A DNA stretch of 44,008 bases. It comes from a virus. Both the position numbers and the translations under genes were made by a program. The notes below the pieces were generated by a model, which was not told where the DNA came from, made no database searches, and saw only the letters and a program-made list of their open reading frames with translations. Position 1 is the stretch's first letter. Each line of letters opens with the position of its first letter. The stretch lies in the IMG/VR virus record IMGVR_UViG_3300042691_030650, positions 1-44,008 of that record. One strand, written 5' to 3'. This document shows, piece after piece, positions 1-44,008 of the stretch.

Positions 1-345
1 CTGCGCGTGGTCCGCCAGCCCCGCCAACCGCAGCCATGCGGGCGTATGCACACGCACCAGCCAATCGGCCACCATCCACGCCCGCGTCCCCTCGTCGGTG
101 GCCGTGGTCCGCGTACCGACGACCAGCGGCAGCAGCGGTCGCAGAAGGCGGGTACGGTCGTCATCCGGCAACGCATCGTTCCACAACCGCATGAACGCGG
201 CAATCACGGGCGACACGCACTGCGGGTGATCGCTCCACGGCTCGCCCGCGATATAGGCCACCGCTTCCATCGCACACATGGCGCCTTCTGTGGGATCGTG
301 AGCGCCTTTTGCCAGGATGATCGTGTCCAGCGTTTTGATGTTCAT
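1..345 (-). CDS. Conserved phage protein of unknown function, N-terminal part (cut by window edge)
   Basis: 115 codons are open from ATG at 345 to the window edge with no stop. The protein begins MNIKTLDTIILAKGAHDP and contains GMCAMEAVAYIAGEPWSDHP, CVSPVIAAFMRLWNDALPDD and a WLRLAGL segment. I recognise this from memory as a small family common in phage and metagenomic contigs, with no established function. A GGAGGA ribosome site lies 8 bases upstream of the start. The start overlaps the stop of the preceding gene (ATGA), so translation is probably coupled. The C-terminus is missing here; a fragment that may be the tail of the same family lies at the other window edge (43927-44008). Confidence 0.8.
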   Translation of the reverse strand, partial: MNIKTLDTIILAKGAHDPTEGAMCAMEAVAYIAGEPWSDHPQCVSPVIAAFMRLWNDALPDDDRTRLLRPLLPLVVGTRTTATDEGTRAWMVADWLVRVHTPAWLRLAGLADHAQ

Positions 346-572
346 GTCGTTTCCTCCGTCGTGAGAGTCCGCTTCCTGGCGTCATCCCGCTCCCGCCGAG
401 CCTCGTCGCGTTCGCGTTCGGCGAGGAGGGCGCGGAGTTCGGTGGCAAGGGCGGCGTTGTTCGTGCTCGTAGAGTGCACGAACCCGTCAGGACTGAGCAG
501 GAAGCCCCACTCAGGGCGCAAGCCCAACCGCACCAGCACCGCATCAATCATCGGCGTCTTACTCGTCATCAT
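342..572 (-). CDS. Small hypothetical protein, 76 aa, charged C-terminal helix
   Basis: No family recognised. The N-terminal half (MIDAVLVRLGLRPEWGFLLS) looks globular. The C-terminal half (about residues 40-72) is a run of E, R and D with heptad-like spacing, probably a coiled coil. Two adjacent ATG codons (572 and 569) follow a GGAGAACG ribosome site, so either could start. It overlaps the next gene by ATGA and the previous gene's stop by 14 bases, placing it in a tight early operon of small genes. Confidence 0.7.
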   Translation of the reverse strand: MMTSKTPMIDAVLVRLGLRPEWGFLLSPDGFVHSTSTNNAALATELRALLAERERDEARRERDDARKRTLTTEETT

Positions 573-663
573 CGTTCTCCCACAGTCTCAGGTGAGCGCT
601 CCCGGCCACGGTGGCCCACAGCGCACAGAGCAGCACGGCGGCGAAGGTGAGGAGGGCTTTCAT
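559..663 (-). CDS. Single-pass membrane micro-protein, 34 aa
   Basis: A 34-codon gene beginning MKALLTFAAVLLCALWATVAG, one hydrophobic segment, followed by a polar tail ending in acidic residues (ENDDDE). Its ATG overlaps the stop of the preceding gene as TGATG, which supports real, coupled translation. No family recognised. Function unknown; small membrane proteins in early phage operons are often host-interaction or superinfection factors, but nothing in this sequence proves that. Confidence 0.55.
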   Translation of the reverse strand: MKALLTFAAVLLCALWATVAGSAHLRLWENDDDE

Positions 664-920
664 CACGCCACCTTGTACAGCGTCGCACACGGCACACACA
701 CCAGCGCCGCGCCGTCGTAGAGCGGCACCACTTCGCGGATGCGTGACGGCGCGCCGCACTGCTCGCACCGGTGTTCGTCGGTCATGCTCCGGTCCATCGC
801 CGCGCAGAACGCCTCGCGCGGGTCCGCCTTCACCGGCCCGCGCTCGTCCTCGCGCACGAGGCGGTACGCGCGGTGCGCGGCGAGCAGGAGGACGGCGAGG
901 GTGCAGAGGAGGAGGGTCAT
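663..920 (-). CDS. Membrane-anchored zinc-ribbon protein, 85 aa
   Basis: Residues 2-16 (TLLLCTLAVLLLAAH) form an N-terminal membrane segment. A cytoplasmic-looking domain follows with two cysteine pairs, CEQC and CVPC, about 26 residues apart, a typical zinc-ribbon spacing. The start at 920 is supported by GGAGGG upstream and an ATGA overlap with the preceding gene. Role unknown. Neighbours are other small early proteins, not known DNA enzymes. Confidence 0.65.
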   Translation of the reverse strand: MTLLLCTLAVLLLAAHRAYRLVREDERGPVKADPREAFCAAMDRSMTDEHRCEQCGAPSRIREVVPLYDGAALVCVPCATLYKVA

Positions 921-1105
921 GCCACCCTCCGCCGCGCATCCCGCTCGCGGTTCCACGCCTTGTCGCGCAGCCGCTGGATCTCGCGCGTGACGGCCGCGCG
1001 CTCGGTGGCCAGCCGCTCGGCGTCGGCCCGCAGCGTGTCCCACGCCGTCCGCTCGCTGCCGACCAGGAACGCACGGTGGTCGATCTTCGCGGGGCGTCCT
1101 CTCAT
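917..1105 (-). CDS. Small basic helical protein, 62 aa
   Basis: Starts MRGRPAKIDHRAFLVGSERT and continues as one long, highly charged helix (residues 20-60, alternating E/R with A and L) likely to form a coiled coil. The RGRPAK start resembles an AT-hook-like basic stretch, only a weak hint of DNA binding. ATGA overlaps on both sides make it a middle member of a translationally coupled chain. No family recognised. Confidence 0.6.
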   Translation of the reverse strand: MRGRPAKIDHRAFLVGSERTAWDTLRADAERLATERAAVTREIQRLRDKAWNRERDARRRVA

Positions 1106-1398
1106 GCGGCCGCTCCGGTGACGCCGTCGGGGAGTTCATTCCATATGCGGACGTAGTGCCCAGGCGAGACGCGCGCGACGACACCGCCCTTCACCAGACG
1201 CTGGAGCGCCGTGTCGACGGCCGCCGCCGCCCATCCCCACGGGCGCAGTGACGCGAGGATGCCGGCGCGACTGGTGGGTCGATGCGGGTCAGTGGAGAGG
1301 CCCCGCAGGACGCGCGCGTAGATCGAATCTCGGCGGACCGTGAGGTTCCCTCGCTCGTCAAGCGGCAGCCCGAGAGGGTGCGAAAGGCCTCTACGCAT
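1102..1398 (-). CDS. Small winged-helix-like protein next to attP, 98 aa
   Basis: The stop overlaps the next start (ATGA). The C-terminal 60 residues (TSRAGILASLRPWGWAAAAVDTALQRLVKGGVVARVSPGHYVRI) read like a winged helix: recognition helix, then a hairpin ending in GHYVRI. I chose ATG 1398 because extending the frame upstream only reads through the antisense of the tRNA fragment (see the rejected list). There is no good ribosome site at 1398, so the start is uncertain. It is the first gene on the far side of attP from the integrase. Confidence 0.5.
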   Translation of the reverse strand: MRRGLSHPLGLPLDERGNLTVRRDSIYARVLRGLSTDPHRPTSRAGILASLRPWGWAAAAVDTALQRLVKGGVVARVSPGHYVRIWNELPDGVTGAAA

Positions 1399-1517
1399 TT
1401 CATCACGCACCGCGCCGCGGTTCGGGCCCGTTTCGGGGCCGTCGGCGGTCTCGTGGCGTCCCGCAACGCCCCTGATCCCCCTCGGAACGTCGCCGCTTGC
1501 GCTCGCGGCCCGACGTT

Positions 1518-1559
1518 CTTTTAATCCGTAGGTCGTGGGTTCGATCCCCACCCCGGTCA
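1518..1559 (+). other. attP: attP core: 3' half of tRNA-Lys (anticodon UUU)
   Basis: The segment reads as tRNA positions 32 to 73. Anticodon loop CTTTTAA carries anticodon TTT. Next come the 3' anticodon strand, a five-base variable loop, T-arm GTGGG/CCCAC closing loop TTCGATC, a 3' acceptor strand CCCGGTC and discriminator A. The 5' half of a tRNA is absent upstream. This is the usual shape of a phage attachment core that restores the 3' end of a host tRNA gene on integration. It lies 12 bp beyond the integrase stop codon. Phage genes on both sides mean this is attP in a non-integrated map, not attL or attR. Confidence 0.85.
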
Positions 1560-1570
1560 TACGCATTTCT

Positions 1571-2632
1571 TCACGCACCCTTGCCGCGTCGCGGCGTCTT
1601 GAGGGACTTGGCGAGGGCCGCCCCCACGGCGTCCCCCGTTGCTTTCGTGTACCGGCGCGTCGTGGCCGCCTGGGTGTGCCGGAGGCTCACCTGCACCATG
1701 GCTTCCGGCGCACCGGCCTGCACCGCCCACTGCCCGTGCGCGTGCCGGAGGTCATGCAGGCGCGTCGTGATCGGGAGGCTCGCCGCCTTGAGCGCGGCCT
1801 TGAACGCGGCCCGGAACGCCTTGTATTGCAGCGGGGACGGCACCCCCGCGTCGATCCAGTGCCAGAGCGCCGGCGCCACGCGGACCAGCGCCGTGGCCGC
1901 GGCCGTCTTACTGCCCGGCACCATCACGCCATACTGCGCCGGCCGCAGGTGCTCCCGGTCGCACCGCAGGTATTCGCCCATCCGCATGCCGGTCAGCACC
2001 AGCGTCCAGAGCGGAGCCCGCAGGTCAGGTCGGGCCGCCTCGACCAGCCGATGAAACTGCGCTGGCGAGAGCTCGGTGACGCGCTCTACTTCGGCCGCTC
2101 GCGGAATCCGCGCCAGCACCTCGTGCCGCACCGGGTGATGCTTGCCGCCGAGGTAGACCGACAGGAACCGCGACAGCATCCGCCGCAGGTGCATCCAGTC
2201 GGAGGCCGACGTCGTCCAAGCGGCCCGCATCGTGACCCAATCGACGGTGAGGAGATCCCGCACCGTGGCCCCGGCCGGCAGCCGCCGATTGAGCTGGTCC
2301 CGGCTCAGCGTGTACCGCGCCCGCGTTGCCTCGCTGGCGCCCATGTGTGGCAGCGTGTCCTCGAGCGCGTCCCAGAGGCCGGACGCCAGCCGCACCTGCG
2401 CGGCCAGCCCCGACCCACCGGCGCCGTGCTCGCGGACGTAGCTCGCCACCACCTCAATGGCGAGCGCCCCAGACGCCAGCGCCCGCAGCACCTCTACCTG
2501 GCTGTCCGCGATCAGCTGGTCGACAACGCCCGCCCGCGCCGCGTACACCTTGGCGACGCGGGTCCGCGCGTTGATGTCGAGCTGGGGGATGCCGAGCCGC
2601 GCGAGGCGGCGGCGGATGCGGAAGCTGGTCAC
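1571..2632 (-). CDS. int: Tyrosine-recombinase integrase
   Basis: A 353-residue phage integrase. All the catalytic residues of the family are visible: R217 (LTGMRMGEYLR), K242 (GSKT), H293 and R296 (HDLRHAHG), H319 (LRHTQ) and nucleophile Y328 (TRRYTK). The N-terminal 180 residues hold arm-binding and core-binding domains. Start chosen as GTG 2632 because it overlaps the excisionase stop as GTGA; the longer upstream reading is arginine-rich shadow sequence. It catalyses site-specific recombination between attP (1518-1559) and a host tRNA-Lys gene. Confidence 0.95.
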   Translation of the reverse strand: MTSFRIRRRLARLGIPQLDINARTRVAKVYAARAGVVDQLIADSQVEVLRALASGALAIEVVASYVREHGAGGSGLAAQVRLASGLWDALEDTLPHMGASEATRARYTLSRDQLNRRLPAGATVRDLLTVDWVTMRAAWTTSASDWMHLRRMLSRFLSVYLGGKHHPVRHEVLARIPRAAEVERVTELSPAQFHRLVEAARPDLRAPLWTLVLTGMRMGEYLRCDREHLRPAQYGVMVPGSKTAAATALVRVAPALWHWIDAGVPSPLQYKAFRAAFKAALKAASLPITTRLHDLRHAHGQWAVQAGAPEAMVQVSLRHTQAATTRRYTKATGDAVGAALAKSLKTPRRGKGA

Positions 2633-2823
2633 GCGGCCCGCCGGCGCGATTCCAGCCACGCTTCGACGTCCGCCTCGTAGTAGCGCACGACGCCGCGCGC
2701 CAGGTCGACGCGCGGGAAGACGTGCGCGTACACCCACCGCGGCGTGACCGACCGCTCCCCGTCGCCGGCGGGGAAATAGCGTGCGATCACTTCCCCCGCG
2801 GTGAGCAGTCGGCCGCGCGACAT
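2629..2823 (-). CDS. xis: Excisionase-like winged-helix protein, 64 aa
   Basis: The sequence (LLTAGEVIARYF ... TPRWVYAHVFPRVDLARGVVRYYEADVEAWLESRR) matches the AlpA/excisionase pattern. It has a short helix-turn-helix that picks the site, a wing with VRYYEADVEAWL, and a basic C-terminus. It sits directly upstream of and overlaps the integrase (GTGA), the standard place for a recombination directionality factor. It starts with a TGATG overlap to the DUF669 gene. It could instead be a transcriptional activator of int; location favours excisionase. Confidence 0.75.
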   Translation of the reverse strand: MSRGRLLTAGEVIARYFPAGDGERSVTPRWVYAHVFPRVDLARGVVRYYEADVEAWLESRRRAA

Positions 2824-3311
2824 CAGCCGGCCTTCTTCTGCAGCCACGGCGCCACCGCCGGCGCCGCCGGCGCCGACGCGGCGGGCGCCGGGGCGACGGT
2901 GCCGACGACGCCCCCGCCGCTCAGCTTCTTGTAGCCCTTGATCTCGTTCATGGGGCCGCGCTCGCCCTGCTTCACCTTGACCTTGGCGAGCAGCGGCAGG
3001 TTGTGGAGCTGCGCCGAGTCCGAGACCTTCATCACGCCGACCGCGTGACAGATAGCCGAGAGCGTCTGCTGCGCGATCTCCACGGCCTGCGCGTTCGGGT
3101 TCGACAGGTTGAGCCGGTCCCACAGCTTCCGCCCCTTCATCGGCCCGTCGATCACCTGCAGCGTCATCTCAAGGTACGCGCCGTCCTGCTTCTTCGTCTG
3201 CTTCCAGTCGCTCGCTTCGATGATGACGGCGTAGTCGCCGTCCGGGATCACGTCCATCGCCTGGCGTGGCTCGTGCTGCTCGGCGTCGAACGTCTGCTGG
3301 AATTGCGCCAT
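2823..3311 (-). CDS. DUF669-family protein (phage recombination accessory)
   Basis: 162 residues. The pattern IPDGDYAVIIEASDWKQTKKQDGAYLEMTLQVIDGP...GRKLWDRLNL...AQQTLSAICHAVG is that of DUF669, an OB-like small protein regularly encoded beside a RecA-like phage NTPase. The C-terminus is an A/P-rich linker ending in PWLQKK, like the flexible tail of ssDNA-binding proteins. The role is likely ssDNA binding or annealing support for the neighbouring ATPase; this is inference from context. GGAG lies upstream of ATG 3311. Confidence 0.85.
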   Translation of the reverse strand: MAQFQQTFDAEQHEPRQAMDVIPDGDYAVIIEASDWKQTKKQDGAYLEMTLQVIDGPMKGRKLWDRLNLSNPNAQAVEIAQQTLSAICHAVGVMKVSDSAQLHNLPLLAKVKVKQGERGPMNEIKGYKKLSGGGVVGTVAPAPAASAPAAPAVAPWLQKKAG

Positions 3312-3318
3312 GATGCGG

Positions 3319-4110
3319 TTACTCCGTGTCAGTAGAGGACTCCGCACCGACCACCGGCGCGGGGGTGTAGCGCTCGGCCAACAGGCCGAGGAACTGCGAC
3401 GCGTCGAGCTCCATCACGGGGGGGAGCTGGAAGCGGTTCTTGGCCTGCCATGCCGGCCGCTCTTCGAGGGCGAGCAGCCGCTGGCCCGTGGAGATGCCGC
3501 GCGTGGCCTTCTTCTTGAAGCCGAGGTCGGTGGACGTGGTGCTCGTCTGCCAGTGGCAGAACCCGACCACGTCGGCCCACCGCTGGACGAGCGCGTTGGC
3601 CCGCTTGTGCAGGTCGATGTCGTACCGGTCGTACGGCTCGGCCGTCGGCGAGTTGAAGCGCGTGACCGTGGCGTGCGCGGTGCAGACGATCGACATCTGC
3701 CGCTCGGACTGCAGCGCGTTGAGCGCGGTAAGGACTTCGTTCCAGACTTCGTCCGCCTCGATGTAGCCCTTGCCGTAGTCCCAGCCTTCGATGCTCTGCT
3801 TGCCGTGCCGGCGCGCCGTCTCTGCCCATACGAGCCGTTCGAGCGAGGTCAGCGAGTCTAGCAGCGCGGTGCCGTAGTCGTGCTGGCCGGTGTAGAGCGC
3901 GCCGACGATCGTCATGAGGTCGCCGTACGTCTCGATGTGGCGCGTCCGCTTGATGCGGAGATTACCCCAGCCCTTTTCGGTGGGCAGCAGCACCGGATTG
4001 TAGAACGCGGCGCCGAACGTGGTCTTGCCGATGCCCTGCGGGCCGTAGATGATCATCTTGGGCGGCTCGGGCTGGATGTCGTCGATGATGTCGTCGAGGG
4101 TGAAGCTCAT
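3319..4110 (-). CDS. RecA-like (AAA_24/Sak4-type) phage NTPase
   Basis: 263 residues. Walker A is GPQGIGKTT (residues 23-31) and a Walker B-like strand is TALLDS (D85). The rest fits the AAA_24 phage nucleotide-binding family, including Sak4-type single-strand annealing ATPases. It acts on DNA in the cytoplasm, probably in homologous recombination or repair of replicating phage DNA together with the DUF669 protein downstream. Start ATG 4110 overlaps the upstream stop (ATGA). The family call is firm; the annealase role is inferred. Confidence 0.88.
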   Translation of the reverse strand: MSFTLDDIIDDIQPEPPKMIIYGPQGIGKTTFGAAFYNPVLLPTEKGWGNLRIKRTRHIETYGDLMTIVGALYTGQHDYGTALLDSLTSLERLVWAETARRHGKQSIEGWDYGKGYIEADEVWNEVLTALNALQSERQMSIVCTAHATVTRFNSPTAEPYDRYDIDLHKRANALVQRWADVVGFCHWQTSTTSTDLGFKKKATRGISTGQRLLALEERPAWQAKNRFQLPPVMELDASQFLGLLAERYTPAPVVGAESSTDTE

Positions 4111-4610
4111 CGCACTCTCAGGGACTGGGTTTGTGTCAGTGTCACGCCGGGGATCTCGACGCCCGCCTTGAGCGCCTTGGCGAGCGCGGTCTTGTCCGGC
4201 TCGCGCACTTCGGGGATCACGCGCACGAACTCGTCCGGCAGCGCGTCCGGCAGCACCGTGACGTCCACCTTCGGCGGGTTGTTCTGCAGCGCCAGCGTGA
4301 AGCGCGTGCCCTCGATGCGCGGCCGTCCGATCCGCTGCAGGACGTGGCAGCCGTAGCTCTTCATCCAGGCGAGCCGCGACGCGACGCGCTTCTTGCGGTC
4401 CTGCAGCCGCTTGATCTCGGCGTCGAGCACTTCTTCCCGCGCTTCGAGGTCGCGGAAGTAGCCGCCGAAATCGTCCGCCTTGACGACGAGCTTTTCCATC
4501 AGCTCGACGGCCAGCGCTTCGTGCTCCGGCGTCCATTCCCCATCGTCCATGGCGGCGATGTCGTCGAGGGCGAGGGCTTCCTCGCTGAGGTCGTACAGGG
4601 ACAGACTCAT
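4107..4610 (-). CDS. Siphovirus Gp157-like protein
   Basis: 167 residues. The central helical region (about 40-100), LEAREEVLDAEIKRLQDRKKRVASRLAWMK, followed by RIEGTRFTLALQNNPPKVDVTVLPDALPDEFVRVIPEVREPDKTALAKALKAG, is characteristic of the Gp157 family. That family was first noted in Streptococcus thermophilus phages and is linked to phage resistance there. Its position beside DUF669 and the AAA_24 NTPase is also typical. ATGA overlaps at both ends. Biochemical function is unknown. Confidence 0.88.
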   Translation of the reverse strand: MSLSLYDLSEEALALDDIAAMDDGEWTPEHEALAVELMEKLVVKADDFGGYFRDLEAREEVLDAEIKRLQDRKKRVASRLAWMKSYGCHVLQRIGRPRIEGTRFTLALQNNPPKVDVTVLPDALPDEFVRVIPEVREPDKTALAKALKAGVEIPGVTLTQTQSLRVR

Positions 4611-4753
4611 GCGTCGTCGTCCTCCGGGAAGAGGTCCAGCGCTTCCGGGTCCGGGTCGGCCACGAGCAGCGACTGCGTTTCTTCGGCCAGATGGCGTTCC
4701 TGCTCGCGGTCCCACTCGGCGTGGTGCGTGGGGCGATCGTAGGCGCGGGTCAC
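4607..4753 (-). CDS. Small acidic protein, 48 aa
   Basis: Reads VTRAYDRPTHHAEWDREQER and ends in a strongly acidic tail (DPDPEALDLFPEDDDA). Start taken as GTG 4753, which overlaps the preceding stop as GTGA; its own stop overlaps the next ATG as ATGA. The acidic tail could mimic DNA or bind a basic partner, but this is speculation. No family recognised. Confidence 0.6.
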   Translation of the reverse strand: MTRAYDRPTHHAEWDREQERHLAEETQSLLVADPDPEALDLFPEDDDA

Positions 4754-4974
4754 GCCGCCACCCTCCCCGCAATCCGCGCCCGCTGCAACAGCTGCTTGAG
4801 CAGCGGACGGGACACGGTGACGGTCGACGGGTCCTTCTCGACCGGTTGAATGCACACGCGGTACATCCGGAATCGCTGGCCGTACGTGTGCATGTACGGG
4901 CGCGTGGCGCGCGTCACGGTCGCGCGCGTGCCGTCGTGGTCGACGAGCACCAAGGTGGTGCGGGGGTGTGTCAT
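4750..4974 (-). CDS. Small protein, 74 aa, paralogue of the 6305-6553 protein
   Basis: Starts MTHPRTTLVLVDHDGTRATV and continues with RFRMYRVCIQPVEKDPSTVTVSRPLLKQLLQRARIAGRVAA. The same core (DGT-ATV, RFRMYR, TVSR-LLKQL, and a C-terminal R-RVA) recurs in the protein at 6305-6553, so the two arose by duplication. It looks like a compact beta-rich fold with a basic C-terminal helix. AGGGACC precedes ATG 4974. Two-hairpin element A lies directly upstream. Function unknown. Confidence 0.7.
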   Translation of the reverse strand: MTHPRTTLVLVDHDGTRATVTRATRPYMHTYGQRFRMYRVCIQPVEKDPSTVTVSRPLLKQLLQRARIAGRVAA

Positions 4975-5002
4975 GGTCCCTGTCTGGTGTATGTTTGTCC
5001 CA

Positions 5003-5062
5003 CGGCGGCCCTGTGCCGCCGGTCCCTGCCTCGCACGGCGCCCGCGCTCTCACCCGCGGGCG
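5003..5062 (-). repeat. Two-hairpin intergenic element, copy A
   Basis: On the plus-strand map there are two hairpins. Hairpin 1 is CGGCGGC (5003-5009), loop CCTGT, GCCGCCG (5015-5021). Hairpin 2 is CGCCCGCG (5039-5046), an 8-base loop CTCTCACC, CGCGGGCG (5055-5062). On the transcribed minus strand hairpin 2 comes first, just after the stop of the 5072-5365 gene, and hairpin 1 precedes the ribosome site of the 74-aa gene. Compare copies at 6581-6640 and 6960-7003. There is no U-tract on the transcribed strand, so it is not a simple terminator. Confidence 0.7.
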
Positions 5063-5071
5063 TTCGTGTTT

Positions 5072-5365
5072 CTAGCCCACCCGCCAACAGCGGACGCCAC
5101 CCGCGACGCGACGAATCGTGATCCGCATCTCGGGGCGCGGGCACTGTCCCATCTGCCAGTAGCGATGCCGCGAACGGATGCGCGCCATCACACTGAGGGC
5201 GTCGTACTTGGCCGCCACGAAGAACGAGTCGCCGACCTCCATGGCCGAGAACGGGAGCGGCATGCGCTCCGTCAGCGGCGGGACAGGGACGCCCTTCTCA
5301 ATGACTACGGCGGGCATCTCAACGGGCGGGCGACCGCCTTTGACCAGCTTGACCGGGGCGGTCAT
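5072..5365 (-). CDS. Small phage protein with MEVGDSFFV motif, 97 aa
   Basis: Contains PLPFSAMEVGDSFFVAAKYDALSVMARIRSRHRYW, a pattern I recognise in small phage proteins (DUF7303-like), where PF..M.VGDSF is followed by a beta strand and a helix rich in R, and a C-terminal strand (EMRITIRRVAGGVRCWRVG). Probably a nucleic-acid-binding adaptor, but no function is proven. ATGA overlap with the preceding gene; the stop TAG is followed at once by two-hairpin element A. Confidence 0.65.
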   Translation of the reverse strand: MTAPVKLVKGGRPPVEMPAVVIEKGVPVPPLTERMPLPFSAMEVGDSFFVAAKYDALSVMARIRSRHRYWQMGQCPRPEMRITIRRVAGGVRCWRVG

Positions 5366-6279
5366 GCGGCGGGGGGATGGCGGTATACGTCGCGCACGAC
5401 ATCGGCGGACAGCGCGTCAAGCTGCTGAGTAAGCACGTCGGGCGGCACCGCACCGCCGCTGGCCTGCTTTACGTGCTGCACGAAGTCGTGAAGAAATCGC
5501 GCGTACCCGCGCCCACGCTCCGTCCGTACGTATCGGTCCATCTGCGGCAGGTCGCCACGGACGCCCCTCGCGCGCATCTCGCCGATCGCCACGCCGTTGA
5601 TCTGGAACGCGAGCGCCTGGGCAAGCGTGAGCCCGTCTGTCGGATCCTCGACGACGCCATCGTCGTCCGTGCCGTCGTCCTCCGGCTCGTCAGGAGCGAA
5701 CCGGCCGGTGAGCGCCAGCGTCGAGAGCACGGCGTCCACACTCGCCCGCTTCTTGGCCATCTTGAGCACGGTGTTCTCGGTGTCGCGCGGGCGATCGATG
5801 TACTTCGACTCCATGGTCGAGCACGAGCCGATCCCCTCGCCGAGCACGGCGCCGTCCTCGCGTCGCACCAGGCGGCACTTGACGACGTAGCGATACAGGC
5901 CTCTCGCGAGCCCGTGTGACTCGATTGCCTTGCGGTTGCCCTTGGGACCCGTCCACTTCGTTTTCGTCCAGGGCACCTCGCGGTCATGATCGATCTCGCG
6001 CTCGAGCACCTCGAGCTCGAGCGAGGCGCCGACCGAGAACGCCAGGCGCTCGGCGCCGGCCTTGAAAAGCGCCTTCTTGCCCTCGGTGCCGGGGATCTCG
6101 CCGTAGTCGACGCCGTCTTCGAGCACCTCGGCGACCATGGCGGCGATCTCCTTGTGCGCTTCGATGACTTCCGCCGGGTTCGAGGTCGGGCGCACGAGGC
6201 CGACCCGCCTCATGCCGAGAGTGTCACTGCCGGCGATGCTGCCGCGCCGGTCGACTGCCAGTGCCGTACTTGCTGCCAT
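5362..6279 (-). CDS. Phage protein of the GSCSTME/KMAKKRA family with fused C-terminal domain
   Basis: 305 residues in two parts. Residues 37-195 carry the hallmarks of a widespread phage and mobile-element family: GVDYGEIPGT, LFKAGAERLA, GEGIGSCSTMESKY and NTVLKMAKKRASVDAVL. Position and motif style suggest a DNA-recombination (annealase-like) role; this is inference. Residues 215-305 are a separate domain (GVRGDLPQMDRYVRTERGRGYARFL) closely similar to the free-standing protein at 6650-6937. AGGA lies before ATG 6279. It is coupled by ATGA to the next gene. Confidence 0.75.
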   Translation of the reverse strand: MAASTALAVDRRGSIAGSDTLGMRRVGLVRPTSNPAEVIEAHKEIAAMVAEVLEDGVDYGEIPGTEGKKALFKAGAERLAFSVGASLELEVLEREIDHDREVPWTKTKWTGPKGNRKAIESHGLARGLYRYVVKCRLVRREDGAVLGEGIGSCSTMESKYIDRPRDTENTVLKMAKKRASVDAVLSTLALTGRFAPDEPEDDGTDDDGVVEDPTDGLTLAQALAFQINGVAIGEMRARGVRGDLPQMDRYVRTERGRGYARFLHDFVQHVKQASGGAVPPDVLTQQLDALSADVVRDVYRHPPAA

Positions 6280-6304
6280 GTTGGGGTCCTGGTGCTGGTG
6301 AGGA

Positions 6305-6553
6305 CTACGCGACCCGGCTCGTGATGCGCGCGCCGCCGTTGATGAGCTGCTTCAGCAGCACGCGAGAGACGGTCACTTCCGCCGCGGCCTTGCCAGCCGG
6401 GTGGATGTGCAGGCGGTACATGCGGAATCGCGGGGTGCGGCTCCAGGCGAGCGGGCCGTCGACGCGGCGCACGGTGGCCGCGGTGCCGTCGGCCTGCTGC
6501 AGGGTGAGGGCGGTGCGCGATGCGCGCTGATCCTTCGAGGCTCCCTGTCTCAT
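6305..6553 (-). CDS. Small protein, 82 aa, paralogue of the 4750-4974 protein
   Basis: Core DGTAATVRRVDGP, RFRMYRLHIHP and EVTVSRVLLKQL aligns with the 74-aa protein at 4750-4974 (RFRMYR and TVSR-LLKQL identical). The N-terminus is longer and basic. Start ATG 6553 follows GGGGAGA. Two-hairpin element B lies upstream, in the same relative place as element A upstream of its paralogue. Function unknown. Confidence 0.7.
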   Translation of the reverse strand: MRQGASKDQRASRTALTLQQADGTAATVRRVDGPLAWSRTPRFRMYRLHIHPAGKAAAEVTVSRVLLKQLINGGARITSRVA

Positions 6554-6580
6554 TCTCCCCTCTGTGGTTACTGTTGATGA

Positions 6581-6640
6581 CGGTGGCCCCATGCCACCGC
6601 TCCCTGCTCTGCGACGACCCCGCGCTCTGACCCGCGGGGT
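6581..6640 (-). repeat. Two-hairpin intergenic element, copy B
   Basis: Hairpin 1 is CGGTGGC (6581-6587), loop CCCAT, GCCACCG (6593-6599). Hairpin 2 is ACCCCGCG (6617-6624), loop CTCTGACC, CGCGGGGT (6633-6640). Against copy A the stems differ at one pair in hairpin 1 and two pairs in hairpin 2, and each change is compensated on the other arm. Stem lengths, loop sizes (5 and 8) and loop 2 sequence are kept. That covariation supports selection on the folded RNA or DNA. Confidence 0.7.
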
Positions 6641-6649
6641 TTGTCGTTT

Positions 6650-6937
6650 CTACGAGGCGCGCGGCGTGACGACATCCGCCACGGCGCTATCGGTGAACTC
6701 GTGCAGGTGATCGGCGATGCGCTCCGCCGCCATCCCGCGCTCGTGGCAGTAGGCCACGAAGTCCGCCAGAAACCGGGCGATGCCCCTCCCGCGGTCTCGG
6801 CTGGCGTAGTCATCGAGGCGCCGCATCTCGCCGCGCACGCCGTAGGCCCGCAACTCGCCGCGCACATGCACGGCGCACTCCTGCCACCTCGCGCTGACAC
6901 GCGCGACGGTGGGCTTCGTTCGGTCGGTGGCACTCAT
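6650..6937 (-). CDS. Small protein, 95 aa, stand-alone copy of the 5362-6279 C-terminal domain
   Basis: Residues 30-95 (LRAYGVRGEMRRLDDYASRD, then RGRGIARFLADFVAYCHERG) align with residues 236-300 of the protein at 5362-6279 (MRARGVRGDLPQMDRYVRTE, then RGRGYARFLHDFVQHVKQAS). It looks like a helical domain with a conserved GVRG and RGRG.ARFL core. AGGGAG precedes ATG 6937. Its stop is followed by element B, and element C is upstream. It could be a regulatory or decoy subunit of the larger protein; untested. Confidence 0.7.
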   Translation of the reverse strand: MSATDRTKPTVARVSARWQECAVHVRGELRAYGVRGEMRRLDDYASRDRGRGIARFLADFVAYCHERGMAAERIADHLHEFTDSAVADVVTPRAS

Positions 6938-6959
6938 GGCTCCCTGTCCTATCTGTTGG

Positions 6960-7003
6960 GCGCGGAACCCCGCGCGTTGCGTGTTTCCCGGCTCTGACCC
7001 CGG
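6960..7003 (-). repeat. Two-hairpin intergenic element, copy C (divergent)
   Basis: Hairpin 1 is GCGCGG (6960-6965), loop AACC, CCGCGC (6970-6975). Hairpin 2 is a short CCGG (6988-6991), loop CTCTGACC, CCGG (7000-7003). The 8-base loop of hairpin 2 is identical to copy B and one base from copy A, while the stems are different. It lies upstream of the 95-aa gene at 6650-6937, so all three copies precede members of the duplicated block. Confidence 0.55.
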
Positions 7004-7047
7004 TCTTAACGTCCGCTCATGCTCACCAGCGGACTTCCCCCACCAAC

Positions 7048-7245
7048 TCAGCTTGCGGCCTTGCGCTGCTGTGCCTGCAACTCGACCTCGGATCGCTTCA
7101 CGAACAGGAGCCCCGCGACGGTCATGCTCGACAACTCGCCGCGCGCGACCATCGCCAGCACCGTCGGGCGCGTCACGCCGAGCGCCCGCGCCGCATCCTG
7201 CGCCCGCATCCAGTCGTGCGCCTTGCGCTGCCGTCCTTTCGCCAT
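7048..7245 (-). CDS. HTH_17/MerR-type DNA-binding protein, first early leftward gene
   Basis: 65 residues: RAQDAARALGVTRPTVLAMVARGELSSMTVAGLLFVKRSEVELQAQQ is a classic excisionase/MerR-like helix-turn-helix with a short wing and an arginine before the C-terminal helix. Start chosen at ATG 7245, six bases after GGGAG; an adjacent GTG would be too close to it. It is the first gene leftward of the divergent control region, the position of a Cro-like or early activator protein. It may bind the palindrome at 7269-7285. Confidence 0.75.
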   Translation of the reverse strand: MAKGRQRKAHDWMRAQDAARALGVTRPTVLAMVARGELSSMTVAGLLFVKRSEVELQAQQRKAAS

Positions 7246-7268
7246 CACTGTCTCCCGTATTCGTTTGC

Positions 7269-7285
7269 CCTAGCACCGTGCTAGG
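7269..7285. promoter_or_regulatory. Palindromic operator
   Basis: CCTAGCACCGTGCTAGG is a perfect 8-bp inverted repeat around one central base. It sits between the divergent HTH genes (7245 leftward, 7335 rightward) and just downstream of the leftward promoter's -10, where a bound dimer would block initiation or elongation. The repressor at 7335-7757 is the obvious candidate ligand. Confidence 0.75.
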
Positions 7286-7294
7286 CTGAAACAA

Positions 7295-7324
7295 AGTGTA
7301 TCACCGTGAGTCAGGATTTGTCAA
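7295..7324 (-). promoter_or_regulatory. Sigma70-like early leftward promoter
   Basis: Read on the minus strand: -35 TTGACA (plus 7319-7324, perfect consensus), 18-bp spacer, -10 TACACT (plus 7295-7300, 4 of 6). Transcription would start near 7288, inside or beside the operator, and run into the HTH gene at 7245 and the whole leftward early operon. Confidence 0.6.
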
Positions 7325-7334
7325 CGGGGGGGGC

Positions 7335-7757
7335 GTGACGTGGACTAGTGACGCGGTGCGGGAGCTGCGACTTGCCAGAAAGGAGAGTCAGGGGGACTTC
7401 GCGCGGGCGCTGGGCGTCAGCCGCGTGACGGTCAGCCGGTGGGAATCCGGGACAGAGGTGTCCGACCTCGGCGCCGCCGCCCTTGACGCCCTCGCTCGCG
7501 TCCCGCTCTCCCCGACGGCGGACTATCTGCGCGGCCTGACCGACGCCGCCCGCGCGGTGCGCGCCCTGCTGGACCAGCTGGAGCGGGACGCCGCCGACGC
7601 GGCGGTTATCGGCTTTGCGTCAGCAGCCGACGCTGATCCGCCACCGACAGCCGAATCGCCCCGTCCAGAAACAGGTGCAGGAGTTCGGCGTAGAGGACTC
7701 CGCTTGCACACCACGCCCGACGAATCACCCGGGAGCGATCCGGCGTCAGGACCGTGA
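7335..7757 (+). CDS. XRE-family repressor-like protein
   Basis: 140 residues. The N-terminus (ELRLARKESQGDFARALGVSRVTVSRWESGTEVSD) is a textbook Cro/C1 helix-turn-helix with WESG. A C-terminal helical part may form dimers, and the last 45 residues are low-complexity P/E/R. Start set at GTG 7335 because a G-rich ribosome site (GGGGGGGC) precedes it; an in-frame GTG at 7296 lacks one. It faces the leftward early genes across the operator, so it is the best candidate lysogeny repressor. The tail overlaps the opposing 7606-7878 gene by 150 bp. Confidence 0.8.
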   Translation: MTWTSDAVRELRLARKESQGDFARALGVSRVTVSRWESGTEVSDLGAAALDALARVPLSPTADYLRGLTDAARAVRALLDQLERDAADAAVIGFASAADADPPPTAESPRPETGAGVRRRGLRLHTTPDESPGSDPASGP

Positions 7758-7878
7758 GCGTATGCGTCGGATGCTCGGGCCAGACCACGAGCACGTCACG
7801 CGGCCGGGCGGCGATCGGCGCGACGAGGGGCAGCACAACGAGGCAGGACAGGAGCGGGAACGGGGCGCGCTGGGGCAT
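7606..7878 (-). CDS. Possible exported small protein, 90 aa
   Basis: Starts MPQRAPFPLLSCLVVLPLVA, an apparent signal peptide or membrane anchor. A short soluble part follows (DVLVVWPEHPTHTLTVLTPDRSRVIRRAWCASGVLYAELLHLFLDG). Protein-like composition favours it, but there is no clear ribosome site and its last 150 bp overlap the repressor gene on the other strand. Either this gene or the repressor tail may be wrong. Possible lysogeny-expressed surface factor. Confidence 0.4.
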   Translation of the reverse strand: MPQRAPFPLLSCLVVLPLVAPIAARPRDVLVVWPEHPTHTLTVLTPDRSRVIRRAWCASGVLYAELLHLFLDGAIRLSVADQRRLLTQSR

Positions 7879-8001
7879 GGGGCTGCTATGGTACACCGGG
7901 GGACCGACAATAACAGTTGGGGATGTCAGCTCCGTGTCATTTCGCGGGCTGAGGCGTTCCACGGGAAACACGAACAGCCGGGAATCCGGCGGGAGTAGGC
8001 A

Positions 8002-8223
8002 ATGGGTACGGTGTTGTATGTAGCCGGGGTGGTATGGGCTGCCATCGGCGCGCTCTTCCTTGGGATCAGCTTCTTCGCGGCGCGAGGGTCCATGCTCGTG
8101 ACCGTCATGTTCATCTCAATGCTCGGCTTCGTGTTGCCGGGTCTCGTGTCTGCGGCCATCGGTTCGGTGCTCCGGGAGAAGGCGCGCGCGCTCGATGCCG
8201 CCTACAAGGCTGGTGCGCCGTGA
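8002..8223 (+). CDS. Two-pass membrane protein, 73 aa
   Basis: Two hydrophobic segments (about residues 4-26 and 31-55) separated by AARGS, with a basic amphipathic tail (LREKARALDAAYKAG). CGGGAG lies before ATG 8002. First gene of a rightward three-gene operon; it overlaps the next start as GTGA. No family recognised. Because the operon is oriented against the rest of the genome and sits in the lysogeny island, it may be expressed in the prophage. Confidence 0.7.
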   Translation: MGTVLYVAGVVWAAIGALFLGISFFAARGSMLVTVMFISMLGFVLPGLVSAAIGSVLREKARALDAAYKAGAP

Positions 8224-8516
8224 CTCACCCCGGCTGGCAGAGCAAGACGCAGAAGCGCATCGCCCTGGCGTTGCTCGTGATTGCGGCGCCCGTGCTGTAC
8301 CTGTACGCCACCGCGCCGCTGGACACAAAGCCGCCGGTCTCGCCTGCGCTCGCGCGCGCCATCGGCGACTTCGAGACGGCGAAGTCCATCAAGGACCAGT
8401 CGCGCGCCTGCCTGTACGCCAGCGCGGTCGTGGCCGTGCTGATCGCCGAGCGCGACACCACGAGCGCGAAGAAGTGGCGCGACGAGGAGCGGTACGTCTG
8501 TGAGCGTGGATTCTAG
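8220..8516 (+). CDS. Membrane-anchored protein, 98 aa
   Basis: GTG start coupled to the previous stop (GTGA). One N-terminal membrane segment (about residues 14-32, IALALLVIAAPVLYLYATA), then a helical domain with two cysteines (ACLYAS and YVCERGF at the end), likely outside the cytoplasm. The phase and spacing with both neighbours support a single operon. No family recognised. Confidence 0.65.
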   Translation: MTHPGWQSKTQKRIALALLVIAAPVLYLYATAPLDTKPPVSPALARAIGDFETAKSIKDQSRACLYASAVVAVLIAERDTTSAKKWRDEERYVCERGF

Positions 8517-8949
8517 CCCCCCCCGCTGCCCCGTCTGCGCCAGCGAGCGCATCCCTGGCGTCGGCTCGTGCGCGAACTGCGGCGAGGCGTTCCCCAAAGC
8601 GCCGTGGGTGGCGTCGTTCGACGTGCACGACGACCCGCTGCCGGACTACTACACGCCGCCGAGCACGGACACGGCCACGATCTACCGGGCGCTCATGGAG
8701 GCCCGGGCGCTCGAGTATGCGGGAGATGTGGTGGGGGCGACGGCGATTTACGAGCGGGTCTGCAAGACGCGGACGCGGGACGGGATGGCGTACAAGCGGC
8801 TGGCGGTCATCTACCGGCGGGGGAAGCAGCCGGCGCACGAGGAGCGCGTCGTTCGGCTGGCGTTGGCGCACATCCCGTCGGGGCCGACCAGCTGGTTCGT
8901 GGTCCGGTTGGCGAAGATTCTGGGGGAGCAGAAAAAGCCCCACCGGTGA
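8500..8949 (+). CDS. Zinc-ribbon plus helical-repeat (TPR-like) protein, 149 aa
   Basis: Residues 9-29 form a zinc ribbon (CPVC ... CANCGEAF). Residues 55-140 are paired amphipathic helices resembling a TPR (YRALMEARALEYAGDVVGATAIYERV, AYKRLAVIYRRGKQ, ERVVRLALAHI). GTG 8500 overlaps the upstream gene by 17 bp, with GAGGAG at 8484-8489. Probably a cytoplasmic protein-protein adaptor working with the two membrane proteins upstream; no function is known. The stop lies in a terminator stem that serves the opposite strand. Confidence 0.65.
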   Translation: MSVDSSPPRCPVCASERIPGVGSCANCGEAFPKAPWVASFDVHDDPLPDYYTPPSTDTATIYRALMEARALEYAGDVVGATAIYERVCKTRTRDGMAYKRLAVIYRRGKQPAHEERVVRLALAHIPSGPTSWFVVRLAKILGEQKKPHR

Positions 8950-8958
8950 CGGTGGGGC
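8932..8958 (-). terminator. Rho-independent terminator (minus strand)
   Basis: Arms GCCCCACCG (8937-8945) and CGGTGGGGC (8950-8958) with loop GTGA give a perfect 9-bp GC-rich stem. On the minus strand the stem is followed directly by TTTTT (plus A-run 8932-8936). It would stop transcripts of the 9125-9733 regulator and any late transcript reading through it, protecting the rightward operon from antisense RNA. Confidence 0.85.
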
Positions 8959-9124
8959 GTGGGCCATGCAAAAGTGCCGGGGCGGTGCAACCGGTTGCGT
9001 GGCAGCCTGTTCCGGCGCTTTTGGAAGATTCTGCGAAAAAAATCCGCAGGAATATGCGCGTCCGCGCCCCACCGGTTCGGGCTGGCGTGCTCCTAGGCTG
9101 GGGCGAGTTAGGAGGTGGGTCGGA

Positions 9125-9733
9125 TTACCGCCGGTACGTCAGGTACACGCCGGTGTCGTCCACGCCGGTGATTCGCAGCCGCTCGACCTGCTGCGCGAGC
9201 GTGTCCGGCACGTCCTGCTCACCGGCGAGCCAGCGGCGCATGGTACGATCGTCGCGGCCGAGCACGCGGGAGAGCTCGGTCGGGGTGATGCCCGACGCCA
9301 GCGCGAGCCGCCGCAGGGCCCACGTGGACGCGCGGGCCGGGCTGTCGAGCTGCGCGCGCGCGAGGTCGTAGTCCTCTCGGGTCGGCCGCGACGCGCCGCT
9401 GGCGAGCGGCAGGGCCTCCCCTCCGGCAATCTCCTCGTCCGTGCTGTCCGGCGCGTGCAGCGACCAGCCGTCCTCCGACTCGCACACCACGAAATCCGCG
9501 TCGTCGTCTACGCGGGTGGTATCCACGAGGGAGCCGCCGACCAGCGCGAAGCGGCGCGACAGATCCCAGCCGTGCGTCTCGATGAACGCGGCGAGTGACA
9601 CGGAAATGCGGGCGGTCTGGAACTGCGCGTCGGGGTTCTGCGTCTCGGTGCGAGCGGTCGCGATCGCCTCGTCAACGGTGGTGCCGATCGCGTAGATGCT
9701 GACGTCGTCGTAGGCGGCGAAGAACTGCGTCAT
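9125..9733 (-). CDS. HTH regulator with N-terminal sensor-like domain, 202 aa
   Basis: Residues 138-186 (WALRRLALASGITPTELSRVLGRDDRTMRRWLAGEQDVPDTLA) form an XRE-like HTH. Residues 1-72 (DVSIYAIGTTVDEAIATART ... AAFIETHGWDLSRRFALVGGSLVD) resemble a small domain found alone in other phage proteins. A linker of D/E/G separates them. It stands alone: its own promoter (9797-9825), a large operator at its transcription start and a strong terminator after it, which suggests autoregulation. GAGG lies before ATG 9733. Could be a second lysogeny or late-gene regulator. Confidence 0.75.
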   Translation of the reverse strand: MTQFFAAYDDVSIYAIGTTVDEAIATARTETQNPDAQFQTARISVSLAAFIETHGWDLSRRFALVGGSLVDTTRVDDDADFVVCESEDGWSLHAPDSTDEEIAGGEALPLASGASRPTREDYDLARAQLDSPARASTWALRRLALASGITPTELSRVLGRDDRTMRRWLAGEQDVPDTLAQQVERLRITGVDDTGVYLTYRR

Positions 9734-9767
9734 GTGAGCCTCGGGGCAGTGCCCCAGTTGGCGGGTG

Positions 9768-9792
9768 GTGTCGGCGTCACTTGCGCCGACAC
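9768..9792. promoter_or_regulatory. Operator: 9-bp inverted repeat at transcription start
   Basis: GTGTCGGCG (9768-9776) and CGCCGACAC (9784-9792) are perfect complements with a 7-base spacer. It starts 4 bp downstream of the -10 of the promoter for the 9125-9733 regulator, so bound protein would repress that promoter. A second small palindrome, GGGGCAGTGCCCC (9743-9755), lies in the leader. Confidence 0.7.
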
Positions 9793-9796
9793 AGGG

Positions 9797-9825
9797 AACA
9801 TATTGCAGGGTTATACCCCTGTCAA
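9797..9825 (-). promoter_or_regulatory. Sigma70 promoter of the HTH regulator
   Basis: Minus strand: -35 TTGACA (plus 9820-9825, perfect), 17-bp spacer, -10 TATGTT (plus 9797-9802, 4 of 6). The spacer itself contains an inverted repeat CAGGG/CCCTG (9806-9810 and 9817-9821), a possible further operator half-site pair. It lies 10 bp beyond the stop of the last late gene (9836). Confidence 0.8.
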
Positions 9826-9835
9826 CCCACCACTT

Positions 9836-10126
9836 TCACCCCACCACCAGCCGCACCTCGCTCGTCGCCACGAGCTGCTGCGCATAGCGCACCACGAGCC
9901 ACACGCGCCCGCCCCTGGGGAACAGGGCGCGCAGATCCCGGGCGAACAGGCGGAGCGGGGGGATAGTGCCGCCGCGCTCCCACACGAGTGTGCGCTCAAG
10001 TGTCGGGTGGACCGTCGGCCCGCCGCGGGCGGTGGAGATGCCCACGACGACACTGCCCCGGTTGACCGGCGGGGCGCAGTCGATCGGGATGGACACGGCC
10101 TCGCCGGTGACGAGGAGCTCGATCAT
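9836..10126 (-). CDS. Hypothetical protein at the end of the late operon, 96 aa
   Basis: MIELLVTGEAVSIPIDCAPP ... RVWLVVRYAQQLVATSEVRLVVG looks all-beta, like a small virion-surface or fibre-associated domain. ATG 10126 overlaps the preceding stop (ATGA). Last gene of the leftward late block; no family recognised. Confidence 0.6.
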   Translation of the reverse strand: MIELLVTGEAVSIPIDCAPPVNRGSVVVGISTARGGPTVHPTLERTLVWERGGTIPPLRLFARDLRALFPRGGRVWLVVRYAQQLVATSEVRLVVG

Positions 10127-10503
10127 GTGGCCGCCGGGCGCTTCGTGCGCCACGTGACCTGGGCGAACTCGTGATACCCGGCGCTGGGGCTCTGCCAGTG
10201 GACGTACAGCGGGCTCCCGTCGGTCGACGCCACGTGCGTCGCCAGCGCGCTGCCGAGGATCGTGGCCTCGTACAGCCCCGGCACGACCTCGGTCATGACA
10301 TAGACGAGCGCGGCGTTGAGCGCGCCGCTGGTGTGGTCGGTCGCCGTGTCCGAGGTGGACAGGTACACGCGCAGATCCGTGAGCCCGGTGACGGGCACCT
10401 CCTCACGGACACCCGTGGTGGGGTTCCTCCGCCAGCGCGTGGGGTCGGCGGTCGTGTGCGCGTTGTTCCGCGGGTACAGCTCGGCGTCGATTTCGTTGGC
10501 CAT
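10123..10503 (-). CDS. Hypothetical fibre-region protein, 126 aa
   Basis: Beta-rich, with GLTDLRVYLSTSDT ... VVPGLYEATILGSAL ... LYVHWQSPSAGYHEFAQVTWRTKRPA. The sequence style is that of small phage structural proteins that follow fibre genes. ATGA coupling to the next gene; it starts 2 bp after the stop of the repeat protein. No specific family. Confidence 0.6.
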   Translation of the reverse strand: MANEIDAELYPRNNAHTTADPTRWRRNPTTGVREEVPVTGLTDLRVYLSTSDTATDHTSGALNAALVYVMTEVVPGLYEATILGSALATHVASTDGSPLYVHWQSPSAGYHEFAQVTWRTKRPAAT

Positions 10504-10504
10504 G

Positions 10505-11566
10505 TCAGGGCACCGGGTCGTCTGATTGCAGAGTGATGGTCGCGTCGACCGCGGGACGCGCCGTGAGTGTGGCGTCGGTGGCGCGCGCGGTCAGGGTGGC
10601 GTCATTCGGCCGGGCGGTGAGACGGGCGGCGACGTTGCGGAGCGTGAGGACGGCCGTGACGAGGCCTTGGGTGACGACGACCGTGCCGGCCAGCGTCCCG
10701 CCAACGGTCACCGTCACCCCGACGCCACCACCGAGCGGCTTCGGGACCGTGAGCGCCGCCGTTGTGGTCGCGACGACGACGACGCCCCCGGCGAGCGGCT
10801 TGGGGACCGTGAGCGCGCCCGTGGCCGTCGTCGCCACCGTGACCGTGCCGGCGAGCGCGGCGCCCGATCCCGAGAGTGCGCCGGTGGTGGTGACGACGAC
10901 GCTCACCGACCCCGCCAGCGGCTTGGGGACCGTGAGGGCCGCCGTCGTCGTGGCGGCCACACTGACGCTGCCGGCGAGCGGCTTCTCGACGGTCAGCGCG
11001 CCGGTGGTCGTCGTGCTCACCGTGACACTGCCGGCGAGCGCCGCGCCCCCGCCGGCCAGCTCGCCGGTGGTCGTCACCGCGACAGTGACGGCGCCGCTCA
11101 GCGGCTTCGGTACCGTCAGCGCGCCCGTCGTCGTGGTAGCGACCGTGACACTGCCCGCCAGCGGCTTCTCGACCGTCAGCGCGCCCGATGCCGTGGCGAC
11201 CACCGCCACCGAGCCCGCCAGTGCGGCGCCCGCTCCCGTCAGCGCCCCCGTGGCCGTGACGACGACCGACACCGACCCTTCGAGCGCCGCGCCGGTGGTG
11301 ACGGGCGTGCCCTGGATCGTGACCGCGGCACTCGCCATCTCCCGCGTGCCGGTGCCGCTGCCGCGCGTGACGCGGACCCGCAGCGCCGTCGGGTCCGTGA
11401 TCGCGGCGCGTTCGCCGCTCGTGAGCGTGATCGACAGATCGGCCCACGTCCCCGGCGCGGCGGTGATGACCTCCGTGCGAATGACCGTCGTGCCTTGCAG
11501 CAGCTCGACGGTCAGCGCGGCAGGCCCCGACGGGGCCCCGCCGCGAAGGAGAGTGAGGAGGGTCAC
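10505..11566 (-). CDS. Nested-repeat beta protein, probable virion surface/fibre component, 353 aa
   Basis: Residues 1-90 look like a beta-sandwich domain. Residues 92-290 are about ten tandem copies of a 20-21 residue unit (xPLAGSVxVxxTTTGALTV). The C-terminus carries three short DATLTAR repeats. Composition is V, T, A and G with almost no charge, as in beta-solenoid or adhesin shafts. Start is GTG 11566 with no obvious ribosome site, so the start is tentative. Its setting among fibre genes suggests it decorates the tail tip or capsid; function not shown. Confidence 0.7.
   Translation of the reverse strand: MTLLTLLRGGAPSGPAALTVELLQGTTVIRTEVITAAPGTWADLSITLTSGERAAITDPTALRVRVTRGSGTGTREMASAAVTIQGTPVTTGAALEGSVSVVVTATGALTGAGAALAGSVAVVATASGALTVEKPLAGSVTVATTTTGALTVPKPLSGAVTVAVTTTGELAGGGAALAGSVTVSTTTTGALTVEKPLAGSVSVAATTTAALTVPKPLAGSVSVVVTTTGALSGSGAALAGTVTVATTATGALTVPKPLAGGVVVVATTTAALTVPKPLGGGVGVTVTVGGTLAGTVVVTQGLVTAVLTLRNVAARLTARPNDATLTARATDATLTARPAVDATITLQSDDPVP
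10697..11293 (-). repeat. Coding tandem repeat with higher-order period of 61 codons
   Basis: Units alternate by type: GAALAG, then EKPLAG or PKPLAG, then PKPLxG. The GAALAG units start near residues 113, 174 and 235, exactly 61 residues (183 bases) apart, so three-unit blocks were duplicated as a whole. Block 1 ends PKPLSG, block 2 PKPLAG, block 3 PKPLGG. Confidence 0.8.
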
Positions 11567-11583
11567 GGGCCGGCGCTACCGCG

Positions 11584-11751
11584 TCAGGGCGTCAGCGACT
11601 GCAACTGCGCGAGCGTGTCCGTGGTCTGGGCAATCTCCGTGTCACACGCGGCCACCCGCGCTACATCGCCAATGCGGGCGGCCGCCGTGCGCAGCTGTCC
11701 GAGGAACACCAGCCGCGCCTGCGCCAGCGAGACGAGGTCCGAGAGCGTCAT
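11584..11751 (-). CDS. Small helical protein, 55 aa
   Basis: MTLSDLVSLAQARLVFLGQL and then AACDTEIAQTTDTLAQLQSL form a helical hairpin with leucine heptads. Similar tiny coiled-coil proteins often sit beside phage tail-fibre genes. TGATG overlap with the fibre gene upstream supports translation. Role unknown; perhaps a fibre assembly or trimerisation aid. Confidence 0.65.
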   Translation of the reverse strand: MTLSDLVSLAQARLVFLGQLRTAAARIGDVARVAACDTEIAQTTDTLAQLQSLTP

Positions 11752-13175
11752 CAGATCACCTGTTGCCGGAGGTGAATGGTGCTCGTGTTGTGCGCCAGAT
11801 GCACGTAGAAAATTTCGGTCGCGCCATCCTTGTAGAGCACGTCGAACGCCGTGTCGCCGACCACCGCCGCCCCCTGCGGGTACAGCATCGTGCCCCACGG
11901 GAACAGCTCGGAGCGCACGAAGTCGAGCGCGAACCAGCGGCCCGTGGCGTCTTTCTGGATGTAGAGGATCCCGTTATGGAGCGCGTACTTGCTGCCGGTC
12001 GTGAAGGTTTCCGACGCGGGCGAGTACGTGACGGTCTGCCACGTGTTGCCGGCGATGTCGTAGCGGTGCACCGCGCCAGTGCCCGCGCCCTGGAGCGAGT
12101 AGATCCAGCGGCCGTTCACGATGGCCGACTCGCTGCTCCAGTCGGCTTCGGGTGCGCTGTGCACCCAATGCGCGCTCATGCCCGCGCCCGGAGCCGCCGC
12201 GCGCGCCGCACCCGGCGTCAGCGTGGACCACGTGTTGGCCGAGATCGAGTAGCGATACAGAGTGACCGCGTTGTTGCCGAGCAGGTAGAGGAAGTCGTCG
12301 TTCCCCTCGATCGCGTACTGCGAAGTGGCGTCCGGCGTCGTCGTCCACGCGGCGACCGTCAGCGAGTCGGCCGTGTTGGCGGTGATCGTGCGGATCTGGC
12401 CCGCGCCCGTGCCTGCCGTGATGCGCACCTGGCTGTTGACCCACTGCGACGCCGCCCACGTCTTGCCGGTCTGGACGAGCGTCGTGCTCGTGGCACTCGT
12501 CGCCGTGCCGGTCGCGAACGACTTGAACGCGCCGTCCACGATTGAGGGCGTAGCGACCAGCTTGGCGTCCGTGCCGAACGCCGCGGGCATGTTAGCGAGC
12601 GTCGTCCACGTGTTCGTGGCGTAATCGTACTTGCGGAACGACGCGGCGGCGACCGATCCGTTGACGCCGACGTACCACACGGGCGTCAGGAGGCGGTACA
12701 CGGTGGACGCGGTGAACGCCGACGCCTGCGTCGCGACGGTGATCGTGGCGTTGGTGGTCACGGTGTTGCTCACGATGTCGAGCACCGCGCCCGCGTTCGG
12801 CCCCGCAAGGATGTGGACGCGATAGCCGCGCAGGTCGCGCGCGAGCGTCTGGTTCGTGACGATGGTCGAGGTCGTGCCGCCCGTCGCGGTGAGCGACGCC
12901 GCCGCCGTCGTGGCGCCGGTGCTCCACGCGCCGGCCACCCCGCACGTGCCCGCGCCGACCGCGGCGGCAAGCCCGGCTGCGGGGAGCGTGACCCATCCGT
13001 CCTCGGCCGGATTGTACATGTACGATTCATTCTGCCCGCGCAAAAACAGCTGCTGCTGGCGGAAGTGACGCGAGGACGAGATGAACGATCCCGTCACGGT
13101 CGCGGCAGGCAGCGGGGCGCAGAACTCCCACCGCTTGAGGTCGAGGATCTTCCGGTTTCCGTTGGTCGTCGGCAT
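11751..13175 (-). CDS. Tail fibre/appendage protein with kelch-like repeats, 474 aa
   Basis: Repeated blades such as KYDYATNTWTTLANMPAAFG, YRYSISANTWSTLTPG and HRYDIAGNTWQTVTYSP fit a kelch-type beta-propeller. Between them is an inserted T/A-rich beta domain with TGKTWAASQWVNSQVRITAG and RDLRGYRVHILAGPNAG. Likely a virion surface protein contacting the host; kelch propellers bind glycans or proteins. Start ATG 13175 lacks a strong ribosome site but follows the upstream gene by 11 bp. Confidence 0.72.
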   Translation of the reverse strand: MPTTNGNRKILDLKRWEFCAPLPAATVTGSFISSSRHFRQQQLFLRGQNESYMYNPAEDGWVTLPAAGLAAAVGAGTCGVAGAWSTGATTAAASLTATGGTTSTIVTNQTLARDLRGYRVHILAGPNAGAVLDIVSNTVTTNATITVATQASAFTASTVYRLLTPVWYVGVNGSVAAASFRKYDYATNTWTTLANMPAAFGTDAKLVATPSIVDGAFKSFATGTATSATSTTLVQTGKTWAASQWVNSQVRITAGTGAGQIRTITANTADSLTVAAWTTTPDATSQYAIEGNDDFLYLLGNNAVTLYRYSISANTWSTLTPGAARAAAPGAGMSAHWVHSAPEADWSSESAIVNGRWIYSLQGAGTGAVHRYDIAGNTWQTVTYSPASETFTTGSKYALHNGILYIQKDATGRWFALDFVRSELFPWGTMLYPQGAAVVGDTAFDVLYKDGATEIFYVHLAHNTSTIHLRQQVI

Positions 13176-13186
13176 GGGGGTCTCGG

Positions 13187-13660
13187 TTAGGTGACGGAAA
13201 TGTTGCGGCGCAGAGTGTCCGCGCCCATTCTCATGAGCGTCGGGATGTAGTCGTTCGTCGCGAGGCCGCCCTGCTGCGACTGGTTCGTCAGCGTCGAGAC
13301 GGTCGTGATCGTGCCGCTCGAAATCGCGGTCGAGGCGAGCGTCACGTTAAGGTTCGCCGCCGTGGGCTGCCGCACTTCCATGATCGGCCAGCCCTGCGCC
13401 GAGGGAATCGCCATACCGACGGTGCGCGTCAGCGATTGCACCGCGAATCGCAACGCCTCGATCGCTTCCATCAGCTCGCCCGCGCCCGTGACGGGCAACG
13501 GGTTGTCGAGTCCGACGTCCGTCGCCACGCGCGCGTCATTGGGGCCGCTTGTCGTGGCGAGGGCTACGGTCTGGATTTGTGCGGTCTCCCCGGAGTACTG
13601 CACTTCGCGCGTCGCGACGCGCTCGCCAGTGCCGGGAGTGATTGTGACGTTATCGGCCAT
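13187..13660 (-). CDS. Phage structural protein, 157 aa
   Basis: Reads as MADNVTITPGTGERVATREV, then DVGLDNPLPVTGAGELMEAIEALRFAVQSLTRTVG and a T/S-rich C-terminus (NLNVTLASTAISSGTITTVSTL). This looks like a virion accessory protein with a central coiled coil. GGAG lies before ATG 13660. Between two fibre-type genes; probably a fibre connector. No named family. Confidence 0.65.
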   Translation of the reverse strand: MADNVTITPGTGERVATREVQYSGETAQIQTVALATTSGPNDARVATDVGLDNPLPVTGAGELMEAIEALRFAVQSLTRTVGMAIPSAQGWPIMEVRQPTAANLNVTLASTAISSGTITTVSTLTNQSQQGGLATNDYIPTLMRMGADTLRRNISVT

Positions 13661-13672
13661 AGTGGTCTCCGA

Positions 13673-15715
13673 TCAGGTGACGCGGTGGCGGATTGCGACC
13701 ACCACCGAGGTAAGGGCAGTGAGATTCGGCACGGGGTCGGTGAGCGACACCGTCGCTACGGCCCCGTTGGTGCTGGACTCGATGTAGTCGGCATCCCCAC
13801 TGGCCAGCGCCGCGTGCAACGTCGCCGCGCCGACAGCACTCCAGTTGGTGTTGCTGATGGTGGCGTCGGGGGTGAGGGTGGCGACGCCCACGCCTTCCAT
13901 CGCACCCTGCCAGCCGCCGTTGTTGGCGCTCAAGTTGGTGCGCAGCGCCGACAGTTGCGGGCGGTAGCCGTCGCGAATCCAGGTGTACGCGGCGGTGATG
14001 GTGGCACCAGCGACCGGGCTATCACCCCACTGCGAACACAGCGCATCCATCGCCAGCGCCGTGTCCGCGGAACGCGTCCCAGGAGTGCCGCCCACCAGCG
14101 AGCGGTACCACGTCGCCGCGTTGCGCGTTTCATCGACGAACTGCGGCGTGTCCGTCCGCTCGGTGTACGTGGGGATCGTGCCGGTCCACAGTAAGCCATC
14201 GCCACCTGCGCCGGTTGTGTGGCCGTTCCCGTTCACGCCGCCGTTCACGATGTTGAACACCGTGTTGTCGGTGACGTTGGCGGCAGCGACGATGTCCTTG
14301 ATGTTTTGCGCGGCGGTCTGCGGTGCGCGGTTGATGACCTTGCCTAGTCCCGGCGCGGTACCGATCACGAGATTGTGGCGAATGGCACCCACGATGTTGG
14401 GATACCCAGGGCGCGAAGTATCTTCGCCGTACTCGATCAGCGCCGCTTCGCCGCCAGCCGAGTAGTACGTGCAATGCTCAATCAACGGCAATGCAGGCAC
14501 GGTGTTGAGCGCCGCACTACCACGGAGATGCACCAGCTTGCCGTAGCTACCGCTGCCGCCACCGCTCCGCGTCGTCACGACGTTGCGGATCGTGCCTTGC
14601 ACACCGGCATCGCTGCGATCGATGAAAATCAAGTCGCCGGTGTCGCTGTTGCCAGAAAGCACCGCATCAAACACCAGTCCGTCTAGTGTCGTCGAGCCAG
14701 ACAAACTGGTGAAATTGATGCCGTGGAGGTTGTCGCCGTTCGGGCAGTTCGCGACGTACAGCCCCCGCGTGATGCTGGACGGAAGGCCGAAGGGGTTGCC
14801 AAGATTGCCTGCTGTCGCTTCGTCGCGCAGCCACGCGCAGTCGATCATGTTCGCGGCGATGCGGCTGCCCGACCCAGCAAGCCACCGCCCCCCGCAGCGC
14901 GTGAGCGTCGGCGCATTCCCGCCGGAGTCCGGCGTGATGAAGAAGAATCGCCCCGTGCGGACCATGATGTCTTCAAAGACGCGTGTGCCGGTTGGGTTGG
15001 CAACGGATACGTCAATCAACAGCGAGCCTACTGAGGTGTCGTTGGGGTTCTTCGGACTGAGCACGCTAATACGACGCATCGTCACATTTGCTGCGGCTCC
15101 CCCGCCAGTCGCCACACGGAACGACACTGAGCCGCACGACTCGAACACGGTATCTTGCACGGATATCGGCAGCCCCGTCGAGAGGGTCGGAAGGGCAGCC
15201 AGCGAGGCCGTACCGAGGTCGAAAAAGCGCGCGAACGAAGTATTGATTCGACGCGTATCCGCTCCAGTGATAAACCGGAATCCCGCCGCGCCCGCGCCGT
15301 TGCGAATCTGTGCGCGGTTGGTGCCGATGCCGGTGCCCTGTACAACGAGCAAGCAGTTACTTTGGAAGTTCCCGTCGCTCAGGGTCCACGTCAGCGCCGC
15401 CGTGGTGTTCGCGCTTTCGACGAACGCCCCCGCGCCGACCACCTCCCACTGCGCGTTCCCTTGCAACAGGTCGGCGTGCGTGCGAACGGCACCGTTCACA
15501 ATCAGTCGCCCGGTGCCTGCCGTGCCCGCCGTGCGAATCGCTGGAGTCGTCGGCGCCGCCGCATCCCCAATGTCCCACGTCACACCGGGTGGTACCATCA
15601 GCGTGTGCCCGTTGGCAATCGTGACCTGATCGCCGAGGCCGGGAATCCCGTTCGGCGTGAAATGCGTGGCCACGTTGACGGCGGCGCTCGTGACGGCGGT
15701 GGTGTAGGCGGGCAT
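13673..15715 (-). CDS. Large beta-helix-type tail fibre/spike protein, 680 aa
   Basis: N-terminus HFTPNGIPGLGDQVTIANGHTLMVPPG is a common opening of secreted or phage beta-helix proteins. The body has many short V/I/N/G turns (NVTMRRISVLSP, GLYVANCPNGDNLHGINFTS, GTIRNVVTTRSGG, AIRHNLVIGTAPG) as in parallel beta-helices. The C-terminus ends in a beta-sandwich-like TLTDP.PNLTALTSVVVAIRHRVT. Likely receptor binding or glycan depolymerisation; no catalytic residues could be assigned. The start overlaps a TAA as TAATG. Confidence 0.75.
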   Translation of the reverse strand: MPAYTTAVTSAAVNVATHFTPNGIPGLGDQVTIANGHTLMVPPGVTWDIGDAAAPTTPAIRTAGTAGTGRLIVNGAVRTHADLLQGNAQWEVVGAGAFVESANTTAALTWTLSDGNFQSNCLLVVQGTGIGTNRAQIRNGAGAAGFRFITGADTRRINTSFARFFDLGTASLAALPTLSTGLPISVQDTVFESCGSVSFRVATGGGAAANVTMRRISVLSPKNPNDTSVGSLLIDVSVANPTGTRVFEDIMVRTGRFFFITPDSGGNAPTLTRCGGRWLAGSGSRIAANMIDCAWLRDEATAGNLGNPFGLPSSITRGLYVANCPNGDNLHGINFTSLSGSTTLDGLVFDAVLSGNSDTGDLIFIDRSDAGVQGTIRNVVTTRSGGGSGSYGKLVHLRGSAALNTVPALPLIEHCTYYSAGGEAALIEYGEDTSRPGYPNIVGAIRHNLVIGTAPGLGKVINRAPQTAAQNIKDIVAAANVTDNTVFNIVNGGVNGNGHTTGAGGDGLLWTGTIPTYTERTDTPQFVDETRNAATWYRSLVGGTPGTRSADTALAMDALCSQWGDSPVAGATITAAYTWIRDGYRPQLSALRTNLSANNGGWQGAMEGVGVATLTPDATISNTNWSAVGAATLHAALASGDADYIESSTNGAVATVSLTDPVPNLTALTSVVVAIRHRVT

Positions 15716-15771
15716 TAGCGTGCCTCAGCAACGCGAAGCGACGCTGTGTCCGTGGCCGACGCCGCCGTCAT
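15715..15771 (-). CDS. Possible coupling micro-ORF, 18 aa
   Basis: MTAASATDTASLRVAEAR. Its ATG overlaps the upstream stop (TGATG) and its TAA overlaps the next ATG (TAATG). Both junctions are the kinds used between genuine genes here, so ribosomes ending the 15771-16181 gene would translate it and arrive at the 680-aa fibre start. It may be a pure coupling device rather than a functional peptide. Confidence 0.35.
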   Translation of the reverse strand: MTAASATDTASLRVAEAR

Positions 15772-16181
15772 CACGCGAACGTCACCGTCAACGCGCCCGC
15801 CGCAAACGATGGCGCGGCGTCGCCGTTGTTGATGATGCGCGAGGCCGTCAGCGCACCATGCACCAGCAGGTTGCCGGCCGTCGATGCGTCGAACAGTCCG
15901 AAGTGCGTCACGGTGCCCCAGTTCGCCGTCGGCGCCGCGAACGTAATCGCGCTGGCGTTCGACGTGACGCCGTCGGTCGACGAGCCCGCGGTCCAGTTGG
16001 CGTCGAGCGGCGCGACGCTTACGCGCGCGTAGCTCCCGCCCGACACTTCGGTGCCGCCACCGGCGTCCGACGGGGCGGAGGTGAACAAGGCGACCCAGAG
16101 GCCGGTCGGCTTCGTGAAACTGCCCGTGCGGAAGATGTGCTTTCGCAGCTCACCTTCGAGGTAATCCGACATCGCGGACAT
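15771..16181 (-). CDS. Phage tail fibre-associated protein, 136 aa
   Basis: MSAMSDYLEGELRKHIFRTG, then SFTKPTGLWVALFTSAPSDAGGGTEVSGGSYAR and ITFAAPTANWGTVTHFGLFDAS form a very recognisable small phage structural family usually annotated as tail fibre or virion protein. Either ATG 16181 or the internal ATG 16172 could start. It lies right after the lysis cassette, in the fibre block. Confidence 0.8.
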   Translation of the reverse strand: MSAMSDYLEGELRKHIFRTGSFTKPTGLWVALFTSAPSDAGGGTEVSGGSYARVSVAPLDANWTAGSSTDGVTSNASAITFAAPTANWGTVTHFGLFDASTAGNLLVHGALTASRIINNGDAAPSFAAGALTVTFA

Positions 16182-16182
16182 A

Positions 16183-16275
16183 TCAGGTCTCCAGAGTCAG
16201 GGTCACGCCGCAGCGCGCGGCACCAGCCGAAAGCAGGGGAGGTACAGCAGGAGTCGCCACGAGTGCCGCTTTCAT
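16183..16275 (-). CDS. Micro-protein, 30 aa
   Basis: MKAALVATPAVPPLLSAGAA, then RCGVTLTLET. The start overlaps the preceding stop (ATGA) and the stop lies one base before the next ATG. No family. The cysteine is preceded by arginine, so it does not make a lipoprotein signal and should not be called an outer-membrane spanin. Confidence 0.45.
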   Translation of the reverse strand: MKAALVATPAVPPLLSAGAARCGVTLTLET

Positions 16276-16865
16276 CGCGCCGCCCGCCATTGGATCATGT
16301 TGGCGGCCACCGAGACGGCACACGCACTGCGCTCGACCGTCCGCCACCGAGACCGCGCGGCCAGCGCGGCCAGCGCCGCGTCACGGCTGCGCGTGATGCC
16401 GGCCGTGATGACCGCCTGTGCGGCGAGCGCCGCCGAGTCGGCCGCGGTGCGCTGCGTCTGCGCGGCGATGACGGCCCGCTGCGCGGCCTGCGCGCTGTCA
16501 CACGCGGTGACCGTCGCGTCGAGCGTGGCGCGGCAGCTGCGGACGGCGGTGACCAGCGCGGGGCTGTCGGTCGGGATCGGCGCCGCCGTGACGGCCTTCG
16601 CGGCCGCCTTGGCCCGCAGCCACACTGTATCGCGCCGCGCCGCCTCGACGGTCAGCGAGTCGATGAGTCGCGCCTGCACGCGGCTGTACGTCAGCGCTTG
16701 CGCCATCAGCCGGTCGCCTTCGCGCAGCACGGCCATGCGCTCGGCCGCACGGATCGACCGCACCGTCAGGGTGCCGGCCAGCCAGAGGGCCACCGCGAGC
16801 GCGAGCGCGATCACCAGACCCCACAGCCACGGTGGTGTGCCGCGGTACCAGCGCTGCGGCCTCAT
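16272..16865 (-). CDS. Membrane-anchored coiled-coil protein, possible i-spanin (Rz-like), 197 aa
   Basis: Residues 12-36 form one N-terminal membrane segment (PPWLWGLVIALALAVALWLA). An Ala-rich, charged helical ectodomain follows with likely coiled coil (AAERMAVLREGDRLMAQALT and onward). Topology and position after the endolysin match an inner-membrane spanin, which joins the outer membrane at lysis of Gram-negative hosts. No lipoprotein partner was found, so this is tentative. ATGA overlaps at both ends. Confidence 0.55.
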   Translation of the reverse strand: MRPQRWYRGTPPWLWGLVIALALAVALWLAGTLTVRSIRAAERMAVLREGDRLMAQALTYSRVQARLIDSLTVEAARRDTVWLRAKAAAKAVTAAPIPTDSPALVTAVRSCRATLDATVTACDSAQAAQRAVIAAQTQRTAADSAALAAQAVITAGITRSRDAALAALAARSRWRTVERSACAVSVAANMIQWRAAR

Positions 16866-16951
16866 AGCATCAGCCCCAGGCACACGCCGACCAGCACACA
16901 GAGCACGCCAATGGCGAAGCCCTCGGCGGTCTCCTTCGCGCGCGCCATCAT
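16862..16951 (-). CDS. Single-pass membrane micro-protein, 29 aa
   Basis: MMARAKETAEGFAIGVLCVL, then VGVCLGLML: a short basic start followed by one membrane helix that runs to the end. ATGA overlaps on both sides place it firmly between endolysin and spanin-like gene. It could be a holin partner, antiholin or pinholin; too short to classify. Confidence 0.55.
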   Translation of the reverse strand: MMARAKETAEGFAIGVLCVLVGVCLGLML

Positions 16952-17460
16952 GCGGCGTCCACCTCTCGCCACACGGCGGCCATGCCGCCGGTGCGGAGCA
17001 GGTCGGCCGCGCGCACGGACGGGGACCGCCGCGCCGGCGCCCCCCATTGCACGTGCGGCCGGTCAAGGAATCGTTCGTCGGCGCTGGACCAGTCCCCGTT
17101 CCAGTCCGCGCCCCACACGAGGCCGTGCCGCCGCGCCGACGTGCCGAGCACGTGCCAGAAATCGGGGGGCGCGTCCCACAGGCGCCGCGCGCAGATGATG
17201 TCGACCGCGAGCCCGTAGCCGTGCCACGTGTCGAGCGCGGTGCGCGAGTGCGTCACGACGCCGCGGCCGTCGTCGTAGTCGCGGCCGAAGCCGAACAGGA
17301 AGGCTTGCCGCGCGTCGGTGCGCAGTGTCTCGAACACGCGCGGCAGGTAGCCCCACGCCGTGAGGTCGGCGCAGACGCGGCCCACGGCCTCACGGAACCG
17401 CGGCGCGAGCGTCTGGAGCGACGACTCCACCGGCACCTCGGCCGGAGGGCGCGGGAGCAC
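16948..17460 (-). CDS. Endolysin, M15-family peptidase (VanY/L-Ala-D-Glu type)
   Basis: 170 residues. Motifs ETLRTDARQ (45-52), WHGYGLAVDII (79-89, zinc ligands H80 and D87) and RPHVQWG (134-140, ligand H136) define the LAS/M15 metallopeptidases used as phage endolysins. It cuts peptide crosslinks of peptidoglycan. No signal peptide, so release depends on the holin encoded just upstream. Start is GTG 17460, one base after the holin stop. Confidence 0.9.
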   Translation of the reverse strand: MLPRPPAEVPVESSLQTLAPRFREAVGRVCADLTAWGYLPRVFETLRTDARQAFLFGFGRDYDDGRGVVTHSRTALDTWHGYGLAVDIICARRLWDAPPDFWHVLGTSARRHGLVWGADWNGDWSSADERFLDRPHVQWGAPARRSPSVRAADLLRTGGMAAVWREVDAA

Positions 17461-17461
17461 G

Positions 17462-17701
17462 TCAGGCGCCCTCGACCGGCGGTGTCTGTGCCGGCTTCTT
17501 GAGCGGCGAGTACCCGAGCGCGGCGAGCGCGTACGTGGTCGCCTTCGCGATGGTCACGGCCTTGGCGGTCAGCGCGTCGCTCACGCCGAGATCGTGCAGC
17601 ATCGTGATGAACTGCGCATCGAACAGCAGCAGCGCGAGGCCGCTGAGGACGGCCGCCGCCGTTGTTTTGCGGCTAGTGAGCACGGTCACCAGAGCAGACA
17701 C
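17462..17701 (-). CDS. Putative holin, 79 aa
   Basis: Hydrophobic segment about residues 15-28 (AAAVLSGLALLLF), a second weaker one at 50-63, and a basic-proline tail (LKKPAQTPP). A small membrane protein directly upstream of the endolysin is the usual holin arrangement. GTG 17701 is favoured because GGGAGG lies five bases before it. A GTG two codons earlier (17707) overlaps the upstream stop but sits on the ribosome site. Confidence 0.65.
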   Translation of the reverse strand: MSALVTVLTSRKTTAAAVLSGLALLLFDAQFITMLHDLGVSDALTAKAVTIAKATTYALAALGYSPLKKPAQTPPVEGA

Positions 17702-17703
17702 GA

Positions 17704-17919
17704 TCACCTCCCGGGAACAGGTTGACGCACGTCGCGGCGCATCTCACGCACTTCGGTGGAGAGGTCGGCGATACGCTGCTCGATCGCGTCGAGCCGCTGG
17801 ATCTGCCGGCCGAACAGGACGGCGCCCGTCACCAGCGCGATCACGAGCCCGACACTCACATAGGAGTTCTGGCCGAGGGACGTGCGGAGCTCGCCGGTCG
17901 AAGTGCCCATGCGGTGCAT
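17704..17919 (-). CDS. Membrane protein with coiled-coil tail, lysis cassette, 71 aa
   Basis: Residues 20-37 are a membrane helix (YVSVGLVIALVTGAVLFG). Residues 40-62 form a charged coiled coil (IQRLDAIEQRIADLSTEVREMRR). Topology is like small proteins encoded beside holins (haemolysin XhlA-like or antiholin types). ATG 17919 or 17910 possible; neither has a clear ribosome site. First gene of the lysis cassette. Confidence 0.6.
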   Translation of the reverse strand: MHRMGTSTGELRTSLGQNSYVSVGLVIALVTGAVLFGRQIQRLDAIEQRIADLSTEVREMRRDVRQPVPGR

Positions 17920-17961
17920 GATGGGGCGCGGCTCGCGCGTGTCCTATTGGGAAGCGAGCCA

Positions 17962-17985
17962 AGCGGGGGCCATCGCGGCCCCGCT
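17962..17985 (-). terminator. Candidate terminator/attenuator hairpin before the lysis cassette
   Basis: AGCGGGG (17962-17968) pairs with CCCCGCT (17979-17985), with an inner GCC/GGC extension and a bulge. On the minus strand it follows directly on the stop of the 17984-18310 gene, and the downstream sequence is only moderately T-rich. It may reduce read-through into the lysis genes. Confidence 0.4.
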
Positions 17986-18310
17986 ACGGCGGCGACAACA
18001 GCGCCGCGAGGCGCGCGGGGGCGTTGGCCTCGCTCACGAGTCCAGCCCACACGAGCACGGACACGATGAGCACCGCGCCGCCTTGCGTCCTGGGATCATC
18101 GACGCGGACGCCCGCCGCATCCGTCACCTCGGACAGCGACTCGCGCATGATGGCGAGGTCGTCGCGCACGTCTTCGTCGGGGTGCTCTCGCTCGGCCCGG
18201 CGGATCGCGCGCTGCTCCTCGAGCGTGAGTCGCCAGCGAAAGTCGAGGCGGGAGATGATCGGGTCGGGCGGCACCGCGATCACGAGACCCTGCAGGACGC
18301 GGGCTGGCAT
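17984..18310 (-). CDS. Small phage protein following tail genes, 108 aa
   Basis: PIISRLDFRWRLTLEEQRAIRRAEREHPDEDVRDDLAIMRESLSEVTDAAGVRVDDPRTQGGA, then a hydrophobic C-terminus (VLIVSVLVWAGLVSEANAPARLAALL). I recognise the pattern (FRWR.T..E..AI, a D/E-rich helix, VD...T..G...L...GLL) from proteins near fibre genes in other phages; role unknown. TAATG overlap with the upstream gene. Confidence 0.65.
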   Translation of the reverse strand: MPARVLQGLVIAVPPDPIISRLDFRWRLTLEEQRAIRRAEREHPDEDVRDDLAIMRESLSEVTDAAGVRVDDPRTQGGAVLIVSVLVWAGLVSEANAPARLAALLSPP

Positions 18311-19056
18311 TACCAGACCTCGTCGAGCTGCGCGTCCGTGAGCGTGCCGGGCGCGAGGTGCAGCGACAGCAGCGTGAGGGGCGCGGGGTTCTGCGTGAGG
18401 CCACGGCGACCAATGCGCACGCGCGTGCCGGCCGCGAACGCAGCAGGGAGGGCGAGCGCGCCAGACGTCGCACTCGTGAAGGCGCCGCCGTTGATGCTCT
18501 GGCGCAATGTGAGCCCCGCCGCGCTCCAGAGCCACCGGAGCCGCACCAGCTGCCCCGCGGTGGGCTGTCCTGCCGCGAGGGTCGCGCTCACGCTCGTGCT
18601 GCCGTTGTGGTAGGTGATCCGGTAGAAGCCCGACGCGGTGCCCGTCGTGTCGATGAACAGCCGCACGCCCGTTGTCGGATCGTCGCCCGAGATCGCGAGC
18701 AGGGTGCCGCCAGCGGTCCCGATGCGCGCCCCGCGTTCGACGAACAGGATCTCGCCGGACAGCTCCTGCGGGAGCCAGCCGACGGCCGCATTCCCGCGGA
18801 CCACGTCGTCAACCCCGAGGTTCACGGCGAGCTGGCTATTCGCGCTCTCGTACGCGGGCAGCGTCGCGGGCGCGGTGTACGTGCCGCCGACGGCATTGAC
18901 GCCAGCGAGCGTCGACGTGCCACGGGACCAGCTGTACCGATGCCCCGAGCGCGCCACGAACAGCCCCGACGACGGCTCGAATACGGCGCCGTCGCGGAAG
19001 TCGAGCACCTCGAGGCAGCGCGAGCGCGGGGCGAGCGCCTTGGTGGATTCACGCAT
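18310..19056 (-). CDS. Tail-tip protein with jelly-roll-like domain, 248 aa
   Basis: LEVLDFRDGAVFEPSSGLFV, then alternating strands through VRLFIDTTGTASGFYRITYHNGSTSV and LRQSINGGAF. The end is LLSLHLAPGTLTDAQLDEVW, similar to LamG/concanavalin-like domains whose last strand describes a carbohydrate-binding jelly roll. Likely a virion surface protein attached to the hub. TGATG coupling upstream, TAATG downstream. Confidence 0.65.
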   Translation of the reverse strand: MRESTKALAPRSRCLEVLDFRDGAVFEPSSGLFVARSGHRYSWSRGTSTLAGVNAVGGTYTAPATLPAYESANSQLAVNLGVDDVVRGNAAVGWLPQELSGEILFVERGARIGTAGGTLLAISGDDPTTGVRLFIDTTGTASGFYRITYHNGSTSVSATLAAGQPTAGQLVRLRWLWSAAGLTLRQSINGGAFTSATSGALALPAAFAAGTRVRIGRRGLTQNPAPLTLLSLHLAPGTLTDAQLDEVW

Positions 19057-19835
19057 CAGAGACGGTACCGAGTGGAAGGAACCAGCAAGCCCGTGCCGGA
19101 GGAGAGGTGGAGCGAGGGAGCGACACTTCCGAGTGCGTCGGCCGGGTCGATCACCGGCAGATCGCCGACCACGCTCGAGACGCGGGTGCGTGTGGACGCG
19201 GTCACGTGCCACACGTCGCCCGTGTCGAGATCGCCCGCGAGATGCTCACCGGTGGCGAGCGCCTGCGTGATGACGCACGTAATTGCGCCGGCGCCGTTCG
19301 CGGGCGTGTACGTGATGGTGAGCGGGCTCGTGCCGCCCCACGCGAGCAGCCAGCCGCCGGAGGGCAGTGAGCCGGTGCCGATCGGGGTGCGGCCGGTGCC
19401 GAGCAGCACCGGCGGATCAGCGGGCCAGTCCTCCGACCCGCCGTCGACCGCAAGCCACACCACGTCGCAGAGCAGTGTCGGGATGGTCAGGCCCGCCGCG
19501 CCAGGGATCTCGGACCACGTGATGCTTTCGGCCACACTCCGCGTGTGCACCCCCGGCCGGTCCGCCGTGCGGATGGAGCGGATGGCGCCACCGAGCGCGG
19601 CCTCCACGGTGGCGATGGCGGCGGGCCGATCGGCGAGCGTCGCGCACGGCACCCGCAGCGTCAGGGCGCCGCGCCGGGCCTCTGGCGCCTGCAGGGCGCC
19701 CACGACGGGCGCGAGGCGCCCCGGCACACCCAAGACGCTGCGCTGCCCGCGCGGGGCCGTGAGGAAGCCGCTCAGGCGCACAGGGCGGGCCCCGGCGATT
19801 GCCGTCACGGGTTGGTTGTCGATCCACACACTCAC
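19056..19835 (-). CDS. Distal-tail-like protein, 259 aa
   Basis: GTG start overlapping the hub gene's stop (GTGA). The C-terminus (GDLDTGDVWHVTAST ... SSVVGDLPVIDPADALGSVAPSLHLSSGTGLLVPSTRYRL) has the GDLPVIDPAD and SSGTG style seen at the end of siphovirus distal tail (Dit) proteins. The N-terminus (VSVWIDNQPVTAIAGARPVRLSGFL) is a short beta domain. Probably part of the baseplate ring at the tail end. Confidence 0.65.
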   Translation of the reverse strand: MSVWIDNQPVTAIAGARPVRLSGFLTAPRGQRSVLGVPGRLAPVVGALQAPEARRGALTLRVPCATLADRPAAIATVEAALGGAIRSIRTADRPGVHTRSVAESITWSEIPGAAGLTIPTLLCDVVWLAVDGGSEDWPADPPVLLGTGRTPIGTGSLPSGGWLLAWGGTSPLTITYTPANGAGAITCVITQALATGEHLAGDLDTGDVWHVTASTRTRVSSVVGDLPVIDPADALGSVAPSLHLSSGTGLLVPSTRYRL

Positions 19836-22800
19836 GAGGAGCCTCCAGCGAGAGCCGCGGCCACGCGGCGGGAGAGGTCGGTGGGCACGGTGCCCACGGT
19901 GAGCCGCACCGCGTCTGGGTTGAGCAGCGAGCGCTCGAGCGCGGTGACGCGGCGCGTGAGCCCGTAGGCCGGCACCGACACGGTCTGGCCGAGCACCACG
20001 GGTGCCGTGCTGTCGGGCGCGTCGGACCAGCGGCGCAGCGTGGCGAGGTCGACCTCGACGGCGGCGACCGGGTTGCGACGCGCGCGGAGCACATCGATGC
20101 CGCGCTGCGCCAGCTGGTTGCCCCAGCTCGAGCCGATCCACGGCACGTCGTCGCGCGTGGTCACGCTGAGCATCGCGTCGAGCACCACGTGCCACAGGGC
20201 GCCGTTCGTGCTGCCCCCGATGAGGCGCACGCCGAGCGTCCGGGTGGCGGTGAGCGTGTGCTGCACGATGAGCCGCACGATCGTCGGTGACTGCGCCGCC
20301 TGTACGGTAGTGTCGGCGGCGCGGCCCCAGGCGAGGAGGGCGCCGAGACTGTCGACGATCGCCAGGACTGGTTGGTTGCCGGTGTCGTACGTCCCCGCCG
20401 ACAGCGCGACGGTGGCGAAGGCCGTGACCTGCACCGTATGGCCCGACGGCACGACGATGGTGGCCGTGGACGACTGCAGGCCCGGCGTGCCGCCGCCGAT
20501 CCCGAAGGTGGCGACCGGCCCCAGCAAGCGCACGACGCTCCCTGTTGTTGGATCGGTGGGGCGGCGCAAAGGCGGTCGCGTCACGGTGAAGGTGGCATTA
20601 TCGGCGAGGGCGGCGCCGTTGGCCGCCACGAGCGTGACATTCGCCGCTCCGCCGCTGGCCTGCACGGTGGCTGCAGCCGTCATGGTCTCGCCGGTGAACT
20701 CGAAGCGACTGCCTCCGGTGCCACTGAACAGCCGGTACACGGCGGTCGGGAGCGTCGTGTTGCCGTCCCAGTCGCTGCGGTAGTCGTCCCAGCCCGCGAC
20801 CTCAATTGACGACGCGCTGCCCGTCACCGCCGCGTGCGCGAACAGCAGCGTCTGTGTCCCCGTCTCGGCGCCGCTGATGCCGCCGATCCAGTTGGCCCAT
20901 AGCGGTTGCCCGCGCGCGATCGTGCGGCCGGTCGGCACACTGACCGAAACCGTCGCGCGCCCCGCGTTGCTCCACGAGGCGCCGGCCGTCACCGCGTAGC
21001 TGTCGACGATGGTCCATGCCGCGTTGGCCGTCTGCGGCAGGCTCGGCAAATTGTCCTCCACCGACGTGGCGGTGGGGTCGGCGATCACGAGCGCCATCGT
21101 CGTGCCGGAAATCGACACGACACGGAGCGGCAGCACCGTCGTAAAGACGCGGTCGCTGCCGTAGGTGATCGTCCATGAGCCGACGACGCCAACGATGGCC
21201 AATCCGTCACGGTCGACGGCCGCAACATCGTCCAATGTCGAGTCGGCCGTGACGATCGTGGCGGTGAAGTCGCGAGGGAACATGTACGTCAGGCCAGTGA
21301 TCCGCACCGTCGCGGTGAAGTCGCGGCGCGCAAAGAGCGTGTCACCGGTTTGCCAGTCACGACGGGCAAGGGCGCTGATGTGCTTGAAGGTCACGCTGCT
21401 CGCGCCGACGGTCTGCGTCCCGCTGAACCGGAACGCGCGGGTCTCGCGCACGAAGGTCGCCGTGAAGGTATCGTTGTCGGCGAACTGCGCCGGAGGGGTC
21501 CCGATGAATCCCGCGGTGTTGACCGTGAACGCGCCGGCGAATCCGCTGTCGTAGCTGATCCCCTCGATATTGCCGGTGAAGTCCGCGCCGCTCGCGTCGT
21601 GTGTCAGCGTCAGCCCCGTCATGGGCCGGTACAGCAGGCCGTCAGACTGAGAGTCCTTCATCGCCAGCAGGCCGCCGTTCGTCAGCCAGGTGCTATACGT
21701 GAGCGTCCCGCTCTTGAGCCACGTGCGCCGCTCGCGTCGCACGATCGTGACCACCGTGTCGTCGGGGTACGTGGCCGCGAGCGTCGGCGTGATGCTGGCC
21801 GTGATGCCGCCGCTGGTGTTCGGGACCGCGTCGGCCGTCAACGTGTACGTCACGCCGGCAATAATGAGCTGGTCGCCGCGGTAGATCGTGCGATTTGCCG
21901 GCGAGAGACCGTCGATGGCGAGCGGAGTCCCGGTGCCCGTGCCGGCGCTGCGCGCCCCGTTGACGAGCCCAGAGAACGTGACATCGAGGTCGGTGCGAGC
22001 GATCGCCGCGAATGCCGACGGCGTCTGCGTGTTGGCCGCGTTCCAGTCGATGACGCCGTTGGCGAAGCGCCCGTTGCGGATCTCGTTGGCCTCGCCACGG
22101 ACGCCGCTCAGTGAGAGCGGCACCACGCGTCGACCGCGCACAGCCACGCCATTGCTGTCGTACACCTCGATGAGCGGCGTGCCGTCCGAGGCGACGAGGG
22201 CGATCCGCATTCCGGTCGCGATGCCGCTGGTGCTCGCCAGCTGCACCGCGCCGTCACTGGCGCGACTGTCGAGGATCGGGCGCGTCGTGCGGTCTGGCAG
22301 CTCCACCCTGGCGCCCACCCACTGCGTGTCGACCTGAATGGGCGACACGCCGGACTCCGGGTCGGTGAGGATCACCCAGCCGCTGCCCGGCAGCCCGCCC
22401 ACATCGTAGCGGACCTCGGCCATCGTCGCGCGGTCGCCGGTCTCCGGGTCCGCATCGCCCAACGGGATCACCACCGTCGCAACCTCGGCCCGGTCGACGC
22501 CGGTGGTGAGCGCCAGCTGATTGACGCCCGGTCGCACGACGATCGGCGCGGCGGTGCTGCCGACCGCGAGGCGGCCATTAAGCGTCCAGACCGTTTCGCT
22601 CGTGCGCACCAGCTCCCGTTCGAGCCCGGCATCGGCGAACAGCGCCTGGATCACTGCGGCGGGCGTCGGCGCGTCAAGGTCCAGCTGCAGGACCGGGTTG
22701 CGCTCCAGCGTGCCGACCACCACCCCGATGCGCGTGGCGCTCGCGTGCGGCGTGATGTAGGTCGAGAGCCACGTGGCCACCGCCATCTCGCCGGCGAGCC

Positions 22801-23146
22801 GTGTGGCGGGCTGCCCTGCGACCACGCGCACGATCGGGCCGCCCGTCGCCAGCTCGGCGAAGACCGGCAACGCCTGCAGCGTCACCACGGGCGACCCGTC
22901 GGCGGCGTCCACGCGCTCGATGCGGTGCTCGGTCACGCCGTCGGGCCACGTCGTGCGCAGCACGAGCCCGATGTCGCCGCCGAGGTCGAGCCACCGCTGG
23001 CGCACCACCGTGGCCGTCAGTCGTTCCTCGCCGGACAGGTCCGCCGAGAGCGTGCCGTCGATGAGCCTCAGGTCGCCGAGCTTGGTGCCACCCGCGGCGG
23101 CGTAGTCCGTCCACAGCGCCACCGTCGCGCCGACGGTACGAATCAT
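19832..23146 (-). CDS. Tail hub / tip attachment protein, 1104 aa
   Basis: A large protein directly downstream of the tape measure. Residues 1-250 read like a baseplate-hub domain (LRLIDGTLSADLSGEERLTATVVRQRWLDLGGDIGLVLRTTWPDGVTEHRIERVDAADG). The middle and end are long beta-rich repeats (fibronectin-like insertions with T, V, G), typical of receptor-binding or tail-fibre extensions. ATGA overlap with the tape measure. Probably closes the tail and carries the fibre; a peptidoglycan hydrolase motif was not seen. Confidence 0.75.
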   Translation of the reverse strand: MIRTVGATVALWTDYAAAGGTKLGDLRLIDGTLSADLSGEERLTATVVRQRWLDLGGDIGLVLRTTWPDGVTEHRIERVDAADGSPVVTLQALPVFAELATGGPIVRVVAGQPATRLAGEMAVATWLSTYITPHASATRIGVVVGTLERNPVLQLDLDAPTPAAVIQALFADAGLERELVRTSETVWTLNGRLAVGSTAAPIVVRPGVNQLALTTGVDRAEVATVVIPLGDADPETGDRATMAEVRYDVGGLPGSGWVILTDPESGVSPIQVDTQWVGARVELPDRTTRPILDSRASDGAVQLASTSGIATGMRIALVASDGTPLIEVYDSNGVAVRGRRVVPLSLSGVRGEANEIRNGRFANGVIDWNAANTQTPSAFAAIARTDLDVTFSGLVNGARSAGTGTGTPLAIDGLSPANRTIYRGDQLIIAGVTYTLTADAVPNTSGGITASITPTLAATYPDDTVVTIVRRERRTWLKSGTLTYSTWLTNGGLLAMKDSQSDGLLYRPMTGLTLTHDASGADFTGNIEGISYDSGFAGAFTVNTAGFIGTPPAQFADNDTFTATFVRETRAFRFSGTQTVGASSVTFKHISALARRDWQTGDTLFARRDFTATVRITGLTYMFPRDFTATIVTADSTLDDVAAVDRDGLAIVGVVGSWTITYGSDRVFTTVLPLRVVSISGTTMALVIADPTATSVEDNLPSLPQTANAAWTIVDSYAVTAGASWSNAGRATVSVSVPTGRTIARGQPLWANWIGGISGAETGTQTLLFAHAAVTGSASSIEVAGWDDYRSDWDGNTTLPTAVYRLFSGTGGSRFEFTGETMTAAATVQASGGAANVTLVAANGAALADNATFTVTRPPLRRPTDPTTGSVVRLLGPVATFGIGGGTPGLQSSTATIVVPSGHTVQVTAFATVALSAGTYDTGNQPVLAIVDSLGALLAWGRAADTTVQAAQSPTIVRLIVQHTLTATRTLGVRLIGGSTNGALWHVVLDAMLSVTTRDDVPWIGSSWGNQLAQRGIDVLRARRNPVAAVEVDLATLRRWSDAPDSTAPVVLGQTVSVPAYGLTRRVTALERSLLNPDAVRLTVGTVPTDLSRRVAAALAGGSS

Positions 23147-26100
23147 AACACCACCCCATGCACCAGCAGTGCCGTTTGGCTCGCCTTGAGCCCAAGCGCC
23201 TGGTCGGTCTGCAGGGCGCTGGCGCCCGCAAGCGAAGGCACCTCGGCCGCGCCGCCTTCGAGCACCGCGAGGATGCGCCGCTGCACGGCCAGCTGCGAGG
23301 CGGCGTAGTCTACGAGCTGCAAGGCCGACGACTCGCTGATGCTGCGGGCGCTGCGCACGGCGGTGGTGTCCTCGCCGAGGATCGTGACCTGTTCGGGCGA
23401 GGCGCTGCCGAACGAGATGGTCTCCGGCCTCACCGCGGCAGCCGACTGCTCAGCGGCCTGCGCGACCGTCGCCGCAATCAGCGCGTTGTACCGACTATCG
23501 AAGATGGAGGCGATCTGCGCGAAGACTTCTGACCCGGCGCCGAGCTCGCGCGCGCTTTTCTCCTGCGCCGCCCGCCACTCGCGCAGCTCGGCGACGTCGG
23601 CGTCGAAGCCACGCCCTTGGCTGCGGAGGTACTGCACGCCGATGGACTGCGTGAAGCTCGCCAACTCTTCGGCTCTCTGCTTCTGCGTGGCCAGGGCGTC
23701 CGCGAGCTCGATGGCGGCCGCGGCCGCGTCTTGCATGGCGTAGAGCTCCCGGAGCCGAGCCCGCGTGGATTCATCGGCCGCTGCCGCCAACTCGATGGCG
23801 CGGTCGATCTCCGTCCGCTTCTGCTCCAACTCCTTGGCGCGGGCCGGGTCCAGCGTCCGCAGGGCCTCGATCATCCGCTGGTCAATACTGGCGTCCTGCT
23901 CGGCGCGGACGCGCTCGGCTTCGGCCAACGCGTCCAACTCGCGCCGCGTGGCTTCCAGCCCCTGCACCCGAAGGATCTCGGCCCGCACCACCTCGTCCGT
24001 GACACCCAGCAGCTCGCGACGATTCGCCGCCTCGATGCGCGCCTGCTCGGCCTCCTTGCCGCGCCCCTGCGCCACCAGCGCCCGGACCCCGAGGTCTTCC
24101 ATCGTCTGCCGCTTCTGTTCGGCGAGGGCCTCCGCAGCGGCCTTGGCAGCCGCGTCGAAGTCGGCCAGCGCCTGCACCATTTCGTCACCGAGCAGGACGC
24201 GCAGTTCCTCGAACATGGCCTGCGTGATGACGCCAGCCTCGACCAGCTTCTGCGCTTCGGCGAGGGCGCTGTTGGTCTGGATCGTCTGCCCCGTGATGAA
24301 CGCGCCGCGGCTGTCGCCGCTCAGCGTCTGGCGGCGCTGGGTGAGGTCGAGGCCGAAGGCGGTGCGGTCGGCTTGCTTTTGGGCTTCGACGCGGGCACGC
24401 ACCTGTTCAGCTGCTGCCGCTTCCGCTTCCTGCACTTTCTTGAGCGCATCAACGTACGGCGAGCGCTCGCCGAACTTCTCCGTCGCGTCGTTTATCTCCT
24501 TTTGTGCGGCCAGCGACTGCGCGAGGCGGTCGGCTTCCGTGTCGGCGCCCGTCGCGCGCAACTCGCGCACCTTGAGGTCGCCCATCGCCAGCCGCATCGA
24601 CTCTTCGAACTGCTGCCGGATGATCGCCAGCCGCTGCGCTTCCAACACGTTCAGTTCGGCCAGCACGCGGTTGCGCTCGGCCTCGTTGGCGCGCCCGCTG
24701 AACGCCGCCTCGGCCTGCTGCCGGAGCTGCACGAACTGCGCGCTCGCCTGCGACAGCGCCTGCGAGAGCCCGTCGCCCGCGAAGCTGGCGTGCATGGTGT
24801 TCAGCGCTTCGCTCAGCGTTTGCTGGGCCGCACGCTGAGCGATGAGCTGCTGCGTGGCGTTCCTCGACGCGCCGAGCAACCCGCCGATGCCGCCGATGAG
24901 CCCACCGACGACCGCGCCAATGAGGTTGCCGACGCCAGGGATCACCGTCCCTGCCGCCGCGCCCGTGGCCGCGCCAGCCGCCGCGCCACCGAGCGCGCCG
25001 ACGGTCCGGCTGCTGGTGGACGATCCCACGGCGAAGCCTGCCCCAAAGCTGCCCACGGCGCCGCCTACGGCCGTCGCGGCTCGCTGCGTCCCGCTCATCT
25101 TCTGGCCGCTGGCGCGCATCTGCTCCGCGCGCTGCTGCGCCCGTGCAAGCTGATCCAACGCCGTCGCCAACAGGCCGATCATCTTCACGGCGTCGTTGCC
25201 CGTGCCGTTCAGCGCCTGCGAGATGTCTCGCAGCGTGCCGGAGACCGACTGCAGCGCACTATCCCATTCCTTCGTCGCCTTCACGTTCGCGTTCGTCCCG
25301 TTCGCCGCATCCTGCGCCGCCACCACGCGGCGGTTGGCCTCGGCCAGTCGTTCCAACTGCTCCGTGGTCAGGCTGATCCCCTGCGCTCGCAGGTCTTCCA
25401 CCTGCGCCGCCGTCATCACCTCCGCCTTATACGCGATCGTATCGGCAATCCCCAGCCGCACGGCCGCCGCGTGCGCTTCGGCCACGTTCGCCGCACGCTC
25501 CTGCGCTTGGATCAGGTTCATGACCTCGGCGAACGTGAGCTTCACGGGCTGCACGAACTGGCGGAGCGCGTTGGCGTTTTCAAGGGCGCGCTCGCGCGCC
25601 AGCCCGCTGCTGAAAGCGGTCTTGTCGAGGGCCTCCTGCAACTCCTTGGCGGCGCGTGCGGCGTCCCGCATGGCGTCGGCGTCCGCCTTGGCCGCCGGCG
25701 CGACACGGGCACGCGACGCGGCGGCAGCGCCCCCACCAAGCCCGCCCATCATGCCGAAGGGCGTCGGGGCCAGTGATCCGCCCATGCCCCCGCCGGTAAG
25801 GTTGCGCATGAACGCCGCGCCTTCGGACGACATGCCGGAGGCTTCCTTCCGCGTCGTAACCAACGCACTCCCCACCCGACGGACAGACTCCTCGTAGTCG
25901 GCGTTGGCCTTGGTCAACATCGTGATGCCTTCGGTCCACGCCTTCGTGTCGAAGTTGGCGAGTCCTTCCGTGGCCTTGGCCGCCCCGGCGATGTAATCCC
26001 CGAGACGGTCGACCGCGTCCCCAGCCTTGATGAACGCGTCCGCCGCCGCGGTGCCCCAGCGCAGCATGGTGGCCAGCGCTTCGCCCATCGCGTCGAACGT

Positions 26101-26910
26101 CGCTTGGTTCTCGCGGATCATGGCCGCCAGTTCGATGATGGCCGCAGCCAGCTCCTGCGTGGCGCCACCGGCCGCATTGCCCCGGCCGATCGCTTCCGCG
26201 AACGCATTGGACAGCTGTGTCAGCGCCCCTTCGACCGTCGGACCGAGCTTAGAAAAGCTGTCGTTGATGCGCCCGGTAGCGTCAAGAAACGCCTCGGCGA
26301 ACTGCTGCGAGGTGACTTCCCCCGCGATCACCAGCCGGCGCAGTTCAGCAACCGTCAGCCCCATCGACGTGGCGACTTCCTGCACGATGACCGGCGTGCC
26401 TTCGAGGATGCTGTTGAACTCTTCCGCGCGCACGACGCCGCCGCCCAGCGCTTGGGAGAACTGAAGCAACGCGCCTGACGCCTGTGTCGCGGACGTGCCG
26501 GACACCACCAGCGTCTTGGCGGTCAGGTCGGTGAGGCGCACGACATCCGACTGCGACATGCCCAGCTCGCTCGCTGTCCGGGCCAGCCGGGTGTAAAGCG
26601 TGATGGTCTCCTCGATCCCCGTCCGCGTCGTGTTGGCCACGGCCACCAGCTGCTTCTGTACGCTCGCCAGTTCCGCGGCGGACGACGTGACGGTCTTGAG
26701 TCGCCCTTCCAGCCGCGTCCACGAATCGGCCAGCTGCACGACTTCGCGGATGCCCATGGCGGCGCCGATCGCGGACATGGCTTGCACGATGGCCCGCTGT
26801 GCACGGAGCGCGGTGGAAGACATGCCGTTCAGGGCAGTATTGGTCTCATCCGCCCCCCGCTTCGCGCCCGACGAGTCGATGACGACTCCCAACCGTGCCA
26901 CCCGCGCCAT
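23143..26910 (-). CDS. Tail tape measure protein
   Basis: 1255 residues. The N-terminus (about 60-260) matches the tape-measure N-terminal domain: RLEGRLKTVTSSAAELASVQKQLVAVANTTRTGIEETITLYTRLARTASELG, LSQ/FSQALGGGVVRAEEFNSILEGTPVIVQEVA and GEVTSQQFAEAFL. A Gly/Ala-rich hydrophobic stretch follows in the middle (GALGGAAAGAATGAAAG ... LIGGIGGLLG), then long coiled coils. Length sets tail length: at about 0.15 nm per residue, roughly 190 nm. It assembles with the two chaperones encoded next to it. Confidence 0.95.
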   Translation of the reverse strand: MARVARLGVVIDSSGAKRGADETNTALNGMSSTALRAQRAIVQAMSAIGAAMGIREVVQLADSWTRLEGRLKTVTSSAAELASVQKQLVAVANTTRTGIEETITLYTRLARTASELGMSQSDVVRLTDLTAKTLVVSGTSATQASGALLQFSQALGGGVVRAEEFNSILEGTPVIVQEVATSMGLTVAELRRLVIAGEVTSQQFAEAFLDATGRINDSFSKLGPTVEGALTQLSNAFAEAIGRGNAAGGATQELAAAIIELAAMIRENQATFDAMGEALATMLRWGTAAADAFIKAGDAVDRLGDYIAGAAKATEGLANFDTKAWTEGITMLTKANADYEESVRRVGSALVTTRKEASGMSSEGAAFMRNLTGGGMGGSLAPTPFGMMGGLGGGAAAASRARVAPAAKADADAMRDAARAAKELQEALDKTAFSSGLARERALENANALRQFVQPVKLTFAEVMNLIQAQERAANVAEAHAAAVRLGIADTIAYKAEVMTAAQVEDLRAQGISLTTEQLERLAEANRRVVAAQDAANGTNANVKATKEWDSALQSVSGTLRDISQALNGTGNDAVKMIGLLATALDQLARAQQRAEQMRASGQKMSGTQRAATAVGGAVGSFGAGFAVGSSTSSRTVGALGGAAAGAATGAAAGTVIPGVGNLIGAVVGGLIGGIGGLLGASRNATQQLIAQRAAQQTLSEALNTMHASFAGDGLSQALSQASAQFVQLRQQAEAAFSGRANEAERNRVLAELNVLEAQRLAIIRQQFEESMRLAMGDLKVRELRATGADTEADRLAQSLAAQKEINDATEKFGERSPYVDALKKVQEAEAAAAEQVRARVEAQKQADRTAFGLDLTQRRQTLSGDSRGAFITGQTIQTNSALAEAQKLVEAGVITQAMFEELRVLLGDEMVQALADFDAAAKAAAEALAEQKRQTMEDLGVRALVAQGRGKEAEQARIEAANRRELLGVTDEVVRAEILRVQGLEATRRELDALAEAERVRAEQDASIDQRMIEALRTLDPARAKELEQKRTEIDRAIELAAAADESTRARLRELYAMQDAAAAAIELADALATQKQRAEELASFTQSIGVQYLRSQGRGFDADVAELREWRAAQEKSARELGAGSEVFAQIASIFDSRYNALIAATVAQAAEQSAAAVRPETISFGSASPEQVTILGEDTTAVRSARSISESSALQLVDYAASQLAVQRRILAVLEGGAAEVPSLAGASALQTDQALGLKASQTALLVHGVVL

Positions 26911-27311
26911 CAGTCCTCCGGAGTCTCGTCAGGGGCGTCCGCGCGCTTCATGCGGGACATGGCGTAGGATAGGAACGCGGCGTCGGCCTCGCGCACGAGC
27001 GCGACATCAAGGGGGGTCAACGTGGTCCCCGTCAGCGTCTGGTAAGCCAGCATCTCGGTATACGGGATCGCGCTCACGCCCCCCATCCCGGCCGAGCGGG
27101 TGCCGCTCAGCTCCCCGAACACCTGCCACGCCCGCGCGGCGATCGGGGGAAGCGGCGGGCCGACGATCTCGTCAAGCACCGCCGCCATCAGCTCCGGCTG
27201 CGCTTCGACCATCCCGATCAACTGGTCTCGGTGGGTCAGTTCCTCACTGACCCGCGCGCTCAGGCGGAAGTGGTGCTCGACGAAGGCGCGGAAGGCGTCG
27301 AGGACGGGCCG
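26910..27311 (-). CDS. Tail assembly chaperone, frameshift extension (GT-like; residues after -1 shift)
   Basis: This frame is open for 133 codons from 27311 to its stop. It has no ATG start with a ribosome site; the first candidate is a TTG at 27221. It is in the -1 frame of the 27260-27766 gene and joins it at TTTTTTC (27311-27317), giving a 285-residue fusion. It reads RPVLDAFRAFVEHHFRLSAR and later WQVFGELSGT and MLAYQTLTG. This is the gpG/gpGT arrangement of siphovirus tail chaperones, which load the tape measure. Stop overlaps the tape measure start (TGATG). Confidence 0.82.
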   Translation of the reverse strand, partial: RPVLDAFRAFVEHHFRLSARVSEELTHRDQLIGMVEAQPELMAAVLDEIVGPPLPPIAARAWQVFGELSGTRSAGMGGVSAIPYTEMLAYQTLTGTTLTPLDVALVREADAAFLSYAMSRMKRADAPDETPED

Positions 27312-27766
27312 AAAAAACGGGCGCGGTCCATGATGAACCCGAGCGCCTGCTCTCGGACGAACGGGTTCTGCGCGTAGAGCTCGCGCACCGCGTCGGCGGT
27401 GAAAGCGAGCGGCTGCCCCTCGTCATCCTCGAAGCCGTGCCAGCCCACCGTGAGCGCCACGAGCTTGTCGAGTTCGTACTGCGCCTGGGCCGCGATGTCC
27501 TCCGGCGTGACGACGACCGACTTCTTCGCCTTGCCGAAGGCGCTCGCGTACAGCCGATTCTGCGCCTCGGCCGCCCGCTGATGATCGTAGCGGCGCGCGG
27601 CGTCGCTGTCCGCGCCGAGCAGCGTGATCGTGGCCGGTGTGCCATCCTCGGCCAGCAGCGGCGGGAACTCGCTGTCGTCGTTCGCTTCGCCGAACGGGTC
27701 GCGCACGATCATCGTCGCGCCTTCGTTGGCCTTCGTCTTGAGCTTGAGGGTGCCGAGCTTCGCCAT
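27260..27766 (-). CDS. Tail assembly chaperone (G-like)
   Basis: 168 residues, between major tail protein and tape measure, the fixed place of this gene. It opens MAKLGTLKLKTKANEGATMI and has a helical middle (DIAAQAQYELDKLVALTVGWHGFEDDEGQPLAFTADAVRELYAQNPFVREQALGFIMDRARFF), characteristic of these chaperones. After R150-F151-F152 the zero frame runs into a low-complexity P/S/T tail and stops, while the -1 frame stays protein-like. Binds the tape measure during tail assembly and is absent from the virion in related phages. Confidence 0.85.
   Translation of the reverse strand: MAKLGTLKLKTKANEGATMIVRDPFGEANDDSEFPPLLAEDGTPATITLLGADSDAARRYDHQRAAEAQNRLYASAFGKAKKSVVVTPEDIAAQAQYELDKLVALTVGWHGFEDDEGQPLAFTADAVRELYAQNPFVREQALGFIMDRARFFGPSSTPSAPSSSTTSA
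27276..27317 (-). promoter_or_regulatory. Programmed -1 ribosomal frameshift signal
   Basis: Slippery heptamer T TTT TTC (minus strand; plus 27311-27317) in zero-frame phase CGT TTT TTC. An 8-base spacer follows, then a stem CTCGACG (27302-27296) pairing with CGTCGAG (27282-27276) around a 13-base loop. Heptamer, spacing and stem are the standard elements of a -1 signal. Confidence 0.8.
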
Positions 27767-27789
27767 TGGGTGAATCCGAAGAAGGGGAA

Positions 27790-27811
27790 GGGGGCGGCCC
27801 GTGCCGCCCCC
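27790..27811 (-). terminator. Terminator-like hairpin after the major tail gene
   Basis: GGGGGCGGC (27790-27798), loop CCGT, GCCGCCCCC (27803-27811): a perfect 9-bp stem, 9 bp past the major tail gene's stop on the minus strand, followed by TTCCCCTTCTTC. The weak T-rich tail suggests partial termination, which would make major tail mRNA more abundant than downstream chaperone and tape-measure mRNA. Confidence 0.6.
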
Positions 27812-27820
27812 GGGTGCGGC

Positions 27821-28756
27821 TTACGGCGTCCGCGTGATCTGAACGGTGGTATTCGGCGAGGACGCGAGCGCCTGCCAGCTGAGGTTCAGGTTGGCAGGAC
27901 TGTTCCGGCTCATCTCGCCAATCCCGCCTTCCGTGAACTTCACGTTGCTGAACAGGTAGGCATCGCGCAGCGTGGACGCGCCGCCAAGCGTGAGCGCCAA
28001 CTGCGTGGCCGTGTCGCTCAGGTACTTGTCGATGATGGCCGTCGCGCCAATCGGCACGTACAGCGAGAGCGTGCCCGTACACACGAACGTGCCCTGATCC
28101 AGACCGGCCAGCGCCGTGGTGCCGACCTGCGGCATGGCGATGCCCTGACGGGTCATGTTGATCGTCATGCCGAGCGTCCCGATGCCCGCGGGGCCAAGGT
28201 TCAGCGCCCCTGCCTCCTGGATCAGCTGCACGCTGCCGACCGGCGACATGATCGGGCTCGTGGGCGCCGCATTGGGTGCCGCGCCGAACGCCGTGGCCGT
28301 GGCGAACGACGTCGGCGGAGTCAGCGCCCGGTACGTGATCGTGCCGGTGATCTTGCTACCCTGCTGCAGCGTGATCGAGATCGACTCGATGATGCAGCCG
28401 CGGGCGGTGAGGAACCGCGAGATGTCGGTGAACTGGTCCTCGATCGTGAACGTGCGGAGCGTCGAGCCGACACGGAGCACGTTGGTGGTCCACGTGGCGC
28501 CGAACAGCCCTTCGAGCAGCCCGTGAATGCCGCCGTAGCTGTACTCGAAGTTGATCGTGCCGGTCCCCTCGACGTTCGTGCGGATCACGTCCGGCACTTC
28601 GAACAGCTGGGCTTCTTCCGACTCGACCGAGGAAGCCGCCACGGACATCCCGCCGCCGGTCGTGCGGAGCAGCGTGGGGGCGGTCACAGGCGTCGTGCCC
28701 TGCGTCACTTCAGCGAGAAAGGCCACGCGGTAGCCGCGGGCTGTGGCTCTGGACAT
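27821..28756 (-). CDS. Major tail (tube) protein
   Basis: 311 residues. Pattern RVAFLAEVTQGTTPVTAPTLLRTTGGG, then FEVPDVIRTNVEGTGTINFEYSYGGIHGLLEGLFGATWTTNVLRVGSTLRTFTIEDQFTD, matches the phage tail-tube family found in siphoviruses with one tube protein. Polymerises into the tail tube around the tape measure. GAGG precedes ATG 28756. Its downstream hairpin (27790-27811) fits high expression. Confidence 0.88.
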   Translation of the reverse strand: MSRATARGYRVAFLAEVTQGTTPVTAPTLLRTTGGGMSVAASSVESEEAQLFEVPDVIRTNVEGTGTINFEYSYGGIHGLLEGLFGATWTTNVLRVGSTLRTFTIEDQFTDISRFLTARGCIIESISITLQQGSKITGTITYRALTPPTSFATATAFGAAPNAAPTSPIMSPVGSVQLIQEAGALNLGPAGIGTLGMTINMTRQGIAMPQVGTTALAGLDQGTFVCTGTLSLYVPIGATAIIDKYLSDTATQLALTLGGASTLRDAYLFSNVKFTEGGIGEMSRNSPANLNLSWQALASSPNTTVQITRTP

Positions 28757-28771
28757 GATGAAGCCTCGGGG

Positions 28772-29173
28772 TTACGTGTGATCGAACGTCAGGGAGACCG
28801 ACACCGGGATGTGCAGCCACGCGTTTTCGGCGAGGGCGGGCCCGGAGCGGGTGGAGAGCACCTCGACGGACTGGCCGCCGACGGTGAGCGTGGCCGACGC
28901 GAACGTGTCCTCGATTGCCGACGCGACGCTCAGCGCCGCGTGGGCATCGGTGCCGGCCGGGACGCGGATACTGACGCGATACGTCGCCTCGCAGCGCCGC
29001 ATAGCGTCCGGTCCGCACTCGGCATAGGTGCTGTCTAAGCTGGTGAAGCCGTCGTCGACGAACGCCGTCGACGGCGCCGCGCCGGCCGTGTTGAGCCACC
29101 GCCGTTCCGCCGGCAGGCCGGGGACGGTGAGCACGAGCGCCCGCAGCGCGGCCAGCAGCTGCTGGTAGATCAC
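28772..29173 (-). CDS. Tail terminator-like protein, 133 aa
   Basis: VIYQQLLAALRALVLTVPGL, then SLDSTYAECGPDAMRRCEATYRVSIRVPAGTDAHAALSVASAIEDTFAS and ending HIPVSVSLTFDHT. Size, place right before the major tail gene and the terminal beta strand fit tail terminator/completion proteins (gpU-like). GTG start overlaps the previous stop (GTGA). Confidence 0.65.
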   Translation of the reverse strand: MIYQQLLAALRALVLTVPGLPAERRWLNTAGAAPSTAFVDDGFTSLDSTYAECGPDAMRRCEATYRVSIRVPAGTDAHAALSVASAIEDTFASATLTVGGQSVEVLSTRSGPALAENAWLHIPVSVSLTFDHT

Positions 29174-29643
29174 CGCCCGTACCCCGCCCGCCGCGCGGCG
29201 TCGTCGAGGATGGCCGGCCACCGCGCTTCGACCGGCGCGATGAACTCGGTGGGCTGGCCCGCGCGCGGCCCGTTGCGCCGGGTGAGGCCGTTCTCCTCGA
29301 GGTGCTGCGCGTACTCGGCCACCGTGGTGATGAACACCTCGTCGCCCAGCACCGCGGTCGCGACCTGCGACGTGTCCGGCGTGGTGGTGAAGATCGGCGG
29401 GGCGCCCGGCTGCCGCCCAGGCGTCGGCGGCGCCTCGCTCGGCCCATCCTCCGGCCGATTGCGCGAGACGCGGAATGAGGCCCGTAGGAACCCGGTGTCG
29501 AGCGGGGCGCCGGGCCCGTACTGCGACCCGATGATGATGGCCTCGGCCGCTTGCTGGGCCGCCTCCTGAAACGCGGCCGTGCCGCGTCCCTCGACGTCGT
29601 CGCGGAAGAAGGCACGCATCTCGCGCGTGAATTGGTCGCTCAC
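29170..29643 (-). CDS. HK97 gp10-like neck/tail completion protein, 157 aa
   Basis: MSDQFTREMRAFFRDDVEGR, AAFQEAAQQAAEAII, APLDTGFLRASFRVSRN and VAEYAQHLEENG match the gp10-like putative head-tail connector pattern (DTG.L..S....... YA..LE). The middle is a P-rich loop. GTG start overlapping the previous stop (GTGA). Confidence 0.75.
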   Translation of the reverse strand: MSDQFTREMRAFFRDDVEGRGTAAFQEAAQQAAEAIIIGSQYGPGAPLDTGFLRASFRVSRNRPEDGPSEAPPTPGRQPGAPPIFTTTPDTSQVATAVLGDEVFITTVAEYAQHLEENGLTRRNGPRAGQPTEFIAPVEARWPAILDDAARRAGYGR

Positions 29644-30005
29644 GTGCCGAGTCCGAGGAAGTAGCCGAAGGGGATGCCCGTCGGCGCGTATTCGTCGATG
29701 GCGATGAGTCGGCCCGTGATCCCCGCGAACAGCACCGTGTCGCCCCGCTTCGGGGTGAAGGTGAGATCAGCCGCGGCGACGAACAGCGCCGTCGTGACGC
29801 CGGTCCACGCGGCGTCGCTGGCCTTGGCGTAGCGCCGCGCGTCCGCCTGCACGACGTCGACCGTCTGCGACACCGGCGTGCCCGACACCGCGCCCGTGAT
29901 CGGGTCCGGCACCGGGTTCCGCGTGATCGTGGCCCGCGTGGTGACGCCGGCCTTGGTGGCGGCACCCACCGCGGTCTGGGTGAGCTTCGCGAGGTCGAGG
30001 GCCAT
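29640..30005 (-). CDS. Head-tail joining (neck) protein, 121 aa
   Basis: MALDLAKLTQTAVGAATKAG, then ATITRNPVPDPITGAVSGTP, TFTPKRGDTVLFAGITGRLIAIDEYAPTGIPFGYFLGLG: a small beta-barrel with the PKRGDTVLF.G..... style of minor neck proteins. ATG 30005 overlaps the adaptor's stop (TGATG). Completes the portal vertex before tail joining. Confidence 0.65.
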   Translation of the reverse strand: MALDLAKLTQTAVGAATKAGVTTRATITRNPVPDPITGAVSGTPVSQTVDVVQADARRYAKASDAAWTGVTTALFVAAADLTFTPKRGDTVLFAGITGRLIAIDEYAPTGIPFGYFLGLGT

Positions 30006-30496
30006 CAGCCCCACACCACCGCGCCGGACGCGCGCAGATAGGGCCGGAGAACCGCCAGCACGTCCACCGGTAGCTTGACGCCGCTGTCCGGGGTGAGCCG
30101 CAGCCCGCCAGGCAACTGCAGTTCCGTGCCCGGCTGCAGGCCGTTCGACTCGTACGGGTTACCCTGCTGCGAGAGCCAGAACGCCAGCCGCGAAACGGCG
30201 TCCACGACGAACGCCGGCACGAGGTTCGAGGCGATGGCGTAGCCGTCCGGGGTGGTCATCCACGCCCTGGGCCACGCCAGCGCCTGCGCGTCGTACGTGC
30301 GGCGCCCTTCCCAGTCGAGCCGGGTGAGCCACGCCGACGCCTCGGCGATGCACTGGTCTTGCGTGATCGGGTCCACGTCCGCCCACGCGCCCGCGAACGG
30401 CAGCGCCTCGAGCGCGGCCGTCACCTGCGCGCGACTCGCCAACGCGTTCGCGTTGGGCAGCCCGGCGCCGGTTTCGAGGATGAGCGTGAGCGGCAT
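30005..30496 (-). CDS. Head-tail connector (adaptor), DnaT-like family, 163 aa
   Basis: MPLTLILETGAGLPNANALA, then AQVTAALEALPFAGAWADVDPITQDQCIAEASAWLTRLDWEGRRTYDAQALAWPRAWM and PAFVVDAVSRLAFWLSQ are the motifs of the phage adaptor family often labelled putative DnaT-like protein. Sits between coat and neck genes, which fits an adaptor bound to the portal. Confidence 0.8.
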   Translation of the reverse strand: MPLTLILETGAGLPNANALASRAQVTAALEALPFAGAWADVDPITQDQCIAEASAWLTRLDWEGRRTYDAQALAWPRAWMTTPDGYAIASNLVPAFVVDAVSRLAFWLSQQGNPYESNGLQPGTELQLPGGLRLTPDSGVKLPVDVLAVLRPYLRASGAVVWG

Positions 30497-30499
30497 GGG

Positions 30500-30685
30500 T
30501 TACTCGGCGGCCTTGGCCGGCTTCTTTGCGGCCTTCGGCTCCGCGCCGTAGACGGTCATCGTCTCGGCGTCGAAGTCGCTGGCGTTGATGATGACGAAGC
30601 CGCCCTCGGCGTCCGCGTCCGCAATCTTGAGCGTCGCGGGGGCCGGAGCCGACTGGATGTACGGCGGAATGAAGTCAGCGGACAT
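30500..30685 (-). CDS. Small protein after the coat gene, 61 aa
   Basis: MSADFIPPYIQSAPAPATLK, then ADAEGGFVIINASDFDAETMTVYGA and a Lys/Ala-rich end (EPKAAKKPAKAAE). Acidic middle plus basic tail; could be a small capsid decoration or connector protein. No ribosome site seen at ATG 30685. No family. Confidence 0.6.
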   Translation of the reverse strand: MSADFIPPYIQSAPAPATLKIADADAEGGFVIINASDFDAETMTVYGAEPKAAKKPAKAAE

Positions 30686-30742
30686 GATGGGATGCGTGAA
30701 GGGTGAGCGGGGCGCCACGAGGGCGCCCCGTCAGAGGATCGG

Positions 30743-31897
30743 TCAGCCCGCCAGCCGGACGCCGAGCTCCGGGCGGACGCACGCGGCGCCGTAGAGCACG
30801 TCGAAGTCGAAGAGCGTCTGCTTGTTCTGCCGCACGACTTCCATGCGGAGCGCGACGCCGGACACCGGATCGGCCACGCTCATCACCTCGAGCGTGTTCG
30901 CGGACGACGCCTGCAGCGGCCGCGACACGAAGCCGAAACAGTCGCGGTGGAACGCGAGGTTCACGACGTGCGACGCGCGCAGCGTCACCAGCTCGCCACC
31001 CGCCTTCGCGACCTGCAGCGCCGGCGCGATCGGCACCGTGGTGTTGCCCACGATCAGGGTGGTGTTTGCCGTGACCGTGTACGTGTTCGGGTCACCCGCG
31101 AAGCTGATGATGTCGCCCGCCACCAGGTTCGAGGGGTTGGTCAGCTTGGCGATGCTCACCGTGCCCGTGCGCCCGCCGTCCGTCGAGCCGGCGTTCACCG
31201 CCTGGGCGCCGTTGGCGGTCGCATTGCCGGCCGAGAGCGGCGTCGAGACGTGCGTCGGAACCTGCTGGTCCATCGCCACGTCGAAGCCGTAGCGGCGGCC
31301 GATGGTGCCCTCGATGACCGTCTGCGCGCTGCCGATCGCCTGCGCCTGCGCGAACGCGGGCAGGGCGAGGGCGTTGGCCTCGGCATTCACGTCGAGCACC
31401 AGGCGGCGGTCCGTGAGCGGGGCGGTCTGGCGGTTGAGCTGCGCGCGGGCGTTGGTCGCCCCGGTCACGTCCGACGCGAACGGGGTGGTCCCCGCCGTGC
31501 CGACGTAGCCGAAGATGCGCGTGTAGCGCGAGAAGATGAACGCATTGATGTCCTGCGCGAGCCCCTTCACGGCCTCGGCGGTCTGGCGCGACTGCACACC
31601 GCCGACGATCTCCTCCTGCTCCTTGTCGGTCAGGAAGAAGCCGGCGCGGCGCCAGCGGTCGAGCGGGATGGGCGAGCGCACCGGGCGCATGTCGGCTGCC
31701 TGGTACGGTGCGGCCGTCGGCGCCACGTCCGACACCGGCACGGCCGACGGGATGTAGAGGTTGACCACGTCGCCCTGATTGGCGGGGGTGTTGCTGTAGT
31801 CGGTGTTGACGAGGCGCGGCATGACGCACGCGGCGCGCAGCGTCTGGAGGCCCTGGGCCACCAGAATCGGGACGATGTCCTGCAAAAGGTTCGGCAT
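30743..31897 (-). CDS. Major capsid (coat) protein, P22 gp5-like
   Basis: 384 residues. MPNLLQDIVPILVAQGLQTL, then RAACVMPRLVNTDYSNTPANQGDVVNLYIPSA, GFFLTDKEQEEIV and later TVSIAKLTNPSNLVAGDIISFAGDPNTYTVTANTT (an inserted beta domain) match the P22-type coat family. Forms the icosahedral shell. GAGGAA is placed well before ATG 31897. The inserted domain is the region most exposed on P22-like capsids. Confidence 0.85.
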   Translation of the reverse strand: MPNLLQDIVPILVAQGLQTLRAACVMPRLVNTDYSNTPANQGDVVNLYIPSAVPVSDVAPTAAPYQAADMRPVRSPIPLDRWRRAGFFLTDKEQEEIVGGVQSRQTAEAVKGLAQDINAFIFSRYTRIFGYVGTAGTTPFASDVTGATNARAQLNRQTAPLTDRRLVLDVNAEANALALPAFAQAQAIGSAQTVIEGTIGRRYGFDVAMDQQVPTHVSTPLSAGNATANGAQAVNAGSTDGGRTGTVSIAKLTNPSNLVAGDIISFAGDPNTYTVTANTTLIVGNTTVPIAPALQVAKAGGELVTLRASHVVNLAFHRDCFGFVSRPLQASSANTLEVMSVADPVSGVALRMEVVRQNKQTLFDFDVLYGAACVRPELGVRLAG

Positions 31898-32061
31898 AAC
31901 GGTTCCTCGGTCGATGGTCGCGCGTCGACGTGGCCCGAAACGGCCATCGCGCCGAACGCGCACGGATGCGCGCTCCGAGAGGGAGAGCGAATCAGCACGC
32001 GCTCAGCGCGACGCTGGCCTACGGGTCCTGCCCTACTGCCGACGCTCAGCGCCAGCGGCCA

Positions 32062-32787
32062 CTAGTTCGTGGCGACCTTCACTTCACCCTTTGCGATCTT
32101 GTCGAGGTTCGCCAAGAACGCCGACTGATCGGTCGCGGCCACCTGACCGGCCGGCACTGGACGCCCGCCGCCGCCGCTGGACCCGCCGCCGCTGCCGACC
32201 GTCGCGCCGTAGAACTTCGGGGCCTCGGCCTTGAACACGTCGGCGTAGAACTTCTCGACGGTGAGGCCGGTGGGGTCGCCGTCCTTGTCGTAGACGACAC
32301 TCTTGCCGGTCTTCTCGTCGAACCGCACCCGCCGCCCCTTGTGCAGGTCGACGACGTACGGCACGTCCTCTGCCGGAACGCCCGCCTTCACCGCCGCGTC
32401 GCGGATGGCAAATTCGATCTCGCGGTCGATGAACTTGGTGCGGTACTGCTCGGCGTCCGCCAGCCGCTTTTCGTACTCGGCCTTGGTCTCGCCGATGCGC
32501 TTCTCGAGCAGCTTGTCGAAGTCGCCCGCCTTGCGAGCCTGCTCCTCTTCGAGCTTGGCCATGTCCGCGCGGAACTTGGCCACCTGCTCCGGGCTCAGCC
32601 CGCCGAGCGCCTTCTCGAGGTCTTCGTACCGCTGCTGCAGCTTCTTCTTCTCGTCAAGGATGCGCTCCTGCGACGACTTGAGGCCGTCCACGTCGGCCAC
32701 GGCCCACTTGCCTTCCTTCGTCTCGACCGCGGACTCGCGCAGCGACTCCGGGATCGCCTCCTTCGACTCGAACATCTTGAGCGACAT
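32062..32787 (-). CDS. Capsid scaffolding protein
   Basis: 241 residues. MSLKMFESKEAIPESLRESA, then a long coiled coil (about 35-115, ERILDEKKKLQQRYEDLEKAL ... LEEEQARKAGDFDKLLEKRIGETKAEYEKRLADAEQ), a mixed region (AGVPAEDVPYVVDLHKGRRVRFDE), a Gly/Ser linker and a helical C-terminus. This layout directly upstream of the coat gene is that of scaffolding proteins. Not expected in the mature virion. GAGGGG before ATG 32787. Confidence 0.82.
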   Translation of the reverse strand: MSLKMFESKEAIPESLRESAVETKEGKWAVADVDGLKSSQERILDEKKKLQQRYEDLEKALGGLSPEQVAKFRADMAKLEEEQARKAGDFDKLLEKRIGETKAEYEKRLADAEQYRTKFIDREIEFAIRDAAVKAGVPAEDVPYVVDLHKGRRVRFDEKTGKSVVYDKDGDPTGLTVEKFYADVFKAEAPKFYGATVGSGGGSSGGGGRPVPAGQVAATDQSAFLANLDKIAKGEVKVATN

Positions 32788-32867
32788 CGGGTCCCCTCAG
32801 GGGTTGATGGTGATGCCGCACGATGGCAGCGTCACACGCGCGAACCTAGAGCGGTGGCGGTGGGGCG

Positions 32868-32884
32868 GGGGCCGTGGTGGCCCC
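32868..32884 (-). terminator. Hairpin between 79-aa gene and scaffold gene
   Basis: GGGGCC (32868-32873), loop GTGGT, GGCCCC (32879-32884) in the 105-bp gap before the scaffold gene. No T-run follows on the minus strand, so it may be an RNA-stability or pausing element rather than a full terminator. Confidence 0.35.
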
Positions 32885-32892
32885 GGCTCATA

Positions 32893-33132
32893 CTACTCGA
32901 CGGCGATGCCGTACGACTCCAGCTCCTTGACGAAGGCGTCGAGGTCTCGACCCTGCGGCGGGAAGCTGGTGTTGAGCCACAGTTCCGTGCCGGGCACCTC
33001 GTGCGTCCACCGCCCGGTGGCGATAGCCGCTTCGACCTGGTCGACCGCCACCGTGGCGTTGGGGGCGGGGATGGTGTCGAGGAAGGACGGGGCCTCTTCG
33101 TCAGGCACGGGATCGAAGGCGTGTTCACTCAT
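32893..33132 (-). CDS. Small acidic protein between head genes, 79 aa
   Basis: MSEHAFDPVPDEEAPSFLDT, then VAVDQVEAAIATGRWTHEVPGTELWLNTSFPPQGRDLDAFVKELESYGIAVE. Acidic N-terminus, mixed alpha/beta C-terminus. GGAGCC precedes ATG 33132. Located between the gp7-like protein and the scaffold; might assist head assembly. No family recognised. Confidence 0.6.
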   Translation of the reverse strand: MSEHAFDPVPDEEAPSFLDTIPAPNATVAVDQVEAAIATGRWTHEVPGTELWLNTSFPPQGRDLDAFVKELESYGIAVE

Positions 33133-33135
33133 CGG

Positions 33136-34149
33136 TCAGGCTCCTACAGTGGCGAGTTGTGGAAGTGGCACGGCAGGCAGCCGTGCAGGGCGGAGCAGGG
33201 GGTTCCCCCGCTTCGTATAGCTGGTGCAACGGCACGACGGGTGCGCCGGGGGGTGGAGCATCGGCCCGTTCGGTGTGAGGAACGGCTCGCCGAGCAGCAC
33301 GCCATCAGCGTTCATGCTCGGGATCGGCGCGCACACCTGACACAACCGTTCGTCGGCCGACACCACCCAGTAGCTGCGCACCTGGTCTGCCGGCACAGCG
33401 CCCTGCCGAATGGCCTCGTGCCAGCCTACAGCCGACGCTTCGTTCGCGGCCTGCATGGCCGCGGTGCGCGCGAACGTCTCGGCGCGGAAGGCCACGAGCT
33501 TGCGTTCGTACGCGGCGACCATCGTGTCGATCTGCGCGGGGGTGAGGTTCTCGCGGATCTTGTACCGGCGGTCACGAAGCGCCCTCCGCAGCGCGTCGCC
33601 GGTGCGGCCGTCTTCCAAGGCCTGCCGGAAGCTTCCCACGATCTTCCGGTCGTACGCGGTGAGGCCCGACCCGACGCCGTCCTTGAGCATCGTGGCCACG
33701 GCGCGCGGGCCTTTGCCTCGAGCCAGCTCGGTGGCGATGGTCGACCGAATCCCCTCGCGCACCTCGCTTTGCACCCGCGCGAACGACCCATCCTCCCAGC
33801 GGCGCACGGCAGCGATCAGCTCGGGCGACTGCACCGGCGCCACCACGACCACCCGCCGATTCCACCCGCCGCCGCCAGCGTTGAGGTCGCGCACGACGTC
33901 GCGCGTGATCCGCAGCAAGCCGGCGGTCCAGGTGGCCCGGACGGCGGTGGTAGCGGCGATGGCGGTGGGGGTGGTGGTCAAGAGCGCCACAGCCGCGTCG
34001 ATGTTGCCCGCCTCCAGCAGTCGCACGAGGTCGGCGAGGCGATCGGGTGACTGCGCGGCCGCCATCGCCAGGAAGGCGCGCCGGAGGGCGGGTTCCAGCC
34101 GCGACGCGAGCTCCTGCAGGCGCTGTTGCGCGCGTTGGGCGGGGGTCAT
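33136..34149 (-). CDS. SPP1 gp7/Mu F-like minor head protein
   Basis: 337 residues. The C-terminal half (ETFARTAAMQAANEASAVGWHEAIRQG ... YWVVSADERLCQVCAPIPS ... LHPPAHPSCRCTSYTKRG) carries the CxxC and HPxCRC cysteines of the phage Mu F / SPP1 gp7 family. Found inside or at the portal vertex, where it helps head assembly and DNA ejection. ATGA overlap with the portal gene. Confidence 0.9.
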   Translation of the reverse strand: MTPAQRAQQRLQELASRLEPALRRAFLAMAAAQSPDRLADLVRLLEAGNIDAAVALLTTTPTAIAATTAVRATWTAGLLRITRDVVRDLNAGGGGWNRRVVVVAPVQSPELIAAVRRWEDGSFARVQSEVREGIRSTIATELARGKGPRAVATMLKDGVGSGLTAYDRKIVGSFRQALEDGRTGDALRRALRDRRYKIRENLTPAQIDTMVAAYERKLVAFRAETFARTAAMQAANEASAVGWHEAIRQGAVPADQVRSYWVVSADERLCQVCAPIPSMNADGVLLGEPFLTPNGPMLHPPAHPSCRCTSYTKRGNPLLRPARLPAVPLPQLATVGA

Positions 34150-35762
34150 GCCGCCTCGCCCTCCCCGTCCTCACCCGCCGGCGGCATGACCTCCCGATCC
34201 CGCGCCGCCAGCGCCTCCACTTCCCGAGCCGCTTCCATCTCGGCCAGCAGCCGCCCCGTGATGGCCGCCACGTCGACATTCTCCGGCACACGCCCCGTCC
34301 GCAGGAAATCGAGCCACGTGTCCACGTCGAGGCGGCCGTTGAGCACGGCTTGCCAGAGCAGCGCGGCGATCTGCGGGTCGGCGTCCGGCGCCGCGAACGC
34401 CGGGTGCATCTCGATGGACGGCTCCGTGGCCTCGTAGTGCGCGGCGTGGAACACCAGCGCTTGCTCGAGCGCGTCCTGCACGCCGCGGGCGACGGTCGCG
34501 TGCGTGGCATTTTCCGCCGCCAGGTCGAGGGTCCGGCCCTTCGCTGTTTCCGTGCTCTGCTGCCGGTCCTTGGCGATGAACGACATGCCGAGGGCGGCGA
34601 TCTGCCGCACGATCTCGTCGCGCTCTTCCTTCGACGAGGTCAGCGCATCGGCCGGCGCCGCGGCGTAGCCCACCTTGGCGTCGGCGTTGCGCGAGCGGAT
34701 CACGCTGTTCGGGCCGACTTTCACCGGCTTTTCCACGCCGTTTTCGTCTCGCTCCTGCTCCACGCCCAGCATGTACAGCGTCGGCGAGTGCGTGTGCTTG
34801 ATCAGGTACCGCCGATCGGCCGTCAGGCCATAATGGTCGAGGTTGAGCTCCGCGACGCCGAAGAACGCCGGCTCGGAGACGAACGGGACGGCGGGGCGCT
34901 TCGGGTAGGCGATGGCCAACGGGATGGCCGGCAGCGGCGTGCGCCGCGCGCCGGTCATCGTGCCGGTGCTCACCTGCCGGAAGTGCTCGCCGGTGCCGTC
35001 GGGGCCGGGCGGCACGTGCTCCCAGACGGTGTAGGTGACGCCGGCCGATTCCAGCCGCAGCACCCGGTACCGGTTCCGCGACGTGGTGCCGAACGTGCCG
35101 GTGGCGACGTCGGTCGGCTCGTAGATCACCACCTGCCGCAGCACCTCGTGCGCGGCGAGTCGGGCGACCTCATCCTCGGTGAGCAGCCCGCGTGCCCAGT
35201 CCGTGAGGATGCGCCCCATATCCGGCGTCTCGATGATCCACGAGATGAGCTGCTCGGCCCGCAGCAGGACCCAGTACGGCCGGAGCCGCATCCGCTGCTG
35301 GTTGGCCAGGGTGAGGGTGACGCCTTCAGGTACCGGGGGCGCGTCGACCAGAATGGCCGCGAAGCCGCCGACGATGGCCTCCTGCGTCAGCTCCCGCACG
35401 AACACGTCGCCGTGTGTCCCCTTCCGGTCAATGTCCTCCCAGTCCGCGAGGATGCGCGCGTCGGGCCCCTCGGCGAACGTGGGCGGGCTGGCCACGATCA
35501 TCCCGACGACCGCCTCGACAGTGCGCTCGTAGTACCGCGTGAGCCGCGCGATGCGGGCCCGCAGGCGGTAGAACCCCGGCTCCTCGGCCGGCCACTTCGG
35601 CAACGCCTCGGGGCCGAGCGCGCGAACGCCCTCGGTCCCCTGCATGAGCGCCCGAGATACCCGGCGGGCCTTCTCGGTCTCGACGTAGGCCGGATGCTTG
35701 AAGTCCGGGCGCTCGTGCGGCGGCGCGTTGGCCGGGATGGTCGGAATGACGGGCGCGGTCAT
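34146..35762 (-). CDS. Portal protein, DUF4055 family
   Basis: 538 residues. RPDFKHPAYVETEKARRVSRALMQGTEGVRALG, YRLRARIARLTRYYERTVEAVVGMIVASPP and YPKRPAVPFVSEPAFFGVAELNLDHYGLTADRRYLIKHTHSPTLYMLG are signature stretches of the DUF4055 portal family. Forms the dodecameric channel for DNA packaging and tail attachment. Start ATG 35762, one base after the terminase stop. C-terminal helices (LDVDTWLDFLRTGRVPENVDVAAI) are the crown or barrel. Confidence 0.88.
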   Translation of the reverse strand: MTAPVIPTIPANAPPHERPDFKHPAYVETEKARRVSRALMQGTEGVRALGPEALPKWPAEEPGFYRLRARIARLTRYYERTVEAVVGMIVASPPTFAEGPDARILADWEDIDRKGTHGDVFVRELTQEAIVGGFAAILVDAPPVPEGVTLTLANQQRMRLRPYWVLLRAEQLISWIIETPDMGRILTDWARGLLTEDEVARLAAHEVLRQVVIYEPTDVATGTFGTTSRNRYRVLRLESAGVTYTVWEHVPPGPDGTGEHFRQVSTGTMTGARRTPLPAIPLAIAYPKRPAVPFVSEPAFFGVAELNLDHYGLTADRRYLIKHTHSPTLYMLGVEQERDENGVEKPVKVGPNSVIRSRNADAKVGYAAAPADALTSSKEERDEIVRQIAALGMSFIAKDRQQSTETAKGRTLDLAAENATHATVARGVQDALEQALVFHAAHYEATEPSIEMHPAFAAPDADPQIAALLWQAVLNGRLDVDTWLDFLRTGRVPENVDVAAITGRLLAEMEAAREVEALAARDREVMPPAGEDGEGEAA

Positions 35763-35763
35763 G

Positions 35764-37212
35764 TCAGGCGAAGGCGAAGGTGGAGACGGAGGCGGTGCGA
35801 GGCAGCGCCAGCACGCTATAGCGAGTCTCGTCGCCGATGTGGTCTTCGGCGTTCGTGTCGATGTCGTCGGGCTTCTTCTCGTCGCGGGGGAGCAGCGGTA
35901 CGGTGCGGATGAACTGCCGGCAGGTGTCGAACACGTACAGGCCGGGTTCCTCCGGCGACGGACACGCCGCAGCCGCGAACATTTCCCGCATCCGCTCCCA
36001 GCCGTTCTTCCGGCTCCCAGGCTTCTTGTCAGCTTCGACCCACGTGACGCCATTTTCTTCCATGGTGTCGGCGATGGACCGAGAGTCGGTGTCGTTCACG
36101 TCGTAGATCGAAGAATCGGCCGGCCCGGGTCGCACCCGCATGGGCACCTCCTCCCCGCGCAGTCCCCGCACGCGAAAAGCGGACTCCCGTTCGCGGATGC
36201 CCCTCGCCACCGCACTCGACGGCATCTTGAGCCCCACGTTCGGCGTGCCGTTCCATCCGTACCATTCGGCGAACCGGATCAGCGAGCCGCGAGGGAACGT
36301 GCGGTAGGCGCCCGGCGCGACTTCGACGCGGCTGCCGTCCGCCTCTGCCCACCACCCTACCGAAAACGGCTTGCTTGAACCCCAGTCAAACGCGCGACAG
36401 ACGCGCCACGATGCGGGCAGAACGAAGGGCTTCACGACGTGATACCGCGCATCCCACACGTCGTCGAAGAACCCGCCGGCGACGACATCCCACGACCCGG
36501 CGAACCATGCTTTTCGGCGGTTGGCGTCGAGGTCACCGGCAAGGCGGGCCGGGTAGCCCGGGTCGGCCGCGAGGAGTGTGGTGTTCTCGGACCAGTGGCC
36601 GTGGATGCGGACCCGCTCGTTGCCGGCGTCGTCGCGGGTAATAGCCCCCGCCGGCGCCGGATCCACGAACCGCGCTTTCACGGCGTGGTGCCCGATCCCG
36701 AACGGGTTGGCCGTCGCGCGGTACTTGCGCGGCATTCCGGGCCGCGACGATCGGTGACACGCCTTCATGGCGTCGTAACACGACAGATCCGGCCAATTCG
36801 TGAGCTCTTCCCAGCCGATCCACGGGTACTCGTGCCCGTGGTAGTTCCAGTAGTCGTCGGGGCTGGCCATGTGCCGCAGCAGCAGCTCTTCCCCGTCTGG
36901 GAACTTCCACGTGTACGAGCCTTCGTTGAAGCGGGCGTCGGGGAACACCTGGCGGAAGATCCGCTTGCTCTTGCTGACCACGTCCGCCAGCTGCGGGTAG
37001 CTCTGGCGGAACAGGATGCCGCGCCACGAGGCGCCGAATCCCTGCCCCACGTGCTGCGCGAAGTCGACGAGGAGCGCGTCCGTCTTGCCCGGTCCGCGGG
37101 TGCCCTCGTACAGGCACTCCGTGACCGGGCAGGCGAGGAAGAGCGTCTGCGAGCCGGGGTGCGGCTGCCACGCGATGGAGGCTGCCACCGCGACCACCTT
37201 AGCCCACGCCAT
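35764..37212 (-). CDS. terL: Terminase large subunit
   Basis: 482 residues. ATPase: Walker A EGTRGPGKTD (36-45), adenine-motif region before it, Walker B with WIGWEE (131-136). Nuclease: D276 (RAFDWGSS), D366 (ADSSIYD), D457 with D461 (EDHIGDETRY). Packages DNA into procapsids and cuts concatemers. ATG 37212 overlaps the small-subunit stop by 14 bases; in-frame GTG codons slightly later, one with AAGGTGG ahead of it, are alternatives. Confidence 0.93.
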   Translation of the reverse strand: MAWAKVVAVAASIAWQPHPGSQTLFLACPVTECLYEGTRGPGKTDALLVDFAQHVGQGFGASWRGILFRQSYPQLADVVSKSKRIFRQVFPDARFNEGSYTWKFPDGEELLLRHMASPDDYWNYHGHEYPWIGWEELTNWPDLSCYDAMKACHRSSRPGMPRKYRATANPFGIGHHAVKARFVDPAPAGAITRDDAGNERVRIHGHWSENTTLLAADPGYPARLAGDLDANRRKAWFAGSWDVVAGGFFDDVWDARYHVVKPFVLPASWRVCRAFDWGSSKPFSVGWWAEADGSRVEVAPGAYRTFPRGSLIRFAEWYGWNGTPNVGLKMPSSAVARGIRERESAFRVRGLRGEEVPMRVRPGPADSSIYDVNDTDSRSIADTMEENGVTWVEADKKPGSRKNGWERMREMFAAAACPSPEEPGLYVFDTCRQFIRTVPLLPRDEKKPDDIDTNAEDHIGDETRYSVLALPRTASVSTFAFA

Positions 37213-37633
37213 GCTGTTCGGACAGCGCGCGCTTGGCCGCCTCGAGTCCGGCCTGCTGCGCTTGGGTGGCCAGCGCCCACGTGCCGGCGTCGGGCGCCAT
37301 GGGCACCATCAGCACCGCCCGGGGCACGTCCTTCCCCTCGTTGTCGGTCTCGGTGATCGTCGTGCCCATGCCATACTTGCCGAGCATGTCCAGCGCCTTC
37401 ATGCGCTCGATCGGCGTCTTGCTGGGGTCGTCGGCGATGTCAGCGAGGATGTGCAGCCGCTCGTCGAGCGCCGTGCGCATGGCGGCCCGGATCGCCGACG
37501 GCGGACGCCCAGCGTTCGGGGCGCCCTTCTTCGGGCCACGCCCGGGGCCGCGCAGCCTCGGATCAGCCGCCACACCGCGCAGGCGAGGCGACTTCACGGG
37601 CGACTTTTCCACATTCCCCGGTTTACGCGGCAT
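37199..37633 (-). CDS. terS: Terminase small subunit
   Basis: 144 residues. Basic N-terminus (MPRKPGNVEKSPVKSPRLRG ... PKKGAPNAGRPPSAIRAAMRTALDERLHILADIADDPSKTPIERMKALDMLGKYGMGTT) gives a DNA-binding helical region. Small-subunit identity follows from size, helical/basic make-up and place directly before the large subunit. ATG 37633 is preferred over 37648 because GAGGA lies 8 bases before it. Confidence 0.75.
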   Translation of the reverse strand: MPRKPGNVEKSPVKSPRLRGVAADPRLRGPGRGPKKGAPNAGRPPSAIRAAMRTALDERLHILADIADDPSKTPIERMKALDMLGKYGMGTTITETDNEGKDVPRAVLMVPMAPDAGTWALATQAQQAGLEAAKRALSEQHGVG

Positions 37634-38006
37634 GTCGGGAATCCTCATCAGTGAGTACCCCGAGCGTCAGTTGGCTCGGATGCGGACGGGGGCCACGATG
37701 CCCCCGGCGGGTGCGCGGGAGCGGCGTGGAGGCCGCCGGTTGGCGATACGCCCGGGGCCCGGCCACGTACTCGCCCGGGGTGCCACCGGTGGGGAGCACG
37801 ACGGGGTCGAGGTACCGGGCCCGCACCAACGCCCGGAGCGCGCGGCGCGTGGTCCGGATGCGGAGGCCGAGGGTCTCGGCCATCGTCCGGACCTTGATGA
37901 CCTGCGGCGCGGTCAGGTCGTGGTGCGCCGTCAGGTACCACCAGAGGAACTTCACGGCCGTGCTGCGGCGCAGCGGGCGGTAGCGGATGACGCGGGTGAT
38001 GGTCAT
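37623..38006 (-). CDS. Winged-helix-like regulator, 127 aa
   Basis: Residues 14-85 (RSTAVKFLWWYLTAHHDLTAPQVIKVRTMAETLGLRIRTTRRALRALVRARYLDPVV) look like a winged helix: three helices with a recognition helix RTTRRALRAL, then a hairpin. The C-terminus is P/R-rich and disordered. Between replication (RusA) and packaging genes, so it may switch late genes on. ATGA overlap upstream, stop overlapping the terminase gene. Confidence 0.6.
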   Translation of the reverse strand: MTITRVIRYRPLRRSTAVKFLWWYLTAHHDLTAPQVIKVRTMAETLGLRIRTTRRALRALVRARYLDPVVLPTGGTPGEYVAGPRAYRQPAASTPLPRTRRGHRGPRPHPSQLTLGVLTDEDSRHAA

Positions 38007-38407
38007 GCGGCGAGCCTCCGGATCTCGATGAGGACGTGCGGTTCCCCGTGGGTGCGGGTGCCAGCCCACGCGACGAACTGGCGGTCGTTCTCGATCACGC
38101 CGGCCTTCTGCAACGCGTCCCACACGCCGGACTGGACGTTGTCACCGTCCGGGGAGCCCACCGCCAGCGGGTCGTTTTCCAGTACTTGGTGGACCGTGAT
38201 GTGCAGCGGTCCGGACAAGGCGGGGACCTGGTACTGCGCAAACTGGCGGGCCAGCACCGGCACCACCCGGTCGTACCAGCTGGTGATGGCCTTGCCTGGG
38301 CGCACCACGGGCACCAGCCGCCCGCCTTTCCCCCGGGCGAGCGTGGCGGCCTGGTGGTTCTTGGCGCTGACCGGCTGGCCGGGGCAGACTAGGCGGATGG
38401 TCAGCAT
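38003..38407 (-). CDS. rusA: RusA-family Holliday-junction resolvase
   Basis: 134 residues. SAKNHQAATLARGKGGRLVPVVRPGKAITSWYDRV and PDGDNVQSGVWDALQKAGVIENDRQFVAWAGTR hold the RusA fold with acidic residues D87, D89, D97 and D108 in place of the active-site aspartates. Cuts Holliday junctions and branched DNA before packaging. Follows the non-coding island; the ribosome site is weak. Confidence 0.88.
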   Translation of the reverse strand: MLTIRLVCPGQPVSAKNHQAATLARGKGGRLVPVVRPGKAITSWYDRVVPVLARQFAQYQVPALSGPLHITVHQVLENDPLAVGSPDGDNVQSGVWDALQKAGVIENDRQFVAWAGTRTHGEPHVLIEIRRLAA

Positions 38408-38562
38408 GGGGTGCCCGCCTGAATTTCGCGAATTATGGCAATTTCGCCGTGTTTTTCGGGGGGTCCTTTTACCCCCTTCCTACGCGTACGCGCGTACGCA
38501 GTAGATAGAAAGAGAGAGAGAGAAGTGTTGTTATAATTCGCAGAATACTGGTACGTAAGCAC
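38408..38562 (-). promoter_or_regulatory. AT-richer non-coding island, candidate replication origin/regulatory region
   Basis: 155 bp between primase and RusA genes, far richer in A/T than the rest. It contains tandem GCGTACGC (38484-38499) inside a near-palindrome CTAC..GTAG (38480-38504), and a purine tract of repeated GA (38509-38525). There is a GGGGG/CCCCC hairpin (38459-38476), palindrome TTCGCGAA (38425-38432) and CGAATTATGGCAA at 38429-38441. That 13-mer recurs inverted at 38589-38601 inside the primase 3' end, with a partial copy at 38531-38540. TATAAC on the minus strand (38530-38535) could be a -10, but no good -35 was found. Confidence 0.5.
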
Positions 38563-40881
38563 TTAGGCCGCCTCCTCGGTTGACGCATTTGCCATAATTC
38601 GGAGCGCGCGAGCGGGCCGCCCGGCGCCATGGTGGGGGCGCATTGCCCATTCCGCGTGCCCGCTTTCCAGGGCCCACGTGATCACCTCGTCGCGGTCACG
38701 GCGGGCGACCCCGCTAAACAGCGCACTCCGGCGGATCTCGCGGTCCGTGATCCCGCGGTCGCCAGCGGCCCTGACGGCCGCCAGGAACGACTTTCGGAGC
38801 AGGGCGAGGGGTGAGTCCGCCATGCGGTCTTGGACGGCCGGGATGAGGCGGGCGAGCAAAGAGCGGGCGACGTCCACACCCCATGCCGCGTGGGACGCCG
38901 TCACCCGGTGGGCCGTGGGGTCCTCGGCCAGTGCCGCGATCAGGGCGAGGCGCATGGCCTGTTCCGCGGCGCGCATGGGGAGTTCGCCCAGGAGTTCGGT
39001 CTCGAGGGCGTCCGCCTGCTGGTTGCAGTCGCGGCGCCACGCCACGAAGAGGGTGTGGGCGTCGGGCGTCAGGGTCAGACGCCGCGGGTCAGGCAGGAGG
39101 TCGGTCCGGGTAAGCAGGTCCATGTCGCCGCGGGGCGCGAGGAGTTGCGCGCCCCAGGTGACGACGGGCTCCGGCACCCCTTCGACGGCTGGCAGGACGA
39201 AGTCCCCCCGCTGCACCGCCGGCTCGACGACGAGAAACCGGTTGAGGAACCCCGACGCGACGCGAGCGGACTTGAGCGCGCCGTAGAACATCGCGGGGGT
39301 GGTCAGGCCCAACACGGTCAACCCTGGTCGGTCGACGGACTTGCGCTTGGCCGACTCCAACTGCTTCGGTGACATGGTCAGCGTGGCGTACTGTGGGGAT
39401 TGGGCGCGCCCGTGCAGCCGGCCGTAGAGCTCCATCAGTTGCGTCAGCACCCCGTCCTTCATGGTGGCGCCGTCTGAGGCGCCGGAGGCGCCCGCCAGGA
39501 ACTGGCCGAACTCGTCCAACACCGCGACCTGTTGCGGCGCCTGCAGGAGACCGGAGAACACCGCCGAGTCTGAGGTCCACTTGTTGGGGCCGATGAGGGC
39601 GGGGGCGGCCACGGCGTGCAGGACGTCCTCGATGGTCTTGCGGACGTGCTCCTTGCCGGTGCCCGACTTGCCTACGACGAGGAAGTACAGGCTCGCATAG
39701 TTCCCCGCGTCCGTGGTGTAGCGGCGGGCGGCGAGGACCGACCCCAGCGCCAGCGCCGCGGCCACGCTGTAGCCGCGCACGGGATGCGGCGCGGTGGCGA
39801 GCGACCATTGCGCGATCGATTCCAAGGCGCTGGGCAGGGACGCCTGCAGCGGGTCCGTGGGCGCCGGGACGGCGGCCGGGGTGGTGCGCGGGGGCGGGAG
39901 CAGATGCACCGGTGGTCGGAGCTCGAGCACGGGCAGCGGACGGCCGGCCGCGAGGGCGAGCGCCTCCAGCGGTGGTCGCTGCCACCCGGCCCCCACCGCC
40001 CGGTGGTAGATCGTGGCGGTGGTCAGTCCGTCGGGGCGTCCATGGAACGAGCGCCAGACCCGCTGCGCGTCCTTCTCGTCGTACTTGGAAGAGGTCTGAC
40101 TCCACGCGTCCCACAACCCGAAGCCGGCGTCGTCATCCCCGGTCTGGTGGAGGGCGAGCCCCACTTGGACCCAGGTGTCCCGGTCATCGGACGAGAGCGC
40201 CAGGAGGGCGCTGCGCAGCTCTTCGACCTCGAGAGGGTCGAGGATGGCCGCGGAGCGGCCGGAGGTGGCATCCCGCGGCACCCGCGTCTGCAGCAGCGCC
40301 AGCAGCCACTGCGGGACGGGGGCGATCTCGACGTCGTCGGGGTGGTTGAACGCGTCCCACTCGTAGGTGCGGCCGGAGATGTGCGAGGACGGCGGGGCGA
40401 CGACGTAGCCCTGCTCGCAGCGAACGTCGATGCCGGGGCCGATCGCGTCTGCTCGAGACACGACGTGCAGCCCGTGCGGCACCTGGAAGTACAGATGCCG
40501 GCCGCCGCTCCCGGTCAGCGCTTCCACTGTCTCCGGCGTCTCGCCGTCCGCGTGCACGGTCAGCAGGCGGCGCCACGTGGCAGGCCCGTCGCGCCCGTCG
40601 AACGGCTTGTCGTCGATGTCGAGCACCAGCAGCCCGGACGCGTGCCCCGTGCGGATGCCGATGTTGGCAGTGGGGTGCGCCTTCCACCAGTGCTCGACAT
40701 GCGCGTGGAACGCCGACGCGTTGTTGAGCCCGTTCTGCACCAGCGACCGGAGCGGGTGCTTGCCCGGGCTCTTGCACCCGGGCTCGCCGCACGCACAGGC
40801 GTAGTCCATCGCCGGGTACAGCGGCAGGACGTGCCAGCCCCGGGCCGCGTAGGCGAGGGCGGCGTTCTTCATGTCGCTCAC
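38563..40881 (-). CDS. Bifunctional primase-polymerase/helicase
   Basis: 772 residues. Prim-pol domain (1-200): N-terminal ARGWHVLPLYP, cysteine/histidine cluster CACGEPGCKSPGKHP (28-42), catalytic LDIDD (D88, D90) and GGRHLYF (H129), then GIDVR (D152). A PriCT-like linker spans about 225-300. Helicase: Walker A GKSGTGKE (404-411), Walker B VAVLDEFG (452-459). Primes and unwinds at the phage fork; no separate DNA polymerase was seen. GTG 40881 overlaps the previous stop (GTGA), with GGAGG five bases before it; ATG 40872 is possible. Confidence 0.92.
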   Translation of the reverse strand: MSDMKNAALAYAARGWHVLPLYPAMDYACACGEPGCKSPGKHPLRSLVQNGLNNASAFHAHVEHWWKAHPTANIGIRTGHASGLLVLDIDDKPFDGRDGPATWRRLLTVHADGETPETVEALTGSGGRHLYFQVPHGLHVVSRADAIGPGIDVRCEQGYVVAPPSSHISGRTYEWDAFNHPDDVEIAPVPQWLLALLQTRVPRDATSGRSAAILDPLEVEELRSALLALSSDDRDTWVQVGLALHQTGDDDAGFGLWDAWSQTSSKYDEKDAQRVWRSFHGRPDGLTTATIYHRAVGAGWQRPPLEALALAAGRPLPVLELRPPVHLLPPPRTTPAAVPAPTDPLQASLPSALESIAQWSLATAPHPVRGYSVAAALALGSVLAARRYTTDAGNYASLYFLVVGKSGTGKEHVRKTIEDVLHAVAAPALIGPNKWTSDSAVFSGLLQAPQQVAVLDEFGQFLAGASGASDGATMKDGVLTQLMELYGRLHGRAQSPQYATLTMSPKQLESAKRKSVDRPGLTVLGLTTPAMFYGALKSARVASGFLNRFLVVEPAVQRGDFVLPAVEGVPEPVVTWGAQLLAPRGDMDLLTRTDLLPDPRRLTLTPDAHTLFVAWRRDCNQQADALETELLGELPMRAAEQAMRLALIAALAEDPTAHRVTASHAAWGVDVARSLLARLIPAVQDRMADSPLALLRKSFLAAVRAAGDRGITDREIRRSALFSGVARRDRDEVITWALESGHAEWAMRPHHGAGRPARALRIMANASTEEAA

Positions 40882-41309
40882 CGCGGCCTCCACTGCACGG
40901 CGTTGCCGGCGGCTTTCCAGAGACGGGCCCAGGAGGGTAGCAGCGCGGGGAGGTTGCTCCTGGCGTGGTGCGGCCGTGCGATCTCTCTCCACTCCGAGAC
41001 CACCGGCGACACGCCGAGGACGGCCGGGCGAATTTCGTAGGCGCCGTCCATCATCGACCACGCGGTGTGGTCGTGGAACTGCTCAAGGGCGGTGTACGGC
41101 TTCACTTCGGCGTAGAGCGAGACGCGCGTGTTGGTGATCTCACTCGAGACATGCACCAGAAAATCCGGCGCCCAGCCGGCCAACTCCACGGGCTCGTAGT
41201 CCCACGACCACTGACACAAGTCGAAGAAGGCCGCCCAGCGGGCTTCGAGGCGCGAGCGGAAGCGCACGCCGGCGTAGGTGGTGGGGTGGGGGGTGTGGGT
41301 GTATTTCAT
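40878..41309 (-). CDS. PD-(D/E)XK-type nuclease, 143 aa
   Basis: GVRFRSRLEARWAAFFDLCQWSWDYEPVELAGWAPDFLVHV, then VSLYAEVKPY, gives the nuclease core E22, D49 and E68-x-K70 as in phage restriction-like or junction nucleases. Probably trims or resolves replication and recombination intermediates together with primase and helicase. ATGA and GTGA overlaps on either side show it is part of the replication operon. Confidence 0.78.
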   Translation of the reverse strand: MKYTHTPHPTTYAGVRFRSRLEARWAAFFDLCQWSWDYEPVELAGWAPDFLVHVSSEITNTRVSLYAEVKPYTALEQFHDHTAWSMMDGAYEIRPAVLGVSPVVSEWREIARPHHARSNLPALLPSWARLWKAAGNAVQWRPR

Positions 41310-41713
41310 GCGGCGGCCTTCTGCGCGTCCATCTCTGCCAACTCGTCAAGGGTGTACCACACACACACACCCCCTTCGAACGCAACGCCACATGAGTGCG
41401 CACACTTTCGCACTTCTTCTGCTGCGTAGCCTTGTTCCGCCGCGAGTGTGAACACTTCGGTCTCAGGCATGGCCTCTTCTTCTGGCCAGAGGCACATAAT
41501 CCACTCCGTGATCTCGTCCTGTCTGAGTTGTTGGGACAACTCATTATTGGCCGCATTGTCGTTGCACTGATCTCGCATCCATGCATCGAAATGCACGGAT
41601 TCCAAATAGCGGACTCTGGCTTGTGCGTGCGCCAGCATCACGCGAAGCGCAGCACAATTCTCGCACACCGGCCGGCCAGCCCACGGCGGTGTCATCTTGG
41701 CGATGTCACTCAA
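41306..41713 (-). CDS. Unknown Cys-containing protein, 135 aa, lower GC
   Basis: MSDIAKMTPPWAGRPVCENC starts with a CENC pair. A helical middle (LRVMLAHAQARVRYLESVHFDAWMRD) and a region ending CAHSCGVAFEGGVCVWYTLDELAE with further cysteines follow, possibly a zinc-binding protein. Base composition is visibly less GC-rich than both neighbours and codon use differs, a sign of recent arrival. ATGA overlaps at both ends show it is still read in the operon. No family recognised. Confidence 0.7.
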   Translation of the reverse strand: MSDIAKMTPPWAGRPVCENCAALRVMLAHAQARVRYLESVHFDAWMRDQCNDNAANNELSQQLRQDEITEWIMCLWPEEEAMPETEVFTLAAEQGYAAEEVRKCAHSCGVAFEGGVCVWYTLDELAEMDAQKAAA

Positions 41714-43503
41714 AACGGCAACTCCTCAAGCGCGTCGGCGTCGGCGAACGCGTCGCAGCCAATCAGCCGCACGTCGTCCGGTGGGGTGGTCTGGTATTTG
41801 GTGCACGTGGTCAGGAGGTCATCCCAGTGCGCACAGAAGAAGCAGGGGCCGTTGGTGCGGGCTGGGGCAGCGGTGACAGCAGCGTGGTGAAATTTTCTAT
41901 TCACCACCCGCTCGAACTTGCCGTCAGGCTCGAGCGCGATAGCGACGGGCTGCTCCAAGGCGGAGGATCTTTCCAACGCCTCCTCGATGGTGGCCGGGAA
42001 CGCTCCGCCGAGGTGATCTGCCCACCAGGTGATCGCCTTCTCTTTTGCGAACCCGTCATGCTCAATGCACACCCACTCCGACGCGACCCGCTGAAAGTGG
42101 TACTTGTAGTCGACGCGGAGGGTGGCCTTTTTCGCGGGGTCTTTGGGCTCGTGGCGGCTGTATTCCACGCTCGTCACGTCCCACCACTTCGGCGGGAGCT
42201 TCTCGCGTGACATCACTGGCGCCAGCAGCGCCTGGGGCGCGAGCTGCGGCGCTTGCGGCGGGGGGAACGCGAACTGGCACCGCGGGCAGACGCGGGTCGC
42301 GGTGCCGACGATCTCGCGACACGAGGGGCATTCCTTGGCAGGGGCGGGGCCTTCGCCCTTCTTCTTCGGGTCCTTGACGCGGATGGCGTCGACGGGGCCG
42401 TGGCGGAGGCAGTTGCCGGCGAAGTCCAAAACGAGACAGTCCGCTTTCCCGGGCGCCGTGCGAAACCCCCTCCCCAACATCTGGACGTGCAGGCCGGTGC
42501 TGGCCGTGGGGCGGCAGAGCGCGAGCAGGTCGATGGACGGCTCGTCGTAGCCCGTGGTCAAGCAATCGCAGTTGGTCAGCGCCCGGAGCGTCCCGTTGCG
42601 CAGCGCCGCCAGGCGGGCGGTGCGGTCGGCAGTATTGAGCCCGCCGTGCACCGCGGCGGCCGGGAATCCGGCCTCGGACAGCGCCTCGGCCATGTGCTCC
42701 GCGTGCTGGACCCCAGCACAGAAGACGAGCCACTTGGCGCGCGCCGCCCCGAGCTCCGCCAGTTCGGCGACGACGGCTTTCGTCGTCTCCGGGTCATCCA
42801 CCGCCGACTGCAGCGCGGCCTCGACGTACTCGCCCCCGCGCATGGCGACGCCGGTGACATCGTACCGGGCGAGCGTGGCCTTGCTGATCAGCGGCGCGAG
42901 AAAGCCGCCGTCGAGTAGCGTGCCGATGGTGATCTCGTACGCCACGTCATGGAAGAACCGCCCTTCGCCCTGGTCAAGCCGCCCCGAGTCGAGGCGGAAC
43001 GGCGTGGCCGTCAGGCCGATCACGCGGACGTTGGGGTTCCGCGTGCGCTGCGCGTCGAGGAACTTCCGGTAGCTGGTGTCGTCGTTTCGCGGCACCAGGT
43101 GGCACTCGTCGATCAGCACGAGGTCGAAGGGGCCGTAGGCAAAGGCGTTTCTTGCCAACGTTTGGATCGAGCCGACTGTGGCGCGGGTGGTGGTGTCCTT
43201 GCGTCCGAGCTGGCCGGAAATGATGCCACAGTCCAGCGCCTTGAGCCCGCCGTGCTGCAGCGCCTTCCAGTTCTGCTCGATCAGTTCCTTGCGGTGGGCG
43301 ATGACCAGCACGCGCGCGCCCCCGTCGACGGCTTCGGCCGCGATCGTCCCCATAATGAGGGACTTGCCGCCGCCGGTGGGCACGACCAAGAGGCAGTGCC
43401 CCTCGTTGGCGCCGTGCCACGCGTACGCGGCGGTGATGGCGGCGCGCTGGTAGGGGCGGAGGGCGAGGCGGGGGCGCGTGGTGGTTTCAAGGTCGACGGT
43501 CAT
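41710..43503 (-). CDS. SF2 DNA helicase (DECH box) with C-terminal zinc ribbons
   Basis: 597 residues. Motif I VPTGGGKS (41-48), Ia VIAHRKELIEQN, II IDECH (131-135), III LTATPFR (164-170), later motif VI QMLGRGFR. After the helicase core are CPSC ... CPRC and CFFC ... C zinc sites. Resembles phage DEAD/DEAH helicases of the Rad3/UvrB-like SF2 group that help replication or recombination. GGAGG before ATG 43503. Confidence 0.9.
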   Translation of the reverse strand: MTVDLETTTRPRLALRPYQRAAITAAYAWHGANEGHCLLVVPTGGGKSLIMGTIAAEAVDGGARVLVIAHRKELIEQNWKALQHGGLKALDCGIISGQLGRKDTTTRATVGSIQTLARNAFAYGPFDLVLIDECHLVPRNDDTSYRKFLDAQRTRNPNVRVIGLTATPFRLDSGRLDQGEGRFFHDVAYEITIGTLLDGGFLAPLISKATLARYDVTGVAMRGGEYVEAALQSAVDDPETTKAVVAELAELGAARAKWLVFCAGVQHAEHMAEALSEAGFPAAAVHGGLNTADRTARLAALRNGTLRALTNCDCLTTGYDEPSIDLLALCRPTASTGLHVQMLGRGFRTAPGKADCLVLDFAGNCLRHGPVDAIRVKDPKKKGEGPAPAKECPSCREIVGTATRVCPRCQFAFPPPQAPQLAPQALLAPVMSREKLPPKWWDVTSVEYSRHEPKDPAKKATLRVDYKYHFQRVASEWVCIEHDGFAKEKAITWWADHLGGAFPATIEEALERSSALEQPVAIALEPDGKFERVVNRKFHHAAVTAAPARTNGPCFFCAHWDDLLTTCTKYQTTPPDDVRLIGCDAFADADALEELPF

Positions 43504-43631
43504 GCGGCGTTCCTCCGGCGGAGCGCGGTGTACAGATCCCCCACGCCACTGACCAGCAGGCCGAGGCCGCTGACCATCATCCCGGCAGACAGCAGCCACG
43601 TGGTTGGCTCGAGTTCGGTGGAGCATGTCAT
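43500..43631 (-). CDS. Membrane micro-protein, 43 aa
   Basis: MTCSTELEPTTWLLSAGMMV, then SGLGLLVSGVGDLYTALRRRNAA: one membrane helix (about residues 11-31) with a basic inside tail, the usual positive-inside orientation. ATGA overlap with the upstream gene and with the helicase start; also carries the helicase ribosome site within its last codons. No family. Confidence 0.55.
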   Translation of the reverse strand: MTCSTELEPTTWLLSAGMMVSGLGLLVSGVGDLYTALRRRNAA

Positions 43632-43930
43632 GCGGCCTGCTCTCCTTGCGCCACCCGCGCGAGCGCGGCGGCGAGTTTCCGGTTATCGTCTTGCAGCGCG
43701 GTGATTTGGGCCACGAGCGCCAGCTTTTCTTTCGGCTGGATGCCGATGCGGTCCACGGCCTCACACGCCGCGCGCTCCACCTTGCGCGACGCGGACGCGA
43801 GTCGGTCGGCGTCCGTCTTCATGTCCCACTCGCCCGCGATGATCGCGCGTTCGAGCAGGTCCAGGGCGTTGCAGCAGGCGCGCAGATCTTCGCGCATGAG
43901 GCGTAGGTCGCGGGGGAGGGTGGGGGTCAT
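43628..43930 (-). CDS. Small helical protein, 100 aa
   Basis: MTPTLPRDLRLMREDLRACC, then NALDLLERAIIAGEWDMKTDADRLASASRKVERAACEAVDRIG and a leucine-zipper-like end (LALVAQITALQDDNRKLAAALARV). Probably an all-helical dimer. GGGGAG before ATG 43930; ATGA overlaps on both sides. Role unknown; start of the replication operon as seen in this window. Confidence 0.65.
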   Translation of the reverse strand: MTPTLPRDLRLMREDLRACCNALDLLERAIIAGEWDMKTDADRLASASRKVERAACEAVDRIGIQPKEKLALVAQITALQDDNRKLAAALARVAQGEQAA

Positions 43931-44008
43931 TCGCTCTGCTCCCCCCTGCCCGTGGCACGCCCAACGGCGCACATCGCGCGCACAAGGTCTTGCGCGGACG
44001 CCTGAAGC
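43927..44008 (-). CDS. C-terminal fragment, probably of the same family as the 1-345 gene
   Basis: The frame reads LQASAQDLVRAMCAVGRATG then RGEQSE and stop, overlapping the next ATG as ATGA, so it is a real gene end cut by the window edge. From memory, proteins of the family seen at 1-345 end in a helix of this kind (LQ.SA..L..RM). If so, one gene spans both window ends. Direct joining of the two ends would put the pieces out of frame, so some sequence would be missing. Confidence 0.55.
   Translation of the reverse strand, partial: LQASAQDLVRAMCAVGRATGRGEQSE

What the first reader, a model, noticed from the sequence alone, without database searches (positions are those of the whole stretch)
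5003..7003. Three copies of a covarying two-hairpin element in the 5' leaders of the duplicated genes
Copies at 5003-5062, 6581-6640 and 6960-7003 each hold two hairpins. Between A and B, hairpin 1 changes one pair and hairpin 2 two pairs, always on both arms, while loop sizes stay 5 and 8. The 8-base loop of the second hairpin is CTCTSACC in all three copies, even in C, where the stems are unrelated. This fits a structured leader (protein-binding or translational control) or a DNA site rather than a terminator. With the paralogues it forms a cassette not matched by any system I know.
Basis: partly seen in the sequence, partly recalled or inferred. Interest (0 to 1): 0.7.

Follow-up and report, generated by a model that had tools for sequence, protein, structure and literature searches.

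The report
Paired RNA hairpins between phage genes
An uncultured phage carries a 72-base two-hairpin module between its early genes in two duplicated copies whose helices changed on both arms together while one loop stayed nearly the same, plus a weaker third site, which points to an undescribed folded RNA control element, although its function is unproven.

Summary
A and B are one ungapped 72-nt module on the minus strand, from the stop codon of the upstream gene to the end of the second hairpin. I found a lower 4-bp helix below the GGTSAGAG hairpin, set off by a conserved AA/C internal loop. A and B differ by six double-sided, pair-preserving changes; no pair is broken. The module is 74% identical, against 62% for the downstream paralogues. 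C is a separate, weaker site: its 4-bp hairpin shows exactly GGTCAGAG (9 of 200,000 shuffles). All sites lie in intercistronic leaders of the predicted early leftward operon. The only relative found (L006) has hairpins at equivalent positions; two share a different loop word, CTGGCA (11 of 5,000 shuffles). Rfam, phage records and 46 terminase relatives give no homologue. Most likely this is a cis-acting mRNA leader element whose loop is read by a trans-acting factor. The factor and the effect are unknown. A sense-strand terminator is excluded; an antisense terminator, an RNA-processing hairpin and a put-like element remain. New variant of a known kind, on thin evidence (two paralogous copies).

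The parts
5003..5074 (-). Module A, 72 nt: TAG stop of the upstream gene to the end of hairpin 1
   Evidence: ungapped alignment with B, 53/72 identical; common fold -37.0 kcal/mol
5034..5068 (-). A hairpin 2: lower helix CACG/CGTG (5065-5068 with 5034-5037), AA/C internal loop, 8-bp upper helix 5039-5062, loop GGTGAGAG 5047-5054
5003..5021 (-). A hairpin 1 CGGCGGC-ACAGG-GCCGCCG
5021..5028 (-). A linker CAGGGACC, a second copy of the start-proximal sequence of the downstream gene
4975..4982 (-). CAGGGACC directly before the ATG of P0001
4750..4974 (-). P0001, 74 aa, orphan small protein downstream of A
   Evidence: 53% identical to P0004; no Pfam or PHROG family
5072..5365 (-). P0002, 97 aa, upstream of A; its stop codon is the first triplet of the module
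   Evidence: weak DUF7303 match below cut-off; not similar to P0005
5362..6279 (-). P0003, 305 aa, phrog_10048 (unknown function); C-terminal domain paralogous to P0005
6581..6652 (-). Module B, 72 nt
   Evidence: common fold is its minimum free energy fold, -34.7 kcal/mol
6612..6646 (-). B hairpin 2: lower helix CGAC/GTCG (6643-6646 with 6612-6615), AA/C internal loop, upper helix 6617-6640, loop GGTCAGAG 6625-6632
6581..6599 (-). B hairpin 1 CGGTGGC-ATGGG-GCCACCG; the loop holds an in-frame ATG (6592) with CAGGGAG upstream, a possible alternative start of P0004
6305..6553 (-). P0004, 82 aa, paralogue of P0001
6650..6937 (-). P0005, 95 aa, paralogue of the C-terminal domain of P0003; upstream of B, downstream of C
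6988..7003 (-). C hairpin CCGG-GGTCAGAG-CCGG, same loop as B
   Evidence: 9 of 200,000 shuffles; scores at chance with the A/B model
6960..6975 (-). C second hairpin GCGCGG-GGTT-CCGCGC, preceded by GAAACACGCAAC (A has GAAACACGAAC)
7011..7034 (-).
6938..6946 (-). CAGGGAGCC directly before the ATG of P0005
7048..7248 (-). P0006, HTH_17 excisionase/regulator-like, first gene of the leftward operon
7295..7324 (-). Predicted early leftward promoter TTGACA-18-TACACT with TG

Best explanation
The minus-strand 72-nt module is a cis-acting folded element of the early polycistronic mRNA. It begins at the stop codon of one gene and ends 28 nt (A) before the start codon of the next. In it a 12-bp interrupted hairpin presents an 8-nt loop GGTSAGAG; a single-stranded Shine-Dalgarno-like linker (CAGGGASC) and a second hairpin follow. 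Most likely the loop is recognised by a trans-acting RNA-binding factor of the phage or host that acts on the downstream reading frame (translation start or local mRNA fate), and the C leader carries a simpler hairpin with the same loop for the same factor. Shown here: the sequence, the covariation, the conservation relative to coding sequence, the loop shared with C, and the position in leaders of a predicted operon. Inferred: that the module acts as RNA, that a protein binds the loop, that the effect is on the downstream gene. The identity of the factor is unknown; the paralogous small proteins (P0001/P0004, P0005/P0003 C-terminus) are candidates only because they sit next to the sites.
For: Six compensatory double changes, none broken, with the AA/C internal loop and loop length kept. 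The similarity starts exactly at the stop codon of unrelated upstream genes (P0002 and P0005) and ends at hairpin 1: 74% identity inside, 46% in the rest of the leader, 62% in the downstream genes. Both leaders fold better than shuffles on the sense strand (z -2.8 and -3.0). Exact loop word in the C leader. GGTNAGAG occurs in the window only at these sites. Relative L006 has a similar small-gene order and hairpins at both leaders, two of which share a loop word of their own, CTGGCA. Another phage contig, L026, has an 11-bp intercistronic hairpin with loop GGTGAGAG above a 4-bp helix.
Against: Only two full copies, both in one genome and from one duplication; no orthologue of the module was found. 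C scores at chance with the model. No transcript data. Folding on the + strand is as good (B z -4.2), so the strand is not proven by energy. The loop word is not kept in L006. The candidate proteins have no recognised RNA-binding fold.
Confidence: 0.5

Rival explanations
1. Intercistronic mRNA processing or stability hairpins (RNase III-type sites, or 3'-end protectors placed right after a stop codon), with no loop-specific factor.
For: Hairpin 2 starts within a few bases of the stop codon in A, B and L006; interrupted double helix with an asymmetric internal loop; other leaders of the window also hold 8-9 bp hairpins.
Against: Does not explain the fixed loop in A, B and C; the helix (12 bp) is short for a classic RNase III site (own knowledge).
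Confidence: 0.18
2. Intrinsic terminators of the opposite (+) strand, limiting antisense transcription into the early operon.
For: The scan lists both as its strongest + strand terminator-like sites (10 and 9 pairs, tails CGTGTTTCTA and TGTCGTTTCT); 7 T in 12 nt after the stem; A, B and the second C hairpin share a GTTTC-rich + strand tail.
Against: The lower helix, which covaries at three pairs, ties up the supposed T tract; loop identity and hairpin 1 are unexplained; a terminator-like site of this phage at 8937-8958 has a clean TTTTTCT tail; no + strand gene is called to the left of the sites.
Confidence: 0.12
3. No selection on RNA: the paired changes arose by templated correction between the arms of an inverted repeat, or the module is a mobile or recombination-prone palindrome.
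For: Only one comparison is available; arms of near-perfect palindromes can be copied from one another in one step (own knowledge); the module's boundary at the stop codon of unrelated genes looks transposable.
Against: Arm copying would erase the asymmetric AA/C loop, which is kept; loop kept; module more conserved than coding sequence.
Confidence: 0.1
4. A put-like antitermination RNA: the nascent two-hairpin RNA itself modifies RNA polymerase.
For: HK022 put RNAs are about 70 nt with two stem-loops in early transcripts (PMC9378689); the module is 72 nt, two hairpins, in the predicted early operon.
Against: Two modules in one operon, 0.6 and 2.2 kb from the predicted promoter; long linker between stems; no Rfam match; the scan listed only weak leftward terminator-like sites inside the operon.
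Confidence: 0.06
5. A DNA site: a protein-bound palindrome or a hairpin extruded from single-stranded DNA.
For: The stems are also inverted repeats of DNA; recombination genes (Sak4, Gp157, integrase) lie nearby.
Against: Stem sequence is free while the loop is fixed, the reverse of a duplex-DNA operator; sites sit in leaders.
Confidence: 0.04

Closest known systems
T4/RB69 gene 43 translational operator
   Same: Hairpin about 40 nt upstream of a start codon whose loop is conserved between relatives, read by a phage protein (PMC3014915)
   Different: Single hairpin before a polymerase gene; here two hairpins, two to three sites, unknown factor, unrelated sequence
Cluster K mycobacteriophage SAS/ESAS
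   Same: Short sequence right before start codons plus inverted repeats upstream, repeated at several genes of one phage, sequence partly phage-specific (PMC3203893)
   Different: 13-bp SAS GGGATAGGAGCCC not matched within two deviations; ESAS repeats conserve arm sequence with variable spacers, here arms vary and the loop is fixed
HK022 put RNA
   Same: About 70 nt, two stem-loops, early transcripts (PMC9378689)
   Different: Two modules per operon, at intercistronic positions, long linker, no Rfam match
Lambda nut (boxA-boxB)
   Same: Hairpin whose loop is read by a trans factor and differs between phages (own knowledge)
   Different: No boxA within the limits scanned; 8-nt loop and 12-bp interrupted stem instead of a short stem with 5-nt loop

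Membership tests
Any Rfam 15 family | covariance-model match | tested here: not met
   0 matches at gathering score in the window; only a palindrome at 7269-7297 at E 1.2 with lax filters
Intrinsic terminator, sense strand | GC hairpin followed by a T run | tested here: not met
   1 to 3 T in 12 nt after each A and B hairpin
Intrinsic terminator, antisense strand | GC hairpin followed by a T run | tested here: inconclusive
   7 T in 12 nt, interrupted by G and C
HK022 put RNA | about 70 nt with two stem-loops | tested here: met
   72 nt, two hairpins
HK022 put RNA | antitermination without a phage protein | not testable with these tools
   needs a transcription assay
Lambda nut site | boxA upstream of the hairpin | tested here: not met
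   no CGCTCTTTAACA-like site with up to 3 mismatches, no GCTCTTTA/GCTCTTAC with up to 1, in minus 4750-7300
Cluster K SAS | GGGATAGGAGCCC with at most two deviations before the start codon | tested here: not met
   the start-proximal sequence is GGACAGGGAGCC or AGACAGGGACC, more than two deviations without gaps
Phage translational operator (gp43-like) | loop bound by the product of the gene it controls | not testable with these tools
   needs a binding assay; the P0004-family model (pLDDT 73) gave no significant fold match
RNase III processing site | cleavage of the double-stranded part | not testable with these tools
   needs RNA mapping

The most novel reading that the evidence does not exclude
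Each phage of this kind uses its own loop word, shared by hairpins in the leaders of several early genes (GGTSAGAG here, CTGGCA in L006), so that one fast-evolving phage-encoded RNA-binding protein controls a small set of early genes as an RNA-level regulon.
Probability: 0.2. Interest if true: 0.65.

Novelty: new variant of a known kind. Interest (0 to 1): 0.42.

Why it matters
If the loop is read by a phage protein, this would be a new phage RNA operator with several sites in one operon, next to orphan small proteins that could be its reader, and a possible source of new RNA-protein tethering pairs. The L006 comparison turns it into a testable statement about phage-specific loop recognition.

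Tried and rejected
Third full copy at C: rejected by the model score. Widespread element: the exact core CGCGGGTSAGAGCGCG occurs in 24 other IMG/VR stretches, most with little or no further pairing (0-3 pairs); only L026 (11 bp, intercistronic) and L020 (8 bp, but inside an open reading frame) extend the stem by four or more pairs. A general rule that intercistronic hairpins of one phage share loop words: 12 sharing pairs against 5.4 in shuffles (maximum 13), over loci mostly from terminase relatives; six of the 12 come from one repeat family in L019, so no general rule. Terminase relatives as a source of orthologues: none of 46 records holds P0003 or the P0001/P0004 family, and many are fragments. 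Genome collection: two scans found nothing. Homology of P0005 with L006's P0009 and of P0006 with P0010: only marginal (40 and 34 of 2,000 shuffles). Loop-linker pseudoknot: inspected by eye, the register that pairs the covarying loop and linker bases fails at the neighbours. Sm-like fold of the P0004 family: top Foldseek rows were Sm proteins but not significant (E 0.12, TM about 0.4), and the second look put others first (Z 6.1), so nothing is concluded. boxA: none found. Literature: seven searches found no description of such an element in open papers.

Full report
WHAT IS THERE. The window is a 44,008-base IMG/VR virus record, 69.5% GC, a tailed-phage genome or large part of one with terminase, portal, major head protein, primase, helicase and a Sak4/Gp157/single-strand-binding module. 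Most genes called are on the minus strand. A HTH_3 repressor-like gene (7338-7757 +) faces a HTH_17 excisionase/regulator-like gene (7048-7248 -), with a promoter-like site for leftward transcription at 7324-7295. From there the leftward gene order is P0006, [C leader], P0005, [B leader], P0004, P0003, P0002, [A leader], P0001, a small ORF, Gp157, Sak4, single-strand-binding protein, integrase side. I call this the early operon; that is a prediction.

PARALOGY. P0001 and P0004 are 53% identical; P0005 matches the C-terminal domain of P0003 at 45%. So a unit containing a P0003-like C-terminus, the module and a P0001-like gene was probably duplicated. P0002, which precedes A, is not related to P0005, which precedes B.

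THE MODULE. Aligned on the sense strand, A and B match without gaps over 72 nt, from the TAG stop codon of the upstream gene to the last base of hairpin 1: 53/72 identical. The downstream genes are 62% identical and the remaining leader 46%. On the common structure 19 of 19 pairs are standard in both, six differ on both sides, none on one side only. Of 19 differences 12 are in these six pairs; the seven others are one loop base (G/C at position 4 of GGTSAGAG), four linker bases and two loop bases of hairpin 1. With independent substitution this pattern has a chance of about 1e-8; this ignores templated copying between arms, which I treat as a rival. In A the best fold of the isolated 72 nt lacks the lower helix and is 1.7 kcal/mol better than the common one; in the whole leader the lower helix is present.

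C. The C leader holds three hairpins: GTCCGCT-GGTGAGCATG-AGCGGAC, CCGG-GGTCAGAG-CCGG and GCGCGG-GGTT-CCGCGC. The middle one has the loop of B exactly. In 200,000 dinucleotide shuffles of this leader the loop word arose in a hairpin of at least 4 bp nine times. GGTNAGAG occurs at no other site of the window on either strand. With the A/B covariance model the site is at chance level, so it is a related loop, not a copy of the module. GAAACACG(C)AAC precedes a GC hairpin in both A and C.

RELATIVES. The P0001/P0004 family was found in one other record only, L006 (P0008, 54-61% identical). L006 has the order small gene, leader, 97-aa gene (P0009), leader, P0008; similarity of the 97-aa gene to P0005 is marginal. 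Its two leaders carry hairpins: CGCAGG-CTGGCA-CCTGCG before P0009 and GCCCCGG-(C)-GCG-CTGGCA-CGC-CCGGGGC right after the stop before P0008. A shared loop word of six or more bases arose in 11 of 5,000 shuffled pairs of these leaders. So the positions carry hairpins in both phages, but the loop word differs. P0003 relatives at 45% (L004, L005) show no such module. None of 46 terminase-related records had P0003 or the small family. Elsewhere, the core CGCGGGTSAGAGCGCG gave 24 stretches in IMG/VR; L026 has it on an 11-bp stem above a 2x2 internal loop and a 4-bp helix, between two genes of the same strand. By base composition a stem extended by seven or more pairs would be expected about 0.004 times among 24 hits (own estimate). 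L020 has the same 26 nt as A, but inside an open reading frame.

STRAND AND TERMINATION. After the A and B hairpins the sense strand has 1-3 T in 12; the other strand has 7, and the terminator scan lists both sites on +. A terminator-like site of this phage on the minus strand at 8937-8958 has TTTTTCT. The three covarying pairs of the lower helix lie in the supposed + strand T tract, which speaks against a plain terminator, but does not exclude it.

START-PROXIMAL SEQUENCE. CAGGGASC lies in the linker of both modules and again at the start of P0001 and P0005, and just inside the called start of P0004. The base S agrees within each of A and B. B hairpin 1 shows an in-frame ATG in its loop (6592). 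I record this as unexplained.

PROTEINS. The P0004-family model (three sequences, pLDDT 73) is a small beta protein with one helix; matches to solved and viral structures are not significant. P0005 is predicted helical at low confidence.

VERDICT. A real, well-supported covarying two-hairpin module in two copies and a weaker third site. Best reading: an RNA leader element with a recognised loop. Function and partner are inferred. Interest is limited by having one paralogous comparison and no orthologues.

Noticed in passing
5021-5028, 6599-6606, 4975-4982, 6540-6547, 6938-6946 (minus): CAGGGASC is repeated in the linker of each module and near the start codons of P0001, P0004 and P0005; the variable base agrees within each of A and B.
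   Followed up: partly
6592 (minus): In-frame ATG in the loop of B hairpin 1, with CAGGGAG upstream, would lengthen P0004 by 13 residues (95 instead of 82).
   Followed up: no
7269-7285: Palindrome CCTAGCACGGTGCTAGG just downstream of the leftward promoter-like site, operator-like; gives only a weak Rfam match.
   Followed up: no
38408-38562: Intergenic stretch of 49% GC in a 70% GC genome, with a CT run and GCGTACGCGCGTACGC palindromes, next to the primase gene; possible replication origin.
   Followed up: no
9768-9792: 9-bp hairpin GTGTCGGCG-CAAGTGA-CGCCGACAC near a second leftward promoter-like site (9825-9797).
   Followed up: no
27233-27253, 27790-27811, 30708-30730: 8-9 bp hairpins, one in each of three late intercistronic gaps, with unrelated loops.
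   Followed up: partly
L026:4538-4553 (minus): Unrelated phage contig with an 11-bp intercistronic hairpin bearing the same GGTGAGAG loop.
   Followed up: partly
L019: Intergenic hairpin TGGGCATGTCAATAAACTGCCCA repeated in four gaps of one contig.
   Followed up: no
L138:1-150: Tandem repeats of a gcgcgtcgagcgccacgggcgaccaga-like unit at the contig end.
   Followed up: no
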